Source: Tissierella sp. Yu-01
GTDB taxonomy: Bacteria > Bacillota > Clostridia > Tissierellales > Tissierellaceae
Assembly: GCF_029537395.1 (NCBI RefSeq)
Contig: NZ_CP120677.1
Location: forward strand, 2,380,566-2,444,565
Direction of reading: 5' to 3'
DNA length: 64,000 nucleotides
Position 1 is the stretch's first letter; each line of letters begins with the position of its first letter. Below, one piece after another: positions 1-64,000 of this stretch. Below the pieces are notes generated by a model, which saw only the letters and a list, made by a program, of their open reading frames with translations, ran no database searches and was not told where the DNA came from. Both the position numbers and the translations under genes were made by a program.

Positions 1-220
1 ATTAAATAGAGTTCACGTTGCTGCAAAATGTGACACCTTAGCTTCACTATTAGTTATAGTAGGGATAATTATATATACCGGATTCAGCTTTTTAACCTTA
101 AAGCTACTTTTGGTTATAATTTTTCTATGGCTAACAAATCCTGTTGCAACACACCTTGTAGGACAGACTGAGGTAATTACAAACAAGGACATAGAAAAAG
201 AGTGCGAGGTGATTGAGTAA
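1..220 (+). CDS. mnhG: Mrp/Mbh antiporter subunit G (MnhG/PhaG family), 5'-truncated by the window
   Basis: The reading frame is open from base 2 and ends with TAA at 218-220. The visible 72 residues carry the MnhG signature: an N-terminal NRVHVAAKCDTLASLL segment, a hydrophobic helix, then the LTNPVATHLVG motif near the end. MnhG is a small membrane subunit of Mrp-type Na+/H+ antiporters and of the related membrane-bound hydrogenase complexes. The stop codon overlaps the next start (TAATG), so the two are translationally coupled. The start lies upstream of the window, where mnhE and mnhF homologues would be expected. Confidence 0.88.
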   Translation, partial: LNRVHVAAKCDTLASLLVIVGIIIYTGFSFLTLKLLLVIIFLWLTNPVATHLVGQTEVITNKDIEKECEVIE

Positions 221-816
221 TGCTTATATATTTCGAGGCATTGTTACTTATATTACTTATACTTACTGCAATAGCTGTCTCATCAACTAAAAAGACACTA
301 AATGCAATAATAATATTTACAGTTTTCAGCTTGACCATGTCTATATTATGGATAATTATAAAGGCACCTGATTTGGGAATAACAGAGGCAGCAGTAGGAG
401 CAGGAGTTACAAGTCTACTTTTCTATGTGGCTTTGAGGAATATGGGTGAAATTAAACTCTTTGATAAAGAAAGAAAGAGCAAGAAGAAAGACAAGAAAAA
501 TTCTTTTGTATATAATCTGTTTTCAGTAATATTTACTATAGCAATAATATATACCTTGCTTTATACAGTGAGTTTCTTACCTCAACAGGGAAGTAGCCAT
601 GTACCAGCCTTAAATGAGGTATTTACAAGGTATATTAAATCAGGAGTAGAGGAAACTGGTGCTATTAATATAGTTGCAGCTGTAATCTTGGATTATAGAG
701 CTTTTGATACCTTTGGAGAAGCTACCATGCTGTTTACAGCGACTATTGCTGTAGTGAGCCTTTTAAGGAAAGAGAAAGACGAGGATATGATATATGAAGA
801 AGATTATAAAAGATGA
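220..816 (+). CDS. Mrp/Mbh antiporter subunit, fused MbhD-like (DUF4040) and MbhE-like domains
   Basis: This 198-residue membrane protein joins two modules. Residues ~1-75 form three helices with the DUF4040/MbhD motif APDLGITEAAVGAGVTS. After a charged cytoplasmic linker (~78-92), residues ~95-190 resemble MbhE, with EVFTRYIKSGVEETGAINIV and ILDYRAFDTFGEA. In classical Mrp these modules are the C-terminal part of MrpA; in hydrogenase-type complexes they are the separate subunits MbhD and MbhE. Here they are fused to each other but not to the large antiporter subunit. The start overlaps the previous stop by one base and the end overlaps the next gene by 23 bases. Confidence 0.85.
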   Translation: MLIYFEALLLILLILTAIAVSSTKKTLNAIIIFTVFSLTMSILWIIIKAPDLGITEAAVGAGVTSLLFYVALRNMGEIKLFDKERKSKKKDKKNSFVYNLFSVIFTIAIIYTLLYTVSFLPQQGSSHVPALNEVFTRYIKSGVEETGAINIVAAVILDYRAFDTFGEATMLFTATIAVVSLLRKEKDEDMIYEEDYKR

Positions 817-1225
817 TGAAATATTAAAAGTAATAACGGAAATATTACTTCCATTTATATTAGTCATGGGAATTTATGTGGTTTTAAATGGACATCTTTC
901 CCCTGGTGGTGGATTCTCAGGTGGTACAATTTTAGGCTCTGGACTTATATTGTATAGCACAGCCTTTGGAAGTGAGAAAATCAGGAAGTTCTTTAACTTT
1001 AATACATTTATTAAGGCAATATCCTTTTCGTTGTTATTTTATGGAGTGGCAAAGGGGTATTCCTTTATGACTGGAGCAGCACATATAGAGTCGGTTATAC
1101 CAACAGGAACACCAGGTAAGATCCTTAGTGGTGGTTTAATTTTACCATTAAATATTGCTGTGGGTATAGTAGTTGCATGTACTATGTATGGGCTCTATTC
1201 ATTATTTAGTGAGGGGGATATTTAA
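794..1225 (+). CDS. mnhB: Mrp antiporter subunit B (MnhB family)
   Basis: A 143-residue protein with four predicted membrane helices and the conserved MnhB loop GHLSPGGGFSGGTILGSG near residues 34-51. MnhB is a membrane subunit of Mrp-type monovalent cation/proton antiporters and corresponds to MbhF in membrane-bound hydrogenases. It overlaps the upstream MbhD/E-like gene by 23 bases, and its stop codon abuts the ATG of the next gene, so the operon is tightly packed. In many bacteria this domain is repeated at the C terminus of MrpA; here it occurs only as this separate gene. Confidence 0.9.
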   Translation: MKKIIKDDEILKVITEILLPFILVMGIYVVLNGHLSPGGGFSGGTILGSGLILYSTAFGSEKIRKFFNFNTFIKAISFSLLFYGVAKGYSFMTGAAHIESVIPTGTPGKILSGGLILPLNIAVGIVVACTMYGLYSLFSEGDI

Positions 1226-1591
1226 ATGGGAAGTCTATTGATTAATTACTACGAAAGTATCTCTGTCATTTTATTTGGGATAGGATTTAGCATACTTTTA
1301 CTCCATAAGAACTTGATTAGAAAGATCATTGGTATGAATATAATGGATGTTTCAATATTCCTATTTTTAGCGGTTAAAGGTTATGTTTCAGGTAGAGAAG
1401 TTCCAATAATTGAAGGTAATATATTTCAAGGAACGGATTATTATATTAATCCACTGCCTGGAGGATTAGTTCTTACAGGTATTGTTGTATCTGTTTGTAT
1501 GACCGCATTTGCCTTGGCATTAACTCAGAAATATTATGAGAAGTATAATACATTGGATTTAGATGAAGAAGTATTTAGGAAAAGGAGTTGA
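1226..1591 (+). CDS. mnhC: Mrp antiporter subunit C (MnhC, NuoK-like)
   Basis: A 121-residue protein with three hydrophobic helices, homologous to NuoK of complex I. The conserved segment is INPLPGGLVLTGIVVSVCMTA (residues ~73-93), where MnhC/NuoK proteins have a PxxLVLTAIVI-type motif. It begins directly after the mnhB stop with a GAGGGGGA ribosome-binding site inside the end of mnhB. It is expected to sit beside the antiporter-like subunits in the membrane and contribute to cation/proton translocation. Confidence 0.9.
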   Translation: MGSLLINYYESISVILFGIGFSILLLHKNLIRKIIGMNIMDVSIFLFLAVKGYVSGREVPIIEGNIFQGTDYYINPLPGGLVLTGIVVSVCMTAFALALTQKYYEKYNTLDLDEEVFRKRS

Positions 1592-1596
1592 ATAGA

Positions 1597-3081
1597 ATGG
1601 CATATCAGCAGCATATTCCGTTTTTAAGTATATTTATTCCACTTATATTTGCCATTTTTATTCCTTTATTTAAGAACAGGAAGGCAGCTAAATTAATTAC
1701 ATTATCATCAATTATAGTTGAATTTATATTGTCAGCAATACTTATTACCTATTTAAATAATTATGAACAAGGATTTTTCACATATCAATTAGGTCATTAT
1801 CCTGCACCATGGGGAAATGAACTAAGAGCAGGTTTGTTTGAGGCTATAATAGCACTTACATTTGGAATCATAATGTTTTTATCCATTCTTGGAGGCTCTA
1901 AGGGAATCGAGCATGATATAAAGGAGAGGAAACAGCCGTTTTACTATTTAATGCTAAATCTTCTATTAGCATCCTTATTGGCTTTAGTCTATACAAATGA
2001 TATATTTACAGCCTATGTATTCTTAGAGATTAACGCAGTGGCAGCTTGTGCAATAGTTATAGCAAAGGAGTCAGGAGATACCATAAAGGCTACAATAAAA
2101 TACTTCATAATGGGTGTACTTGGCTCAGGTTTATATCTATTAGCTGTAGCTATTTTATATAGCATAACTGGACATTTACTAATGTCAAATATGAGAGATG
2201 CTATTTTGAATCTACCTACAGGTTATGAAATTCCAATGATTGTCGCAATGGTTCTAATAGTAGTTGGATTGGCGGTGAAATCAGCATTATTTCCTTTTCA
2301 TACTTGGCTTCCAGATGCTCATGGATCAGCCACATCATCAGCATCAGCCATACTTTCGGGATTGGTTCTAAAGGGATATATTATTTTATTGATTAAGATA
2401 ATATGCAGGGTTTATGGAATTGAAACTATAGAAAGATTAAATATTTTACCAATTATATTGATTTTAGGACTATTAGGCATGATTCTAGGCTCAGTTTATG
2501 CACTAGTTCAGAAGGATTTAAAGAAGATGATAGCCTATTCATCTGTAGCACAAATAGGATATATTTATTTAGGCATTGGACTTGGAACAAGTGCTGGACT
2601 TTTGGCTTCGGGATTTCACATAATAGTACATGCAGCTACTAAATCCATGCTATTTATAGCCAGTGGTAATTTTATTGAAATAACTGGAAGTAAGAAGATA
2701 GAGGATTTAAACGGAGTAGCACATACGGATCCAAAGTCAGGATTAAGTTTCTTAATAGGAAGTCTATCCATGATTGGAATTCCTCTATTTGGTGGATTCG
2801 TTTCAAAGCTATTATTTATTGATAGTGCATTGGATTCAAATCTGAGCATCATAATACTTATTGGACTTGCTATAAGTACAATGCTCAATGGAATGTACTA
2901 TATACCTGTATTGTTAAGAATTTATAGCAAGAAGGATATGATAAAACATAATTTAGAATTCAAATCAAGTGATGTTGTAAAGTATTCCCTTAATAGATTG
3001 ATATTTATAAATGTAATTTTAGGTATTTTCTCAAAACCTATATTAAATGCAATTCTTGAAGGCATTAAAAACTTAGGTTAA
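1597..3081 (+). CDS. mnhD: Proton-translocating antiporter subunit, MnhD/NuoN-like (copy 1 of 4)
   Basis: A ~494-residue polytopic membrane protein of the NuoL/M/N-MrpA/D family. Expected ion-path residues are present: a TM5 glutamate in YVFLEINAVAAC (about E144), a TM7 lysine in AVKSALFPFHTWLPDAHGSA (about K228), and a late lysine in GGFVSKLLF. The ATG at 1597 is preferred because AAAGGAG at 1581-1587 is well spaced from it; an in-frame TTG at 1588 is possible. It belongs to the first of two sub-pairs in this operon, marked by KSALFPFH and WLPDAHGSA. Confidence 0.9.
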   Translation: MAYQQHIPFLSIFIPLIFAIFIPLFKNRKAAKLITLSSIIVEFILSAILITYLNNYEQGFFTYQLGHYPAPWGNELRAGLFEAIIALTFGIIMFLSILGGSKGIEHDIKERKQPFYYLMLNLLLASLLALVYTNDIFTAYVFLEINAVAACAIVIAKESGDTIKATIKYFIMGVLGSGLYLLAVAILYSITGHLLMSNMRDAILNLPTGYEIPMIVAMVLIVVGLAVKSALFPFHTWLPDAHGSATSSASAILSGLVLKGYIILLIKIICRVYGIETIERLNILPIILILGLLGMILGSVYALVQKDLKKMIAYSSVAQIGYIYLGIGLGTSAGLLASGFHIIVHAATKSMLFIASGNFIEITGSKKIEDLNGVAHTDPKSGLSFLIGSLSMIGIPLFGGFVSKLLFIDSALDSNLSIIILIGLAISTMLNGMYYIPVLLRIYSKKDMIKHNLEFKSSDVVKYSLNRLIFINVILGIFSKPILNAILEGIKNLG

Positions 3082-3102
3082 AAATTTTTAAGGACGGATT
3101 TT

Positions 3103-4413
3103 ATGATGATATCATTAATTATTTTAGGTATTTTATTTTTAATATCAGGAGTCTTATTTGTAAATTCAATTTCTATAGAGAGTTTAATGACTCTTTTCTT
3201 TACTGGAATAGGGTTTATAATTAGCTGGTCTTCTACATCCATGATAGAATACGACATAAAGAAGGAGAGAATATCTTTATACAACTTTATGGTAGTATTT
3301 CTTATACTATCACTATGTGGAATAGTAAGTTTTAATCATCTACTAATAGTATTTGTATTTATAGAGCTAAGTGCATTTTTGGCAGCAGGAATTGTAATGA
3401 TTAAGGAAAGCAAAGAAAATTTAAAGGCAGGTTTAAAATACTTGCTATTATCAATATTTGCATCAGCCTTTCTTCTAATAGGCATAGTGATCCTATATAG
3501 ATTAACTGGTACCTTTAACATTATAGATATGGAGTACAAAATTTATGCAATGTCCAATATATCTTTGATAAAATATTCGTTTATCTTCATATTTATAGGG
3601 ATTGCATTAAAATCGGCATTATTCCCATTTCATATTTGGTTACCAGATGCTCATGGCTCGGCACCGGCAATATCTAGTGCAATATTGTCTGCTTTGGTAT
3701 TAAAGGGCTATATAGTATTTTTCATAAAGCTTATATATTTAGTCTTTGGCATAGAAATGGTAGGAAATTTAAACATCCTAAACTTAATATTAATATTAGG
3801 AGTGTGTGCCATGATCTATGGCTCCGTATTTGCTATAATGCAGAGGAAGCTTAAGAAGATGATTGCATATTCCTCCGTTGCACAAATAGGATATATCTTC
3901 ATGGGAATTGGATTAGGCACTCCCCTTGGTTTGATTGCTAGTATTTTTCACATAATAGCTCATGGTGTAACAAAGGCTTGCCTGTTTTTATGTGCAGGAC
4001 AAATTATAGAAAAGACCGGATATAAGGATATAGATGATTTATCAGGTGTAGGTAAGGCAATGCCTATAACCATGGGATTATTCACAATCTGTGGACTATC
4101 TATGATAGGTATTCCTCTATTAATTGGATTTAGCAGCAAGTGGAACTTTGCCCAAGCTATTATGGATTCGGGTAGCTATTGGATTATATTAATTTTGAGT
4201 TTATCCTCATTGTTAAATGCAGCATATTACCTTCCAATAAGCATAAGAGCGTATTTCAATAAGAGTGGCAATGGAAAGTTTGCTGTTAATCTAGAAACAA
4301 GAAGATATGACTTTTTACCTTTGATTATCTTAGGAATTTCAGTAATCCTACTTGGAATATTTAGTAGTCCTGTAATTAACGTTATTAAACATATAGTGAG
4401 AGTGATAATATGA
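3103..4413 (+). CDS. Proton-translocating antiporter subunit, MnhD-like (copy 2 of 4)
   Basis: A 436-residue member of the NuoL/M/N antiporter family, about 60 residues shorter than copy 1. It retains the TM5 glutamate (VFIELSAFLAAGIV), the TM7 lysine (ALKSALFPFHIWLPDAHGSA) and the late lysine (GFSSKWNFA). The nearly identical TM7 motif suggests that copies 1 and 2 arose by duplication. It begins 21 bases after copy 1 and overlaps copy 3 by four bases (ATGA-type junction). It is probably an additional ion-translocating module of the same complex; stoichiometry cannot be read from sequence. Confidence 0.88.
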   Translation: MMISLIILGILFLISGVLFVNSISIESLMTLFFTGIGFIISWSSTSMIEYDIKKERISLYNFMVVFLILSLCGIVSFNHLLIVFVFIELSAFLAAGIVMIKESKENLKAGLKYLLLSIFASAFLLIGIVILYRLTGTFNIIDMEYKIYAMSNISLIKYSFIFIFIGIALKSALFPFHIWLPDAHGSAPAISSAILSALVLKGYIVFFIKLIYLVFGIEMVGNLNILNLILILGVCAMIYGSVFAIMQRKLKKMIAYSSVAQIGYIFMGIGLGTPLGLIASIFHIIAHGVTKACLFLCAGQIIEKTGYKDIDDLSGVGKAMPITMGLFTICGLSMIGIPLLIGFSSKWNFAQAIMDSGSYWIILILSLSSLLNAAYYLPISIRAYFNKSGNGKFAVNLETRRYDFLPLIILGISVILLGIFSSPVINVIKHIVRVII

Positions 4414-5876
4414 GAGGAAATATTCTACTATTAGTCCCTATTATATTGCCAATAATAACAGGACTAATAATAAATAAAATAGATAGAAAGCATGTTCATA
4501 AGATAATTTCTATAGTTACCATCTTAAACCTAGTACTTTTATTTGGTATAAGTAATTTAAATGAATCAAGTTTAGAGATACTAAGGATTAGCAGTTTCCT
4601 TACAATCAAATTAAATATAGATAATGTATCCAAAGTCTTTACCGTATTGGCATCAATCATATGGATACTTTCAACCTTTTATTCCTTTGAGTATATGAAG
4701 CATGAAAATAATGAGGAAAGATACTTTAAGTACTTTCTAATGACTCTTGGAATTATTATTGGAATAGGATTCTCGGGTAATATGTTTACTTTTTACTTGT
4801 TCTATGAATTTATGACATTGATTACCTTTCCATTAGTCATACATTCCATGAATGAAGACTCTATGAAGGCTGGTATTAAGTATTTGCTATATTCCTTTTC
4901 TGGTGCAGCATTAGTCTTGATTGGAATATTCTTTACCTATTACTTCAGCTCAAATCCTGATTTTTTACCTGGTGGAAATTTAGATTTAAGTAGAATCAGT
5001 GGTAATGAAGGTATAATGCTAATAGTATATATTTTAACCTTTATAGGATTTGGTGGAAAAGCAGGGATGTTTCCACTACATGCATGGCTTCCAACGGCCC
5101 ATCCAGTAGCACCTGCTCCAGCTTCAGGGATTCTATCAGGAATAATTACCAAAGCAGGGGTACTTGGAATATTGAGAATGACCTATTATGTATATGGGGC
5201 GAATTTTATAAAGGGGACATGGGCTCAGACTACCATTTTATTACTAACTATGTTTACGATTTTTATGGGATCCATGCTTGCCTTTAGAACTAAACATCTA
5301 AAGGAAAGACTAGCATACTCTTCTGTAAGTCAGGTATCCTATGTACTATTCGGACTTGCTTTGCTAAATATGGATGGTTTTATAGGAAGCCTATTACATA
5401 TGGTATTTCATGCTTTGATTAAGAACATCTTATTTTTAAGTGTGGGAGCCATAATATATAAAACTGGTAAGAACTATGCTCAAGAGATTAAGGGCATAGG
5501 AAAAAGTATGCCAATTGTCATGTGGTGTTTTACTTTAGCCTCCCTAGCATTAGTTGGTATCCCTCCATTAGCAGGATATATAAGCAAGTATTATTTGGGC
5601 ATAGGTGGTTTAAGTCATATTGATTATAATCTTGGATTTGCAGGAACAGCAACATTGATATTATCAGCTTTGCTTACAGCGGGATATTTGATTCCTATAT
5701 TTGTTGATGCATTTTTTCCTGGACAGGATTTTGATTATACAACTGTAAGAAAGATAGAACCTAGTAAATACATGACTATACCATTGATTGTTATGACTAT
5801 AGCAATAGTGGCATTTGGAATGTTCCCAGGGGTTTTAGTAAAATTTTTTAATAATATAGCTGTTGGATTATTTTAG
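4410..5876 (+). CDS. Proton-translocating antiporter subunit, NuoM/MnhD-like (copy 3 of 4)
   Basis: A 488-residue membrane protein of the NuoL/M/N family with TM5 glutamate (FYLFYEFMTLITFPLVIHS), TM7 lysine (FGGKAGMFPLHAWLPTAHP) and a late lysine (GYISKYYLG). The TM7 motif, with GGKAGMFP and APAPAS, differs from copies 1 and 2 and matches copy 4, so the four antiporter-like proteins form two sub-pairs. The start overlaps the end of copy 2. A strong TTAGGAGGTGGG ribosome-binding site for copy 4 overlaps the end of this gene. Confidence 0.9.
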   Translation: MRGNILLLVPIILPIITGLIINKIDRKHVHKIISIVTILNLVLLFGISNLNESSLEILRISSFLTIKLNIDNVSKVFTVLASIIWILSTFYSFEYMKHENNEERYFKYFLMTLGIIIGIGFSGNMFTFYLFYEFMTLITFPLVIHSMNEDSMKAGIKYLLYSFSGAALVLIGIFFTYYFSSNPDFLPGGNLDLSRISGNEGIMLIVYILTFIGFGGKAGMFPLHAWLPTAHPVAPAPASGILSGIITKAGVLGILRMTYYVYGANFIKGTWAQTTILLLTMFTIFMGSMLAFRTKHLKERLAYSSVSQVSYVLFGLALLNMDGFIGSLLHMVFHALIKNILFLSVGAIIYKTGKNYAQEIKGIGKSMPIVMWCFTLASLALVGIPPLAGYISKYYLGIGGLSHIDYNLGFAGTATLILSALLTAGYLIPIFVDAFFPGQDFDYTTVRKIEPSKYMTIPLIVMTIAIVAFGMFPGVLVKFFNNIAVGLF

Positions 5877-5887
5877 GAGGTGGGCAA

Positions 5888-7867
5888 ATGAAAGGAAATT
5901 ATATATTGTTATTTTTGGTCTTTTGGCCCATCATAGGTAGTCTTATAACCTACATTATAGGTAGAAAAAATAAAAATATGCGTGATAACTTTGCAATATT
6001 TGTTACTGCCATTGAATTTATAGTCATGATATCCCTATATCCAACCTTAGAATCTCAAATATCATTCCAATGGTCAGGATTTGCAGGTTCTAGACTATAC
6101 TTTAAGTTAGATGGCTTTAGATTTATCTATGGAACTATAACCTCCTTTATGTGGTTGTGTACAACTATATTTTCTAAGGAATATTTTGCACATTATCGCA
6201 ATAGAAACAGATACTATTTGTTTATGCTAATGACCTTAGGTGCAACCATTGGAGTATTGTTGTCTTCTGATCTCCTAACGACCTTTGTTATGTTTGAAAT
6301 GATGTCATTTACATCCTATGTAATGGTAATTCATGATGAAAAGGTTCAGTCAAGGGAAGCGGCAGACACCTATATAGCTGTAGCTGTAATAGGTGGACTA
6401 GTGATGTTGATGGGAATATTCTTGATAATTTTCCATTTAAGAACTACGGATTTCGATGAAATTCATAAAATAATGTTAAACTATAGTGGTCCTAAGGGGC
6501 AGATATACTTGGCAGCTATACTGTTGATGGTTGGATTTGGAGGAAAAGCTGGTATGTTTCCTATACACATATGGCTTCCGAATGCCCATCCCAGTGCTCC
6601 AGCTCCTGCATCGGCTCTATTATCTGGAATACTTACAAAGACGGGTATATTTGGTGCAATAGTTATTAGCTCGAATCTATTTTTATATGATGCCATTTGG
6701 GGTATCGGAATATTATTATTTGGACTAATTACAATGTTTATTGGAGCATTTCTTGCACTGTTTTCAATTGATTTAAAAAGGACTCTAGCCTATTCCTCGG
6801 TATCTCAAATCGGATTTATACTAATAGGTTTGGCCATGGAGGACATATTAGGTGAGCACAATGCCTTAGCAATTAGAGGTGCGTTGCTTCATATGGTTAA
6901 TCATTCTTTGATTAAGCTAGTGCTATTTATGGCAGCGGGAGTAGTATATATGAACTTACATGAGTTAAATTTAAATAAAGTTAGAGGATTCGGAAAGAAA
7001 AAGCCATTTTTATTATTTGTTTTCCTAATGGGAGTTCTAAGTATAATTGGGATGCCATCTTGGAGTGGATATGTAAGTAAAACCCTACTGCATGAGAGTA
7101 TAGTGGAAAAGATATGGTTATTTGAAGCTTATTCATCTGAAGCGAGATTTTATCAAGTAGTTGAAGGGATATTTATACTAACAGGTGGATTTACTACTGC
7201 ATATATGACTAAGATTTTCGTTGCATTATTCATAGAAGAGAATCCATATTTTCAGGATAAACATCATGCCTATAATGGGAAATATATTTCTAAACTAGGT
7301 ATGTTAGCCATAGGTATACCTGCAATATTATTATTTGTATTTGGGGTATTTCCGGGTATTATGGATTTTATAGGCAAACTCGGTCAGGAATTCTTCTTTG
7401 GTCGCGACCCAGCTCACGAAGTTCATTATTTCGCTTGGATAAATATAAGAGGAGCCTTGGCATCGCTTTTAATCGGAGCAATTGTCTATATTCTAATAAT
7501 ACGAGGCTATTTGATGACTAAGGATAAGAATGGGAATTCAATCTATATAAATCCATGGCCTAAATATCTAGATATAGAAAATTACATCTATAGACCAGCA
7601 TTCAATACTATATTACCAACAATAGGAGAGATCATAGCAAAAACAATAGGAAATATTGTTACCTTCATAGGCTCATTAGAATATGGAATCTTTAAGTCAG
7701 TTGATAGGATGTATAACGAAAGTATAGATAATAAGGTTAAAGGTAAGTCATCTGGGAAATTGGATGAATTACTTAACCAAATCATGCCTAATACACTTTC
7801 ATCAAGCTTGATTCAATTTACAGCTGGGTTGGTAGTTATTATGATAATAGTACTATTGTTATCCTGA
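5888..7867 (+). CDS. Proton-translocating antiporter subunit, NuoL/MrpA-N-like with C-terminal extension (copy 4 of 4)
   Basis: At 659 residues this is the longest antiporter-like protein. It has the TM5 glutamate (VMFEMMSFTSYVMVIHD), TM7 lysine (FGGKAGMFPIHIWLPNAHP) and late lysine (GYVSKTLLH). After about residue 510 there is a further helix, a long amphipathic stretch and a final hydrophobic helix (AGLVVIMIIVLLL). This resembles the lateral helix plus last TM of NuoL, so the protein may brace the other pump modules. Unlike classical MrpA it lacks the MbhD/E and MnhB modules, which are separate genes here. It is the last gene of the operon. Confidence 0.88.
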   Translation: MKGNYILLFLVFWPIIGSLITYIIGRKNKNMRDNFAIFVTAIEFIVMISLYPTLESQISFQWSGFAGSRLYFKLDGFRFIYGTITSFMWLCTTIFSKEYFAHYRNRNRYYLFMLMTLGATIGVLLSSDLLTTFVMFEMMSFTSYVMVIHDEKVQSREAADTYIAVAVIGGLVMLMGIFLIIFHLRTTDFDEIHKIMLNYSGPKGQIYLAAILLMVGFGGKAGMFPIHIWLPNAHPSAPAPASALLSGILTKTGIFGAIVISSNLFLYDAIWGIGILLFGLITMFIGAFLALFSIDLKRTLAYSSVSQIGFILIGLAMEDILGEHNALAIRGALLHMVNHSLIKLVLFMAAGVVYMNLHELNLNKVRGFGKKKPFLLFVFLMGVLSIIGMPSWSGYVSKTLLHESIVEKIWLFEAYSSEARFYQVVEGIFILTGGFTTAYMTKIFVALFIEENPYFQDKHHAYNGKYISKLGMLAIGIPAILLFVFGVFPGIMDFIGKLGQEFFFGRDPAHEVHYFAWINIRGALASLLIGAIVYILIIRGYLMTKDKNGNSIYINPWPKYLDIENYIYRPAFNTILPTIGEIIAKTIGNIVTFIGSLEYGIFKSVDRMYNESIDNKVKGKSSGKLDELLNQIMPNTLSSSLIQFTAGLVVIMIIVLLLS

Positions 7868-7972
7868 GTTTGCAGGAAGAGCTTTATTAACGAAGGATTT
7901 TGGGTTTTTAATTTTTATGGAATTTTCTTGAATAAAAATGTTTAGTGATATAAAATAAGGATAGAATCTTGA

Positions 7973-7995
7973 GGAGACATATTGTCTCCTTTTTT
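7973..7995 (+). terminator. Intrinsic terminator of the antiporter operon
   Basis: GGAGACA (7973-7979) pairs with TGTCTCC (7983-7989) across a three-base loop and is followed by six T residues. It lies about 105 bases after the last antiporter gene and before the ZIP transporter gene. Confidence 0.75.
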
Positions 7996-8032
7996 CACGT
8001 ATAATAAATCGAGGTTAAAAGGAGTTGTTAGA

Positions 8033-8869
8033 ATGGACAACGTAATGCAATCATTTGTATTAACGTTAATAGTTGGATTGACTATGGGATTAGGCAGTGT
8101 TTTTTCCTTCTTCATATCTTCAAAACATAAAAAATTAATGGCTTTGGCATTAAGTTTTTCAGCTGGAATAATGATATATGTAGCATTTATGGAAATGCTT
8201 CCTGAGGGAATACATCATATAGAGGAACATATTGGTGAGGGGCATAGTTGGGTAGCTTTAATTTGGTTCTTCGCAGGAATGTTTATAACTGCAGTCTTTG
8301 AAGGAGTGGTCCATGCCTTCGCTGGCGATGTTCACTCTCATGGCCATGACCATGGGCAACATAACCATCATGGACATCATATTCATGAGCACCATGATAA
8401 AGAAAATCCACATTTAACAAAGCTAGGTCTTATGTCAGCACTTGCAATTGGTATTCACAATATACCTGAAGGTCTGGCTTTATTTACTACAGGATTAAGT
8501 GAAATATCTTTGGCATATCCAGTTGCACTAGCAGTTATTATACACAATATTCCATTGAGTATAGCAATTGCACTTCCTTTAACTTATTCTACTGGAAGTA
8601 AACGAAAGGCCTTTCTATATACACTATTAGTAGGGCTTATGCAGCCACTAGGTGCAGTATTAGGATATGTATTATTGTCTAATCACTTCAATGACTTAGT
8701 ATTTGGAATTTTATTTAGTATAGTAGCAGGAATCATGGTATTTGTCTCCTTAGATGAACTATTACCTGCAGCACAAAAAGATCAGGATCATCATATTTCA
8801 GTATACGGTGCAATAGCAGGAATGATCGTAATGGCAGTGGCATTGAGCTTCTTTGGGCACTCACATTAA
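8033..8869 (+). CDS. zupT: ZIP-family divalent metal transporter (ZupT-like)
   Basis: A 278-residue polytopic membrane protein of the ZIP family, which imports zinc and other divalent metals such as iron or manganese. Metal-site motifs are HNIPEGLAL (about residues 142-150) and HNIPLSIAIALP (about 171-182). A cytoplasmic loop at about 101-121 has more than ten histidines, as usual for ZIP proteins. The ATG at 8033 is preferred over the frame opening at 7982: AAAGGAG lies seven to eight bases before it, and an upstream start would fall in the preceding terminator. It appears monocistronic. Metal specificity cannot be assigned. Confidence 0.9.
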   Translation: MDNVMQSFVLTLIVGLTMGLGSVFSFFISSKHKKLMALALSFSAGIMIYVAFMEMLPEGIHHIEEHIGEGHSWVALIWFFAGMFITAVFEGVVHAFAGDVHSHGHDHGQHNHHGHHIHEHHDKENPHLTKLGLMSALAIGIHNIPEGLALFTTGLSEISLAYPVALAVIIHNIPLSIAIALPLTYSTGSKRKAFLYTLLVGLMQPLGAVLGYVLLSNHFNDLVFGILFSIVAGIMVFVSLDELLPAAQKDQDHHISVYGAIAGMIVMAVALSFFGHSH

Positions 8870-8874
8870 AGACA

Positions 8875-9020
8875 ACGCACAATTCACAATGCACAGTTCA
8901 CAATTGTTTGCGACCTGCGGTCGCTTTATCGTCATTCCTAGCGTAGTCGAGGAATCTTGGGTTTTAGGCTGGAGATAATGACTCTGATAATTGTGATTTG
9001 TGAATCGTGAATTGTGAACT
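8875..9020. repeat. Dispersed composite repeat, copy 1 (complete)
   Basis: A complete composite copy. It has CACAATTCACAATGCACAG-type repeats, then the GCGACCTGCGGTCGC palindrome, then the GTCATTCC...GTAGTCGAGGAATCTTGGGTTT core, and ends in the inverted GTGAATCGTGAATTGTGAAC sequence. The two ends are inverted copies, so the unit looks like a small non-autonomous element. Confidence 0.85.
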
Positions 9021-9082
9021 AGAAAAAAATTGTAATTTTTTTCATACCTGTCCAATATTATAGGAGTAAGGGGGAGGGTTAT

Positions 9083-9349
9083 ATGGATTTATCGGTAGGT
9101 ACTTTGTTAGCCTTTTTAGCAGGTTTAGTATTGTTATATATAGCTGGTATTTTATTAGTGATTCCAATTAAGTTTTTGATAAAGCTTTTATTAAATGCTA
9201 TTTTAGGTGGAATATTATTGTTTGTATTTAATTTAATTGGAGGATTATTTGGTTTGAGCATAGCTATTAATCCATTTAATGCAGTCATAGTAGGTATATT
9301 GGGAATACCAGGAGTAATTCTTCTGCTGATTTTGCAGGTGATACTGTAA
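9083..9349 (+). CDS. bofA: BofA-family pro-sigma-K processing inhibitor
   Basis: An 88-residue, almost entirely hydrophobic protein with two to three membrane helices. It ends in a SIAINPFNAVIVGILGIPGV segment, typical of the BofA family (motif NxxTxxxxGxLGxPG). In Bacillus, BofA sits in the outer forespore membrane and restrains the SpoIVFB protease that activates sigma-K. The start has a good AAGGGGGAGGG ribosome-binding site. Whether the target is conserved here is unknown, because many clostridia lack SpoIVFB control. Confidence 0.85.
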   Translation: MDLSVGTLLAFLAGLVLLYIAGILLVIPIKFLIKLLLNAILGGILLFVFNLIGGLFGLSIAINPFNAVIVGILGIPGVILLLILQVIL

Positions 9350-9382
9350 AAATCTCCGTTTTTCAATATTTAGGCCACAGGC

Positions 9383-9429
9383 AATTCATAATTTATTGAT
9401 GATGTTATCAATTGATTATGAATTTTTTT
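9383..9429 (+). terminator. Intrinsic terminator after bofA
   Basis: AATTCATAAT (9383-9392) pairs with ATTATGAATT (9415-9424). The intervening stretch can add TTGAT/ATCAA pairs, and a T run follows. It lies 34 bases after bofA. Confidence 0.75.
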
Positions 9430-9582
9430 GTTTTTATTTAATTCAATTTGCATAATATTTTAAAATATGATAATGTTAACATATAGAAGAATAATTTGGT
9501 GTTAATGCAAAAATGACGAATTTTGTCGAAAAAATTGCAAAATACTGAATAAAGACACAAGAAAAGGTAGGTGTATCCAAAT

Positions 9583-10191
9583 ATGAGTAATATTGCATTA
9601 AAAGTAGAATCAAGAGGTGATATTGGATCCAACAAGGTTAAGAAATTAAGAGCTGACAATATTATCCCAGGAGTAGTATATTGTAGAGGTGAAGAAACAA
9701 AGGTAATAGGTATAAATTCCTCAGAATTTTTAAAGACTTATAAGCAAGCTGGCTTATCATCAATAATTGATTTGAAATTAGAGGGAGAAACTTTACCTGT
9801 AGTTATTAAAGAGATACAAAGACATCCTTTTAAAGGTTCTATATCTCACATAGATTTCCAAAAAGTAAGTATGAGTGAACAGATAAAGATGGCTATTCCT
9901 ATTATATTAATCAACAGGGATAGCATCAAACTACAACCATCAATCCTAATGCAACAAATGGATCAAGTTGAAATTGAATGTTTACCAGGAGATTTACCTA
10001 AATCCGCTGACGTCAATGTTGAAGACATGGATTTTTCAGCTCCAATTTATGTAAAGGATTTAGATGTAGCTAAAATGGAAAAAGTTACGATACTTAACGG
10101 ACTTGATGAAATTGTATGCTCTCTAACTTCACCGGTAAGATCTGATGAAGTAGAAGAGGAAGAGGCAGAAGAAACAGAAGGTTCAGTTTAA
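9583..10191 (+). CDS. rplY: 50S ribosomal protein L25 (long Ctc/TL5 form)
   Basis: A ~202-residue protein of the bacterial L25/Ctc family, which binds 5S rRNA in the large subunit. The N-terminal domain has the family pattern KLRADNIIPGVVYCRGEE and IDLKLEGETLPVVIKEIQRHP; the beta-rich C-terminal TL5 domain ends in an acidic tail (EEEEAEETEGSV). The ATG at 9583 is chosen because AGGTAGGTG lies about 10 bases before it; a GTG at 9571 would leave the site too close. No partner gene is adjacent. Confidence 0.9.
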   Translation: MSNIALKVESRGDIGSNKVKKLRADNIIPGVVYCRGEETKVIGINSSEFLKTYKQAGLSSIIDLKLEGETLPVVIKEIQRHPFKGSISHIDFQKVSMSEQIKMAIPIILINRDSIKLQPSILMQQMDQVEIECLPGDLPKSADVNVEDMDFSAPIYVKDLDVAKMEKVTILNGLDEIVCSLTSPVRSDEVEEEEAEETEGSV

Positions 10192-10243
10192 TTAATTCAA
10201 GTTTACTGAATTTGGATAATATTATAATATAATGGGTAATATT

Positions 10244-10270
10244 AAAGGACAGATACTATATCTGTCTTTT
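10244..10270 (+). terminator. Probable intrinsic terminator after L25 gene
   Basis: AAAGGACAGA (10244-10253) pairs with TCTGTCTTTT (10261-10270) with one G-T wobble. The T-rich end doubles as the terminator tail. Confidence 0.6.
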
Positions 10271-10307
10271 AATTTGTATTTTAGCTAACTTTAAGGGAGT
10301 TGAACAC

Positions 10308-11135
10308 ATGGGAAAAATACTTGGCAGTTACTTATTTCCGCATCCTCCAATAATTATTGAAGATATTGGTCAAGGTCAAGAGAAAAAGGCTGGAAAGACC
10401 ATTGAGGGAGTCAAATCTCTAGCGAGGAGTATTAGAGATAAAGCCCCAAATACTATAATCGTTATAACGCCTCATGGACCTTTATTCACCGATGCTATTT
10501 CAATAACTATTGAAGAGGACCTAAAGGGAGACTTTCGTAAATTTGGATATTGGGATATAAAATTAGAATGCAAAAATGATGTGAATCTGGCATATAGAAT
10601 AATTAGAAATGCCTTAAGTGAAGGGATACAAATTGCTCAGGTTAACATGGAGTTTGCAAAGATTAATGATGTAGAATTGGATTTAGATCATGGAACAATT
10701 GTACCTTTATATTATGTGGATAAAGAATATAAAGATTATAAAATTGTCCACATAATATGCGGATTTTTATCACCTACAGAATTATATGATTTTGGTATCG
10801 GTATAAAATCAGCTGTAGAAGAAGTTGAAGGTGACGCTGTGATTTTAATCAGTGGTGATTTATCTCATAAACTTTCAGATGATGACCCATATTGTTTTTC
10901 CCCATGTGGAGAAGAATTTGATAAAAAGATAATAGAGATACTTAAATCAGGAGACATGGAGAGTTTAGTCGCATTTGATTTAGAACTTGCAGAAAGAGCA
11001 GATGAGTGCGGACTAAGACCGTTAATGATAATGGCTGGTGCTTTGGATAAAGCCAAATTAAACACTGAAGTTTTATCACACGAGAGTCCATATGGGATAG
11101 GATATTGTACTGCAAAGCTCGAGGTAATCGATTAA
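10308..11135 (+). CDS. LigB/Memo-like protein (class III extradiol dioxygenase fold, AmmeMemoRadiSam partner B type)
   Basis: A 275-residue protein of the LigB superfamily. Candidate metal-site motifs are FPHPPIII near the N terminus, ITPHGPLFTD (about residue 53), LDHGTIVPLYY (about 125) and SGDLSHKL (about 184). In many Clostridia this module is fused to an AMMECR1 domain and encoded beside a radical SAM enzyme (AmmeMemoRadiSam system). Here it stands alone: the protein stops after the LigB domain and neither partner follows. The substrate is unknown; a true aromatic-ring dioxygenase role in a likely anaerobe is doubtful. Confidence 0.8.
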   Translation: MGKILGSYLFPHPPIIIEDIGQGQEKKAGKTIEGVKSLARSIRDKAPNTIIVITPHGPLFTDAISITIEEDLKGDFRKFGYWDIKLECKNDVNLAYRIIRNALSEGIQIAQVNMEFAKINDVELDLDHGTIVPLYYVDKEYKDYKIVHIICGFLSPTELYDFGIGIKSAVEEVEGDAVILISGDLSHKLSDDDPYCFSPCGEEFDKKIIEILKSGDMESLVAFDLELAERADECGLRPLMIMAGALDKAKLNTEVLSHESPYGIGYCTAKLEVID

Positions 11136-11255
11136 TAATATTTTCATAATTAATTTAATTTCTCTTCACCTAGCCAAGCACTTTATATGAACTTCTGAAT
11201 AAAATATATATAAGGTGGTTTTTCTTTCTTTATTATCTTGGCAAGGGGTGGTTTA

Positions 11256-11447
11256 ATGTATTGTAAGATCTGTGGAGAAGACAGGGAAGGCATTAGATTA
11301 TTTGGGATATATATGTGTAAAGAGTGTTTCAATGAACTCGCTTTTGTTTCAGTTTCTGATGTTAAATACGATTTATATAAAAATCTTGTAAGAATACTAT
11401 TAAGCTATTACATAAGTGATAAGCAACTCTTAAACCCTGTAAACTAA
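11256..11447 (+). CDS. gin: Gin/CsfB-family anti-sigma-G factor
   Basis: A 63-residue protein with two CxxC pairs, CKICGE near the N terminus and MCKEC around residues 22-26, consistent with the zinc-binding Gin (CsfB) family. In Bacillus, Gin inhibits sigma-G, and also sigma-E, to prevent wrong-compartment activity. Position supports the call: csfB also lies upstream of the decarboxylase-tmk-darA-holB block in B. subtilis. The ATG at 11256 follows a good AAGGGGTGG ribosome-binding site; an in-frame TTG at 11238 lacks one. Confidence 0.82.
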   Translation: MYCKICGEDREGIRLFGIYMCKECFNELAFVSVSDVKYDLYKNLVRILLSYYISDKQLLNPVN

Positions 11448-11463
11448 TACGGGGTTATTTTAT
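11432..11463 (+). terminator. Intrinsic terminator overlapping the gin stop codon
   Basis: AACCCTGTA pairs with TACGGGGTT (one wobble), followed by ATTTTATT. The hairpin includes the last codons of gin. Confidence 0.7.
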
Positions 11464-11467
11464 TAGG

Positions 11468-11630
11468 AAATTCACAATTCACAATGCACAAATCACAATT
11501 GTTTACGACCTACGGTCGTTTAATGTAGCGCTTTAAGTGTAGTGGCTTTACATTTCGTATTTTTTTACGGAGTAATTAACTTTGAAGAAATCTTTTAATT
11601 GTGAACTGTGAACTGTGAATTGTGAATTGA
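11468..11630. repeat. Dispersed composite repeat, copy 2 (decayed core)
   Basis: Both inverted ends are intact: AATTCACAATTCACAATGCAC on the left and GTGAACTGTGAACTGTGAAT on the right. The GACCTACGGTCG palindrome is recognisable. The central core has decayed, and only GTAGCG and GAAGAAATC-like remnants are visible. It fills the gap between gin and the decarboxylase. Confidence 0.78.
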
Positions 11631-11747
11631 ATTTTAAGTTTAATTTTACTAAAATAAATGTTTAATTATATTAAGTTGTGATATATAATATTTAAGTTAA
11701 CAACTACGTTAGCTAAATAAAAAATTTAGGAGGTCGATCTCTAAAAG

Positions 11748-13163
11748 ATGAAAACACCCGTATTAGAAGCACTAAAGAACCTTATGGAAGAAAACAGTGT
11801 ATCTTTCCATATGCCGGGTCACAAAGGCAAAAATTCACTGATTAATTGGGGCGAATTTATACCATATATTGATACTACCGAGGTAGAAGGAATGGACAAT
11901 CTTCTTGAACCTAGGGGAATTATACAGGAGTCCCAAAATTATGCAGCCAACGTATTTGGAGCGAAAGCCACTTATTATGGAGTGAATGGTTCTACGGGAA
12001 GCAATTATATAGCATTAGCAACTATAACAAAACCTGGAGACAAAATTTTAGTTCAAAGAAATTGCCATAAATCAATATATAATGGAATGGTTCTAAATAG
12101 ATTAACTCCAGTATATTTGTATCCAGAATATAACGAAAACTACAATTTAATCACAGGAGTACATGCTGAAGATATAGATAGAATTTTAACTGAACAACCA
12201 GATATAAAAGCAGTAGTGCTAACATATCCAAATTATTATGGAGTTTGCTCGGACCTAAAAACCATAGCAGACATAATCCATAAGCACAACAAAGTTCTAA
12301 TGGTTGATGAGGCTCACGGTCCTCATATGACATTTTCGGATAAATTGCCGATGTCAGCTTTGGAAGCTGGTGCAGACATAGTAATACACAGTACTCACAA
12401 GACGTTACCAAGCTTTACACAGACATCATTATTACATGTAGGTTCTGATAGAATAGATTTAAACAAATTAAGAGATAGATATCAATTGTTAACAACAACA
12501 AGTCCATCGTATTTATTTACACTTTCAAATGAAATATCTGTTGCATATATGGATAGTGAAGAAGGTAGAAGTAAATTAGAATGGAATATTAAAAAAGCTG
12601 AAGAAATTATCAAGAGATTAAATGCTATAGACAGAGTCGAAGTATTTACAGGAGATCCTACTGACAAAACAATATTTGATAAAGACGTTGCAAAGATATT
12701 GATAAGTATTGATGGAATCAGAGGCTCACAAATAAAGAAAAGACTGTTATCTGAATATAACATAAGATTAGAGATGTCAGATTATTATTATGCATTAGCA
12801 TATATAAGCCCAATGAATACTGATGAAGATTACAAAAAGTTAGTTGCTGCAATTGAAGACATGGCTAAAAACTCTCCTTATGAAGAAATAAATTTTGTAA
12901 ATGTAAAAATGCCGGAGCCAAAGATTGTAATGACTCCTGCAGAAGCATATTATAATCATAAGGCACAAGTTAAATTGAAAGATGCAATTGGAAAAGTAGC
13001 TGCAGCGCCTGTTATTCCATATCCACCTGGAGTACCTCTTATTCATGCAGGTGAGGAATTCACTAAAGAAATCTATGACCATATACTGTTTCTAATGGAA
13101 AATGGGCTGGAAATCGTAGGCTTAATGGGATATAATAAAGACCATATAGTAGTAGTAGAATAA
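11748..13163 (+). CDS. Orn/Lys/Arg decarboxylase family protein (YaaO-like, PLP-dependent)
   Basis: A 471-residue fold-type I PLP enzyme of the Orn/Lys/Arg decarboxylase major group. Visible motifs are SFHMPGHKG (about 18-26), the PLP-phosphate region VNGSTGSNY, MVDEAHGPHM with the pyridine-N aspartate, and STHKTLPSFTQ with the Schiff-base lysine near residue 222. The C-terminal domain has PYPPGVPLIHAGE. The substrate (arginine, lysine or ornithine, for polyamines) cannot be fixed from sequence. It occupies the yaaO position upstream of tmk. The AGGAGG site at 11728-11733 lies an unusually long 14 bases from the ATG. Confidence 0.88.
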   Translation: MKTPVLEALKNLMEENSVSFHMPGHKGKNSLINWGEFIPYIDTTEVEGMDNLLEPRGIIQESQNYAANVFGAKATYYGVNGSTGSNYIALATITKPGDKILVQRNCHKSIYNGMVLNRLTPVYLYPEYNENYNLITGVHAEDIDRILTEQPDIKAVVLTYPNYYGVCSDLKTIADIIHKHNKVLMVDEAHGPHMTFSDKLPMSALEAGADIVIHSTHKTLPSFTQTSLLHVGSDRIDLNKLRDRYQLLTTTSPSYLFTLSNEISVAYMDSEEGRSKLEWNIKKAEEIIKRLNAIDRVEVFTGDPTDKTIFDKDVAKILISIDGIRGSQIKKRLLSEYNIRLEMSDYYYALAYISPMNTDEDYKKLVAAIEDMAKNSPYEEINFVNVKMPEPKIVMTPAEAYYNHKAQVKLKDAIGKVAAAPVIPYPPGVPLIHAGEEFTKEIYDHILFLMENGLEIVGLMGYNKDHIVVVE

Positions 13164-13196
13164 CGAGGCGTAGTATAACAAAGGAGTTGTTGACAT

Positions 13197-13817
13197 TTGA
13201 AGGGTAAGTTCATAACCCTAGAGGGTCCAGATGGTTCAGGTAAATCAACTATAATCGAGTTAATTAGTGATTATATGAATAAAAAAGGCATAGAATTTAT
13301 AGTGACTAGGGAGCCTGGTGGTACCCCAATAGGAGAAGAGATTAGGGCAATAATATTGGATAATGCCAATGTAAATATGGGAGCGGAGACAGAAGCCCTA
13401 CTTTATGCAGCTGCCCGAAGTCAGCACATCCATGAAAAGATATTACCTGCCTTAAATGAAGGTAAGATTGTTTTCTCAGATAGATTTGTATTATCTAGTT
13501 TGGCCTACCAGGGAGTAGGTCGTGGACTAGGTATAGAAAAGGTAAAGAGCATAAATGATTTTGGGTTACGAGATGTTTATCCAGATTTAATACTATTCTT
13601 TGATATAGACCCAGAATTGACCTTAAAAAGAAAAACAATTTCAATGGGTGGAGACAGACTAGAACAAGAAGGCAATGAATTTCATAGAAGAGTATATGAT
13701 GGATATATGGAATTGATCAAGAAATATCCTCAAAATGTGAAGAAAATTGATGCAAATAAGTCTGTTGAAGAGGTATTAAATCAAAGTATTGTGGAGATAG
13801 AAAAAATACTGTTTTAA
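13197..13817 (+). CDS. tmk: Thymidylate kinase
   Basis: A 206-residue kinase that phosphorylates dTMP to dTDP. It has the P-loop LEGPDGSGKST (about 8-18), the DR motif in SDRFVLSSLAYQG (about 94-106) and the TREPGGTPIGEEIR substrate-binding segment. The start is TTG at 13197, ten bases after AAGGAG. It follows the decarboxylase by 33 bases and precedes the darA pair and holB, the conserved Firmicute order. Length and motifs are typical. Confidence 0.95.
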   Translation: MKGKFITLEGPDGSGKSTIIELISDYMNKKGIEFIVTREPGGTPIGEEIRAIILDNANVNMGAETEALLYAAARSQHIHEKILPALNEGKIVFSDRFVLSSLAYQGVGRGLGIEKVKSINDFGLRDVYPDLILFFDIDPELTLKRKTISMGGDRLEQEGNEFHRRVYDGYMELIKKYPQNVKKIDANKSVEEVLNQSIVEIEKILF

Positions 13818-13832
13818 AAAGGAGTGGAATTT

Positions 13833-14159
13833 ATGAAACTTATAGTAGCAATAGTTCAAGATCAGGATTCGCCAAGTTTGGTACAAGACCTAACGGATAA
13901 AGAATTTAGGGTGACAAAGTTAGCATCAACAGGAGGCTTTCTTAAGGCTGGAAACACAACCCTTTTAATAGGTGTTGAAGATGATGTTGTTGAAGATGCA
14001 ATTAAAGTCATTGAAGAAAATTGCAAAACAAGAGAGATTACTACTTCTTTATTAACGGTAACAATGCCAGGAGACACATATATACCATATCCATTAGAGG
14101 TTAAAGTTGGTGGAGCCGCAGTATTTGTGCTAGATATTGAAAGACATATAAAAATATAA
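13833..14159 (+). CDS. darA: Cyclic-di-AMP receptor DarA/PstA (YaaQ family)
   Basis: A 108-residue PII-like protein of the family that binds cyclic di-AMP as a trimer. The ligand-loop motif LASTGGFLKAGNTTLLIG (about 27-44) is present, as is the long B-loop region (about 71-92, ending YIPYPLEVKVGGA). The ATG at 13833 follows AAAAAGGAGTGG; an in-frame start nine bases upstream has no site. It lies between tmk and a shorter paralogue in the tmk-holB operon. Confidence 0.92.
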   Translation: MKLIVAIVQDQDSPSLVQDLTDKEFRVTKLASTGGFLKAGNTTLLIGVEDDVVEDAIKVIEENCKTREITTSLLTVTMPGDTYIPYPLEVKVGGAAVFVLDIERHIKI

Positions 14160-14172
14160 AGGGGGTTACTTC

Positions 14173-14457
14173 ATGAAGCTAGCTATAGCAATAATTCAGG
14201 ATGAATATATCAACAAGGTCATGAAGGCTTTAATGGCAGAAAAGATTAGGGCTACAAAACTTTCATCTACTGGAGGATTTCTAAAGTCAGGAAGTACAAC
14301 TTTGTTAATGGGTATAGAGGAAGATGAGATTGATAATCTAATAGAAATTATTAAAAGCCAATGTAAGACTAAAAAGATTAAGGACGGAGAAAGTGAAATT
14401 ACAATTGGTGGAGCTAATATTTTTATAATGGATATTGACAAACACATGAGGATTTAG
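14173..14457 (+). CDS. Second DarA-like protein, B-loop deleted
   Basis: A 94-residue paralogue of the preceding DarA, with the same N-terminal fold and ligand-loop motif (LSSTGGFLKSGSTTLLMG). It lacks about 14 residues of the B-loop: where the first copy has a long loop ending in PYPLEVK, this one goes from KIKDGESEITIGGA straight to the last strand. The B-loop contributes to the cyclic-di-AMP pocket in characterised DarA proteins, so binding may be altered. It has its own GGGGG-rich ribosome-binding site and sits 13 bases after the first copy. Confidence 0.85.
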   Translation: MKLAIAIIQDEYINKVMKALMAEKIRATKLSSTGGFLKSGSTTLLMGIEEDEIDNLIEIIKSQCKTKKIKDGESEITIGGANIFIMDIDKHMRI

Positions 14458-14467
14458 TGGAGGACTT

Positions 14468-15448
14468 ATGGATTTTAGACAGATAATAGGTCATGAAAAA
14501 GCTATAGAGACTCTTAAAAGACAAATAAAAAATGGCTCAATAAGCCATAGCTACATATTTGAAGGAGAAGAGGGTTTAGGCAAAAGCAATGTAGCTTTAG
14601 CCTTTGCTAAGACCCTTCTATGTAAAGAACAAGAGGAAGAACCTTGTAATCATTGTACTTCATGCATGAAGTTTGAAAGTGGAAATCATCCAGATTTATT
14701 ATTTATCGAACCTGAAAAGGGATTGATAAAAAAAGGAGAGATTGAGAAGCTAATTAAAAGTGTAGTTACTGCTCCCTTTGAATCCTTAAGAAAGGTATTT
14801 ATAATAGATGATAGTCACAAGATGAATACTGAAGGAATGAATGCTCTTTTAAAAACTTTGGAAGAGCCACCTGAGTATATCAACATGATTTTAATCACAT
14901 CTGCCACAAATAAAATCCTGCCTACTATATTATCACGTTGCCAAAATATAAAATTCTATCCTGTTGAAACTAAGAAGATTATTGAACTATTAGAAGGATC
15001 CTATGGAAAATCCGAAAATGAAGCAAAGTTTATTGCTGATTTTACGAAGGGATCTATAGGTAAATCTATTGAGTTAGCGACTTCTGATGATTTTTTTATT
15101 AAAAGACAGGAAATAATTAAACTTATAGATAATCTATTGAAGGGTGATAGAACCAAGGCAATAAGCTCATTTGGTTTTTTTAACGAAAATAAGGAATCTA
15201 TAGATGAGATACTGGACATATTTTTATTCTGGTTTAGAGACCTGATGCTCTATAAAAAGATTGGCGATAATCCTCTAATTATAAATAGAGATAAATTAGA
15301 ATATATATCTAGGCAATCTTTTATAGATTCTGATAAAATAAATGATATAATAGAAAAGGTACAACAAACCAAAGAATATATTAGAGGCAATATTAATTTG
15401 CAATTATCCATAGAGACGATGCTTCTTAATATACAGGAGGAATTATAA
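14468..15448 (+). CDS. holB: DNA polymerase III subunit delta' (clamp loader)
   Basis: A 326-residue AAA+ clamp-loader subunit. It has a Walker A-like EGEEGLGKSNVALAFAK (about 37-53), a zinc-module cysteine cluster CNHCTSC (about 60-66), the LLKTLEEPPEY sensor region (about 127-137) and ILSRCQ with the SRC motif (about 153-158). Delta' helps load the sliding clamp during replication. It starts 10 bases after the short darA paralogue and its last base overlaps the ricT start (TAATG). Confidence 0.92.
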   Translation: MDFRQIIGHEKAIETLKRQIKNGSISHSYIFEGEEGLGKSNVALAFAKTLLCKEQEEEPCNHCTSCMKFESGNHPDLLFIEPEKGLIKKGEIEKLIKSVVTAPFESLRKVFIIDDSHKMNTEGMNALLKTLEEPPEYINMILITSATNKILPTILSRCQNIKFYPVETKKIIELLEGSYGKSENEAKFIADFTKGSIGKSIELATSDDFFIKRQEIIKLIDNLLKGDRTKAISSFGFFNENKESIDEILDIFLFWFRDLMLYKKIGDNPLIINRDKLEYISRQSFIDSDKINDIIEKVQQTKEYIRGNINLQLSIETMLLNIQEEL

Positions 15449-16335
15449 TGGTTACGGTAGTGGGTGTAAGATTTAAGAGTGCAGGGAAGATATATTATTT
15501 CGACCCTGATATAATAGATGTTAATTTTAATGATTTTGTCATAGTTGAAACTGCAAGAGGTATAGAGTTTGGACATGTAGTAAGTGGTCCAAAGGAGATT
15601 AGTGAAGAGGAGATAGTAGCGCCTCTTAAAAAGGTAATTCGCATAGCTCTAGATGAGGACTTTGAAACCCATAGAGAAAATAGAAAAAGGGCTAAAGAAG
15701 CTATGGAAGTATGCCAGCCGAAGATAGAAGAACATGGACTAAAAATGAAATTAGTAGATGTAGAATTTACATTTGATAATAATAAGGTCATTTTCTATTT
15801 TACAGCAGATGGAAGAGTTGACTTTAGAGAATTAGTTAAGGACTTGGCAGCCATATTTAAAACAAGAATAGAACTAAGACAAATTGGTGTCAGGGATGAG
15901 GCAAAAATGTTAGGAGGCATAGGACCTTGTGGTAAACAGGTATGCTGTGCTCAATTTTTAGGTGAATTTGATCCTGTATCCATAAAAATGGCTAAAGAAC
16001 AAAGTCTATCCTTAAATCCAACTAAGATATCTGGACTTTGTGGAAGGCTAATGTGCTGCTTAAAATATGAGCATGAAACTTATGAGGAATTGCTTGCTAA
16101 GACTCCAGAAACTGGAGCTATAGTTATTACACCAATGGGAAAAGGAACAGTAGTGAATTCATATACCTTGTTGGAAAGAGTTAAGGTAAAAGTTAAATTA
16201 GAAGATGGAACCGATGACTTATTGCAGTTTCAAATAAGTGACATAGAAATTACTGGTGATATAGACCCAGCTTATGTTAAAATTAATGATGATTATCACG
16301 AAATACACGATCATGGTGAAATATTATCTGATTAA
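15448..16335 (+). CDS. ricT: PSP1-domain protein RicT (YaaT)
   Basis: A 295-residue PSP1 family protein. The cysteine motifs GIGPCGKQVCCAQFL (about 157-171) and GLCGRLMCCLKYE (about 195-207) match those that bind an iron-sulfur cluster in the B. subtilis RicA-RicF-RicT (Y-) complex. That complex affects RNase Y processing and the development regulators. It is coupled to holB through a TAATG overlap, as in Bacillus. RicA and RicF partners are not in the window. Confidence 0.9.
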   Translation: MVTVVGVRFKSAGKIYYFDPDIIDVNFNDFVIVETARGIEFGHVVSGPKEISEEEIVAPLKKVIRIALDEDFETHRENRKRAKEAMEVCQPKIEEHGLKMKLVDVEFTFDNNKVIFYFTADGRVDFRELVKDLAAIFKTRIELRQIGVRDEAKMLGGIGPCGKQVCCAQFLGEFDPVSIKMAKEQSLSLNPTKISGLCGRLMCCLKYEHETYEELLAKTPETGAIVITPMGKGTVVNSYTLLERVKVKVKLEDGTDDLLQFQISDIEITGDIDPAYVKINDDYHEIHDHGEILSD

Positions 16336-16419
16336 TGATAAAATATCTATAAAAAGACTTTAATTATTGTTCTATTTTTGTTAGAATAATAACGTAATAC
16401 CTACTAGGAGGTGAAATAA

Positions 16420-16587
<168 letters not shown>

Positions 16588-16592
16588 TACTT

Positions 16593-16624
16593 ATAAAAAA
16601 AAGACCCAGGAGGGTCTTTTTTTG
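16593..16624 (+). terminator. Intrinsic terminator after ferredoxin gene
   Basis: AAGACCC (16601-16607) pairs with GGGTCTT (16612-16618) across a four-base loop, followed by a T run. Confidence 0.85.
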
Positions 16625-16638
16625 TAAACAAAAAAAGA

Positions 16639-16778
16639 CCAATTCACAGTTCACAATGCACAATGCACAATTGAGGGCGACCTGCGGTCGCGAAGAATCT
16701 CGGGCTTATGACCATAGAGATAGACAATAAATAATTGTGAACTGTGAACTGTGAATTGAATAAATAACTGTGAATTGG
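16639..16778. repeat. Dispersed composite repeat, copy 3
   Basis: The left end has AATTCACAGTTCACAATGCA, followed by GCGACCTGCGGTCGCG. The core has lost its GTCATTCC part and keeps GAAGAATCTCGGG. Inverted GTGAACTGTGAACTGTGAAT follows, plus an extra partial GTGAATTG. It lies between the ferredoxin and the four-helix-bundle gene. Confidence 0.82.
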
Positions 16779-16811
16779 AAAAAATTGTGGATTAATTAAA
16801 TGGAGGTAATT

Positions 16812-17219
16812 ATGTCTGAGAACATAATTGAAACTAAATCATATAAATTTGCAATTGATATAGTAAATATTTATAAGGAATTACAGAGCAAGAATGAATA
16901 TGTTTTATCTAAGCAATTGTTGAGGTCCGGGACTAGCATTGGTGCAAATGTAATGGAAGGATTAAGGGGAAATAGTAGAAAGGATTTTCTCTTTAAAATG
17001 AATATAGCACTTAAAGAAGCAAATGAAACTGAGTACTGGATAAGATTATTAATTGATACAGGGTATTTAAATAAAAAAGATAATTATAAATTGATTTCTG
17101 ACTGCAAAGAAATCTGCAGAATACTAAATTCTATAGTAAGAACAACAAAACAAAATGGTGTTGATAGAGTAGAAGAACAGGAAGAAATCTATAAATTTGA
17201 TTGGACATTAATCGAGTAA
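16812..17219 (+). CDS. Four-helix bundle protein (23S rRNA intervening-sequence protein family)
   Basis: A ~135-residue all-helical protein. It shows the family pattern: KSYKFAIDIVNIYKEL, then LSKQLLRSGTSIGANVMEGLR, SRKDFLFKMNIALKEANETE and WIRLLIDTGYL. Such proteins occur in 23S rRNA intervening sequences and as stand-alone genes; the function is not established. The ATG at 16812 follows GGAGGT. It has dispersed-repeat sequence on both sides (16639-16778 and 17242-17276), which suggests it travelled with, or was inserted between, those elements. Confidence 0.85.
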   Translation: MSENIIETKSYKFAIDIVNIYKELQSKNEYVLSKQLLRSGTSIGANVMEGLRGNSRKDFLFKMNIALKEANETEYWIRLLIDTGYLNKKDNYKLISDCKEICRILNSIVRTTKQNGVDRVEEQEEIYKFDWTLIE

Positions 17220-17241
17220 TTAATATATGATTTATGTATAA

Positions 17242-17276
17242 GAATTGTGAACTGTGAACTGTGAATTGTGAATTGA
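17242..17276. repeat. Dispersed repeat end fragment, copy 4
   Basis: A lone right-end sequence of GTGAACTGTGAACTGTGAAT type. It lies immediately downstream of the four-helix-bundle gene and matches the end of copy 3 upstream of that gene. Confidence 0.75.
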
Positions 17277-17322
17277 TTTAAGTATAATAAACTAATTTAT
17301 TATGGACATGAAGAGGTTAGAT

Positions 17323-18081
17323 ATGAAATTACATGAATGTGAGAGAATAGATATTGTTCCTGGAACTAATTATAAAATAATACAGAATAGAAAAAACTTC
17401 TCCTACGGTACGGATGCTATATTTCTCTCAAATTTTGCAAAGCCTAAGGGCATGGTAATGGATTTGGGTACTGGCACTGGAATTATTCCATTGAGATTAT
17501 TGGATAGGGGGAATATAGAAGTTATATATGGAGTTGAAATCCAGAAGCAGGTGGCTAATTTAGCATTGAGGAGTATAGAACTAAATAATCTTCAAGATAA
17601 AATAAAGATTTTACATATGAATTTAAAGGATTTGCCTAATCATTTCGGTAAATGTACCTTTGATGTAATTACCTCAAATCCTCCATATATGAAAGCAGGT
17701 GGAGCTATTGTTAACCCAGAAGAGAATTATGCCATTTCACGACATGAAATCACATGTAATCTAGAGGATATAATCAGAGTTACAAATTATTTATTAAAAC
17801 AACAAGGTAAATTCTATATGGTACATAGACCAGATAGACTTGTGGATATTATATATACCATGAGACAATATAATATAGAACCAAAAATGATACGATTTGT
17901 ACAACCAAAGATAGGCAAAAAGCCTAATTTGATACTTATAGAAGGACTAAAAGGTGGAAAGCCAGATTTAAAGTTTCACGACCCATTAATAGTATATAAT
18001 GATGATGGAAGCTATACAGATGAAATTTATGAGATATATGGAATGACTAAACAAAATTCACAATTCACGATTCACAATTGA
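17323..18081 (+). CDS. trmN6: tRNA1(Val) (adenine(37)-N6)-methyltransferase family protein (TrmN6/YabB)
   Basis: A ~252-residue SAM-dependent methyltransferase. It has the glycine-rich MDLGTGTGIIPLRLL (motif I) and the catalytic N6-adenine motif SNPPYMK. Synteny with yabB, upstream of rsmI, supports the role of modifying A37 of a tRNA. The start at 17323 (MKLHECERID) is favoured by AGAGG seven bases upstream; 17302 and 17308 are alternatives. The last residues (KQNSQFTIHN) and the stop codon are encoded by the dispersed repeat, so the natural C terminus has probably been replaced. Confidence 0.88.
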   Translation: MKLHECERIDIVPGTNYKIIQNRKNFSYGTDAIFLSNFAKPKGMVMDLGTGTGIIPLRLLDRGNIEVIYGVEIQKQVANLALRSIELNNLQDKIKILHMNLKDLPNHFGKCTFDVITSNPPYMKAGGAIVNPEENYAISRHEITCNLEDIIRVTNYLLKQQGKFYMVHRPDRLVDIIYTMRQYNIEPKMIRFVQPKIGKKPNLILIEGLKGGKPDLKFHDPLIVYNDDGSYTDEIYEIYGMTKQNSQFTIHN

Positions 18082-18195
18082 TAGCAACCTGCGGTCGCGT
18101 TGTCATTCCGAGCGTAGTCGAGGAATCTCGGGTTCAAAACTTCGAAGGCTAGACCAAATTAATTGTGAACTGTGAATTGTGAACTGTGAATTGAA
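18054..18195. repeat. Dispersed composite repeat, copy 5 (complete)
   Basis: A well-preserved copy: AATTCACAATTCACGATTCAC, the CCTGCGGTCGCG palindrome, and the core from GTCATTCCGAGCGTAGTCGA to GAATCTCGGG. The inverted end carries three GTGAA-type units. Its left end forms the last codons of trmN6. Confidence 0.88.
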
Positions 18196-18256
18196 TAAGT
18201 AATTATAAAATTGAACTGTAAATTGATAAAGAGAATTGCTAAGGACGTGAAGTTAT

Positions 18257-19081
18257 ATGAACAACGGAAAACTATACATCTGTCCCACTCCTATTGGTAA
18301 CCTTGAAGATATTACATTAAGGACCCTACGAATATTAGGTGAAGTGGATTTGATTGCCTGTGAGGATACAAGGCATAGTCTAAAATTATTAAATCATTAT
18401 GAGATAAAGAAACCTCTAACAAGCTATCATGAGCATAATGTTAAGGAAAAAGGCCCTGAATTAATACAAAAATTAATAGATGGAAAGAATATTGCAATTA
18501 TAACTGATGCTGGGATGCCTGGAATATCTGATCCTGGAGAAGACATAATAAGACTTGCCATAGAAGAAGGAATAGACGTAGTAGGTCTGCCTGGACCATC
18601 AGCATCTATAACTGCTTTAGTGGTTTCGGGAATATCAACAGATAAATTTGCATTTGAGGGTTTTTTACCATCAAAGAAGAGAGATAGAATTAAAGCCTTA
18701 GAGGAGCTTATTAATGAAAGAAGAACCATAATATTCTACGAATCTCCACATAGAATTAAAGATACTCTAGAAGATATGCTCGATAAATTAGGAAATAGAA
18801 ATATAGCCATTGTTAGAGAGCTTACAAAGATCCATGAAGAAATATATAGAGGAGATTTTCAAGGAGCCTTGTCAAAATTCTCTGATATTCAAGTCAAGGG
18901 TGAATTTGTTATAATAGTAGAAGGAAATAAAATAGTCGAAAAGGTAGAGGTAAATATAGAAGAAGAACTAATCAAACATATAGAAAGTGGTATGTCAAAG
19001 AAAGATGCAATAAAAAGAGTGGTAGATGAACACAAGATACCTAAAAATCTAGTATATGCAGAGAGTTTAAAGCTTAGATAA
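18257..19081 (+). CDS. rsmI: 16S rRNA (cytidine(1402)-2'-O)-methyltransferase
   Basis: A 274-residue protein of the tetrapyrrole-methylase fold. Its N terminus, LYICPTPIGNLEDITLRTLR, is diagnostic of RsmI. Other conserved parts are CEDTRHSLKLLNHYEI, ITDAGMPGISDPGE and LPGPSASITALVVSG. RsmI methylates the ribose of C1402 in the 16S rRNA decoding centre using SAM. It lies downstream of trmN6 and converges on abrB, the same arrangement as yabB-yazA-yabC-abrB in Bacillus, except that no yazA homologue is present. Confidence 0.95.
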   Translation: MNNGKLYICPTPIGNLEDITLRTLRILGEVDLIACEDTRHSLKLLNHYEIKKPLTSYHEHNVKEKGPELIQKLIDGKNIAIITDAGMPGISDPGEDIIRLAIEEGIDVVGLPGPSASITALVVSGISTDKFAFEGFLPSKKRDRIKALEELINERRTIIFYESPHRIKDTLEDMLDKLGNRNIAIVRELTKIHEEIYRGDFQGALSKFSDIQVKGEFVIIVEGNKIVEKVEVNIEEELIKHIESGMSKKDAIKRVVDEHKIPKNLVYAESLKLR

Positions 19082-19113
19082 AAAAACATTCTATAGCTGG
19101 GCTATAGAATGTA
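19082..19113 (-). terminator. Terminator between rsmI and abrB, T run for the minus strand
   Basis: ACATTCTATAGC pairs perfectly with GCTATAGAATGT around a TGG loop. The A run before it (19080-19086) gives a U tract on minus-strand transcripts, so it serves abrB; it may also slow plus-strand transcription. Confidence 0.82.
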
Positions 19114-19126
19114 TAAAGTAATATTA

Positions 19127-19369
19127 TTATTCTGACTTTAATTCCTCTTTACATGTAGGACAAACATTTTTTCCTTTAAAAGGTTTTACGCCTTTAGCTT
19201 GTCCACAGAATATACAAGCTGGTGCATATTTTTTAAGGATAATTTGGTCATCTTCGACAAAGATTTCCAGTGCATCCCTTATATCTATGTCTAGGTTTCT
19301 CCTTAATTCTATTGGAATTACTACTCTGCCTAGGTTGTCTACCTTTCTTACAATACCTGTTGATTTCAT
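19127..19369 (-). CDS. abrB: AbrB-family transition-state regulator
   Basis: An 80-residue DNA-binding protein. The swapped-hairpin AbrB domain occupies residues 1-50 (MKSTGIVRKVDNLGRVVIPI, then ELRRNLDI, DALEIFVEDDQIILKKY). The C terminus has two CxxC pairs (CIFCGQ and CPTCKE) and is probably zinc-binding, as in many clostridial AbrB proteins. In Bacillus, AbrB represses post-exponential genes. It is transcribed convergently with rsmI, as in B. subtilis, and divergently from nurA. An AGGAGGATATTT ribosome-binding site precedes its ATG. Confidence 0.93.
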   Translation of the reverse strand: MKSTGIVRKVDNLGRVVIPIELRRNLDIDIRDALEIFVEDDQIILKKYAPACIFCGQAKGVKPFKGKNVCPTCKEELKSE

Positions 19370-19425
19370 CTAAATATCCTCCTGTGAATAAAGTGTAATT
19401 GGTATTTTATATATTGTATTGTATA

Positions 19426-19453
19426 ATTATACCATACTGTAAAAATAAGTCAA
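19426..19453 (-). promoter_or_regulatory. Predicted sigma-A promoter of abrB
   Basis: On the minus strand TTGACT (19448-19453) is followed, 16 bases later, by TATAAT (19426-19431). The region is AT-rich, as expected for AbrB autoregulation, and lies between the divergent abrB and nurA starts. Confidence 0.65.
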
Positions 19454-19493
19454 ACAATAGATAACAATTATCGACAATAAGGTGGTTGGTTAA

Positions 19494-20480
19494 ATGTTCA
19501 ATATTAATGATGAACTAAAGGATAAAATATCAAATATAAATAATTTATTAGAAGATAAATATAAAAATATATTAGATTTAGATAGATCCAAATTGAGAAG
19601 TTTTATAGAAGACAATGTTGGGGAAATTAAGAAAATGGAAAAGTTGGATAAGGATAAATTGATGACATTCCATAATAGTGGTGGAATAGTTGGGGTAGAT
19701 GGCTCAAACAATAAAGTTGGAGGAGCTTATCCCCATTATATAGAAGTATTCCAGGCTCTTGCAAAGTCTACACATGTAAAGGATGATCCCTTATATAAGA
19801 CAGATATTTATACTCCTTTAATACCTGAATTTGATGATAACCCCTTAGGCAATGGTGAAATGATAATTGAAGATAAAAAGAATATTAAATTAGCTACTCT
19901 AGAGGTGGAAGCAGCATTAGATAGTATAGATAGATTTAAACCCTATGCCATAATGATGGATGGAGGACTTATTCGTTACAATATTTATTCTTACGATAAA
20001 TGGTTAGAGTTAAAAACCAGATGTGAAGAGGAAGGTATTATTCTCTTTGGTGTAATCAAGGATATAAAAACATCCATTATAGGCGACATAATAATGGAAA
20101 AAAACAAAGATTTTGATAAGCAAATTTATGATAGAGAAATGCTCTTTGGTGTATTGGATTATGGGGAAATGATAATGATTCAAGAGTATGCTAATAAGAA
20201 GGAACCACAAGGGTATGCTTCGGTATTTTTAAGGTCTTCATTGCAGCCATCAGTTGTAGGCATGGATATAATCGATAGCCAACGTTCACATTTAGAGGAA
20301 ATGGCAAGGCTGGTATTTACTTTGACACCAGAAAACAGTAGAGGTGTACCGCTTTGGCTGGACATTGTAGATAAGGAAGTAAAGATAACTGATGAACTTA
20401 TAAAAGGCCTCTTGGAAAGATATATGGATAGAGGAGTGTATGAGAGGTTTTTTGTATCGGAGAGAGATAAGAGATCATAG
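19494..20480 (+). CDS. nurA: NurA-domain 5'-3' nuclease
   Basis: A 328-residue NurA family protein. The first catalytic motif is in IVGVDGSNNKVGGAYPHYIE (about 62-81), and IMMDGGLIRYNIYS (about 155) is a candidate second metal-binding segment. NurA is an Mn-dependent nuclease that works inside the HerA hexamer to resect DNA ends in archaea; some bacteria have the pair. Here herA follows after 22 bases, supporting a functional pair. It interrupts the Bacillus-like order between abrB and metG. No Mre11/Rad50 genes are nearby. Confidence 0.85.
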   Translation: MFNINDELKDKISNINNLLEDKYKNILDLDRSKLRSFIEDNVGEIKKMEKLDKDKLMTFHNSGGIVGVDGSNNKVGGAYPHYIEVFQALAKSTHVKDDPLYKTDIYTPLIPEFDDNPLGNGEMIIEDKKNIKLATLEVEAALDSIDRFKPYAIMMDGGLIRYNIYSYDKWLELKTRCEEEGIILFGVIKDIKTSIIGDIIMEKNKDFDKQIYDREMLFGVLDYGEMIMIQEYANKKEPQGYASVFLRSSLQPSVVGMDIIDSQRSHLEEMARLVFTLTPENSRGVPLWLDIVDKEVKITDELIKGLLERYMDRGVYERFFVSERDKRS

Positions 20481-20502
20481 GTAATAGAACGGAGGTGTTT
20501 TC

Positions 20503-22344
20503 ATGAAAGTAGTAGGTATAACAACACAACAAGAATTTTTTATCGGCTCTAAAGAGCGTAACTTTAGAATAAATGAGTTTTTAATAGTAGAGGATACATA
20601 TCAAGGGGATCTATTAGGTGAAGTAGTAGAAGCCAAGACCTATAACAGATATATTCCTTTGAATATTTACGGGGATTTTGTAGATAATTCTGTATTGGAT
20701 TCCTTAAAGGCCTTAGGCTATGACGTAGATGAGGATACAATTTATGTAGCTAAGGTACGTCTTTTAAACGAAGCCTTATATCCAGTTCAAACAGGTTCGG
20801 ATGTAAGATTGCCTAAATTCTCAGAAATTAAAAATATAATGATAAACACTAAAAAAGAAGAAGGTCTAGTATTAGGAGTCATTAGAAATACAGACGATGT
20901 AGCGGAAGAGATGGATGAAGAATTTAAGGACCTTCTATATACCTTTGAGGAAGGGGAACTATTACCACAAAGGGAATTACCCTATATATTTGACATAAGA
21001 GCAATGCATCAATATCCACACATGGGGGTTTTCGGGGGATCAGGGTCTGGTAAATCCTTTGGACTAAGAGTTATATTAGAAGAACTAATGCTCCAAGGAA
21101 TACCCACAATAGTACTTGATCCACACTATGAGATGGATTTTAGTGAAACTGCCATAGAAAAAGATACAACTCCAAGTTTCTCTGATAAATTTAAATGTCT
21201 TCAAATAGGAATTCATGTAGGAGTAAAGTTTGAAGATTTATCAGCTCAAGATTTAAAGAATCTTTTAGATGCAGCAGGTAGATTAACGGATTCAATGAAT
21301 AACGTAGTAGATGTATTGTTTAAGAGAAGAGATTCTTATCACAGCTTTGCTAATAGGTTACAAATGTTATCAGAGGCTCAGGAGGAAGGGTCTATAGGTA
21401 AAATTGAAGCAAGAATAGATAACGCATCAGATGATGAGGAAAGAAAAGCTTGGAAGGAAAGAAAAGAGCTTTACGAATCCTATGATAAGTCCTGCCCATA
21501 TAGCTCTGTAAGGGGTATTTCATGGAGACTTAGAAGATTAGGAAACGATGGAGTATTCTCAAAGGACATTAGGGAAATCGAAGATGGTTTACAAAATGGT
21601 AAGCTAATAGTGATACAGGGAAGCACAAGGATTCTTCAGGTATTTAGTACTTATCTATTAAATAATCTATATCATAAGAGAAGAGATTATAAAGATGCAA
21701 TATACAAGAGGACACAGGCTGACTACTTTCCGCCATTTATAGTAGTTACTGATGAAGCCCATAACTTTGCTCCAAAGGGTTATGATTCACCATCTAAATC
21801 AGTACTAAAGGAAATATCTCAAGAAGGTAGAAAATACGGTGTATTTCTAATTTTGGCTACTCAAAGGCCAACTTTACTTGATGAAACAATCACTGCACAA
21901 CTTAACTCAAAGTTTATCTTTAGAACCGTTAGGGCATCTGATATTATGACCATCAAAGAAGAAACGGACCTTACCATGGAGGAATCGAGAAGACTTCCAT
22001 ATCTAAGAACAGGTGACGTATTTATTTCCTCGGCATCCATGGGGAGAACCATATATGCAAGAGTAAGAGCAGCATACTCAACCAGCCCTCATACAGAGAA
22101 CCCATTTGATGAGCTTAAGTCAAAAGCAAAAGAAGAAGATGATAAATTCTATAACCTAATAATGAATAAACTACCTATAAATGATATAGATATGGTTCAT
22201 ATAATTACAGACATAGAAAAAGAAGCAAATATAACGTATACAGTCGATGCACTAGAAGAAAGATTAAAACTAATGGTTAACAAAGGATATATAACAAAAG
22301 AAGAAACGCTATTTGGATATAGATATAAAAGAAATGTGAATTAA
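20503..22344 (+). CDS. herA: HerA-type hexameric DNA translocase (DUF87 ATPase)
   Basis: A 613-residue HerA/FtsK-superfamily ATPase. Residues 1-~130 form the HAS-barrel-like domain (MKVVGITTQQEFFIGSKERN). The Walker A motif is GVFGGSGSGKSFGLR (about 174-188); a long helical insertion follows; Walker B is IVVTDEAHNFAP (about 414), with ILATQRP after it. HerA pumps DNA to the NurA nuclease at double-strand ends. It begins 22 bases after nurA with a GGAGGTG site and forms a two-gene unit ending in an intrinsic terminator. A genome-maintenance role is likeliest; an anti-phage role known for other HerA partners is possible but unsupported. Confidence 0.9.
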   Translation: MKVVGITTQQEFFIGSKERNFRINEFLIVEDTYQGDLLGEVVEAKTYNRYIPLNIYGDFVDNSVLDSLKALGYDVDEDTIYVAKVRLLNEALYPVQTGSDVRLPKFSEIKNIMINTKKEEGLVLGVIRNTDDVAEEMDEEFKDLLYTFEEGELLPQRELPYIFDIRAMHQYPHMGVFGGSGSGKSFGLRVILEELMLQGIPTIVLDPHYEMDFSETAIEKDTTPSFSDKFKCLQIGIHVGVKFEDLSAQDLKNLLDAAGRLTDSMNNVVDVLFKRRDSYHSFANRLQMLSEAQEEGSIGKIEARIDNASDDEERKAWKERKELYESYDKSCPYSSVRGISWRLRRLGNDGVFSKDIREIEDGLQNGKLIVIQGSTRILQVFSTYLLNNLYHKRRDYKDAIYKRTQADYFPPFIVVTDEAHNFAPKGYDSPSKSVLKEISQEGRKYGVFLILATQRPTLLDETITAQLNSKFIFRTVRASDIMTIKEETDLTMEESRRLPYLRTGDVFISSASMGRTIYARVRAAYSTSPHTENPFDELKSKAKEEDDKFYNLIMNKLPINDIDMVHIITDIEKEANITYTVDALEERLKLMVNKGYITKEETLFGYRYKRNVN

Positions 22345-22366
22345 TATTTTAATTCGCATTTCTTTT
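22328..22366 (+). terminator. Intrinsic terminator overlapping the herA stop
   Basis: AGAAATGTGAATT pairs with AATTCGCATTTCT (one wobble) across an AT loop, followed by TTTT. It overlaps the final herA codons. Confidence 0.72.
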
Positions 22367-22381
22367 ATACAATTAATAATT

Positions 22382-22494
22382 AAAACCCTAGATCCTTCGA
22401 AAGCATAGATAATACTGTCCATCTCAGGATGACAGTACAGGTGTCATTCCGAGCGTAGCCGAGGAATCTCAGGTTTAAAGCCTTGATGGCTAGA
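22382..22494. repeat. Dispersed repeat, inverted pair of cores (copy 6)
   Basis: A reverse-oriented core (AAAACCCTAGATCCTTCG...CTGTCCATCTCAGGATGACA) faces a forward core (GTCATTCCGAGCGTAGCCGA...ATCTCAGG). Together they can fold into one long hairpin. It lies between herA and glgB. Confidence 0.82.
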
Positions 22495-22522
22495 CTTAAA
22501 CAATTGTAAAGGGGGTTTAATC

Positions 22523-24367
22523 TTGGACTTTAGATCTTATGAATTTCTTGGAGCACATAAAACAATAGAAAATGGTAAAGAAAAGGTTCAATTTACAGTA
22601 TGGGCACCTAATGCAAAAGAAGTCTATTTAACTGGGGATTTTAACGACTGGAACGAGGTCAATCTTCCCCTTAAAAAACTTAAGGATGGACTATGGAGCA
22701 TTATAGTAGATGATGTCAAAGAATTTGACAGCTATAAGTATAGGATAATTTTCAAGAATAACAAGGTGCTATACAAGGCTGATCCATATGCTTTTCATGC
22801 TGAAAACCCACCTAAAACCGCTTCCAAATATTATGATATCAAAGGGTTTAAATGGAAAGATGAAAAATGGATGTCAACGAGAGATGGCAACCTTATAAAT
22901 AAGCCTTTAAATATTTATGAAGTCAATTTATATTCATGGAAACAAAAGCCTAATGGGGATGTATATTCCTATGTAGAATTAGCTGATGAATTAATTCCAT
23001 ATGTTAAAGAAATGGGCTATACCCATATAGAGTTGCTACCTATAATGGAGCATCCATTTAATGGATCCTGGGGATATCAGACAACGGGATATTTTGCACC
23101 AACTAGCAGATACGGAACCCCTAAGGATTTCATGTACTTCATAGATAAGTGCCATAGAAAGGGAATAGGAGTAATCTTGGATTGGGTTCCTGCACATTTC
23201 TGTAAGGATGAACATGGACTTATGCATTTTGACGGAGGGCCGTGCTACGAATCAGCGGATACAATAAAGGCAGAGAATGAACAATGGGGTACATTAAACT
23301 TTGATTATTCCAAGGCTGAAGTTACAGATTTTCTTATATCCAATGCCATGTATTGGCACGAATACTACCATATTGATGGACTGAGAATTGATGCTGTAGC
23401 ATATATGCTTTACTTAAATTCTACAGGTAAGGATATAAAAAATGAATATGGTGGATATGAAAATCTAGAAGCAATAGAATTTATAAAAAAATTAAATAAA
23501 GTCATATTTCAGAATTTCCCGCATACAATGATGATTGCTGAAGAATCTACAGCCTGGCCTTTAGTTACCCATCCAATCCATAATGGAGGCTTGGGATTTA
23601 ACTATAAGTGGAACATGGGCTGGATGAATGATATTTTAGAATATATGCAAATGGATCCAATATATAGAAAAGATCATCAAACAGCACTTACTTTTACTAT
23701 GACATATGCCTTTTCCGAAAACTTCGTGCTACCTCTCAGTCATGATGAAGTAGTTCATGGGAAGAAGTCCTTATTAAATAAAATGCCTGGTGATTATAAA
23801 GATAAGTTTTCCGGTTTAAAGCTGCTTTATCAATATATGTTTGCCCATCCTGGAAAAAAACTTCTTTTTATGGGAGGAGAATTTGGTCAGTTTATAGAAT
23901 GGAATGAATATAAGGAGTTAGATTGGCATCTATTGGAATACGAAATGCATCATAAATTGAGGAAATTCGTCATAGATTTAAATAAGTTATATAAAAAAGA
24001 AGATAGTCTTTATTCAATAGATGATTCCTTTGATGGGTATAAATGGATTGAACATACCAATCATCAGGAAAGTATAATTGCTTTTGAGCGAATCGGGAAG
24101 GATGGAGACAAGCTAATCGCCATATTTAATTTCACACCAGTACCAAGGGCTTATTATCCTATTGGTGTAGATGAGGAAGGTGAGTATAAGACCATATTAA
24201 ACAGTGACCACGTTAAATATGGGGGGTCAACAAAGAGAAATAAATCCTATAAAACAATTAATCAGCAAATTCATGAAAGAAAGTTTACTATAAGAGTTAA
24301 TTTACCTGGATTAGGAGGATTATACCTAAGGTTAAAGAAGGATCAAACTAATGGGAGGGGGAACTAG
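22523..24367 (+). CDS. glgB: 1,4-alpha-glucan branching enzyme
   Basis: A 614-residue GH13 branching enzyme that forms alpha-1,6 branches in glycogen. An N-terminal CBM48-like domain (about 10-95, [19 protein letters not shown]) precedes the TIM barrel with [13 protein letters not shown], the nucleophile region [11 protein letters not shown] (about 285-295), the acid region [10 protein letters not shown], and [12 protein letters not shown] near residue 405. The start is TTG at 22523 behind AAAGGGGG. It begins the glgB-glgC-glgD-glgA run, with glgC two bases after its stop. Confidence 0.95.
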
Positions 24368-24368
24368 T

Positions 24369-25505
24369 GTGATTGAAAACAAAGTAGTAGCAATGCTTTT
24401 AGCAGGAGGTCAAGGTTCTAGACTAAAGGCCTTAACTAGAAAAATAGCAAAGCCGGCAGTACCATTTGGAGGTAAATACAGAATTATAGATTTTGCCTTA
24501 AGCAATGCAGCTAATTCAGGTATATCAGACATAGGAATTTTGACCCAATATAAACCCTATTTACTTAACACTCATATAGGAATTGGAACAGCCTGGGATT
24601 ATGATAGAAATGTAGGAGGTCTAAGGGTTCTTCCACCATTTACATCAGAAGATGGCGGTAGATGGTATACAGGAACAGCAAATGCGATTTATGAAAATAT
24701 CGATTATATAGATGAACTAGACCCACAATATGTACTGATTTTATCTGGAGACCATATATATAAGATGGATTACAGACAACTTTTAAAAGCGCATAAGGAG
24801 AAAGGCGCAGATGTAACAATTGCAGTAATAGAAGTTCCTTGGGAGGAAGCTTCAAGATTTGGAATAATCAATGTAGATGATAATAAAAAAGTAGTTGAAT
24901 TTGATGAAAAGCCTAAGAACCCAAAAAATAATATGGCATCGATGGGTATCTATATGTTCAACTGGAAGCACCTAAGAAAATACCTAATAAAGGATAGTAA
25001 GGACAAGGAATCAGCTCATGACTTTGGTAAGAATATATTGCCTAATATGCTGTCTGAAGGAAGATTGATGTATGCATGGAGTTTCGATGGCTATTGGAAA
25101 GATGTAGGTACAGTTAGAAGCTATTGGGAAGCTAATATGGATTTAATAGATAGAGACAATGCATTAAACATTTATGATAAGGGTTGGAGAATTTATACAA
25201 AATCAAAGAACTTACCACCTCATTATTTATCTAGAAGCTCAGTAGTGAAGAATTCCTTAATTAATGAAGGTTGTGTAGTTAGAGGAGAGGTACATAACAG
25301 TGTACTATTTAGTGAAGTAATTATAGAAAGTGGCGCAGTAGTAACTAATTCCGTAGTATTATCAAACAGCAAAATCATGCCTGGGGCTGAAGTTCATAAT
25401 GCAGTAATCCTTGAAGGTGTTACTATAAAAGAGGGAGAAAGGATTGGAGAAGAAGGAGATGGAAATATTTATTTAGTTACTGAAAAAGGCTATACCATAG
25501 AGTAA
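24369..25505 (+). CDS. glgC: Glucose-1-phosphate adenylyltransferase, catalytic subunit
   Basis: A ~378-residue nucleotidyltransferase that makes ADP-glucose from ATP and glucose-1-phosphate, the committed step of glycogen synthesis. Its N terminus, [20 protein letters not shown], contains the catalytic GGxGxRL...K pattern. [11 protein letters not shown] and FDEKPKNPK follow, and a left-handed beta-helix domain forms the C terminus. GTG at 24369 is the preferred start: GGGAGGGGG lies about seven bases upstream. The ATG at 24351 lies inside glgB and is less likely. Confidence 0.93.
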
Positions 25506-25518
25506 AGGGGGAATGGTT

Positions 25519-26637
25519 ATGGAAAACTGCTTAGGTGTAATAAATATTGGGGAAGGCGAAGGCAATTTTGGTTCCCTATGTAAAAATAGACCTGTATATA
25601 TGCTTCCATTTGGTGGAAGATATAGATTAATAGACTTTACAATCTCAAATATGGTCAACTATGGTATTAGAACAGTAGCAGTATTCACAGGGGAGAAGAT
25701 TAGATCTACAATGGATCACCTAGGAAACGGGAAACCTTGGGATTTAAATAGAAGATTTAATGGATTATTTCTATTTCCACCAATACAGAAGCCTTTCGGA
25801 CGTAACGGAGATATTGCAGAACTCTATAGTACTTTTGATTTTTTCGAACAGTGTAAAGAGGAATATGTTTTAATAGTTCATCCAAATAACATAGGCTCTG
25901 TAAATCTAAACGAAGCATATAAAAAATTTATAGAAACAGATGCAGATATAACTCTTTTCTACAAAAAACAAATTGACCCTTGGGGTGAGTATATAAATTG
26001 TGATAAAATTCTATTAGATAGAAATAATGGATTTATCAATATGGGCCTTAACCTAGGGACTGAAAAGGAATTTAATATGTTTATTGGCATGGGTTTTATC
26101 AAGAAGAAGGTTCTTATGGAAATAGTTAAGAAATCCATGGAAAATGGCGATGCTAATTATCTAAAGCAGTCTATACTAATAAGCAAAGATAGATATAAGA
26201 TCAATACTTATGAGTTTAAAGGCCATATAGAACATATAAATAACATAAAAAGCTATTACAATGCAAATCTAAACCTACTTAATAAGGATATATCACAGGA
26301 ACTATTCTTTGGAGGAGGGCCTGTATTTACCAAGGCTAAGGATGAACCATCGACACTATATACAGAAACATCAAGGGTTCATAATTCATTAATAGCCAAT
26401 GGTTGTATAATTGAAGGCTCTGTAGAAAATTCCATAATTTTTAGAGGAGTTAAAATTGGTAAGAATGCAATAGTTAAGAATTCCATATTAATGCAGAAGT
26501 CTGAAGTCCTAGAAAATGCAATAGTTGTTAATACGATAATGGATAAGTATTCAATCATTGATAGAGGAATTAGACTGGCGGGAAGTTCAGTAATGCCTTA
26601 TGTAGTGGAGAAGTCACAAACGATAAGAAAGGAATGA
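25519..26637 (+). CDS. glgD: Glucose-1-phosphate adenylyltransferase regulatory subunit
   Basis: A ~372-residue GlgC paralogue. The N-terminal pyrophosphorylase motif is altered: where GlgC has GGQGSRL, this protein has GEGEGNFGSLCKNRPVYMLP. That is the usual GlgD state, in which the catalytic loop is lost and the subunit regulates a GlgC/GlgD complex in Firmicutes. The beta-helix repeats are retained at the C terminus. ATG at 25519 is preferred to 25513 because AAAGGGGG is then seven bases away. It follows glgC by 13 bases. Confidence 0.92.
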   Translation: MENCLGVINIGEGEGNFGSLCKNRPVYMLPFGGRYRLIDFTISNMVNYGIRTVAVFTGEKIRSTMDHLGNGKPWDLNRRFNGLFLFPPIQKPFGRNGDIAELYSTFDFFEQCKEEYVLIVHPNNIGSVNLNEAYKKFIETDADITLFYKKQIDPWGEYINCDKILLDRNNGFINMGLNLGTEKEFNMFIGMGFIKKKVLMEIVKKSMENGDANYLKQSILISKDRYKINTYEFKGHIEHINNIKSYYNANLNLLNKDISQELFFGGGPVFTKAKDEPSTLYTETSRVHNSLIANGCIIEGSVENSIIFRGVKIGKNAIVKNSILMQKSEVLENAIVVNTIMDKYSIIDRGIRLAGSSVMPYVVEKSQTIRKE

Positions 26638-26644
26638 TTCCTAG

Positions 26645-28075
26645 ATGAAGATTTTATATATATCATCGGAGGTAGCTCCCTTTATAAAGACGGGAGGGTT
26701 AGCTGATGTAGCAGGCTCGTTGCCTCAGGCTATTAAAGAAGCTGGTCATGACATCAGAGTAGTGTTGCCTTATTATTCAAAGATAAAAGATAAGAATATA
26801 GAAGGTATAAAATTTGAGTTAGATTATTATGTAGATCTTGGTTGGAGAAGACAATATGCAGGGATATACTCCCTTGAAAAAGAGGGAGTTATCTATTATT
26901 TCATAGATAACGATTATTATTTCAAAAGATATAATATTTATGGAGAATATGATGATGGAGAAAGATTTATATTTTTTCAAAAAGCAGCAGTCTTAATGCT
27001 TAAAAAGTTGCGTTTTAAAGCTAATATTGTGAATTGTAACGATTGGCATAGTGGTCTTGTACCTTTGTATATTAGAGATTTTGCAAAGGGTGATCCATAT
27101 TATTCAAATATTAATACGGTCTTTACAATTCACAATATAAGATATCAGGGAATATTTCCAGCTCATATATTAGAGGAAATTGGTGGCTTATCAAGTAAGT
27201 ATATAACTGATGATGGACTTAAATACTATGATGAAATTAACTTTATGAAAGCAGGAATAGTTTATTCTGACATATTTACAACTGTATCTAAAACCTATGC
27301 AGAGGAGATCAAGACCAGCGAATACGGAGAAGGATTGGAAAACACCAATAGAATCCATGAAAATAAGCTGTACGGAATAGTAAACGGTATAGATTATAAT
27401 ATATTCAATCCAGAGACAGATTCAAATTTAAAGGAAAATTATAGTTTTGAAACTATTGAAGATAAAAAGTTAAACAAATTAGAACTTCAAAGACTTTATA
27501 ACCTTCCTGAAAAGAGCAACATACCAATGATAGCAATGGTTACAAGATTGGTTGATATGAAGGGATTAGATTTAATTAAATCCATTATGGAGGAACTTCT
27601 TAAAGAGGATATTCAATTTGTTTTACTTGGCACTGGAGACAAGATGTATGAGGATATGTTTAAGTATTATGAAGAGAAATACCCTGACAAGGTAGCCTCC
27701 AGAAACTATTTTAATGAAGGGGAGTCACATCTTATATATGCAGGAGCAGATATATTTCTAATGCCTTCACTTTCAGAACCATGTGGCATCTCCCAGCTTA
27801 TATCATTAAGATATGGAACCATACCTATAGTTAGGGAAACCGGTGGCTTAAAGGACACAATAATTCCTTTTAATGAGGAAGATGGCACTGGAAATGGCTT
27901 CACATTTAAGAGCAAGGATCCATATGATTTATTAGATGCCATAAAAAGAACATTAAATGCATTTAAAGATAAAGAGAAGTGGAATATAATAATTAAAAAT
28001 GCAATGGAAGCTAAACACGATTGGGAGAAGTCATCTCAGGAATATATAGTGGTATATAAGAAGTTGACCTCCTAG
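26645..28075 (+). CDS. glgA: Glycogen synthase (ADP-glucose type)
   Basis: A 476-residue GT5 glycosyltransferase that adds glucose from ADP-glucose to the growing alpha-1,4 glucan. It begins MKILYISSEVAPFIKTGGLA with the KTGGL substrate loop. Other motifs are NCNDWHSGLVPLYIR, TVFTIHNIRYQG, and the C-terminal LMPSLSEPCGISQL and GGLKDT. It starts seven bases after glgD and ends the contiguous glgBCDA run. Repeat sequence begins at its stop codon. Confidence 0.95.
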   Translation: MKILYISSEVAPFIKTGGLADVAGSLPQAIKEAGHDIRVVLPYYSKIKDKNIEGIKFELDYYVDLGWRRQYAGIYSLEKEGVIYYFIDNDYYFKRYNIYGEYDDGERFIFFQKAAVLMLKKLRFKANIVNCNDWHSGLVPLYIRDFAKGDPYYSNINTVFTIHNIRYQGIFPAHILEEIGGLSSKYITDDGLKYYDEINFMKAGIVYSDIFTTVSKTYAEEIKTSEYGEGLENTNRIHENKLYGIVNGIDYNIFNPETDSNLKENYSFETIEDKKLNKLELQRLYNLPEKSNIPMIAMVTRLVDMKGLDLIKSIMEELLKEDIQFVLLGTGDKMYEDMFKYYEEKYPDKVASRNYFNEGESHLIYAGADIFLMPSLSEPCGISQLISLRYGTIPIVRETGGLKDTIIPFNEEDGTGNGFTFKSKDPYDLLDAIKRTLNAFKDKEKWNIIIKNAMEAKHDWEKSSQEYIVVYKKLTS

Positions 28076-28226
28076 TGTCATTCCGAGCGTAGTCGAGGAA
28101 ACTCCGGTTTTAAACCCGAGATCCTTCGAAAGCATATATAATCCTGTCCATCTCAGGATGACAGTGATGTTGTCATACTGAACTTTCCTTGCTGTCATTC
28201 TGAACGTAGTGAAGAATCCCGGGTCT
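28075..28226. repeat. Dispersed repeat, several cores in both orientations (copy 7)
   Basis: A forward core (GTCATTCCGAGCGTAGTCGA...) is followed by a reverse core (AAACCCGAGATCCTTCG ... CTGTCCATCTCAGGATGACA). Two further GTCAT-type units follow, ending GAAGAATCCCGGGT. It fills the glgA-pulA gap and shares its CTGTCCATCTCAGGATGACA segment with the copy before glgB. Confidence 0.83.
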
Positions 28227-28240
28227 AAAGAGGTGTAGTC

Positions 28241-30085
28241 ATGAAATATGGAATAACATATAGTCCCCAAGAAACTATATTTAGAATATGGTCCCCATTA
28301 AGGAATAATATTGATTTATGTCTATATGAGGACCAATGCACTATGGATAGAAATATCTATTCTATGAAAAAGCTGGATGATGGAGTTCATGAGGTAACCG
28401 TTCAGGGTGATTTAAAAGGATATTATTATACTTATTTAATAGATGGAATAGAGGTAGTAGACCCCTATTCCATTGCTGCATCTATGAACTCAACTCGATC
28501 AGCTATAATAGATTTAGAGGATACTAATCCTAGAGGATGGAATGAACATTGTATTCCAAATGTGACTAAATCCGATGCTGTAATATATGAAGTTCATATA
28601 AAGGACTTTACAGGTCATGAGAGCTCAGAAGTTAAATATAGGGGAAAGTACCTTGGATTTATAGAAAAGATTCCTCATTTGAAGGAATTAGGTGTTACAT
28701 TCGTACATCTTATGCCTGTATATGATTTTATAACTGTTAAGGAAGAAATAGAATTGTTCTTTAATGAGGATAATTATAACTGGGGATATGATCCTGAGCT
28801 ATATAATGTTCCGGAAGGCTCATATGCAACTAATCCAGAGGATCCATTATGTAGAATAAGAGAACTAAAAACTCTTATAATGGAGTTGCATATGGCTGGT
28901 CTAAAAGTTATTTTAGATGTGGTATATAACCATACCTACAAATCAAAAAATTCTAATTTCAACATAATAATGCCAGGGTATTTTTATAGAACAAATGAAG
29001 ATGGCTCCTTTTCAAATGGTAGTGGATGTGGGAATGAAATTGCATCTGAAAGACCAATGGTGCGTAAATTTATCATTGATTCCCTAGAGTACTGGGTCAG
29101 TGAATATAAAATAGACGGATTTAGATTTGACTTAATGGGACTAATAGATATTGATACAATAGAGGAAACCGTAACTGAATTAAGAAAAGTTAAACCTGAA
29201 ATATTCATATACGGGGAACCTTGGGCTGGTGGAAGTACAGTTCTTCCAGTAGAGAAGATGACCTTGAAAGGTATGCAAAAGAATCTTTCCTTTGCAATCT
29301 TTAACGATAGCTTTAGAAATGCCATAAAGGGAGATAATGATGGAGAATCAAGAGGATTTGCTCAAGGTAATTCAGACTATAAGCATGCTGTTGAAATAGG
29401 AATCACAGGATCAATTGATTATGATGATTACCGTAAAGGATTCACTAATAGTCCTCTAGAAACAATAAATTATATTAATTCTCATGATAATTTGATATTA
29501 GCTGATAAAATTAAAAAGATATTCCCATATCTAGATGAGGGAGGTTTAATTCGAATAAATAAATTCGCACATGCTATTTTATTTACTTCTCAGGGCATAC
29601 CATTTATCCATGCAGGAAATGAATTTCTAAGAAGTAAGAAGATGGATCATAATTCATATAATTCTAGTTTAAATATAAATGGCATTGATTGGTACTTTAA
29701 AGGGAAATATGACGATTATTTTAGATATATAAGAGATTTAATAGATATAAGAAAAGTTTATAAAGAATTTAAAATTACAGATGCCCAAGACATACGAGAA
29801 AGATTAAAATTTATTTATATACAAGATGTAATAGCCTTTACTATAAAAATGGAGGAAGGTTACAAATATCTTTTAATAATTCACAACAATAATAATGAAA
29901 GTTATTCCATCCATAAAAATGACATAAAAAATCATTTGAATTATAATTATGGTTTTAATTCAGAGAATATTGATTTTGAGTTAATATTTGATGAAAATGG
30001 ATTAGTTAGAAATAGTCAATTCAATGGGTTAGAATTCTTAGTAATTCCATACACATCAACCGCTATATTTATTCTATCATCCTAA
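28241..30085 (+). CDS. pulA: Type I pullulanase (glycogen/starch debranching enzyme)
   Basis: A 614-residue GH13 enzyme that cleaves alpha-1,6 linkages. It carries the type I pullulanase signature YNWGYDPELYNVPEGSYAT (about 178-196). The nucleophile region is IDGFRFDLMGLID (about 289) and the acid region EIFIYGEPWAGGS (about 319). There is no signal peptide and only a short CBM48-like N-terminal domain, so it should act in the cytoplasm on stored glycogen. No glycogen phosphorylase is nearby. It follows the glg genes across a repeat and may be transcribed with them. Confidence 0.92.
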   Translation: MKYGITYSPQETIFRIWSPLRNNIDLCLYEDQCTMDRNIYSMKKLDDGVHEVTVQGDLKGYYYTYLIDGIEVVDPYSIAASMNSTRSAIIDLEDTNPRGWNEHCIPNVTKSDAVIYEVHIKDFTGHESSEVKYRGKYLGFIEKIPHLKELGVTFVHLMPVYDFITVKEEIELFFNEDNYNWGYDPELYNVPEGSYATNPEDPLCRIRELKTLIMELHMAGLKVILDVVYNHTYKSKNSNFNIIMPGYFYRTNEDGSFSNGSGCGNEIASERPMVRKFIIDSLEYWVSEYKIDGFRFDLMGLIDIDTIEETVTELRKVKPEIFIYGEPWAGGSTVLPVEKMTLKGMQKNLSFAIFNDSFRNAIKGDNDGESRGFAQGNSDYKHAVEIGITGSIDYDDYRKGFTNSPLETINYINSHDNLILADKIKKIFPYLDEGGLIRINKFAHAILFTSQGIPFIHAGNEFLRSKKMDHNSYNSSLNINGIDWYFKGKYDDYFRYIRDLIDIRKVYKEFKITDAQDIRERLKFIYIQDVIAFTIKMEEGYKYLLIIHNNNNESYSIHKNDIKNHLNYNYGFNSENIDFELIFDENGLVRNSQFNGLEFLVIPYTSTAIFILSS

Positions 30086-30091
30086 TTCACA

Positions 30092-30200
30092 TTGTCATCC
30101 AGTACTTTATATTGTCATCCCGCTCTTTCTATTTTGTCATCCCGACCGTAGTGGAGGGATCTCCGTTTCTCCATTGCGCTATCGCTCCAGTCGAAATGAC
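30092..30200. repeat. Dispersed repeat with head array (copy 8)
   Basis: Three successive TGTCAT-heads start at 30093, 30113 and 30135. Only the last continues into the rest of the core (CGACCGTAGTGGAGGGATCT). Just downstream, CCAGTCGAAATGACA is a reverse-oriented remnant. Any open frame here is repeat-derived. Confidence 0.75.
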
Positions 30201-30206
30201 ACATCA

Positions 30207-30236
30207 AAAAAGTCCCCAAATAATTGGGGACTTTAA
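30207..30236 (-). terminator. Terminator shared by pulA and the G5/3D gene
   Basis: AAAGTCCCCAA pairs with TTGGGGACTTT around ATAA. The T run lies on the minus strand, so it primarily ends the minus-strand G5/3D gene. Confidence 0.8.
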
Positions 30237-30238
30237 AA

Positions 30239-31267
30239 CTACTCTAAGACATACACCTTTACATTTCTTCTACCAAAGCGATAACATTGAGCTTCAGTTT
30301 CAAAAAATAGGTCAATCTTATTTCCTTTTATAGCGCTTCCTTTGTCTTCTGCTATAGCAAATCCATAATCTTTTGTACCATCCAGGGATTGAATATACAG
30401 CTTTGTTCCCAATGGGATAACCCTTGGGTCAACAGCTACTACACCAGGTCTTGCCTTTGTACCAGAGGCAGTCATACCATAATATTTATCGCCAGGGTTT
30501 TTACCTGTACTCTCATATGATGCACTATATGCAGATGCATTCATAACGATAGCTTTTTTATATCTGGTATCTCCCCTTGATGTAGCTATTACTAATTCCT
30601 TAGTTCCTTTTTCTACAATTTTAGGAATTGGCTCTTCGATTATTTCATCTTTCATAACAACAGACGAATTTAGAGCGCCATTAATATATTCATTTTTAAT
30701 TTCAGATTTTTTTAATCCAGCTTTACCTTCTTGTACTACCTCTACAACGCCTCTATCCTTGTTTTTATTCATTGTAACCTGTTCCTCGTAGGGTATCTCC
30801 TCTTCGATAACTTCTACGACTTCAGTTACCTTGTAGATTTCTATGACGCTGTATGGACTGACTTCTTCAGATCTTGCAGGTAGAGTATAATCTAACTCAC
30901 CTAATTCTACACCATAATCACTTAAAATATCTTCTACTTTAGTATGAATTGATTTAATTTTAGTTAATTTTCCATTAACATCTATAGTGTAATTCTTTGG
31001 GTTCTTTATTGTAATTTCTATGTCGTCATCTATTGTAGTGTCTAACGGAATGCTTATGTAAGCACCTTCTTTAATGTCAATTTCCTCAGATTGGATGAAC
31101 TCTTCAACTGTGTTTGAGTAAGAAACTACTTGAGTAATTTCTCCATCCACGTTTACGGTTACATCATTTCCCTGGTACATGATAAATCCTAAAAGTATTG
31201 TTGATACTATAGCGAGGATCACAAGGGCTCTAAACTTAGCTGCCTTCTTGATCGTGCTGCTATTCAT
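30239..31267 (-). CDS. G5 and 3D domain cell-wall protein (YabE/Rpf-like)
   Basis: A 342-residue exported protein. A signal/anchor helix lies at about residues 13-30. Two DUF348 (ubiquitin-like) repeats follow at about 35-75 and 90-130. A G5 domain comes next (about 145-220), then the C-terminal 3D domain (about 245-342) with MNASAYSAS, GVVAVDPRVIPLGTKLYI, AEDKGSAIKGNKIDLFF. The 3D domain has the DPBB fold of lytic transglycosylases such as MltA. YabE-type proteins are cell-wall hydrolases resembling resuscitation-promoting factors. In B. subtilis yabE also lies between metS and rnmV; here it is upstream and inverted. Confidence 0.88.
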   Translation of the reverse strand: MNSSTIKKAAKFRALVILAIVSTILLGFIMYQGNDVTVNVDGEITQVVSYSNTVEEFIQSEEIDIKEGAYISIPLDTTIDDDIEITIKNPKNYTIDVNGKLTKIKSIHTKVEDILSDYGVELGELDYTLPARSEEVSPYSVIEIYKVTEVVEVIEEEIPYEEQVTMNKNKDRGVVEVVQEGKAGLKKSEIKNEYINGALNSSVVMKDEIIEEPIPKIVEKGTKELVIATSRGDTRYKKAIVMNASAYSASYESTGKNPGDKYYGMTASGTKARPGVVAVDPRVIPLGTKLYIQSLDGTKDYGFAIAEDKGSAIKGNKIDLFFETEAQCYRFGRRNVKVYVLE

Positions 31268-31439
31268 AATTTACCTCCTTAATTTTGCTACAGAATGGTT
31301 ACAGAAAGGAAGATTTTTGTAACTATTTTGTAACTTTTTTTCGGCTATTTTTAGATTGTATACTATTACTTATTACTTGTCAAATTTTTGCCTATATATC
31401 CGGAATATTCAGACGATTGACGCGCTTCAAGACAATTAA

Positions 31440-31583
31440 TGTCACTTTGAATCCCTATTCTGCCATTGTAAATACCCATTCTGCATTTCAAGTATACATC
31501 CTGTCATTCCAAGTACCCGTTATGTCATTCCGAGTACCCACTACCATGTCATTCCGAGCGTAGTCGAGGAATCTCCGGTTTAT
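31440..31583. repeat. Dispersed repeat with degenerate 21-bp head array (copy 9)
   Basis: Six successive heads start at about 31440, 31461, 31482, 31502, 31523 and 31547. They progress from degenerate (TGTCACTTTGAATCCC) to exact (TGTCATTCCGAGCG). Only the last runs into the full core (GTAGTCGAGGAATCTCCGG). The array lies upstream of the G5/3D gene; no gene is seen in 31268-31632. Confidence 0.75.
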
Positions 31584-31632
31584 TTGTCCTTAGATATAGT
31601 TTCCAATATTTAATATATTATTCCATAATATG

Positions 31633-31670
31633 AAAAATATCCTACCCAATTAAATTTGAGTAGGATATTT
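31633..31670 (-). terminator. Terminator of the Cache chemoreceptor gene
   Basis: AAATATCCTAC (31635-31645) pairs with GTAGGATATTT (31660-31670). The A run on its left gives a U tract for minus-strand transcripts. Confidence 0.75.
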
Positions 31671-31677
31671 AAAATAA

Positions 31678-33489
31678 TTATTCAGTTTTAAAAATACTAA
31701 TGGTGTTCTTAAGATTTTCTGCTAACTGTGTTAATTGGTTACTAGTAGCTGCAATTTCCTGCATAGTAGCTGTTTCTTCTTCTATACTTGCTGATACTTC
31801 TTCAGTTGATGCAGAATTTTCTTCAGCTATTGATGTTAAATTTGTTACAAGATCATACATCATATCTGTAGTTTTAATAGTTTCTTCTTCTGATTTTAAA
31901 TATTCTTGTATTGATTCATTTGATTTTTGAATTCCTATGGCGATCTTATCAAATTCGGATAATACCTTATCAACTCTGTCTGCTTGTTCAATTATATTAT
32001 CTGATGCTTTATTTACAGCATCAATACTTATGTTTGAATTGCCTTGAAGGATTTCTACCCTCTTGTCTATCTCCTTCGCTGATATTTGAGATTGCTCAGC
32101 AAGTTTTCTAATTTCATCTGCTACTACTGCAAATCCTTTTCCGGCATCTCCCGCTCTTGCAGCCTCAATTGCTGCATTTAATGCTAATAGATTAGTTTGC
32201 TCAGCAATTGAATTTATTATTTCACTTGCTTGTCCAATTTCTATTGCACTTGAATTAGTCTGCTCAACAACTTTATCAATAGTATCTACTGCATTTCTAA
32301 CATCATTGGATGATTTGTTTAAACTACTAATATGTGATAAAGCATCAGCTTTTGATTTATCTAAATCTGATAATAAATCTACCACTTCATTTATTCTTTT
32401 TGAATTAGAATTTACTATCTCTCTTAATTTATCTACTCTCAATGCACCATCTTCTGTGTTCATAGCTTGTTCAGAAGCCCCTTCTGCAATTTCGCTAACA
32501 GTCTTACTAATTTCTTCAATAGAAGATGCGGATTGTTGACTTGCCATATTTAAATCATCTGAAGAAGCAGATAGTCTATTTGCACCTTCTTGAATGTTTT
32601 TTACTAATGTAGTAAGCTCGTATCTTAAGTTATCTATATTTTTAAGCAATATACCTAACTCATCTTTTCTTTTATTGGCTGTATAATTAATTTGTGTTAA
32701 ATCAAGACTTGAAATCTTTTCCACTTCTTTAATTGAATATAAAATAGGCTTAGCAAATGAATTAGCAGCAAAATAACCTATAATAGACATACCTATTAAC
32801 AATAATAATGATGAGTTCATAACAGAGCTTAATACTTTCGCTTGTCCATTGGTTAATAAGTTGTCAATATGGTTAGTTTCCTTGCCAACAAAGAATAAAC
32901 CTATAATATCTCCACTTCTATTAGTAATAGGAGTATATTTAGTTATATAGTTTTTTCCAAGGATTTCTACATCGCCAACAAATGCTTTGCCTTGGCTGAC
33001 TTGTTTATATACTTCTCCTGTATTATCCAGCTTAGTACCTGTAATATACTCTCCGTTCTCATCTTTTAATGACGTATTTCGTCTTACAAAGTCATCATTT
33101 TCTTTTATATAAATTGTAGCATCTATAGTCATACCTTTACTAACGGATTCAATAATATCCATGTCATCTTGAATGACTCTACCGGTTTTATCAATGAGTC
33201 TTCCTTCACTTGTTAAGTCCATTTGATCGTAACTATTCTCAAAGGAACTTCTTAAAATATTATCAGCACTGTGTACCTGTTCAAAAAACATTTGGTTGAT
33301 GATAGTCTCAGTTGTATTGTTGCTTTGATATAATGTTATGCCTAATCCAAGTACAGAAGAAATTATAGAAGTTAGTATAACAGTTAATATAAGTTTGTGC
33401 TTAATACCGAATTGTACCTTAGTGCTGATGTTGATGTTTTTTAATAAATTTCTAATCCTCCCTGGTGTTTTAGTAACACTGTCTGCCAT
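31678..33489 (-). CDS. Methyl-accepting chemotaxis protein with Cache sensor domain
   Basis: A 603-residue transmembrane chemoreceptor. A first TM helix (about 28-52) is followed by a periplasm-side Cache_3/Cache_2-type sensor domain (about 60-190, including [24 protein letters not shown] and [12 protein letters not shown]). Then come a second TM helix (about 205-228), a HAMP-like segment and a long coiled-coil signalling domain. The conserved hairpin tip includes [18 protein letters not shown] and [18 protein letters not shown]. The ligand is unknown; Cache domains of this type usually bind small organic acids. It is a single minus-strand gene with its own terminator; no other che genes are in the window. 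Confidence 0.93.
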
Positions 33490-33601
33490 ATAATCATGCT
33501 CCTCCTTGTTAAAATATAAACGCTAAAATCAATATATACATGTTATCATTACAAAAAGATAAAATCAATACATTAAATGGAATCCAAGGGAAATCTATAT
33601 C

Positions 33602-33630
33602 TTGACTTACCATAAATTTCTTGGTATAAT
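33602..33630 (+). promoter_or_regulatory. Predicted sigma-A promoter of the metG T-box transcript
   Basis: TTGACT (33602-33607) and TATAAT (33625-33630) are 17 bases apart, just upstream of the T-box leader. Confidence 0.82.
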
Positions 33631-33665
33631 GTTTTACTAAGTAACAAAATATATTGTAATACGAA

Positions 33666-33904
33666 ATAATGACGGGAAGAGTAGGATAAAAGCTTATTCA
33701 ATAGAGAGCTGGGTAAGGTGAAAGCCAGTGTTTAGGTTTATCTGAATATGGCCCCTGAATTTTACAGTCTAATAGGCTGTAACGGATATAGCCGTTATAC
33801 TATATGGTGAAAAACCTATTGAGATTTAAATCGTGAGATTTAGATAAATTAGAGTGGTACCGCGAATTCAACCTTCGTCTCTATGTGAGTCGAGGGTTTT
33901 ATTA
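33666..33904 (+). promoter_or_regulatory. T-box riboswitch upstream of metG (methionine-tRNA sensing)
   Basis: A T-box leader senses uncharged tRNA and prevents termination when methionyl-tRNA is short. The conserved T-box AGAGTGGTACCGCG is at 33851-33864. Stem I features include GGGAAGAGTAGG near the start and GGTGAAAGCC (about 33717-33726). The putative specifier codon is ATG (33748-33750) in the context CTGAATATGGCC, matching the downstream methionyl-tRNA synthetase. The terminator AACCTTCG...CGAGGGTT followed by TTATT ends near 33901; the T-box sequence can compete with it as an antiterminator. Confidence 0.93.
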
Positions 33905-33914
33905 TGCAATAAAA

Positions 33915-34028
33915 CCAGTGAACAATAAACAGTGAACAGTGAACAATAATGTTGTCATTCTGAGCGCAAGCGAAGATAATACTGCCCATCTCAGGATGAC
34001 AGTATTGGGCTTGAATTGTGAATTGTAA
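33915..34028. repeat. Dispersed repeat between the T-box and metG (copy 10)
   Basis: GTGAACAATAAACAGTGAAC units are followed by GTCATTCTGAGCGCAAGCGA, then CTGCCCATCTCAGGATGACA and a GAATTGTGAATTG end. It lies between the T-box terminator and the metG ribosome-binding site. Confidence 0.82.
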
Positions 34029-34048
34029 TTAACAAGAGGAGGAGAAAA

Positions 34049-36046
34049 ATGTCAAAACCAAAGTTTTATTTAACGACCCCAATTTATTATCCAAGTGACA
34101 ATTTGCACATCGGTCACACATATACAACAGTTGCAGCAGATTCTATAAAAAGATTTAAAAGTCTACAAGGCTATGATGTTTTCTTTACTACTGGATCAGA
34201 TGAGCACGGACAAAAAATACAAACTAAAGCAAAAGAAAATGAAGTAGGACCAAAGGAATATGTAGACGGTATTGTTGCAAATATCAAGGAGCTTTGGAAG
34301 ATGTTAGAGATCGATTATGATTGCTTTATCAGAAGTACTGATGAGCATCATGAAAAGATGGTTCAGAAGATATTTACAAAGCTATATGAAAAAGGTGAAA
34401 TTTACAAATCAGTATATAATGGACATTATTGTACACCATGTGAATCTTTCTGGACAGATGCACAACTAGTTGATGAAGATAAGTGTCCAGACTGTGGAAG
34501 ACCTACACATCTAGAGGAGGAAGAAGCATATTTCTTTAAGCTTTCAAACTATAGAGACAGACTATTAAAGTTATATGAAGACAATCCTGAGTTCATTCAA
34601 CCAGAATCAAGAAAGAATGAAATGATTAACAACTTCCTAAAAGACGGATTAGAGGATTTATGTGTATCCAGAACTACCTTTGACTGGGGCATCAAGGTAC
34701 CATTTGATGAAAAACATGTAGTGTATGTATGGATAGATGCTCTATCCTGCTATTTATCAGCACTAGGATTTGATGGCGAAGATGGAGAAAAATACAAGGA
34801 ATTCTGGCCGGCAAATGTTCATCTAGTAGGTAAGGAAATAGTTAGATTCCATACAATTATATGGCCTGCATTATTGATGGCTTTAGAATTACCATTGCCT
34901 AAAAAGGTATTTGGTCATGGCTGGATATTATTTGAAGATGATAAAATGTCAAAATCAAAAGGAAATGTAATATATCCAGAGCCAATAATTGAATTATATG
35001 GAATAGATTCATTCAAATACTTCCTATTAAGAGAATTTACCTTCGGCCAAGATGGATCTTTCTCAAGGGAAAAATTCCTACAAAGATTAAATTCAGATTT
35101 GGCTAATGATTTAGGAAACCTTGTAAGCAGAACAGTAACCATGGTTGAAAAATATAATGAGGGAATTATCCCAGCTCCAAAGACTGAAGAAGAGGTAGAT
35201 GCTTCACTAAGAGACTTAGCTATTACAGTTGCCGATAAGGTAGAAGCAGAAATGGATAAATTAAATTTCTCAATAGCTTTAGAAGAAATTTGGAAACTAA
35301 TAAGAAGAACCAATAAATATGTTGATGAAACTATGCCTTGGGTATTGGCTAAGGAAGAGAATAAGGATAGACTAGACACTGTATTATATAATCTATCAGA
35401 AAGCTTAAGAATAGTATCCATATTAATAAAGCCATTTATGGAAAAGACTTCAGATGAAATCCGTAGACAATTAGGCATCCAAGTAGAAGCTAATTGGCAA
35501 GATGCTAAAGTTTGGAATCCTGATGTTGCTAATATTGTTGACAATAAGGTAGAAAAGGGCAATATTATATTCCCAAGGCTTGATGTACAGAAGGAATTAG
35601 TTAGACTTAATGAAGCTAATCAAAAGTTAATTGATAGTAGAACAAATAATAGTGAAAAGAAGGAAGATAAAGTGGAAGAGAATAAAGAAGTTAAAGAACA
35701 AGAAGTAATAGAAGAAGTTGAAGAAATAACAATAGATGATTTCGATAAAGTTAAATTAAAACTTGCAAAGGTAATTAACTGTGAAGATCATCCTAAAGCA
35801 GATAAATTATTGGTATTAACACTAAAATTAGGAGAAGAAACTCGTACCGTAGTTTCTGGTATCAAGAAATACTATTCAGCAGAGGATTTAATAGGTAAGA
35901 AAGTAGTAGTAGTTACAAACCTTAAGCCAGTTAAGCTAAGAGGAATAGAATCAAGAGGTATGGTACTTGCAGCTGAAGATGACGAAGGTAAACTTTCCCT
36001 ATTAACAACTCTAACAGAACTAAATGACGGAGCAAGTATCTCATGA
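34049..36046 (+). CDS. metG: Methionyl-tRNA synthetase with C-terminal tRNA-binding domain
   Basis: A 665-residue class I synthetase. The HIGH motif is HIGHTYTT (about 21-28). The connective domain has a zinc module (CTPCESFW and CPDCGRPTH, about 127-153). KMSKSKGN lies near residue 300. An anticodon-binding helical domain follows, then a charged linker and a C-terminal Trbp111/EMAP-type tRNA-binding domain (about 565-665, with DHPKADKLLVLTLKLGEE). It charges tRNA-Met for initiation and elongation. It is controlled by the upstream T-box. metG, tatD, rnmV and rsmA follow the metS-yabD-rnmV-ksgA order of Bacillus. Confidence 0.96.
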   Translation: MSKPKFYLTTPIYYPSDNLHIGHTYTTVAADSIKRFKSLQGYDVFFTTGSDEHGQKIQTKAKENEVGPKEYVDGIVANIKELWKMLEIDYDCFIRSTDEHHEKMVQKIFTKLYEKGEIYKSVYNGHYCTPCESFWTDAQLVDEDKCPDCGRPTHLEEEEAYFFKLSNYRDRLLKLYEDNPEFIQPESRKNEMINNFLKDGLEDLCVSRTTFDWGIKVPFDEKHVVYVWIDALSCYLSALGFDGEDGEKYKEFWPANVHLVGKEIVRFHTIIWPALLMALELPLPKKVFGHGWILFEDDKMSKSKGNVIYPEPIIELYGIDSFKYFLLREFTFGQDGSFSREKFLQRLNSDLANDLGNLVSRTVTMVEKYNEGIIPAPKTEEEVDASLRDLAITVADKVEAEMDKLNFSIALEEIWKLIRRTNKYVDETMPWVLAKEENKDRLDTVLYNLSESLRIVSILIKPFMEKTSDEIRRQLGIQVEANWQDAKVWNPDVANIVDNKVEKGNIIFPRLDVQKELVRLNEANQKLIDSRTNNSEKKEDKVEENKEVKEQEVIEEVEEITIDDFDKVKLKLAKVINCEDHPKADKLLVLTLKLGEETRTVVSGIKKYYSAEDLIGKKVVVVTNLKPVKLRGIESRGMVLAAEDDEGKLSLLTTLTELNDGASIS

Positions 36047-36200
36047 CCTAACCCGATTTATGGTGGTTTTCTATAAATCGATGGTAGGTCAGATGTCGCG
36101 AAGTCTAAATCTGCTTGTGCCCAACGATAGAAATATAGAAATCTTCGATTTCGTAATATTTCATTGAAAGGGTATGATTTAGCTAACGTAGCCGACTCAT
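36045..36200. repeat. Hairpin-rich intergenic region between metG and tatD
   Basis: No gene is seen here. A first hairpin (36045-36090) pairs GACCTA with TAGGTC outside CGATTTAT/ATAAATCG. A second, longer imperfect palindrome (about 36096-36192) has outer GTCG...CGAC and CTAAATC...GATTTAG pairs, and an inner TATAGAAATC/GATTTCGTAATA pair around a TTC loop. There is no T run. It resembles the palindromes downstream of tatD in style. Confidence 0.6.
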
Positions 36201-36223
36201 AGCCCACCGTAAGGAGTGAAATT

Positions 36224-36994
36224 ATGTTTATTGACAGTCATGCCCATCTTGATGATGAAAGATTTGATGGAGATAGGGATAATTTAATAAATAGTCTTAA
36301 GGACAATAAAATTGATTTAGTATTTAACATAGGTGCAGATATAGAATCCAGCAAGGCATCTGTAGAGCTAGCAAATAAATATGAAAATATCTATGCAGTA
36401 GTGGGGGTACACCCCCACGATGCTAAAGATGTGGATAAAAATTATCTGGAAACCTTAAGAGAATTATCAAAGAAAGAAAAAGTCGTAGCCATAGGTGAAA
36501 TAGGACTAGACTATTACTACGATAATTCACCGAGAGATATTCAAAGGAAGGCATTTAAGGAGCAACTTAACCTAGCAAAGGAATTAGACCTTCCTGTAGT
36601 AATCCACACAAGAGATGCTATGCAAGAAACCTTTGATATATTAAAAGAAGCAGCTCAGGATGGAAAGCTTAGAGGAATTATGCATTGCTATTCTGGAAGT
36701 GTAGAAATGGCAATGGAATATATAAAGTTAGGTTTCTATATTTCCTTAGGTGGACCAGTGACCTTTAAAAAGAGTAAAGTGGCAAAAGAAGTTGCCGTAG
36801 CTGTACCCTTTGATAAGTTACTGATAGAAACAGACTCCCCATATCTAACTCCAGAACCATATAGGGGAAAGAGAAATGAGCCAATGTTTGTAAGATACAC
36901 AGCAGAAATGATAGCAGAACTTAGAGGGATTTCCGTAGAAGAATTAGCAAAGGCAACTAGTAATAATGCGAAGGCTATATTTGGAATAAAGTAA
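36224..36994 (+). CDS. tatD: TatD-family metal-dependent deoxyribonuclease (YabD)
   Basis: A 256-residue TIM-barrel hydrolase. The metal-site motifs are FIDSHAHLDDERF (about 2-14), VVGVHPHDA (about 60-68), AIGEIGLDYYYD (about 89-100), VIHTRDA, MHCYSGS and ETDSPYLTPEP (about 204-214). TatD enzymes hydrolyse DNA with two metal ions and are linked to repair. The position immediately downstream of metG is the conserved metS-yabD order. An AAGGAGTG site precedes the ATG. Confidence 0.94.
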   Translation: MFIDSHAHLDDERFDGDRDNLINSLKDNKIDLVFNIGADIESSKASVELANKYENIYAVVGVHPHDAKDVDKNYLETLRELSKKEKVVAIGEIGLDYYYDNSPRDIQRKAFKEQLNLAKELDLPVVIHTRDAMQETFDILKEAAQDGKLRGIMHCYSGSVEMAMEYIKLGFYISLGGPVTFKKSKVAKEVAVAVPFDKLLIETDSPYLTPEPYRGKRNEPMFVRYTAEMIAELRGISVEELAKATSNNAKAIFGIK

Positions 36995-36999
36995 ATAAA

Positions 37000-37228
37000 G
37001 TAGTTCCGCTATGAATAATAGAAATCCGCTCACGGTTTCGGACTTGAAGAATTCTAAAGCTCATTCCGTTAAAAAATCCTACAGCTTTCAATAACCGCTT
37101 CGCTCTCAAAGGTCTATCTTATAGGACGTGAAAGCTGCTTAACGGATTTTTTACTACATTCACTAAGAATTCTACCAAGCCCTGCAAATGTTCGCTAAAT
37201 TTCTATTATTATAGCTCCAATATAGTTC
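37000..37228. repeat. Large imperfect palindrome A (~225 nt) downstream of tatD
   Basis: The outer arms pair GCTATGAATAATAGAAAT (37008-37025) with ATTTCTATTATTATAGC (about 37199-37215). Further inside, GAATTCT pairs with AGAATTC, CCGTTA with TAACGG, and CAGCTTTCA with TGAAAGCTG. The apical part contains GTCTATCTTATAGGACGT (37112-37129), whose exact complement lies in palindrome B. No ORF or T run is seen. Confidence 0.65.
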
Positions 37229-37255
37229 CTTTACAAGATAAAACTATGAGCTATG

Positions 37256-37466
37256 ATGAAGAAATATAGATCTTTAATGGAGTATTCATCAAGCAACTTT
37301 TGGTCACTGCACTTAAAAGGATGTTGAAATAAAATGTTAGTACCTTGATACGTCCTATAAGATAGACATCTTGGTACATTATCAAGGTCCTTCATTTTAT
37401 GAAATAGACTTTTAAAGTGTAGTCAAAAGTTGATTTAGAATATGGAGTTAAAGTCTATATTTCTGG
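37256..37466. repeat. Large imperfect palindrome B (~210 nt) upstream of rnmV
   Basis: AGAAATATAGA (37260-37270) pairs with TCTATATTTCT (37453-37463). Within the arms, AAGCAACTTTTGG matches CAAAAGTTGATTT, ATAAAATG pairs with CATTTTAT, and TACCTTGATA pairs with TATCAAGGT. The apical part carries ACGTCCTATAAGATAGAC (37350-37367), the exact reverse complement of 37112-37129 in palindrome A. No gene is seen between tatD and rnmV. Confidence 0.65.
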
Positions 37467-37510
37467 ACATAGATACCTAGATGATATGAATTAAAATTTA
37501 AGGAGAAATC

Positions 37511-38056
37511 ATGATTAAAGAAGTAATAGTAGTAGAGGGAAAAGACGACATAACAGCAGTAAAAGCTGCCCTTGAATGCGAAGTAATATCCACAAATGGA
37601 TTTGGATACAAAAAGGAATTAGTGGAAACATTAAAATCATTGGCAGAAAGAAGAGGTATAATAATCCTGACTGATCCTGATTATATGGGAGAGAAAATAA
37701 GAAAGGATTTATCCAACAAAATAAAGAATTGCAAGCATGCATTTCTACCTCAAGGTAAGGCTTTGAAAAAGGGTGATATAGGCGTTGAAAATGCCACTGT
37801 AGAGGATATAATTGAAGCCATTAATAAAGCTCGTCCTGAAATAGTAGAGATTAATAAACAATTTACAAAGGAAGACTTAATAGACTTTGGATTATCCGGA
37901 GGAGAATCCTCAAGGCAAAGAAGAGAAAAGCTAGGTGAAATTCTTGGAATAGGATATGCCAATGCAAAACAGTTTTTAAACAGATTAAATAATTTTGGAG
38001 TATCAAGAGAAGAATTCCTAAAGGCTATAGAGAGGATTGATAATGATGGAAGATAA
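37511..38056 (+). CDS. rnmV: Ribonuclease M5
   Basis: A 181-residue Toprim-domain endonuclease that matures 5S rRNA. The Toprim motif is VVEGKDDITAVKAALECEVI (about 7-26), with DPDYMGEKIRKDL (about 54-66) carrying the DxD-type metal site. The C-terminal part (DLIDFGLSGGESSRQRREKL) is also typical of RNase M5. The gene overlaps rsmA by 14 bases, the conserved rnmV-ksgA coupling of Firmicutes. An AAGGAG site lies just before the ATG. Confidence 0.95.
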   Translation: MIKEVIVVEGKDDITAVKAALECEVISTNGFGYKKELVETLKSLAERRGIIILTDPDYMGEKIRKDLSNKIKNCKHAFLPQGKALKKGDIGVENATVEDIIEAINKARPEIVEINKQFTKEDLIDFGLSGGESSRQRREKLGEILGIGYANAKQFLNRLNNFGVSREEFLKAIERIDNDGR

Positions 38057-38912
38057 AAGACTTTATTCTCCTAAACAGATTAAAAGAGTACTTGATAAGT
38101 ATGGCTTTACATTCTCTAAAAGTCTTGGACAAAACTTCTTAATAGATGGAAATATTGTTAGAAAAATAGTTGAGGAAGCGAATATTACCAAGGAGACTTA
38201 TGTTCTAGAAATAGGTCCTGGAATGGGGACTCTTACTGAGGAGCTTGCTATAAATGCAAAGAAGGTTATAGCAGTAGAGCTTGATAGAAAACTTCTTCCA
38301 ATATTGGATGAGACCCTTGATGATTATGATAATGTAGAAGTTGTATACGGAGATATATTAAAAATAGATGTAAGACAACTTATTGATGAGAAGTTAAGTG
38401 GTGGACCTATAAAGGTTGTAGCAAATTTACCCTATTATGTAACTACACCTATTATTGGAAAGCTATTGGAAGATGGACTAAACATATCATCTATAAATGT
38501 AATGGTCCAAAAAGAAGTAGCTGAAAGGATGATAGCAACTCCTGGAAGTAAAAGCTATGGTTCATTGTCTGTGTTTGTAAACTTTTATACAAATCCCCAA
38601 ATTGTTGTTAAGGTTCCAAATACAGTATTTATGCCAAAACCTAAGATTGACTCTGCGGTTATCAAACTTGAAATAAAAGATAATTTGCCTGATATAGATA
38701 GAGAAAAGTTCTTTAAGGTAGTTAAGGCAGCATTCTCTAAGAGAAGGAAAACAATAATCAATGCCCTTTCGACATATGGCTTTGATGTCGAGAAAGATAT
38801 AATTAGGGATGCCTTGGAAAAGAGTGGTATTAAGCAAGAGGAGAGAGCAGAGAATATTTCTGTGGAAGATTTTATCAAACTTAGTACAATATTACCCCCT
38901 TTAAACATATAA
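38043..38912 (+). CDS. rsmA: 16S rRNA (adenine(1518)-N6/adenine(1519)-N6)-dimethyltransferase
   Basis: A ~289-residue SAM-dependent methyltransferase (KsgA) that dimethylates two adenines near the 3' end of 16S rRNA. Visible motifs are SLGQNFLID (binding N terminus), VLEIGPGMGTLTEEL (motif I), AVELDRKL (motif II) and the catalytic VANLPYYVTTPI. The C-terminal domain has AFSKRRKTIINAL. ATG at 38043 or 38046 is the likely start; AGAGAGG lies upstream. The start lies inside rnmV, so translation is probably coupled. Confidence 0.95.
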   Translation: MMEDKRLYSPKQIKRVLDKYGFTFSKSLGQNFLIDGNIVRKIVEEANITKETYVLEIGPGMGTLTEELAINAKKVIAVELDRKLLPILDETLDDYDNVEVVYGDILKIDVRQLIDEKLSGGPIKVVANLPYYVTTPIIGKLLEDGLNISSINVMVQKEVAERMIATPGSKSYGSLSVFVNFYTNPQIVVKVPNTVFMPKPKIDSAVIKLEIKDNLPDIDREKFFKVVKAAFSKRRKTIINALSTYGFDVEKDIIRDALEKSGIKQEERAENISVEDFIKLSTILPPLNI

Positions 38913-38943
38913 TTAACTAATAGTTTAATAGGGGGGATTTTTT

Positions 38944-40410
38944 ATGGCTGGAGTACTTGGATATACTAAGAAGTTTATCATACTAAAAAAAGACTTTTGT
39001 AACATGCCAGGTCTTAATCCAAAAGGTCATGGTAAGATAGAGATAAAAGGACTTAAAGGTAGTTTATCAATATCTCTAGAAAATGCAGAAGAAGAGCAAA
39101 TTTATAATGTATTATTGGTAGATAAACACAATGCTTACAATCTTGGAAAGGTATATACAGAGAAGAATGGTAAAGGCAGAGAAGAACTTGATTTTAATAT
39201 ATCCGATTTAGAATCAAAGGGACTTTCTTTAGAATCTCTAAATGGAATTCTAGTGGCTAGGGATACTAATATATTGTTAGGTGGATATACAGGCAAAGAA
39301 GATGGTGCCCTAGAAGGGTATATAAAATCACTAACAGTAGCAACTCCACAAAAAGTTGAAAAGGTTGAGAAAGTAAAAAAAGAAATTGAAGAGCCAGAAA
39401 TAGAATTACAACAAGTAAAAGATGAGCCACAAATTGAAGATGAACCAAAGGTAGAAGAGGAGTCAAATCTAGAAGAAGTGGCACAAGCAATAGAACCTGA
39501 AATAGTTCAAGAAGTAGAGATTCAAGAAGAACCAGAAGTCATAGCAGAGCCACAGGTTATTGAAGAACCTGAACCTGTTTTTGTATATGAAACAGAAGAA
39601 TTTGTGCCTACTCCAGAAGTAGAAGCAGAAGCACAAGAAGAGCCAGAAGAAGTTATGCAGGAAGTAATTGAAACAATAGAGGTTCAAGAAGTAGAAAATC
39701 CTGAAATTGAAGAGGAAGAAATTGGAGTTCAGCAAGAAGAATATATCGAAGAAGTTATAGAAGTTGTAGATGAGGTTATAGAAGAAGTTGAAGAATTAAA
39801 TTTTGAAGAAGAAATCTTAGAAGTACAGGCTGAGGATGACTTTGACCCTGTCTTTGAACCTATAGCTGACCTTAGCAGTGAACAAGAGCCAGTAGCTATA
39901 GAACCTGAAACACAGGAGGAAGTAATCAACATCAAAGAATTTGATTATGAATATAACAGAAAAGTCATCCAAAGAAATCAGACTACAAACTATGTGCTCA
40001 GTATATTAAGGTATTTTCCATATAGTGATCCTTTCCAAGTTAACTTATCTGGATATAATTGGTGGAGAATAGATTATCAGGAGGATGACAAGGGATTCTT
40101 ACCGTATTATAGCTATGTAACTGAAGGTAAGAAGAATAGCGGAAAAGCGAATATGGTAGTAACTGCTAATGAATTAATGGCAGTACATGGACATTATATA
40201 TTTGGACTATATAATGTTGGAGATGAAGTAAAATACTATGTTTATGGTGTTCCGGGAGGGTTTTATAAGGATGAGCATCCTCATAGTGGAACAACAGGAT
40301 TTAATACATGGTTCCCTGGAAATGAAGTATCAGGATATTGGTTATTGTATATTGATCCATTATCTGGGGAAGTAATATATCCAATAAACCCAATGAACCC
40401 AATAGAGTAA
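38944..40410 (+). CDS. Acidic three-part protein of unknown function
   Basis: A 488-residue protein I do not recognise. Residues 1-~125 form a compact domain (begins MAGVLGYTKKFIILKKDFCN, with GKIEIKGLKGSLSISLENAE). Residues ~135-320 are extremely rich in Glu, Val, Ile and Pro and probably disordered. Residues ~325-488 form an aromatic-rich domain (SDPFQVNLSGYNWWRIDYQE, GHYIFGLYNVGDEVKYYVYG, TTGFNTWFPGNEVSGYWLLY). There is no signal peptide or TM helix. It lies between rsmA and the redox genes, near the place where Bacillus has yabG, but is not a YabG protease. A spore-morphogenesis role is only a guess from position. Confidence 0.7.
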   Translation: MAGVLGYTKKFIILKKDFCNMPGLNPKGHGKIEIKGLKGSLSISLENAEEEQIYNVLLVDKHNAYNLGKVYTEKNGKGREELDFNISDLESKGLSLESLNGILVARDTNILLGGYTGKEDGALEGYIKSLTVATPQKVEKVEKVKKEIEEPEIELQQVKDEPQIEDEPKVEEESNLEEVAQAIEPEIVQEVEIQEEPEVIAEPQVIEEPEPVFVYETEEFVPTPEVEAEAQEEPEEVMQEVIETIEVQEVENPEIEEEEIGVQQEEYIEEVIEVVDEVIEEVEELNFEEEILEVQAEDDFDPVFEPIADLSSEQEPVAIEPETQEEVINIKEFDYEYNRKVIQRNQTTNYVLSILRYFPYSDPFQVNLSGYNWWRIDYQEDDKGFLPYYSYVTEGKKNSGKANMVVTANELMAVHGHYIFGLYNVGDEVKYYVYGVPGGFYKDEHPHSGTTGFNTWFPGNEVSGYWLLYIDPLSGEVIYPINPMNPIE

Positions 40411-40453
40411 ATGTTTTACTAGGTGTATTAATGGGTAAAAAAGTAAAAAGATA

Positions 40454-40482
40454 TTGACTTGTATACCCCTATAGGGTATAAT
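40454..40482 (+). promoter_or_regulatory. Promoter with CsoR/CstR-like operator for the glutaredoxin-like gene
   Basis: TTGACT (40454-40459) and TATAAT (40477-40482) are 17 bases apart. Between and overlapping them is the inverted repeat TATACCC-N5-GGGTATA (40462-40480). This resembles the operators of DUF156 repressors such as B. subtilis CsoR (copper) and staphylococcal CstR (persulfide). A bound repressor would cover the spacer and -10. The regulator gene is not in the window. Confidence 0.7.
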
Positions 40483-40509
40483 ACTGGTAAAGAAAAAGGA
40501 GGAGTGAAA

Positions 40510-40740
40510 ATGGCTGAAGTAACTGTTTATACAAGTAATACGTGTCCATATTGTACCTTGGCTAAAAATTATTTAACCGAAAAAGGTGTAGATTATACAG
40601 AAAAGAATGTACAAACTGATAAAGAGGCAAGAAAAGAGTTAATGAGTATGGGACATATGGGTGTTCCTGTACTAGTAGTAGATGGACAGGAAATAGTAGG
40701 CTTTGACAAAGAAAAAATAGATGAATTACTAGGCGAATAA
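40510..40740 (+). CDS. Glutaredoxin-like protein (NrdH/YruB type, CPYC)
   Basis: A 76-residue thioredoxin-fold protein. The redox motif CPYC lies at about 11-14 (TSNTCPYCTLAKNYLTEKG), the cis-proline is in MGVPVLVVDG, and the C terminus is IVGFDKEKIDELLGE. It is expected to reduce disulfides or mixed disulfides in the cytoplasm. The ATG at 40510 follows AAAAAGGAGGAG; an upstream in-frame start at 40459 would lie inside the promoter. The promoter contains a CsoR/CstR-like operator matched by one upstream of the HesB-like selenoprotein gene 1.2 kb away. Confidence 0.92.
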   Translation: MAEVTVYTSNTCPYCTLAKNYLTEKGVDYTEKNVQTDKEARKELMSMGHMGVPVLVVDGQEIVGFDKEKIDELLGE

Positions 40741-40752
40741 ATGAAGATATCA

Positions 40753-40780
40753 AAAATGGAGAGCTTTTGCTCTCCATTTT
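40753..40780. terminator. Bidirectional terminator between glutaredoxin-like and DUF1858 genes
   Basis: AAAATGGAGAGC pairs perfectly with GCTCTCCATTTT around TTTT. A-rich and T-rich flanks serve both convergent genes. Confidence 0.88.
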
Positions 40781-40789
40781 CTATTACAA

Positions 40790-40975
40790 CTATTTGTTTA
40801 ATTCAGTCATTAGTGCATCTAAATTTAGTCCGTGAACCATAGCTGCTTCTTCCAAGCTTTCCATTTGGCTTGATGGACAACCAACGCATCCCATACCAAA
40901 TCTCATTAAAGTTTCTATAGCCTCAGGTTTTTTTCTGATGATTTCACCAATTAACATGTCCTTAGTAATTTCCAT
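40790..40975 (-). CDS. DUF1858 domain protein
   Basis: A 61-residue DUF1858 protein, which is an entire small helical domain: MEITKDMLIGEIIRKKPEAI, then LMRFGMGCVGCPSSQMESLE. The conserved CVGC pair could bind a metal or cluster or form a redox disulfide. DUF1858 domains occur alone or fused to hybrid-cluster and sulfur-related proteins; the function is not established. It is transcribed convergently with the glutaredoxin-like gene, and an AGGAGG site precedes its ATG. It has no CsoR/CstR-like operator that I can see. Confidence 0.88.
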   Translation of the reverse strand: MEITKDMLIGEIIRKKPEAIETLMRFGMGCVGCPSSQMESLEEAAMVHGLNLDALMTELNK

Positions 40976-41146
40976 GTAAATTCCTCCTATAAAATCTGAA
41001 AATTTAATTCATACTAATATAGTAGCATATATTTTTTAAACTTGCTAGTACTATTTATTCTTTCTAATATACAAAATTATATTAGAAAAAAATTAATTGT
41101 ATAAAACTTACTCTCCTTGGAGAAGATGATATAAGGAGGTGAAATT

Positions 41147-41533
41147 ATGGATAATAACAATGAAAGAAACAGGAATAATGACAAAAATAGAGATAATGAC
41201 TTTAGTATAGGTGAGTTACTCCTGCGAGTATTAATTACAGCTATAGTTGTAGCGATAGCAGCATTCTTTACACCTGGCTTCACTATTGATGGACTTTGGA
41301 GTCTGTTATTAGCAGCAGTGGTCATAGGGGTTTTGGATTATTTAATTCAAAAATTTACTGGTGTAAATGCCACCCCGTTTGGCAGAGGTTTATCAGGCTT
41401 CTTAGTTGCTGCAATTATACTTTATGTTACCAAATTTATAGTTCCTGGATTTAATATATCCATTTGGGGTGCGATAATTGGAGCACTCGTAATAGGTATA
41501 GTAGATGCAATAATGCCAGGAAGAGCAATGTAA
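41147..41533 (+). CDS. Small four-helix membrane protein (phage holin IV / YvlD superfamily)
   Basis: A 128-residue protein. A charged, asparagine-rich N terminus (about 1-22) is followed by four hydrophobic helices with the YvlD pattern FTIDGLWSLLLAAVVIGVLD and FNISIWGAIIGALVIGIVDA. YvlD-like proteins belong to a superfamily named after mycobacteriophage holins but are widespread in Firmicutes. A phage role is unlikely: no other phage gene is near. A strong AAGGAGGTG site precedes the ATG. The function is unknown; some relatives belong to envelope-stress regulons. Confidence 0.85.
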   Translation: MDNNNERNRNNDKNRDNDFSIGELLLRVLITAIVVAIAAFFTPGFTIDGLWSLLLAAVVIGVLDYLIQKFTGVNATPFGRGLSGFLVAAIILYVTKFIVPGFNISIWGAIIGALVIGIVDAIMPGRAM

Positions 41534-41545
41534 AAAATTACACAC

Positions 41546-41626
41546 AAAAAACCCGAGATACTTCACTAAAGTTCAGCATGACATTCTTGTCATTCCGATC
41601 GCAGCTGAGGAATCTCGGGTTTTTTC
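41546..41626. repeat. Dispersed repeat, inverted pair acting as probable terminator (copy 11)
   Basis: AAAACCCGAGATACTTCACT...GCATGACA pairs with TGTCATTCCGATCGCAGCTG...AATCTCGGGTTTT. The long hairpin is followed by a T run, directly after the YvlD-like gene. Confidence 0.85.
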
Positions 41627-41725
41627 ATGTTGAGATATCAGTATAAGCATTGCAATTGAAACACCTTAGGTTTTATAAAATAAAATTAGCAATAACTTTT
41701 TTTATGGATATACTATTAATAAACC

Positions 41726-41754
41726 TGTTTAATTATACCCTATCGGGGTATAAT
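41726..41754 (+). promoter_or_regulatory. Promoter with CsoR/CstR-like operator for the HesB-like selenoprotein gene
   Basis: The perfect inverted repeat TTATACCC-N5-GGGTATAA (41733-41753) includes the -10 TATAAT (41749-41754). A weak -35 candidate TGTTTA (41726-41731) is 17 bases upstream. The arm sequence, five-base spacer and -10 overlap match the operator of the glutaredoxin-like gene, so the two genes probably share a DUF156-type repressor. Confidence 0.7.
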
Positions 41755-41773
41755 TAGCTTAGGAGGGATGTGT

Positions 41774-42070
41774 ATGTTAATAGAAGTTACTGATAAGGCT
41801 AAAATGGAACTTAAAAAAGTAATAGAAACTAAAAAAACAGAGAAACCACTAAGAATTTATGTTGCATCTTATGGCTGAGGCGGCCCATCATTTGGGTTGG
41901 CTCTGGATGAGCCTAAAGAAGACGACGAATCACTTAAGGTTGATGATTTTGACTTTGTAATCGAAAATGGTCTAAGTAATAATTACGGAAAATTTACCGT
42001 AGATTATGGTGATAGCTGGTTAAGAAGAGGTTTTACTGTAACCCCGGACAGAGGTGGATCGGGCTGTTAA
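41774..42070 (+). CDS. HesB-like selenoprotein (IscA-related), UGA read as selenocysteine
   Basis: A 98-residue HesB/IscA-fold protein whose codon 35 is TGA (41876-41878). The frame runs through it: VASYG-U-GGPSFGLALDEP, then DFVIENGLSNNYGKFTVDYG, and the C terminus PDRGGSGC. HesB-like selenoproteins with Sec in this YGUGGPSFGL motif are known in Clostridia. Sec35 aligns with the first cluster-ligand Cys of IscA. A stem-loop follows the UGA, as bacterial Sec insertion requires. ATG at 41774 follows AGGAGG by seven bases. Conventional annotation would split or miss this gene. The likely role is in iron-sulfur, sulfur or metal handling. Confidence 0.9.
41879..41913 (+). promoter_or_regulatory. 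Candidate bacterial SECIS stem-loop
   Basis: Directly after the UGA, GGCCCATC (41882-41889) can pair with GATGAGCC (41906-41913) with one mismatch, leaving a 16-base G/T-rich loop. This is the place and size expected for a bacterial SECIS element recognised by SelB. Confidence 0.65.
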
Positions 42071-42073
42071 CAA

Positions 42074-42104
42074 AAAAAGATAAGCTTTTTGCTTATCTTT
42101 TTTT
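42074..42104 (+). terminator. Intrinsic terminator after the HesB-like gene
   Basis: AAAGATAAGC (42076-42085) pairs with GCTTATCTTT (42091-42100) across TTTTT, followed by TTTT. Confidence 0.85.
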
Positions 42105-42131
42105 GTTCAATAGCTCTCTTTGTGTTATAAT
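42103..42131 (+). promoter_or_regulatory. Predicted promoter of the mgtE leader transcript
   Basis: TTGTTC (42103-42108) and TATAAT (42126-42131) are 17 bases apart. Transcription would begin about 33 bases before the leader ORF. Confidence 0.6.
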
Positions 42132-42170
42132 TAGATAGAAAATAAACAAAATATGAAAGGAGTGAGGATT

Positions 42171-42254
42171 GTGGATTCGAGTCCTTTGCCCAAACAGATA
42201 CAATTAAATAATGAGGAAGAACCACAATCTGATCCTTTGTTGTGGTCTTCCTAA
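42171..42254 (+). CDS. Candidate leader peptide upstream of mgtE
   Basis: A 27-codon ORF starts with GTG, eight bases after AAAGGAG (42156-42162), and ends with TAA 14 bases before the mgtE ATG. The peptide (MDSSPLPKQIQL, then NNEEEPQSDPLLWSS) has four prolines and an EEEP acidic-proline stretch. Acidic and proline-rich nascent chains destabilise ribosomes at low Mg2+, the basis of MgtL-type sensing upstream of Salmonella mgtA. The second half of the ORF coincides with a 13-bp hairpin (42214-42252). A regulatory role is inferred; homology to MgtL is not claimed. Confidence 0.55.
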   Translation: MDSSPLPKQIQLNNEEEPQSDPLLWSS

Positions 42255-42268
42255 GAAGGAGGAAGATT

Positions 42269-43606
42269 ATGAATGAAAATGAAATCCTACAGCTTATAGA
42301 AGGAAAAAAATATAAGCAATTAAAAAATGTCCTATCTGAGATGAATGAGGTAGACGTAGCTGAGATATTAAATCCTCTTGATCCAAATACCACATTGTTG
42401 ATATTTAGGATGCTTCCAAAGAATTTGGCAGTTGACGTATTTGCTCATTTCTCTGTAGAGCAGCAAAGAGACATAATACATGCTGTGACAGATAAGGAGT
42501 TAAACTATATATTAGATGAATTATTTTTTGATGATATGATTGATATGATTGAAGAAATGCCAGCTAATATAGTGAGTAAAATACTTGAAAACTCTACTCA
42601 GGAGGAAAGAAATCTAATAAATCAATTCTTAAAGTATCCAGTTGATTCGGCTGGAAGTATAATGACCATCGAGTATGTTGAGCTTAGAAAATCTATGACT
42701 GTAAAAGAAGCTCTAGCTCATCTTAAAAAGATTGGATTGGATAAGGAAACTATCTATACGTGTTATGTAACAGATAGGAAAAGGAAATTACATGGTATTG
42801 TATCTTTAAGAAAATTAGTAGTATCAGATGATGATATTTTAATTGAGGACTTAATGGAAAGTGAAGCAATATTTGTAAATACACATGATGATCAAGAAAC
42901 AGTAGCAAATGTATTTAAAAAATATGGATTTTTAGCATTACCTGTTGTAGATAATGAAAATAGACTAACAGGAATTATAACGATTGATGATATTGTAGAT
43001 GTAATAGAACAAGAGGCTACAGAAGACTTTCAAAGGATGGCTGCCATGGCTCCATCAGAAAGTGCATATTTAGATACGAATGTATTTGAATTAGCAAAAC
43101 ATAGAATAACATGGTTATTGATATTAATGTTATCCGCAACTTTTACTGGAAGAATAATAGGTAAATTTAATGATATGTTACAATCAATTGTGATTCTAGC
43201 TTCATTTATTCCTATGCTTATGGATACGGGTGGGAATTCTGGAAGTCAGTCATCTACACTTATTATTCGTGGACTTGCAACAGGAGAAATATCCCTAAAG
43301 GATGGAGCAAAGGTGTTATGGAAAGAATTTAGAGTAGGATTATTAGTAGGGATAACTCTTTCTTTAACAAATTTTTTAAGGTTATTGTTCTTAGAAAAAG
43401 TAGAATTACTAATAGCATTAACTGTATCCTTAACCCTAATAGTTACTGTTATGGTTGCTAAGATGATAGGTGGAATTTTACCAATCATAGCAAAGTTCTT
43501 TAAGATAGACCCAGCTATAATGGCAGGTCCATTGATAACTACTACGGTAGATGCTATTAGTTTAACTGTATTTTTCACAATAGCAACTGCATTATTAGGA
43601 TTATAA
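42269..43606 (+). CDS. mgtE: Magnesium transporter MgtE
   Basis: A ~445-residue MgtE-family Mg2+ channel. The N-terminal superhelical domain (about 1-125, EMNEVDVAEILNPLDPNTTL) is followed by two CBS domains (about 130-250). A plug helix leads into five TM helices (about 285-445), with conserved MDTGGNSGSQSSTLIIRGLA and GPLITTTVDAISLTVFF. MgtE gates closed at high cytosolic Mg2+ through its N and CBS domains. ATG at 42269 follows AGAAGGAGGAAG. It is preceded by a possible leader peptide rather than an M-box riboswitch. Gene end and convergent chemoreceptor are separated by a repeat hairpin. Confidence 0.95.
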   Translation: MNENEILQLIEGKKYKQLKNVLSEMNEVDVAEILNPLDPNTTLLIFRMLPKNLAVDVFAHFSVEQQRDIIHAVTDKELNYILDELFFDDMIDMIEEMPANIVSKILENSTQEERNLINQFLKYPVDSAGSIMTIEYVELRKSMTVKEALAHLKKIGLDKETIYTCYVTDRKRKLHGIVSLRKLVVSDDDILIEDLMESEAIFVNTHDDQETVANVFKKYGFLALPVVDNENRLTGIITIDDIVDVIEQEATEDFQRMAAMAPSESAYLDTNVFELAKHRITWLLILMLSATFTGRIIGKFNDMLQSIVILASFIPMLMDTGGNSGSQSSTLIIRGLATGEISLKDGAKVLWKEFRVGLLVGITLSLTNFLRLLFLEKVELLIALTVSLTLIVTVMVAKMIGGILPIIAKFFKIDPAIMAGPLITTTVDAISLTVFFTIATALLGL

Positions 43607-43611
43607 AACAC

Positions 43612-43692
43612 AAAAAACCCGAGATTCCTCGGCTACGCTTGGAATGACAGAGTCTCTGTCATCCTGAGCACTAGCGAAGGATCTCGGGTTTT
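43612..43692. repeat. Dispersed repeat, inverted pair as bidirectional terminator (copy 12)
   Basis: AAAAACCCGAGATTCCTCGG...GGAATGACAGAG pairs with CTCTGTCATCCTGAG...GAAGGATCTCGGGTTTT. The symmetrical hairpin has A and T flanks and sits exactly between convergent mgtE and the H-NOX chemoreceptor gene. Confidence 0.87.
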
Positions 43693-43714
43693 AGCTATTC
43701 GTTATTCACTGCTC

Positions 43715-45517
43715 TTATACTATATACTTTTCTAACTCAATACTAAACTCTTCACTAACCTTCTTAAACTCTTGAATGTTGTTTATCATCTTAGTAATCT
43801 CTTCGGTATAAGCCTGAACATTCGCCGAAACCTCTTCAGAAGAGGCTGAGTTTTCTTCTGCAATTGCTGCTAAAGATTCTATATTTGATGATAATGTAGT
43901 TATAACATTAGTTTCCTGTGACAACTCACTAGTCAATTCAATAATCAATTTTGAAACCTGCTCTACTGAATTCACTGAGGATTGATTATCTTCCGCTACA
44001 GAATTAAGCTTGATATTTTCCTTCTCAAGTATATTATATTGGTCCCCTATATCATCAACAAATCCATCAATATCTAAAATAAAAGATTTTAAATTGTCGT
44101 TAATAGTTTGAACCGCATCCTTTGAGCTTTCTGCCAGCTTTCTAATTTCCTGTGCTACAACAGCAAAGCCCTTACCATATTCACCAACACGAGCTGCCTC
44201 AATACTTGCGTTTAATGCCAATAAATTAGTCTGCTCTGCTATTCCTTCTACAGCAGCTACAATTTGATTAACCTCATTTGCTCTATTTTGAAGAGCTTGT
44301 CCCTTTTCGCGAACCTGTGAAAATTCTAAAAGTACTTGATTCAAGCTTTCAGATGTTGACTTTAATTCAATAAAACCTTGATTAATCTTGGCAACAGCAT
44401 GCTCAAGCTCTACTTTACTATGATTTTCTTTTTCCACTACTTGATTTAAAGATTCAACTGAATTATTTAATTGAGCTGCTACATGTTCGGTTTCCTCTGC
44501 CTGACTAATAGCTCCTTCTGCAACCTGTTCAACTACACTTGATATATCCTTGGAAGTAAAGGACATATTATTAGAGATTTCAGCGAATTTTTCAGCAAAA
44601 GCATTTAATTCATCCGTAGTCCCCTTATATCCAACAAAGTCTGTCTTCATGCCTTCCTTTATTTCACCTAACTTCTTATTGATATCTTCAAAGAAATCAT
44701 TAGTAACTATCCCTTCAACTACTGATAAGTCTTTTGAAATCAGTCCATCTAATGATCTATTAATAGACTCTAATGGTTTAAATAGAACCTTGTTGATAAT
44801 ATAAGGAACAAGTGCTGAAATCACCAAACCAATAGGTAGAGCTACTGATGTGCTACTAAATCTATATAGAAGCATAGTAGGAATACCAATAAATAAAAAT
44901 GATGCAAAAGCTATTTTAATCTCCATTTTATTAATAAATCCAAAGGACAATAGCTTATTAAATAAATATGTCTTCTCATAATAAATATCTTCCTTAAAAG
45001 TGATCTCAACCTTTGTAAAATCCGTTGTCTTTTCCAAAATATTTGTTTGTATTTCTTCTTTGTAATATTTGGAAGCGCCCTCTAACATACCATAGAAGTA
45101 TGAAAACATTCCTCTTGGGGAAGAGTAGGTCATATGTGCGGTGTTTTTATTTACTGGGTTTATATTTAAAATTGGAGGATGTGCACCTGGAATTCTTTTA
45201 GTTACAACAACGTGTATATCATACATGGCTTTTAAAAAAGAATATAGGTTTTTATATCTAAAGAAGGCAGGGTAATCCTTTGAGAATGTAAGTATATTGT
45301 TATTACCTATAGCTTTCCAAACCTCCTCAGAGGTCTTACCGTTTTTATCTGCAATATAATCTATAATGCCTAGAGCTACATTATCATCAATATCCTCCAT
45401 TGGTGTAAAAATTTTATTTTTGTGAATATTAAAGTTATTTAATGCTTCATTTGTAATACTATCCCCATAAAGTGTCCTACAAGTTTGGACCCATGCTGAA
45501 ACTATCGTACCTTTCAA
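43715..45517 (-). CDS. H-NOX (heme NO/O2-binding) methyl-accepting chemotaxis protein
   Basis: A 600-residue chemoreceptor. The H-NOX domain (1-~185) keeps the proximal heme ligand H102 in [19 protein letters not shown]115, and the Y131-S133-R135 heme-propionate motif (TYSSPRG). Trp9, Asn74 and Tyr140, the distal hydrogen-bond network that lets the Caldanaerobacter H-NOX bind O2, are also conserved. Two TM helices (about 205-255) and an MCP signalling domain follow ([38 protein letters not shown]). The start is TTG at 45515-45517 (minus), eight bases after AAGGGAG; the frame opens further upstream without a site. It probably steers motility away from oxygen or in response to NO. Confidence 0.92.
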
Positions 45518-45663
45518 ATTAATGACTCCCTTCGTTATGCATTTAATAACTATTATATACCACAAAATATGTAAATGGTAACAAAAATTAGATGAGTAAT
45601 GGTTTAAATTAAGGTTGTAAAATAATTGTTAAGTTTTTTTAAAATATTTTTAAAACTAAGTTG

Positions 45664-45732
45664 TTGACAAAAAAACGTAGTAATAGTATAATATTTTATT
45701 AATTTGACAAATAGGCAAAATTATGTTATACT
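45664..45732 (+). promoter_or_regulatory. Two tandem sigma-A promoters upstream of veg
   Basis: Promoter 1 is TTGACA (45664-45669), 17 bases, TATAAT (45687-45692). Promoter 2 is TTGACA (45704-45709), 17 bases, TATACT (45727-45732). A small GAGTGT/ACACTC hairpin follows in the leader. veg is classically driven by a very strong promoter in Bacillus. Confidence 0.8.
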
Positions 45733-45804
45733 TTTATCATAATGAGTGTCCCTAAACACTCCATTACCCACTAAGGGAGAATCCTAAGGAAGGTGGTTTT
45801 AGTA

Positions 45805-46071
45805 TTGGAGGCAAATAACGTACTAGAAATTCGAAAGGAATTAGAGGGATGCATAGGCAAAAAGGTAATTCTTAAAGCAAACAAAGGTAGAAAAAAGACA
45901 ACTGTTAGAGAAGGAATACTAGAATCTGCTTATCCCAGCTTGTTCGTTGTAAGAGTGTCAAATCAATACGACAGCGTAAGGCGAGTATCTTACACATATT
46001 CCGACGTATTGACTTCGACGGTTGAAGTTATTATATGTGACGATGTAGACAAAGAAATGAAGATATCATAG
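45805..46071 (+). CDS. veg: Veg protein
   Basis: An 88-residue protein of the Veg family. The conserved core is GKKVILKANKGRKKTTVREG, LESAYPSLFVV and VRRVSYTYSDVLT. Veg stimulates biofilm formation in B. subtilis; its mechanism is unclear. TTG at 45805 is preferred: AAGGAAGGTGG lies about eight bases upstream, whereas the GTG at 45793 overlaps that site. The position between rsmA and ispE matches the Firmicute order, though several unrelated genes intervene. Its own terminator follows. Confidence 0.92.
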   Translation: MEANNVLEIRKELEGCIGKKVILKANKGRKKTTVREGILESAYPSLFVVRVSNQYDSVRRVSYTYSDVLTSTVEVIICDDVDKEMKIS

Positions 46072-46075
46072 AATT

Positions 46076-46107
46076 AAACCCCTTTAGATTTACTAAAGGG
46101 GTTTAAT
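46076..46107 (+). terminator. Intrinsic terminator after veg
   Basis: AAACCCCTTTAG pairs perfectly with CTAAAGGGGTTT around a five-base loop; the following AATTAT is only weakly T-rich. Confidence 0.78.
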
Positions 46108-46244
46108 TATGTTCAAAACTAAATAATGCATATAATTTAAGAATAACTAATTTATATCACTCTTTATTCATAATTTCATTCATTTACTCATATATATTTT
46201 CATAGGATATAACGAGGTAATATAGAATAATTAGGGGGGATAAT

Positions 46245-47789
46245 ATGGCCATTGAATTAGTCAGAGAGGCCTTTAAGGTAGAAGAATTAAAGGGTAACAA
46301 TGAGATCCAAGCTTTAGTTGAGACCGAAATTTATCTAAGCCCAACCAAACCTAATATAGAAAAAATATTATGGGTACATGGAAAGGTTAATGTCCTTAAT
46401 ACCAAATTGATTAAGGATAAGCTTATCGTCAGTGGGGTTACCAGATTCGATGTTCTATACAATAGTGTAGATGAAGAAAACAACAGCAGTATACAAACAC
46501 TTGAGACTTCAAAGGAATTTAGAGAAGAACTAGATATTGATGGTGCAGATGAGGACATGGTTGCAAAGGTTAAATCCAAGATTGAATATCTGGAATACGA
46601 AATAGAAGAATCTAAAGTGCAGCTTAAGGCGTTGGTAAATCTTTGGGGAGAGGTAGAAGAATACAAGAACATAGAAGCTATAAAACAAATCAAGGGCAAT
46701 GATTCCCTACAGACTCTAAAAGAAACCGTAAATTACAAAGAGGTTTTTGGAAGAGAAATTTCCTATGCAATGGTTAATGATGTTATAAAGCTAGGAGACA
46801 ACTATCCAGAAATCGATGAGATCGTAAAATTTAGTACCAAGACAAGAGAAGTTGAATCAATGGTAGTTGAAGATAGAATAATCACATCTGGAGAGATAAT
46901 GGCAAATATTATCTACTTTGGACAAAATAAAGTGCATTCATATAAAACAACAATTCCATTCAATCATTTCTTGGAAATGCCAGGAGTAAATAAAAATCTC
47001 ATGGGTAATGTTGAATATGAAGTAGTAGAAGGAAATTACGAAATAATGGGCAACGAACTAGGAGAGCGTAAATTAATTGATTTGGAAATCAAAGTTAAAG
47101 TAACTGGTAAGGCATTCCAAGATAATACAAGAGAATTAATAATAGATGCATATTCAACAAAGGAAAAGTTATCAATAGAAAGAGAAGAAGTAAATATTAG
47201 AGAAAGCCTTAAAGACTTAAAGCAAATTGAAGATTTAAAAATTGCACTGGATGTTGATGCAGATGACATTCTTGAAGTGGAAGGATATGTAGGCATTCTT
47301 GATAAAAGGGTAATAGATATGGGAATAGAAGTAGAAGGAGTCTTGTCTCTAGACATTGAATACATAGACAGGGTTACTGAGGATATTATGTCCTCCAAAG
47401 AGGATGTACCATTCAAAGTAAATATCTATGATGATCTTGATCCTGAATCCATAGTAGATGTAGTTCCATCAATTGACAATATAGATTATTCCCTAAGTAG
47501 AGATGGCTTAGAAGTAGATTGTAAAGTTTTATTGAACGCTAATCTAAGTAAAAATAGAAGAATCTATGGAATCAAGGAAGTAATAGAGACTAACGAAACA
47601 ATTGATAAGAAAAATAAACCAAGTATCACAGTATATATAGTGCAAAAAGGAGATGTTCTTTGGGATATAGCAAAGAGATACAATACAACAACAGAAGATA
47701 TAATTGTATCAAACAATATAACAAACGGAGTAATAAATCCAGGAGATAAAATAATTATAGAGAAGAAAATTGAAGAAATGAAAGTGTAG
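46245..47789 (+). CDS. sipL: SPOCS/DUF3794 and LysM spore-coat morphogenetic protein (SipL-like)
   Basis: A 514-residue cytosolic protein. Three DUF3794 (SPOCS) domains run through about residues 30-160, 180-300 and 315-435. A C-terminal LysM domain follows (about 462-507, YIVQKGDVLWDIAKRYNTTT). This is the architecture of SipL of Clostridioides difficile, which binds SpoIVA through its LysM domain to anchor the coat on the forespore. Sporulation expression, probably sigma-E-dependent, is expected; no clear promoter was assigned. A GGGGGG site precedes the ATG. It lies where Bacillus has small sporulation genes between veg and ispE. Confidence 0.9.
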   Translation: MAIELVREAFKVEELKGNNEIQALVETEIYLSPTKPNIEKILWVHGKVNVLNTKLIKDKLIVSGVTRFDVLYNSVDEENNSSIQTLETSKEFREELDIDGADEDMVAKVKSKIEYLEYEIEESKVQLKALVNLWGEVEEYKNIEAIKQIKGNDSLQTLKETVNYKEVFGREISYAMVNDVIKLGDNYPEIDEIVKFSTKTREVESMVVEDRIITSGEIMANIIYFGQNKVHSYKTTIPFNHFLEMPGVNKNLMGNVEYEVVEGNYEIMGNELGERKLIDLEIKVKVTGKAFQDNTRELIIDAYSTKEKLSIEREEVNIRESLKDLKQIEDLKIALDVDADDILEVEGYVGILDKRVIDMGIEVEGVLSLDIEYIDRVTEDIMSSKEDVPFKVNIYDDLDPESIVDVVPSIDNIDYSLSRDGLEVDCKVLLNANLSKNRRIYGIKEVIETNETIDKKNKPSITVYIVQKGDVLWDIAKRYNTTTEDIIVSNNITNGVINPGDKIIIEKKIEEMKV

Positions 47790-47833
47790 TTATGTTATAA
47801 TAAAAGGGTTAAATTTACTTAAGGAGAAATATA

Positions 47834-48679
47834 ATGCAAGAAATTATAAAGGAATCTTTCGGAAAGGTAAATCTAGCCCTTGATGTTTTATATAAGAGAG
47901 ATGACGGTTATCATGAAATAAATAGTATAATGCAGCAAATAGACTTAAGGGACAGGTTGATTTTCTCTGATAAAAAAGAAGGAATTACCATAGAATCCGA
48001 TAATGAAGAAGTCCCCTTAGATTCTTCGAACCTTGTATATATGGCTTGGGAAAAATTAAAGTCCATAACAGGGATAAATAGAGGAATTCATATAAAAATA
48101 GAAAAAAATATACCCATAGCTGCAGGACTTGCTGGGGGTAGCTCCAATGCTGCCGCTGCCTTGAAGGCATTAAACGAACTATGGCAATTAAATTTATCTC
48201 AAGAGGAATTAATGGATATAGGAAAGACCTTGGGAGCAGATATTCCATTTTGTATATTAGGAGGCACTGCAAAAGCAGAAGGAATAGGAGAGAAGCTAAT
48301 ATCTCTAAAACCATTTAAGGATAAGTATATTCTTCTTGGAAATCCGGGAATAGGAATTTCAACTGCCTATTCATACTCTAAGCTTAATTTAAATGGTGAT
48401 AGATATGATATAGACGGTTTAATAAAATGTATGGAAGAAGATAATTTACCTTGTGTTGCCAGTAAATTAAAAAATAGAATGGAAGAGCCAATTATTGAGG
48501 AATATCCAATTATTGATGAAATAAAAAGTATAATGTTAAAGAACGGAGCATTAGGTGCATTGATGAGTGGAAGTGGACCAACGGTATTTGGTCTTTTTGA
48601 TGATGAGGAAAAGTGCAACCTTGCCCAAGAAAGGCTTTCTAAGAGCATTAAAAAGGTATATAAATGCAAAACCATTTAG
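47834..48679 (+). CDS. ispE: 4-diphosphocytidyl-2-C-methyl-D-erythritol kinase
   Basis: A 281-residue GHMP kinase that phosphorylates CDP-ME in the MEP isoprenoid pathway. Motifs are FGKVNLALDVLYKRDDGYHE (N-terminal), the ATP loop PIAAGLAGGSSNAAAALKAL (about 95-114), and GALMSGSGPTVFGLF (about 243-257). The position downstream of veg is conserved in Firmicutes. An AAGGAGAAA site precedes the ATG. A terminator hairpin follows the stop and includes the ribosome-binding site of the next gene. Confidence 0.95.
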   Translation: MQEIIKESFGKVNLALDVLYKRDDGYHEINSIMQQIDLRDRLIFSDKKEGITIESDNEEVPLDSSNLVYMAWEKLKSITGINRGIHIKIEKNIPIAAGLAGGSSNAAAALKALNELWQLNLSQEELMDIGKTLGADIPFCILGGTAKAEGIGEKLISLKPFKDKYILLGNPGIGISTAYSYSKLNLNGDRYDIDGLIKCMEEDNLPCVASKLKNRMEEPIIEEYPIIDEIKSIMLKNGALGALMSGSGPTVFGLFDDEEKCNLAQERLSKSIKKVYKCKTI

Positions 48680-48686
48680 TATAACC

Positions 48687-48732
48687 ATCCCACCTTTTGG
48701 TAACTATATTAGTTACGGAGGTGGGATTTTTT
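48687..48732 (+). terminator. Terminator hairpin whose 3' arm contains the gerKA ribosome-binding site
   Basis: ATCCCACCT (48687-48695) pairs with AGGTGGGAT (48719-48727); inside, GTAAC pairs with GTTAC; TTTTTT follows. The GGAGGTGGG (48717-48725) just before the gerKA ATG is part of the 3' arm, so the same hairpin can terminate ispE transcripts and mask gerKA translation. Confidence 0.82.
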
Positions 48733-50241
48733 ATGCTGAAAACTGTGTCGAGAGATATTGAACAAAATATAGATTACCTAAAGGCTCGGTTTAAAGATTG
48801 CGACGATTTAATCTATAGAAGAATAGAAGTAGGTAAGGATATAAAGAGAAAATTTGCTTTTGTTTCAATAGATGGTTTAGCAAATAAGGATGAAGTATCT
48901 CAATTTGTCATAGAAAGATTAATTTCTGAAAGTGAAATAGATGAAGGAGAGCTAGATGTATTTAAAGATGAATTGTTAGAATTCATCGCAAAAGAGGGGA
49001 TCTCAAGTGCAGACATAAAAGAAGAGGGTAATTTTGAAAAATTAATAGATTTAGTATTGTCTGGAGAAACTCTGTTCTTCATAGATGGAACTGATAAGGC
49101 GATTGTAGTGAGCACTAGAGGCTGGGCGCTTAGAAGTATCAATGAACCTCAAACTGAAACAGTAGTTAGAGGACCTAGGGATGGATTTACTGAGACCTTA
49201 AGAACAAATACAGCTCTTGTAAGAAGAAGGATAAAAGATACTAGGTTCAAAATTAAAATGACAAAGGTTGGTAGAAGATCTAAAACCGATGTGGCTATTT
49301 TATATATAGAGGATATTGCAGATGACAATCTAGTAAAGGAAGTAAAGAGAAGATTGGACAGTGTTGATATAGATGCAGTAGTTGACAGCTCTATTTTAGA
49401 ATTTCTTATAGAGGATGACTATAAAAGTCCATTTCCGCAAATGGATAATACTGAAAGACCTGATAGCGTAGCTGCATCACTATATGAAGGTAGAGTAGCG
49501 TTAATCGTTGATAATTCACCTTTTGTATTAGTAATGCCTGGTACATTAGGTACATTGATGCAATCTACAGAAGATTACTATAGTAGATGGATTGAAGGTT
49601 TGTTAATGAGAATCATAAGATTTATTGCAGCTATTCTCACACTACTATCTCCTGCTCTATATATATCAGTTACAGCATATCATCCTGGATTGCTTCCTAC
49701 AAAGCTAGTATATTTCGTAGGAGCCAGTAGAATTAACGTACCTTTTCCGGCTGTAGTTGAAGCTACTTTAATGGAGCTAACAATGGAATTAATAAGGCAG
49801 GCTGGTACTAGGATATCAGGTCCAATAGGCAGCACCATAGGTATTGTGGGAGGCCTTATTATAGGGCAGGCAGCAGTAGAAGCAGGAATAGTAAGCAATC
49901 TTATGATAATAGTCGTAGCTATTACCACCATTGCAACTTTTGCTATTCCATCCTATGAATTTGGTACTGCATTAAGGATATGTAAATTTGGATTTATACT
50001 TTTAGCAGGGGTGTTAGGGCTATATGGTGTAATGATTGGAGTAATATTATTATTTAGCCATTTGATAATTTTAACTAGTTTTGGAGTACCTTTCGCTTCA
50101 CCTTATTCAGGTTTAGGAATCGAACAAGGAGATTTGAAGGATACACTGCTAAAGGCCCCTATTCAAAGACTATGGATGCGTCCGGGGTTTACAAAACCTA
50201 AAAACAAAAAGAGAATGAAGAGAGAGAAGAAGAATGGATAA
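48733..50241 (+). CDS. gerKA: GerA-type germinant receptor subunit A
   Basis: A ~502-residue spore inner-membrane protein. The soluble N-terminal domains (about 1-240) include GETLFFIDGTDKAIVVSTRG and the GerA motif EPQTETVVRGPRDGFTETLR. Four to five TM helices follow (about 285-440, with ITAYHPGLLPTKL-like VTAYHPGLLPTKLVYF), then a basic C terminus. With GerKB and GerKC it forms the receptor for small germinants. The start follows a GGAGGTGGG site placed in a hairpin arm. It overlaps gerKB by eight bases. The specific germinant cannot be predicted. Confidence 0.93.
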   Translation: MLKTVSRDIEQNIDYLKARFKDCDDLIYRRIEVGKDIKRKFAFVSIDGLANKDEVSQFVIERLISESEIDEGELDVFKDELLEFIAKEGISSADIKEEGNFEKLIDLVLSGETLFFIDGTDKAIVVSTRGWALRSINEPQTETVVRGPRDGFTETLRTNTALVRRRIKDTRFKIKMTKVGRRSKTDVAILYIEDIADDNLVKEVKRRLDSVDIDAVVDSSILEFLIEDDYKSPFPQMDNTERPDSVAASLYEGRVALIVDNSPFVLVMPGTLGTLMQSTEDYYSRWIEGLLMRIIRFIAAILTLLSPALYISVTAYHPGLLPTKLVYFVGASRINVPFPAVVEATLMELTMELIRQAGTRISGPIGSTIGIVGGLIIGQAAVEAGIVSNLMIIVVAITTIATFAIPSYEFGTALRICKFGFILLAGVLGLYGVMIGVILLFSHLIILTSFGVPFASPYSGLGIEQGDLKDTLLKAPIQRLWMRPGFTKPKNKKRMKREKKNG

Positions 50242-51325
50242 ACCTAAGATATCACATATTCATATTAGAGGTATAATAGTATCAACAAGTGTAGGTGTTG
50301 GAGTACTTTCCATGCCAGGAGCTCTAGGAGAACTAATGGGTAATGATGGCTGGATAGCTATCATATTAGCTGGATTGCTATTGATTCCATTTATGGCGAT
50401 ATATGATAGAATATTTAGTCTTTATCCAGATAAGGATTTCTTTGAAATAGGTAAAGAAACTATGGGGACATTTATATTTACGATATTTCTATTCATTTTT
50501 CTAGCCTATTTAGTTTTAACATTGGGAATAATATCAAGAACTCTTGCAGAGTTAATAAAAATATATCTATTACAAACAACACCCCTAGAAGTAATAATGC
50601 TTATATTTATACTAGCATCTACTTATATTGCTTGCTATGAGATTGATGTAATTGCAAGAGCTAGCTATTTTTTGTATCCGATAATAATACTCTTTGCCTT
50701 AATAATAGTATTAATATCCCTCCCAAATGCAGATTTTACTAGATTATTACCGGTCTTTGATATAGATTTTATTTCAACGGTTAAAGGAGTAAAAGAAACT
50801 TTTTTCAGTTTCCTTGGTTTTGAAATTATACTCTTAGCAATTCCTTTTGTAGAGGATAAAGAAAAGGTTTTTAAATCTCAATTAATAGGTGCTTTTACCA
50901 TAACCGTCATATATCTTGCTTTATTTATAATGACCATAAGCCATTTCAGTTTGAAACAAATAGAGATAATAGTTTATCCCATATTGATGTTGATTAGACA
51001 ATTAGATTTGCCATGGTTTTTCTTAGAGAATCTGGATGGATTAGTTATGGCTCTTTGGGTCATAGTAGTATTTTCAACAATGGCACCTTTTTATTACGGT
51101 TCTGGAAAAATATTATCCAAGATTTTTAGAACGAAAAAGCATAAGTATTTTATATGGGGTTTAATCCCTGTTATTTATTATATAGGTATATTGCCTAAAA
51201 ACTTTATAGAGTTGATAGAGGATATGGGTAGATATTTTAATATACTAGCTGTAATTTCGGCTATTATTATTCCTATAATAATATTAATTTCAGCATCTAT
51301 AAGAAAGAAGGTGCTAAAAAGGTGA
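50234..51325 (+). CDS. gerKB: GerB-type germination permease (receptor subunit B)
   Basis: A 363-residue protein with about ten TM helices of the APC-superfamily endospore germination permease family. The N terminus has the helix-breaking VGVGVLSMPGALGELMGNDG motif that usually shapes the ligand site. B subunits bind or sense germinants. It overlaps gerKA by eight bases and gerKC by four, so the three are translationally coupled in A-B-C order. Confidence 0.92.
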   Translation: MDKPKISHIHIRGIIVSTSVGVGVLSMPGALGELMGNDGWIAIILAGLLLIPFMAIYDRIFSLYPDKDFFEIGKETMGTFIFTIFLFIFLAYLVLTLGIISRTLAELIKIYLLQTTPLEVIMLIFILASTYIACYEIDVIARASYFLYPIIILFALIIVLISLPNADFTRLLPVFDIDFISTVKGVKETFFSFLGFEIILLAIPFVEDKEKVFKSQLIGAFTITVIYLALFIMTISHFSLKQIEIIVYPILMLIRQLDLPWFFLENLDGLVMALWVIVVFSTMAPFYYGSGKILSKIFRTKKHKYFIWGLIPVIYYIGILPKNFIELIEDMGRYFNILAVISAIIIPIIILISASIRKKVLKR

Positions 51326-52446
51326 AAAGAGTCATACTTATTATGCTTACACTTTCAATGTTGTTAGTGACTGGGTGTTGGGATATGCTAGAAGTAGATC
51401 AAAGACTATATCCTTATTCTGTGGGATATGATTTAGTCGATGAAGAGGAAGGTGTATATAATATAACTATGTCCTATCCTAATTTAGGAGCGCTGGGGAA
51501 AAACGCTATTTCAGAGGAAAAAGTACATGTATTATCAACTGAAGCATTTAATATATTTGATGCTATACATAAGTTAACCACTAGAGTGCAATATCAGTTT
51601 TCCCTTAAACATCTAAAGGTTGCAGTATTGTCGGAAACAGTTGGGGTAGAGCAAAAGCTTATGAAAGAGATGTTTGATGGATTATACCGTGATTTCACTG
51701 CAAATAAAAATGTAGAATTACTCTTAGTAAAAGGTAGTGCGGAAAGTTTAATTGATACTATTACTAAGTCTAAGCAACTGGATACAGTGGAAGGTGTATT
51801 AAATACACTATTGAATAATGCCCAAGATTCTACAATGTTTATACCTAAATCCCTAGGCGAATTTATATTGGATAGTGATATTAGTGGCGCATCTATTATC
51901 CCCATAGCTACAGCTAATGAAGACGAAGTAGAAATAAACGGTGGAGGGATCTTTAAGGATTACACTTTAATAGGATATATTGATGGAATGACAAATAGAG
52001 ATATAGCTTACTTAAGGAATGAAACCAACCATGATGGATTTCGAACAGTATATAACGGAGCAGACCTTACATTAATGCTATCTAATATTACAACTAAGCC
52101 TAAATTAGTGGATTCTTCCAATAATCTAAAAATTAGAATGGATGTTGAATTAGAGGCATATATACACAGTTATATTATGGGTGAGGGTAGACAAATAAAT
52201 ACAAAAGAAATCCTAGAAGATATGCAAAATCATGTAGCAAAGGAATATGAAGAGCAAATTAAAAAAACAATCAATATAGTACAAAAACAATACAAAGCAG
52301 ATTTGTTTAAATTAGCAGACTATTTAAGAAAGTTTCACCAAAAGACATGGAGAGAAGTAGGAGATAAGTGGGAAGAAATTTACCCTGAAATAGATATAGA
52401 TGTAGATGTAACGGTGTTTATAAGAAGAAGAGGACTAACGAAGTAA
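51322..52446 (+). CDS. gerKC: Ger(x)C-family germinant receptor lipoprotein (subunit C)
   Basis: A 374-residue lipoprotein. The signal peptide MKRVILIMLTLSMLLVTG is followed by the lipobox Cys at residue 19 (VTGCWD), which would be diacylated. The GerC N-terminal domain follows, beginning with the typical WDMLEVDQRLYPYSVGYD. The C-terminal domain (about 205-370) ends in WEEIYPEIDIDVDVTVFIRR. The start is GTG at 51322, inside the end of gerKB. It completes the receptor operon. Confidence 0.93.
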   Translation: MKRVILIMLTLSMLLVTGCWDMLEVDQRLYPYSVGYDLVDEEEGVYNITMSYPNLGALGKNAISEEKVHVLSTEAFNIFDAIHKLTTRVQYQFSLKHLKVAVLSETVGVEQKLMKEMFDGLYRDFTANKNVELLLVKGSAESLIDTITKSKQLDTVEGVLNTLLNNAQDSTMFIPKSLGEFILDSDISGASIIPIATANEDEVEINGGGIFKDYTLIGYIDGMTNRDIAYLRNETNHDGFRTVYNGADLTLMLSNITTKPKLVDSSNNLKIRMDVELEAYIHSYIMGEGRQINTKEILEDMQNHVAKEYEEQIKKTINIVQKQYKADLFKLADYLRKFHQKTWREVGDKWEEIYPEIDIDVDVTVFIRRRGLTK

Positions 52447-52455
52447 GTCCTCTTC

Positions 52456-52626
52456 TGTCATTTCGACCAACCCCTACTGTCATTTCGACCAACCCCTACT
52501 GTCATTTCGACCAACTCCTATTGTCATTCCGACCGTAGTGGAGGAATCTCCTCCTCAGTCATTCTGAGCGTTAGCAAAGAATCTCCTCCTCTGTCATTCT
52601 GAGCGTTAGCGAAGAATCTCGGGTTT
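52456..52626. repeat. Dispersed repeat with exact 22-bp head tandem (copy 13)
   Basis: Three near-identical 22-bp units (TGTCATTTCGACCAACCCCT plus AC) start at 52456, 52478 and 52500. A full core (52522, CGACCGTAGTGGAGGAATCT) follows, then two more cores with GAGCGTTAGC. The cluster fills the gerKC-spoIIR gap and is not a CRISPR array. Confidence 0.85.
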
Positions 52627-52692
52627 GAATTTAAAAAATATGTATACATAATTTTTTCCTGTCAATAATAACATCAAGGGGGTTGGACAAGT

Positions 52693-53292
52693 ATGAAATA
52701 TAAAAAAGCAATTTTAATATTATCTATTTTTTTAATATCATTTATTTACATAATCCATCCGATAATTGAGGACAAGTTATTATTGGATAATCCGTTTAAA
52801 GAAGGAATAATAAGATTTCATGTTAGAGCAAATAGTGATAAAGCGGAAGATCAGGAGTTAAAGCTAAAGGTAAGAGACGAAATTCTTGAGGTAATGGTTG
52901 CAAAATTTGAAGACTCTTCTTCCATAGATGAAAGCAGAGAAATAATTAAAGAAAATATGAATGAAATAAAAGTAATAGCTGAGAGAGTAGTAAAAAAGTA
53001 TAATTATGATTATCCTGTGGAGATATCTTTAGGGATGGATTATTTTCCAACAAGAAAATATGGAAACATGGTATTTCCGCAAGGTGAATATGAAACACTA
53101 TTAGTTACAATAGGAAAAGGTGAAGGACAAAACTGGTGGTGTGTAATGTTCCCACCATTATGCTTCGTAGACATAACTCATTCAGTAGCCTACGATCCAG
53201 AAAATCAATTCGAAGAATATGTAATGGACGAAACACAACCGCTGAAACTAAAATCAAAGACGGTGGAGTTTGTAGAAAAGTTATTAGATTAG
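52693..53292 (+). CDS. spoIIR: Stage II sporulation protein R
   Basis: A 199-residue exported protein with an N-terminal signal/anchor helix (about 4-22). The SpoIIR core includes GIIRFHVRANSDKAEDQELK, YPVEISLGMDYFPTRKYGNM, FPQGEYETLLVTIGKGEGQN and WWCVMFPPLCFVD. SpoIIR is made in the forespore under sigma-F and activates SpoIIGA in the mother-cell membrane, triggering pro-sigma-E processing. Length and motifs are complete. It is flanked on both sides by repeat clusters, and no operon partner is close. Confidence 0.93.
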   Translation: MKYKKAILILSIFLISFIYIIHPIIEDKLLLDNPFKEGIIRFHVRANSDKAEDQELKLKVRDEILEVMVAKFEDSSSIDESREIIKENMNEIKVIAERVVKKYNYDYPVEISLGMDYFPTRKYGNMVFPQGEYETLLVTIGKGEGQNWWCVMFPPLCFVDITHSVAYDPENQFEEYVMDETQPLKLKSKTVEFVEKLLD

Positions 53293-53302
53293 TAAAAATA
53301 TT

Positions 53303-53439
53303 AAATCTGAGATGCTTCACTAACGTTCAGCATGACATTTTGTCATTCTGAACGTTTTTCCTCTGTCATTCCGAGCGCAGTCGAGGAATCTCCTCTTCTG
53401 TCGGGATTAACGTTGCTCACGAAGAATCTCGGGTTTTAT
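53303..53439. repeat. Dispersed repeat cluster after spoIIR (copy 14)
   Basis: A reverse core fragment (AAATCTGAGATGCTTCACTA, GCATGACA) faces several forward cores (GTCATTCTGAACG; GTCATTCCGAGCGCAGTCGA; GAAGAATCTCGGGTTTTATT). The outermost pair can form a terminator-like hairpin with a T-rich tail. Confidence 0.8.
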
Positions 53440-53497
53440 TTTTCCTTCCAAAATTTGAGAACATTTAACTTGTATATTTTTCTGCAATTAACAAAAA

Positions 53498-53590
53498 ATA
53501 ACGAGGAAAGGTAAATACACCTAAAAAAATGAGAAAAACACCTCGTTTCGGCGGTGTGTGGAAACTGCTAGCAGTTTCATTGATGCCTAA
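53498..53590 (+). promoter_or_regulatory. Structured leader upstream of sleB (unidentified)
   Basis: AACGAGG (about 53500) can pair with CCTCGTT (about 53545), enclosing a small AGGT/ACCT hairpin. Next come CACC/GGTG pairing and the 18-base perfect palindrome GAAACTGCTAGCAGTTTC. I do not recognise it as a known riboswitch. An ORF frame open through it (from 53529) is not taken as the gene start. Confidence 0.4.
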
Positions 53591-53618
53591 AGAAAAATTG
53601 TGGAAGGAGGAATATAAC

Positions 53619-54320
53619 TTGAAAAAGTTCACCGCTATAACATTAGTATTGATATTGTTATTTACGGCAGTGATTCAATTTTATGAGCCATCATTTAATG
53701 TAAATTCTATGAGCAGAGCCTTACTTGCAGCGCCTAGAATGCTTTATTGGGGTTCACAGGGAGATGACGTAAGAACAGTTCAAGATAAATTATTAAGGTG
53801 GGGCTACTACGATGGTGGCGTAGATGGGATATTTGGTGCAAGAACCTACAGAGCCGTTCGTAGATTCCAAGAAAAAAATGGTATTCAAGTAGATGGAATA
53901 GTAGGTCCTGCAACAGCTGCAGCCTTAGGAATGTCTACATCGCCTGCATATGCACAAGGAACCAATAGATCATCTGACGAGTATTTGTTAGCTAGTTGTA
54001 TACATGGAGAGGCTAGAGGGGAACCATACGTAGGAAAAGTAGCAGTAGCTGCTGTAGTATTAAACCGTACGAGAAGCCCGCAGTTCCCAGATACAATAGC
54101 AGGGGTAATATATCAACCGCTGGCATTTACAGCAGTAGCAGATGGTCAAATAAATCTTACACCAAATAAAGATGCTTTCAATGCTGCGAGAGATGCTCTA
54201 AATGGCTGGGATCCAACCTATGGATGTCTATATTATTGGAATCCAGCTACAGCAACAAGTAAATGGATTTGGTCCAGACAAGTAAATCTAAAAATAGGTA
54301 AGCACTGGTTTGGTGTTTAG
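53619..54320 (+). CDS. sleB: Spore cortex-lytic enzyme SleB
   Basis: A ~233-residue exported hydrolase. The signal peptide is about 1-28 (ITLVLILLFTAVIQF). A peptidoglycan-binding PG_binding_1 domain (about 45-105, GDDVRTVQDKLLRWGYYDGG) is followed by a Hydrolase_2/SleB catalytic domain (about 120-233), with ASCIHGEARGEPYVGKVAVA carrying the catalytic Glu. SleB is a lytic transglycosylase that degrades cortex during germination. TTG at 53619 is preferred, eight bases after GGAAGGAGG. ypeB follows after 12 bases, as usual for this pair. Confidence 0.93.
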   Translation: MKKFTAITLVLILLFTAVIQFYEPSFNVNSMSRALLAAPRMLYWGSQGDDVRTVQDKLLRWGYYDGGVDGIFGARTYRAVRRFQEKNGIQVDGIVGPATAAALGMSTSPAYAQGTNRSSDEYLLASCIHGEARGEPYVGKVAVAAVVLNRTRSPQFPDTIAGVIYQPLAFTAVADGQINLTPNKDAFNAARDALNGWDPTYGCLYYWNPATATSKWIWSRQVNLKIGKHWFGV

Positions 54321-54332
54321 GAGGAGACAAAT

Positions 54333-55703
54333 ATGAGTGATAGAAAGAGTTGGATTGCCCCTTCAGTGCTTAGCTTACTATTAATAGCTTCTCTTGTTTG
54401 GGGATATAATCAATATGCTTCAAGGCAGCAATATGAAGTAACATTAGATAATCATTATCAAAGATTATTCTTTGACGTAAGTGATCACGTCAATAAAGTA
54501 TCAACATCTTTGAACAAAGCTTTAGTAGCGACAACACCAGAAAGAAATATACTGTTATTTACACAGATAATGAGTGATGCGTCACAGGCAAAGGATAAAT
54601 TAGCTCAAATGCCAATATCTCACTCAGAGGTGTCAGCAACAGAGAAGTTCCTTACCCAGGCAGCAGACTATTCATACTTTATAATACAGAGACACCTCGA
54701 AGGTCAGGATATTACTCCTGAGCAGAGAGATCAGATAAAAAACATACAATTAAACACAGCTCAATTTAACAGTGAGTTAAATAATGTAGCTAATAGTATA
54801 CAAGAGGAGAATTTCCTTGTAGGAATGGCTAATGCAGGTAGACAAAACAAAGATAATGAAACTGCATCTACGAATGCCTTAGTTACCAGCTTAACTAACT
54901 ATGATAAAGAAGTAGCAAAAACACCTGAGTTAATTTATGATGGTCCATTTGCTGACCAAATGTTAAATAAAAAACCTGTTGGCTTGCCTAATGGTCAAGT
55001 GAATCTAAATCAGGCACGTGATATAGCTATAAAGTTTATTGGGCAGGATAAGATATCTGATATTGAAGCCTTTGAAGAGGGCCAAAATATGAATGATGCC
55101 AGAATTCCTGTATATAGTTTCCAAGCTCTAAGTAGTAGAAATAGAGATCAAACTATGTATATAAGTGTATCAAAACAAGGAGGAGCAGTCCTAAATATGA
55201 CTAATCCTCGGGGAGTAAGTCAGAAGAAGCTTTCTGTTAATGAAGGTCAACAAAAAGCCCTTGAATTCCTAGAGAGTAAAGGCTTTAGAAATATGGAGCC
55301 AAATTACAATCTGAGATATGATGGCACAGTATTATATAATTTTGTATATTCAGAAGACGGCGTAACAGTCTATCCAGACTTAGTAAAAGTTAAGGTAGCT
55401 TTAGACACTGGTGACATAGTAGGATTTGATGCAGCTGCATACTATTTAAATCATCAGGATAATAGAGACTTTGGTAATATAAAAATCTCTGAAAATGAAG
55501 CTGCTAGACAATTAAGAAATGGCTTCCAGGTAACTTCCTCAAGGTTAGCAATGATTCCAAAAGGAAAGATTGAAGTAATATGTTATGAGTTCAAAGGAAC
55601 CTATGATGATGGTCAGTATATAATCTACATCAACGCTGAAACAGGTCAAGAAGAACAACTTCTACAAATAATTCAAAATGAAAATGGAACATTTACTTTT
55701 TAA
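54333..55703 (+). CDS. ypeB: Germination protein YpeB
   Basis: A 456-residue protein. An N-terminal membrane helix (about 9-25) is followed by a helical region (about 35-190) and PepSY-type beta domains (about 220-450, including VNLNQARDIAIKFIGQDK and VNEGQQKALEFLESKG). YpeB stabilises and restrains SleB in the dormant spore, and the two proteins depend on each other. It forms a two-gene unit with sleB and ends at a strong terminator. Confidence 0.94.
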   Translation: MSDRKSWIAPSVLSLLLIASLVWGYNQYASRQQYEVTLDNHYQRLFFDVSDHVNKVSTSLNKALVATTPERNILLFTQIMSDASQAKDKLAQMPISHSEVSATEKFLTQAADYSYFIIQRHLEGQDITPEQRDQIKNIQLNTAQFNSELNNVANSIQEENFLVGMANAGRQNKDNETASTNALVTSLTNYDKEVAKTPELIYDGPFADQMLNKKPVGLPNGQVNLNQARDIAIKFIGQDKISDIEAFEEGQNMNDARIPVYSFQALSSRNRDQTMYISVSKQGGAVLNMTNPRGVSQKKLSVNEGQQKALEFLESKGFRNMEPNYNLRYDGTVLYNFVYSEDGVTVYPDLVKVKVALDTGDIVGFDAAAYYLNHQDNRDFGNIKISENEAARQLRNGFQVTSSRLAMIPKGKIEVICYEFKGTYDDGQYIIYINAETGQEEQLLQIIQNENGTFTF

Positions 55704-55718
55704 TCCCATTCTCATCCC

Positions 55719-55757
55719 AAGCACCAATATATCAGAAAGATATATTGGTGCTTTTTC
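55719..55757 (+). terminator. Intrinsic terminator after sleB-ypeB
   Basis: AGCACCAATATATC (55720-55733) pairs perfectly with GATATATTGGTGCT (55739-55752) around AGAAA, followed by TTTTC. Confidence 0.9.
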
Positions 55758-55844
55758 TTGTAATTAAACTAAACAAAGTATAAACTATATATATGTTTAC
55801 AATAATTACTAATATGGGTAAAAATAAATAATGAGGTGGTATAA

Positions 55845-57683
55845 ATGCTCCCAATATTATTAATTATTAAGTTCATTATTTTCACAAATATAATAAACGT
55901 GGAGTACAATAGAATACCAATAATCTTAAATAGTAGCCTTATATCCTTGTTTGTTTTTTCATTAATATATAAGTCAAAGAGAAAAAGAAAGACAACCCTA
56001 GCGCTAATATTTTACGCAGCAGTATCAATTCTCCTGCTAGTAGATGCAACGTATTTTAGTCAATTTAGAACACTAACATCAGTAGCAATAATAAAACAAA
56101 TTTCTCAAATTAACACAGTAGGAGATAGCCTAAAAGTGTTACTGAATTTAAAGATACTAGCACTAATAATAGATGTACCATTTGTGGTGATGTGTCATTC
56201 CGACTTCTTTATTTGTCATTCCGAGCGCAGCCGAGGAATCCCGGGTTCTGTCATCCCGAGCGAAGTCGAGGGATCTCAGGTTTTACACCCTAGTATAATT
56301 GCTCTAGCTTTATTGGTGTTAATATTCTACTATAATTCAATAGGACAAATAACATCCATAACAAATCAGGAGTTTTTTACCTATCATATAGTGGATTTAA
56401 AGAACTACTTATTAAAAGATGAATTAGTAGAAGCATCTGAAATCTACACAGATTCAGATATAGAAGAATTAAAAGGAAGAAGAGAGTTAAAGACAGGTAA
56501 ATTAACTGGTATAGGCAAGGAAAAGAACTTAATAGTTCTTCAAGTAGAAGCTTTGCAAAACTTTGTTATAGACTTTGAATATTATGGACAGGAAGTCACT
56601 CCAAATATAAATGAATTAATAAAGGATAAATCAACTATCTACTATAATAACTACTATCAATCAGTAGGCAAGGCAAATACCGCAGATGCAGAATTTGCAT
56701 CAAACAATTCCCTATATCCTTCACTAAGTGGGCCAACATATATGGAATACGGTGAAAATAGCTTTTATGGTTTACCTTGGCTATTGAGAGACAATGGATA
56801 TACAGCATGGGCCTTCCACGGCAATGATAAAGACTACTGGAATAGAAATGATGCTTATGTAAATCAAGGTTATGAAAGATTCATATCTCAAGATGACTTT
56901 GAATTTGAAGAAATCATAGGCTTTGGTATAAAGGATGAAGACTTTTTTAGTCAATCAATCAATTATCTTAAGGAACTAGATAGGGTAAATGACAATCCAT
57001 TCTATGCCTTTATGGTTACAGTAACTAGCCATACACCCTTTGAAATGCCAGAGGAGCATCATGTCCTTAATATAAGAGAAAAACATAGGGGTACTATGGT
57101 AGGAAATTATATCAATGCCATACACTATGCAGATGAACAAATAGGAAAATTCATAAATTTACTAAAGAAAGAGGGACTTTATGATAATTCCGTTATAGTC
57201 TTGTATGGGGATCATTATGCAATACCAGTAACAGATGAAGAGAGTAAAGTCATAATGACAGATATACTTGATAAGCCTTATGATTATGATGAAATGATGA
57301 ATGTACCCTTGATGATTCATATACCAGGAGAAGAAATAAATGAAACCATAACAAAGTTGGGTAGTCAAATAGACTTCTATCCAACCATGGCTAATATTAT
57401 GGGCTATAAGATTGAAAAAGGAATGATCTTTGGAAAGGACTTAAACAATAATAATGAAACAAGCTATGTCTTTCCTCAAATATATATAGAACCTGGCTCA
57501 GTAATTACAGAAGAAGCAATATTTGAGATGTCAAGAGATGGAATCTTTGACCATAGCAAAGCAAGACAAAGAGAAACAAGTAAAGAAATAGATATAAAAC
57601 AGTTTGAAAAGATCCACAAAACAGCACTAAAAGAAATACAATTATCGAATTATATTCTAAAAGAAGATAATCTATTACAGTAA
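55845..57683 (+). CDS. LTA synthase-family membrane sulfatase with in-frame repeat insertion
   Basis: A 612-residue protein. The N-terminal membrane region (helices in about 1-115 and 149-166) is followed by an extracellular alkaline-phosphatase-fold domain. The catalytic pattern of LtaS is visible: E235 in VEALQNF, the nucleophile T279 in VGKANTADAEF, SHTPFEMPEEHH and VVLYGDHYAIP. Such enzymes transfer glycerol phosphate from phosphatidylglycerol to polymer or protein. Residues ~116-148 (CHSDFFICHSERSRG..., VIPSEVEGS) are encoded by two dispersed-repeat cores inside the membrane-domain loop, keeping frame. The product may still be active because the catalytic domain is intact. Confidence 0.87.
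   Translation: MLPILLIIKFIIFTNIINVEYNRIPIILNSSLISLFVFSLIYKSKRKRKTTLALIFYAAVSILLLVDATYFSQFRTLTSVAIIKQISQINTVGDSLKVLLNLKILALIIDVPFVVMCHSDFFICHSERSRGIPGSVIPSEVEGSQVLHPSIIALALLVLIFYYNSIGQITSITNQEFFTYHIVDLKNYLLKDELVEASEIYTDSDIEELKGRRELKTGKLTGIGKEKNLIVLQVEALQNFVIDFEYYGQEVTPNINELIKDKSTIYYNNYYQSVGKANTADAEFASNNSLYPSLSGPTYMEYGENSFYGLPWLLRDNGYTAWAFHGNDKDYWNRNDAYVNQGYERFISQDDFEFEEIIGFGIKDEDFFSQSINYLKELDRVNDNPFYAFMVTVTSHTPFEMPEEHHVLNIREKHRGTMVGNYINAIHYADEQIGKFINLLKKEGLYDNSVIVLYGDHYAIPVTDEESKVIMTDILDKPYDYDEMMNVPLMIHIPGEEINETITKLGSQIDFYPTMANIMGYKIEKGMIFGKDLNNNNETSYVFPQIYIEPGSVITEEAIFEMSRDGIFDHSKARQRETSKEIDIKQFEKIHKTALKEIQLSNYILKEDNLLQ
56191..56285. repeat. Dispersed repeat inside the sulfatase gene (copy 15)
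   Basis: A head (GTCATTCCGACTTC), a full core (GTCATTCCGAGCGCAGCCGA...CCCGGG) and a second core (GTCATCCCGAGCGAAGTCGA...CTCAGG) lie in tandem within the coding sequence. They do not interrupt the frame. Confidence 0.9.
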
Positions 57684-57717
57684 TCCCGAATCCAAACTTG
57701 CCAACCCGAACACGATT

Positions 57718-57815
57718 TGTCATCCCGAGCGTAGCCGAGGAAATCTAAGCCCCTGTCATCCCGAGCGTAGCCGAGGGATCTCGGGTTTTAATTGTGAACT
57801 GTGAATTTTGAATTA
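57718..57815. repeat. Dispersed repeat before ctpA (copy 16)
   Basis: Two tandem cores (GTCATCCCGAGCGTAGCCGA) are followed by ATCTCGGGTTTTAATTGTG and a GTGAACTGTGAATTTTGAAT end. The last part lies just upstream of the AAGGAGG site of the protease gene. Confidence 0.85.
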
Positions 57816-57832
57816 ACCAAGGAGGTAATACA

Positions 57833-58951
57833 ATGTCAAAAAAACTACTAATACTACTATTAGCAATAACTCTATTAATACCAAGCGCCGCATTTGCAGA
57901 AAGTGCATTACCAATAGACTTATACCAAAGAGAGGCAGATTTACTATTCCTTATAGATGCTTTTCAGTATATAAAGGGCAATTATCCATTTGAAGTAGAA
58001 GATGATCAACTTATAGAAGGTGGACTTAAAGGAATGCTTCAAACCCTAGATCCATATAGTGATTACTATACACCTGAAGAATCAGGATTATTATATGATG
58101 ACATATTAGGTCAGTTTACAGGTATAGGAGTATATATAGAAGAAAAAAATTCCTACATTAATATAGTAGATACGATTAAAGGTGCTCCAAGTGAAGAAGC
58201 AGGTCTTAAGAAAGATGACTTGATAGTCTCAGTAGATGGTGTGGATATAAAAGGGATGCCAGCAGATGATGTAACAAGTATGATAAAGGGACAAGAAGGA
58301 ACTAAAGTAAGACTAGGTATCCTTAGGAATAACAAAACTAAACCAATATATATAGAAGTAATGAGAAAAGAAGTTGAAATTAATCCAGTAGAATATGAAG
58401 TGATAGAAAAGAATATTGGATATATAAAATTATCAGAGTTTACTCAATCATCAACAAAGGAAATGAAAAGTGCATTAAAAGAACTAGATAAAGTAGGTAT
58501 AAATAAAATCATTCTAGATTTAAGGAATAACCCAGGAGGCTTATTAGATAAAGCAATAGAAATATCAAGACTATTTGTTCCAAAAGGTCCAGTAGTTCAT
58601 ATTAAGGAAAAGGGAAAAGCCTTAACAACATATTCATCATTTAATGAAAATCCTAAATATGAAATAGTACTATTAGTAAACAGAAATAGTGCATCAGCAT
58701 CAGAAATAGTAGCAGGTGCAGTAAGAGATACAAAGTCAGGAATCCTAATAGGTCAAAAAACCTTTGGTAAAGGCATAGTACAATCCATGATTCCCCTATC
58801 TAACGGAGGAATTCTAAAGATGACAACAGCAGAATACCTAACTCCAAATAAGACAAGCATCCACGGAATAGGTATAATCCCAGATATCCAAGTAGAAAAC
58901 ACGCTAGAAGAAGATCTACAACTAAAAGAAGCAATCAAAGCCTTTAAGTAA
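57833..58951 (+). CDS. S41-family carboxy-terminal processing peptidase (CtpA/CtpB-like)
   Basis: A 372-residue exported protease. The signal peptide is about 1-22 (LLILLLAITLLIPSAAFAES). A PDZ domain (about 95-180, FTGIGVYIEEKNSYINIVDT and GAPSEEAGLKKDDLIVSVDG) is followed by the S41 domain. The catalytic Ser is in NRNSASASEIVAGAVRDTKS (about 285) and the Lys in GQKTFGKGIVQSM (about 313). CtpB-type proteases act in sporulation signalling, others in wall or protein quality control. Substrates here are unknown. It follows the sulfatase across a repeat and ends in its own terminator. Confidence 0.92.
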   Translation: MSKKLLILLLAITLLIPSAAFAESALPIDLYQREADLLFLIDAFQYIKGNYPFEVEDDQLIEGGLKGMLQTLDPYSDYYTPEESGLLYDDILGQFTGIGVYIEEKNSYINIVDTIKGAPSEEAGLKKDDLIVSVDGVDIKGMPADDVTSMIKGQEGTKVRLGILRNNKTKPIYIEVMRKEVEINPVEYEVIEKNIGYIKLSEFTQSSTKEMKSALKELDKVGINKIILDLRNNPGGLLDKAIEISRLFVPKGPVVHIKEKGKALTTYSSFNENPKYEIVLLVNRNSASASEIVAGAVRDTKSGILIGQKTFGKGIVQSMIPLSNGGILKMTTAEYLTPNKTSIHGIGIIPDIQVENTLEEDLQLKEAIKAFK

Positions 58952-58965
58952 AACTTAAAGGCTTT
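58937..58965 (+). terminator. Intrinsic terminator overlapping the ctpA stop
   Basis: AAAGCCTTTAAG (58937-58948) pairs perfectly with CTTAAAGGCTTT (58954-58965) across TAAAA. Its 5' arm encodes the final codons. Confidence 0.78.
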
Positions 58966-59092
58966 GTCATTCTGAGCGAATTGGAGGCAATCTCCTATCA
59001 GTCATTCTGAGCGCAATCGAAGAATCTCGGGTTTAATCTTGTTATCCCAACCTTCAACTCTGTCATCCCGACCGTAGTGGAGGGATCCCCTC
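58965..59092. repeat. Dispersed repeat cluster after ctpA (copy 17)
   Basis: Three forward cores with changed centres start with GTCATTCTGAGCGAATTGGA, GTCATTCTGAGCGCAATCGA and GTCATCCCGACCGTAGTGGA, each ending in a GGGATCC/AATCTC-type tail. Confidence 0.82.
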
Positions 59093-59265
59093 TTTGTAAC
59101 AATCAAGTATCGAATTTGTAACACAACTGTAATGGTATTTCTGCCTTTTGTCCTATATAATGATTATAGATAGATTTGAGATATAGGGGTTACCCCAATA
59201 TTACAAATTCATTACATTAGCATCTTATGCTTGAAGTGAGAGTTTAAGAATGCTATAATACAGAG
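59093..59265 (+). promoter_or_regulatory. Promoter region of the S-layer-type gene with PhoP-box-like repeats
   Basis: The best promoter is TTGAAG (59231-59236), 17 bases, TATAAT (59254-59259), giving an untranslated leader of about 140 bases. Upstream, TTACA occurs at 59201 and 59212, 11 bases apart. The complementary TGTAA occurs at 59095, 59117 and 59128, spaced 22 and 11 bases. Direct TT(A/T)ACA repeats at 11-bp spacing are the hallmark of Firmicute PhoP boxes, but these copies are short. A second TATAAT lies at 59156-59161. Confidence 0.5.
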
Positions 59266-59306
59266 TAGAATGTGGGAGATAACACTGTTATCACCTAATT
59301 ATTCAT

Positions 59307-59368
59307 CTTATGTCAGATTGATTTTGAAGGGATTACAACTGACATAAGCTTGCATAAATTCCTTCAAT
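59307..59368 (+). promoter_or_regulatory. Potential H-type pseudoknot in the 5' leader of the S-layer-type gene
   Basis: Stem 1 pairs CTTATGTCAG (59307-59316) with CTGACATAAG (59339-59348), ten perfect pairs. The loop contains TTGAAGGGATT (59324-59334), which pairs with AATTCCTTCAA (59357-59367), eleven pairs with one wobble. The arrangement is a classical H-type pseudoknot or a two-state switch. It ends 38 bases before the ATG. Confidence 0.55.
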
Positions 59369-59405
59369 GAAAAAATTATATATATTATAAGGAGGTCTTT
59401 CGACT

Positions 59406-62400
59406 ATGAGTAAAAAAGTATTATCATTAGTACTTGCTCTAGTAATGGTACTTGGAAGCTTCAGCTTCGTATCAGCAGCATCATTAAATGACGTAGCTGG
59501 TACAGTATATGAAGAAGCTGTAGGCAGATTATCATTATTAGGCATACTAGAAGGATATCCAGATGGTTCATTCAAACCAGAAGGAGAAATCACTAGAGCA
59601 GAATTTGCAGCAGTAGCAGTAAGAGCTAAAGGCTTAGCTAACGCAGCTAAAGCAGCAGAAGGTTTACCAACAGGATTTACAGATGTTCCTACATGGAACT
59701 GGGCATCAGGTGTTGTTGGTACTGCAGCAAAAGCAGGTATCGTTAACGGTGTGGGACATGGACTATTTGCTCCACAAGCACCAGTTAAATATGAAGAAGC
59801 TATAACAATGTTAGTTAGAGCATTAGGTTATGAAGCATCAGCTACAGCAAAAGGTGGATATCCATACGGATACCTAATCGTAGCTAATGAAATAGGTCTT
59901 CTTGACGAAGTTAAAGGAACTCAAGGGGTTGCAGCTACAAGAGGAATCGTAGCTCAAATGACTGACAATGCATTAGAAATTCCATTGATGATTCAAGTTG
60001 GATTTGGATCAGAAACTAAATGGGTTGTATCAGGCTCAAAAGAACATGGTACTGATGCATCAGAACAATATCTATTAGATTCACTTGGATTTGATTCAGT
60101 AACAGGTAGAGTAACAAGTGTTAACTCAAACAGAAAAGCAATGACTGTTACTGTAGAAGATGAAGATGAAGTAGCAAGAATAGGGAAATCTAAAGTATCA
60201 ATCGATGTACCAGCTGGATTCGACATCTATGAAGTAGAAGGATTAGAAACTAAATTCTGGTATAAAGGTGAAGTAGTTATCACTAAAGTATTAGAAGAAG
60301 CAAAATATGACGCTATTGAATATATTGCAAAAGATGATGAAATAAAATTAATCACAGAAGATGAAGAGTATGAAATAGGTGTAGAAGAAAAAGCTAAACC
60401 TTCTTATGCAGTAACAATTAATGGAAAAGATTATGATGATAAAAAAGCTGAAACTAAAGCAGATTATGCAAAAATTGTTATAAACAATGATGATGAAATA
60501 ATCTGGGGCCAAGGATACACATTAGACGGATTCGTAGTAATAGAAGAAGTTGATGGATTTGATGTTATAAGTGTTGACGATTATAATGAAATTAATGTAG
60601 AAGACTATCTAATCGTTAAAGAAGGCAAGGAAATATCAGTAAAAGATCTTGAAGAAGGCGATGTATTATACTACAACGATGATCAAGAATTTGCAGTTGT
60701 TAATAATAACAGCAAAACAGGCGAAATTGAAAGAGTATATGAATCAGCTCGTGAAGTGAAATTTGCTGGAAGCACTTATGATTGGGCAGATGATGCAATC
60801 TATGTAACTGAAGACGGTAAGATAGATGAACTTGACGCAGATATTCTTGATGAGCTTATGGATGAAGAAGAAGAAGTAACAATATTCTTTAACTTCAAAA
60901 ATGAAGTAGCAGTAGTATTAACTGGTGAAATAGCAGGAACAAGTGATTATTACGTATTAACAAAGAATGCTAATGCATATGCAGGTAGAGGCGGCAAAAT
61001 GTTAGCATTAGATGTTAGAAATGCTGAAGGTGCTAAGTTAACATTTGATGTTGATGAAGATTTTGTAGACGCAAGCGAAGATGGAGACTACTTGGTTCAA
61101 GATAAAGATGGCGAATTTAAAGTTGAAACATTAACTCTTGTTACTGGTAACGAAGTTGCTAGCTTGTCTAAAGGTCAAGTATTAAAGATAACTTTAGATA
61201 AAGATGGCGAACCAAAAGAAATTGCAAAAATGTATAAATTTGATGTAAAAAATAATGAAGACATCGAAGTTGAAGATTCTAAAGTTGTAGCTAACGAAAC
61301 TGGAAAGAGCTACAGATTAAAATCAAATGCAGTAGTATTCTATGATGGAACTAAAGAAGCGGTTAAATTAGGTGCTGCTAAAGATGTATTCTCAGAAGTA
61401 AAAGGAAATACAGCTGCATTCTATCAAGATAAAGGTGATGTTGTAGCAATTGTAGGAGAAACAGATGCAGATACAGACACTACAACAGTATCAGGATTAT
61501 TTGAAAAAGCTGAAAATGCTAAAAAATTAAAGAATGGTCAATGGGAAATTAAGATAAGAGTATTTGGAAGCAACAAAACTTATGTAACTAAAGATGATGA
61601 CCTTGTTGATCCTTTCAAAGATTTAGATGGTTTAGTAATAGACTTAGAAATCGGTGAAAAATCTGGAGAAATTGAATTAGCTAATGGAAAAGCAGCTGTA
61701 GAAGCTACTCATAATGACGGAAAAGTAACTAGTGTAGGCGGTAGAAATATAACTGTTGAGGGTAAGAATTATACATTAAACCCTGGTTATAAAGTTTATG
61801 ACACTGATCTTAAAGAAATTGATTTAGACGATGTAAAAGGTAAACAAGTAAGACTTTATATGGATGGCAATAGTGCTAGATATGCCAACTATGTAGTAGC
61901 TACTGAAAAAGCAGTTGACTCAGATGATGATTCAGCTGAAGGCACAGTAACTTATATTAACTTTGCAGATAAAGTAGCTATAATAGATGGTAAAGCACTT
62001 GAAATTGATAGCAGAACAATGCTTTATAATGCAACAGGAGACCTTGTAGGAGTTGGTGTTACTCAATTACTAGGAACTGATGGAACTGATGGCTTGCTAA
62101 GAAAAGATGATGTTGTTAAAGATGTTGAAGTTAAAGATGGTAAAATAGTATCATTAGTTGGTACTAAATTAGCACAACAAGATGCAGCTATAAGAACAGT
62201 AATCACTACTGCTGATGGAGCAGGTGCATTAACTAAAGCACAATTAGATGCAGTGGCAGGATTAAAACATAAAGGTGATGTAGCAGCTAACTTAACAGCA
62301 TACGATGCAGCAATTGATGCTTTAACAGCGGCAGAAAAAGCAGCAGTTAAAACATTAGCTCAACTACAAGCTATAATTAATAAAACTGATGTTGCAACAG

Positions 62401-62906
62401 ATAAAGCAGCTGATGAACAAGCAGGAACAACACTAGAAGCAACAATAGGTGCAATGGTTGCAGCAACAACTACTAATGAAGATGTAGCTGATGCAAGAGC
62501 AGCATACGATGCTTTAGGAGCAGCAGGAAAAGCTAAAGTTACTAGTATAGCTAAATTAGAAGCAGCAGAAAAAGCATTGAAAGATGCAAAAGCAGCTTTA
62601 GCTGATGAAATAGCAGATGCTAAAGCACTATACGTAGCAGAAAATGCTAGTTTAACAGCGATAGAAAATGACCCAGTATTAGTAGCTGATATAAAAGCAG
62701 TAGCAGGTTATGCAACAGAATTAGCAGATTTAAGAACTGCAATAGATGCTTTAAACTCTGCAAGAGCAGCGGCTAATGCATTTGATGTTGAAGGAGATAC
62801 TGTAACTGCAACTTCAATCGATGTTGAAACAGGTAAAGTAACAACTGCTATTACGAATGTTAATAATGCTAAAGCGGCATTAAAATTAATAACAGATCAA
62901 CTGTAA
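59406..62906 (+). CDS. S-layer homology (SLH) domain surface protein
   Basis: A 1166-residue exported protein. The signal peptide (about 1-25, LSLVLALVMVLGSFSFVSAA) precedes three SLH repeats at about 33-75 (LLGILEGYPDGSFKPEGEIT), 88-135 and 145-190 (degenerate), which bind pyruvylated secondary cell-wall polymer. The remaining ~950 residues are an acidic beta-rich region, then a helical alanine-rich C terminus (about 930-1166) with repeated LTAAEKAAVKTLAQL-like units. I find no cysteine. Length, acidity, long leader and strong AAGGAGGTC site suggest an abundant S-layer or surface-array protein. It is followed by a terminator and IS66 sequence. Confidence 0.9.
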   Translation: MSKKVLSLVLALVMVLGSFSFVSAASLNDVAGTVYEEAVGRLSLLGILEGYPDGSFKPEGEITRAEFAAVAVRAKGLANAAKAAEGLPTGFTDVPTWNWASGVVGTAAKAGIVNGVGHGLFAPQAPVKYEEAITMLVRALGYEASATAKGGYPYGYLIVANEIGLLDEVKGTQGVAATRGIVAQMTDNALEIPLMIQVGFGSETKWVVSGSKEHGTDASEQYLLDSLGFDSVTGRVTSVNSNRKAMTVTVEDEDEVARIGKSKVSIDVPAGFDIYEVEGLETKFWYKGEVVITKVLEEAKYDAIEYIAKDDEIKLITEDEEYEIGVEEKAKPSYAVTINGKDYDDKKAETKADYAKIVINNDDEIIWGQGYTLDGFVVIEEVDGFDVISVDDYNEINVEDYLIVKEGKEISVKDLEEGDVLYYNDDQEFAVVNNNSKTGEIERVYESAREVKFAGSTYDWADDAIYVTEDGKIDELDADILDELMDEEEEVTIFFNFKNEVAVVLTGEIAGTSDYYVLTKNANAYAGRGGKMLALDVRNAEGAKLTFDVDEDFVDASEDGDYLVQDKDGEFKVETLTLVTGNEVASLSKGQVLKITLDKDGEPKEIAKMYKFDVKNNEDIEVEDSKVVANETGKSYRLKSNAVVFYDGTKEAVKLGAAKDVFSEVKGNTAAFYQDKGDVVAIVGETDADTDTTTVSGLFEKAENAKKLKNGQWEIKIRVFGSNKTYVTKDDDLVDPFKDLDGLVIDLEIGEKSGEIELANGKAAVEATHNDGKVTSVGGRNITVEGKNYTLNPGYKVYDTDLKEIDLDDVKGKQVRLYMDGNSARYANYVVATEKAVDSDDDSAEGTVTYINFADKVAIIDGKALEIDSRTMLYNATGDLVGVGVTQLLGTDGTDGLLRKDDVVKDVEVKDGKIVSLVGTKLAQQDAAIRTVITTADGAGALTKAQLDAVAGLKHKGDVAANLTAYDAAIDALTAAEKAAVKTLAQLQAIINKTDVATDKAADEQAGTTLEATIGAMVAATTTNEDVADARAAYDALGAAGKAKVTSIAKLEAAEKALKDAKAALADEIADAKALYVAENASLTAIENDPVLVADIKAVAGYATELADLRTAIDALNSARAAANAFDVEGDTVTATSIDVETGKVTTAITNVNNAKAALKLITDQL

Positions 62907-62947
62907 TCAACGAACTAAACTCGAGAACTAAACTTCTCGATAACCAA

Positions 62948-62986
62948 AGAAGAACCCCAGCGGAGAAATCCAAAGGGGTTCTTTTT
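62948..62986 (+). terminator. Intrinsic terminator of the SLH gene
   Basis: AAGAACCCC pairs with GGGGTTCTT around a 16-base loop, followed by TTTT. Confidence 0.87.
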
Positions 62987-63006
62987 ATGTTCTTAATAGA
63001 TACAGT

Positions 63007-63104
63007 GTAAGCGTTAAATAATCACATGTATATATAGTAAACGCAGCCAAATTTGGTAAGCGTTAAATAATCACATGTATATATAGTAAACGCAGCCAAA
63101 TTTG
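63007..63104. repeat. Tandem 49-bp duplication of an IS66-type element end
   Basis: Two identical 49-bp units (63007-63055 and 63056-63104) begin GTAAGCGTTAAATAATCACA, matching the GTAAGCG terminus usual for IS66 elements. The inner unit continues into the transposase-side sequence. The outer one stops mid-way through the GCAGCCAAATTTGGCTGC palindrome, so the element end has been duplicated. Confidence 0.8.
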
Positions 63105-63112
63105 GCTGCGTT
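63089..63112 (-). terminator. Palindrome at the 3' end of the IS66 transposase gene
   Basis: A 24-base perfect palindrome made of AACGCAGCCAAA and its complement lies 20 bases downstream of the transposase stop codon on the minus strand. It probably terminates its transcript, but it lacks a long T run. Confidence 0.55.
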
Positions 63113-63131
63113 ATTAATTTATTCATCGATG

Positions 63132-64000
63132 TTATTTAGTTTTACATACTTCCTGAACTTTCGGATTCCATGGAAGAAGATTATCCAATAAACTATCATC
63201 TTCTTGAAACGGTTTTTTAGGAAGAGTAGTGAGCAGAAGCTGTAAATATTTATATGGATTTAAACCATTGGCTTTAGCTGTTTCTACTAGGCTATATACC
63301 GTTGCACTTGCCGAGGCACCTTTCGGGCTTCCTGCAAATAGCCAATTCTTTCTTCCTACGGTAAATGGACGTATGCTATTTTCTGCAAGATTGTTTGAGA
63401 TTTCACAATTTCCATCTTCTAGATATGCCATTAATCCAGATTGCTGATTTTTTACATACTGCAAGGCCTGTCCAATCTTAGATTTTGCCAAGACTCCATT
63501 AATATTTGAATCAACCCACGACCAATAAGCCTCTAAAACTGGTTTTTCCAGTTTAAGGCGCTTTTCTTTACGTTCTTCTGGCGACAGATCTTTTAATTCC
63601 TTTTCGATTTCAAAAATTTTATTGCAATAAGCTAAACCTTGTTTTGGCAGTGTAGCATCTGTACCTTTTATGTCTTTAGGTAGTGAATCTGTAAAGTATC
63701 TTCTTGCATGGCTCCAGCAAAGACACCTAGTTACACCTTTTACCTTCCCATACCCTTTATATCCGTCCGTATGGAGATATCCTTTGTATCCATCCAGAAA
63801 ATCTGCTGCATTGGAACCAGCACGTCCAGATCGGTATTCAAATATACGTATCTGCTTATCACTATGGCTACTAGTCGTATATACCCACATATATGATTTG
63901 GTTGTATTTTTCTTGCCATCTTCATTCATTACTTGAATTGGTGTTTCATCAGCATGTAGGTAGTTATCTTTAAGTAGATGCTCATGAAGTTTAGTAACCA
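63132..64000 (-). CDS. tnpC: IS66 transposase (TnpC, DDE type), 5' part beyond the window
   Basis: The minus-strand frame stays open from 64000 to the stop at 63132-63134, 289 residues visible. It begins in VTKLHEHLL and includes the DDE residues in HADETPIQV (first D), HTDGYKGYG (second D) and NLAENSIRPF (E). It ends with the IS66 C-terminal domain (SLVETAKANGLNPYKYLQLL). It is intact as far as visible. An internal ATG near 63929 could be mistaken for the start, but the catalytic domain clearly extends upstream of it. Confidence 0.93.
   Translation of the reverse strand, partial: VTKLHEHLLKDNYLHADETPIQVMNEDGKKNTTKSYMWVYTTSSHSDKQIRIFEYRSGRAGSNAADFLDGYKGYLHTDGYKGYGKVKGVTRCLCWSHARRYFTDSLPKDIKGTDATLPKQGLAYCNKIFEIEKELKDLSPEERKEKRLKLEKPVLEAYWSWVDSNINGVLAKSKIGQALQYVKNQQSGLMAYLEDGNCEISNNLAENSIRPFTVGRKNWLFAGSPKGASASATVYSLVETAKANGLNPYKYLQLLLTTLPKKPFQEDDSLLDNLLPWNPKVQEVCKTK

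Follow-up and report, generated by a model that had tools for sequence, protein, structure and literature searches.

The mgtE locus and its leader

The window analysed here, a 64,000-nucleotide stretch of the Tissierella sp. Yu-01 genome, carries on its forward strand a gene for the Mg2+ channel/transporter MgtE (42269-43606; TIGR00400, 512 bits, with MgtE_N, CBS and MgtE domains). This gene is preceded on the same strand by an upstream open reading frame (uORF) of 27 codons plus stop (42171-42254), which begins at a GTG (42171-42173), ends at a TAA (42252-42254) and encodes the peptide MDSSPLPKQIQLNNEEEPQSDPLLWSS, with a conserved N-terminus, MDSSPLP, at 42171-42191. The stop lies 14 nt before the mgtE ATG (42269), and these coordinates bear out the initial annotation, which had described a 27-codon GTG ORF with a strong Shine-Dalgarno sequence (SD) at this distance from mgtE. 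Three further signals on the forward strand were read from the sequence: the uORF SD, AAAGGAG (42156-42162); the mgtE SD, GGAGG (42258-42262); and a probable -10 box, TATAAT (42126-42131), with a TG upstream at 42123-42124. A consensus promoter scan of the mgtE leader found nothing; 14 of the 26 family leaders have an exact TATAAT ahead of the uORF, with 3.95 expected. From the probable transcript start to mgtE, the predicted leader is about 130 nt long.

The upstream gene ends at 42070 and is followed by a terminator-like hairpin that reaches to about 42105. This gene (41774-42070, forward strand) encodes a HesB/IscA-like selenoprotein with an in-frame TGA; when the TGA is read as Sec, the product scores 86 bits against NCBIfam IscA_HesB_Se. 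Standard gene callers would break this gene up. Two similar imperfect palindromes (AAAAACCCGAGAT...ATCTCGGGTTTT; 41546-41626 and 43612-43692) lie one on each side of the mgtE region and resemble a dispersed repeat or a terminator-like mobile element. The window also contains a T-box leader (33660-33885, forward strand; 121.7 bits).

The M-box (RF00380), a different RNA, precedes the same Bacillota transporter genes, often just upstream of a uORF of this kind. No covariance match to it was found in the leader, the window or the whole genome, in agreement with the initial annotation, which had seen none before mgtE. The search itself works, as it recovered M-boxes from B. subtilis and from 103 of the 299 phylum genomes. 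M-boxes are absent from the window genome and from 19 of 22 good-quality genomes of its family, and none of those that the family does possess was seen before mgtE. A transcript from the TATAAT would begin near 42138, which leaves an M-box no room. No other Rfam family matched in the mgtE leader, and the M-box and other Rfam families were rejected as its identity.

Selection on the reading frame and N-terminus

The loci compared come from two sources, genome contigs and whole genomes of the window's family, which includes Tissierella and Soehngenia. A loose nucleotide pattern found the leader ORF in 46 of 61 distinct mgtE upstream regions. Because this pattern required GA at codon 2 and CC at codon 5, the counts at those two codons (46/46) are partly selected. 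At positions outside its demand, codon 3 is Ser in 42, codon 6 is Leu in 38 and codon 7 is Pro in 37 of the 46 leaders. The peptides open with M-D-S-x-P-L-P and diverge afterwards; the conserved residues are D2-S3-x-P5-L6-P7, with prolines 5 and 7 the best conserved among them. Part of the Asp2 conservation may reflect RNA pairing, because this codon partly overlaps strand A of the RNA discussed below.

The frame and N-terminus of the leader ORF are under selection, beyond chance. All 46 uORFs stay open through codon 22, against 11.4 expected from base shuffling (maximum 19), while the other two frames do so in 2 and 6 of 46 leaders. Over codons 3-7, synonymous differences per codon pair (0.37-0.38) exceed non-synonymous ones (0.28-0.29), and the corresponding values in the other frames are 0.09 vs 0.60 and 0.01 vs 0.67. 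Variation in these codons falls mainly on the third position (0.57 vs 0.26 and 0.16 per site). Over codons 8-13 the relation is 0.04 synonymous vs 0.88 non-synonymous. The initial annotation had staked its reading on a frame that is conserved in relatives, with synonymous changes, and on a leader free of M-boxes, and this is what we found.

An SD, an open frame and a conserved N-terminus would also suit a functional small protein, for example a partner of MgtE, rather than a leader. However, the residues past codon 7 are not conserved, as the excess of non-synonymous change shows, and the class-level copies that we examined all lie directly upstream of MgtE; the probability that we give to a functional small protein is close to negligible.

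The conserved residues are not those first singled out. The initial annotation took EEEP and SDP as the key segments, yet EEEP occurs only in the closest relatives and SDP only in the window genome. Both are ruled out as a functional motif by their lack of conservation beyond the closest relatives, and their codons fall within strands B and C of the RNA. What stands of the proposed likeness to the acidic and proline-containing leader peptide mgtL is that the N-terminus is conserved and that the layout fits the Salmonella leaders; the motif is instead the first seven residues. The window peptide, with one acidic residue in its first 14, is weaker than MEPDP or MDPDP, and its two separated prolines would be a mild hindrance to ribosomes.

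Within the order, a covariance model of the leader matched 80 of 249 genomes; in samples of the class and the phylum it matched 50 of 391 and 12 of 398, respectively. It was mainly the matches above about 30 bits that were followed. The class-level loci examined (L109-L133) all lie directly upstream of an MgtE gene. At some phylum-level loci the next gene encodes an MgtE_N protein and the one after it an Nramp-type transporter; at one other (L143), the leader match is weak and the neighbour has no MgtE match. Within the window's order, a weak match (L171, genome G048) precedes a CorA-like gene, with the uORF MDEGPGLPYF.

Mutually exclusive helices and ribosome position

Four forward-strand segments of the leader can pair in alternative ways. 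Strand A (42156-42174) comprises most of the uORF SD (42156-42161) and the start region (42166-42174). Strand B (42222-42238) pairs with both: CCACAATCT (42222-42230) with 42166-42174, and TCCTTT (42233-42238) with the SD. In the rival fold, 42222-42228 of strand B pair with strand C (TTGTGGTCTTCCT, 42240-42252), which can alternatively pair with strand D (AGGAAGATTATGA, 42260-42272), a segment that holds part of the mgtE SD region and the start codon. The B:C hairpin (42214-42252) joins 42214-42228 to 42239-42252 through 14 bp with one bulge, and in the window it reaches -17.7 kcal/mol (z -4.6; 0 of 200 shuffles as good). The hairpin that the initial annotation placed over the second half of the ORF is real, but that description was incomplete, as the hairpin represents only one of the two states of an RNA switch.

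Covariation was counted on an alignment of 35 leaders. Helix A:B is paired in 92.7% of cells and shows 38 double changes, B:C in 79.7% and shows 47. For each helix, none of 500 shuffles did as well, and slid controls gave 24-58% for A:B and 49-57% for B:C; the B:C counts exclude a second alignment (A2), in which the register slips by one column. Alignment columns 93-98 are common to A:B and B:C, and the two helices are therefore mutually exclusive. Tests that do not depend on the alignment gave an A:B better than dinucleotide shuffles in 41 of 44 leaders and a B:C hairpin better than shuffles in 43 of 46. In twenty class-level leaders, which were found with a model containing A:B, this helix is paired in 96.7% of cells. 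For the window leader as a whole, the predicted fold (z -4.6) combines A:B with C:D, a helix of 13 bp that takes in the mgtE AUG and some of the mgtE SD region. C:D is significant against chance in only 10 of 46 leaders, which rules it out as a universal element.

Exclusive helices with covariation would also be expected if the RNA itself sensed Mg2+ as a small, riboswitch-like two-state fold, with the ORF incidental or a mere supply of ribosomes, and a new element of this type would need no Rfam family. However, outside the helices conservation peaks in a coding stretch, where third positions are 2-3 times as variable as first and second ones, the uORF frame is open in every leader, and the alignment shows no conserved loop or junction fit for an aptamer. 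We consider a sensor made of RNA alone very unlikely.

Control at the level of transcription was also considered. No intrinsic terminator or attenuator was found in the mgtE leader, and an intrinsic attenuator was rejected for want of a terminator. Rho-dependent attenuation, as in mgtL, would have full translation of the uORF expose a Rho site and early drop-off hide it; the genome does contain rho (613 bits), and the lack of an intrinsic terminator in the leader also speaks for this account. Against it, the leader is short, at about 130 nt, and in the window fold it is the mgtE start in particular that becomes buried, which points to translational control. We judge Rho-dependent attenuation very unlikely as the explanation, though Rho, being present, may contribute at the level of transcription.

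Placing a ribosome on the early codons, in computation, raised the accessibility of the mgtE SD in 21 leaders and lowered it in 3. The predicted change in the window is from 0.15 to 0.71; the mean shift is modest, from 0.33 to 0.41.

Computation establishes the conserved frame and N-terminus, the exclusive helices, the lack of an M-box and the association with Mg2+ transporter genes. By analogy with mgtQ and mgtL, the most suitable reading is that the leader ORF acts in cis to make mgtE translation respond to Mg2+, and we regard this as rather probable. We infer that the uORF is translated, that Mg2+ is the signal, that ribosome destabilisation is the sensor, and the direction of control. In the resting mRNA, the start of the uORF would be masked by A:B; the window and some relatives would in addition have the mgtE SD and AUG masked by C:D. 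A ribosome occupying the first codons would hold A:B open. At low Mg2+, ribosomes may falter or drop off at D2-x-x-P5-L6-P7 and remain at the 5' end, where they would allow B:C to form, freeing the mgtE SD so that MgtE could be made. When Mg2+ is ample, ribosomes would traverse B and C to a stop beside or beyond the mgtE start, breaking B:C; they would cover that start as they finish, and A:B and C:D could re-form afterwards, keeping mgtE expression low. Of the 46 leaders, 24 have the uORF stop codon 0-20 nt ahead of mgtE and 10 have a uORF that extends into the gene; a ribosome that reaches the end would thus sit on or pass over the mgtE start, as expected if full translation is repressive.

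The same geometry could instead reflect simple translational coupling or occlusion, in which the uORF gates mgtE while the peptide does not sense Mg2+, and D2, P5 and P7 set ribosome speed according to EF-P status, proline-tRNA or growth rate. The 24 closely spaced stops are compatible with this account, as is the rank of prolines 5 and 7 as best conserved residues, and Salmonella mgtP is stated to respond to charged tRNA-Pro (PMC8092293). However, the genes downstream of such uORFs belong to four Mg2+ transporter families, with no proline or amino-acid genes among them; the ten uORFs that run into mgtE disfavour reinitiation; and several uORFs behind M-boxes (MDDPD, MDPDG) are more acidic than proline-rich. 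We find coupling without Mg2+ sensing unlikely, though it deserves serious consideration.

The closest parallel to the Mg2+-responsive leader that we favour is Salmonella mgtQ, an 8-codon ORF before mgtB, where stem-loops 1:2 and 3:4 compete with 2:3 and the mgtB SD is located in stem-loop 3:4 (PMC8092293). Experiments have proven this mechanism, in which the Asp2 and Glu5 codons of mgtQ abort translation, upon which 2:3 forms and MgtB is made (PMC8092293). The single Pro of mgtQ acted only via RNA pairing, a point against our reading. In the window, too, a short ORF with its own SD and Asp at codon 2 precedes the gene for a Mg2+ transporter, and A:B, C:D and B:C correspond one to one to 1:2, 3:4 and 2:3 of mgtQ. 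In contrast to mgtQ, the window ORF belongs to another phylum, precedes a channel rather than the P-type ATPase MgtB, is longer and spans B and C, and has prolines 5 and 7 instead of Glu5. It also lies in a 5' leader, whereas mgtQ lies between two genes, and its response to Mg2+ is inferred.

The Salmonella and E. coli leader mgtL, a 17-codon ORF before mgtA (PMC11282234, PMC6460261, PMC8934632; peptide sequence in PMC8934632), contains an EPDP motif at which ribosomes drop off at low Mg2+ (PMC11282234). Like it, the leaders described here have an acidic second residue and alternating early prolines (MDSGPLP, MDPDPGSS) in a Mg2+ transporter leader; unlike them, mgtL acts by Rho-dependent transcription termination and has four prolines and two acidic residues. 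The traits that the window shares with leaders of the mgtQ/mgtL type are an SD-led short ORF before a Mg2+ transporter gene, conserved acidic/proline first codons under coding selection, with one acidic residue only, and alternative RNA folds predicted to depend on ribosome position. Sequestration of the transporter SD and start, a trait of mgtQ, is clear in the window fold but significant in only the 10 of 46 leaders noted above. We assume that the Bacillota leader ORF is convergent with enteric mgtL and mgtQ rather than related by descent. A structured mgtE leader that includes the SD and start codon has also been described in Thioalkalivibrio, as the riboswitch candidate SRC-65-1, in one genus only and with no uORF described (PMC11109978); the window leader resembles it in covering the mgtE SD and start and differs in having a uORF.

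Acidic/proline uORFs behind M-boxes

An M-box lies directly upstream of the leader in many outgroup loci and in Geosporobacter. We looked behind Bacillota M-boxes for SD-led ORFs of 8-60 codons with Asp or Glu at codon 2 and Pro within codons 3-7. Such a uORF follows the M-box at 46 of 100 fetched loci, as compared with 2.3 in shuffles (sd 1.4, maximum 8), and at 37 of 88 once 12 loci from hand-picked genomes are set aside. These counts are raw, uncorrected for relatedness, from genomes drawn evenly from the phylum. As a control, 1 of 30 SAM riboswitches from the same phylum has such a uORF behind it. The peptides include MDPDPGSS, MDDPDADL, MDDPYPGH, MDAGPS, METDPGRS and MDSGPVSRQDW, and in several (MDDPD, MDPDG) acidic residues outnumber prolines. 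The genes that follow encode four unrelated kinds of transporter, namely MgtE, CorA (TIGR00383, PF01544), an MgtA-type P-type ATPase, and an MgtE_N protein with Nramp; the Mg2+ P-type ATPase call rests on best matches to NF011702 and TIGR01524, which for this partial protein fall below the cut-off. A:B-type pairing is significant in only 18 of 47 leaders in the broad M-box set, and we therefore do not extend the two-state switch to all M-box uORFs; we claim it for mgtE leaders of the window's order and related classes.

A conserved uORF behind an M-box is also found in M. tuberculosis, where uORF2/Rv1805A has a conserved N-terminus, a nearly invariant proline 7 and anti-SD/anti-anti-SD pairing (PMC12810186). 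It is described as mycobacteria-specific, with a peptide of unknown function (PMC12810186); the window differs in lacking the M-box and in the ORF itself. Our searches of the open-access literature turned up no report of such uORFs in Bacillota.

The observation made in the window is real and belongs to something larger than the initial annotation saw. Its interpretation is partly borne out: as far as the anatomy goes, the type of element was recognised correctly, whereas the important residues were misplaced and the relation to the M-box was incompletely drawn. An independent sensor may operate at this locus, where the M-box is missing, but many Bacillota uORFs sit directly behind one. Ribosome faltering as a way to sense Mg2+ has so far been described for a few enteric leaders. 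We give even chances to the possibility that Mg2+ homeostasis in Bacillota generally includes a layer of nascent-chain sensing, with acidic/proline ORFs before MgtE, CorA, MgtA-type and MgtE_N+Nramp genes, often in tandem behind an M-box; in the window's family, where the M-box is absent, the leader ORF would be the only recognisable RNA-level sensor for mgtE. Such sensing, if it recurs ahead of four transporter families in another phylum, would become a general principle. It would also add a second sensor to many genes that have so far been read as M-box-only, and many independent sequences could then reveal which nascent residues matter.

Individual loci show further arrangements. Three in the window's family (L153, L265, L266) have an M-box and then a very short uORF, MDSGPS(S/C)xYIEEG, with a gene for an MgtA-like Mg2+ P-type ATPase about 190 nt past it. 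Geosporobacter (L028, L029) has tandem mgtE genes, each with a leader ORF of the MDSSPLP/MEGSPLP type, and an M-box only at the first copy. At L254, L256 and L257, a long G-rich/C-rich helix (GTGGAGGGGTGCTAA...TTAGCACCCCTCCAC), which may be a further expression platform, separates the M-box and the uORF MDSGPVS(R/K)QDW from an MgtE_N-type gene.
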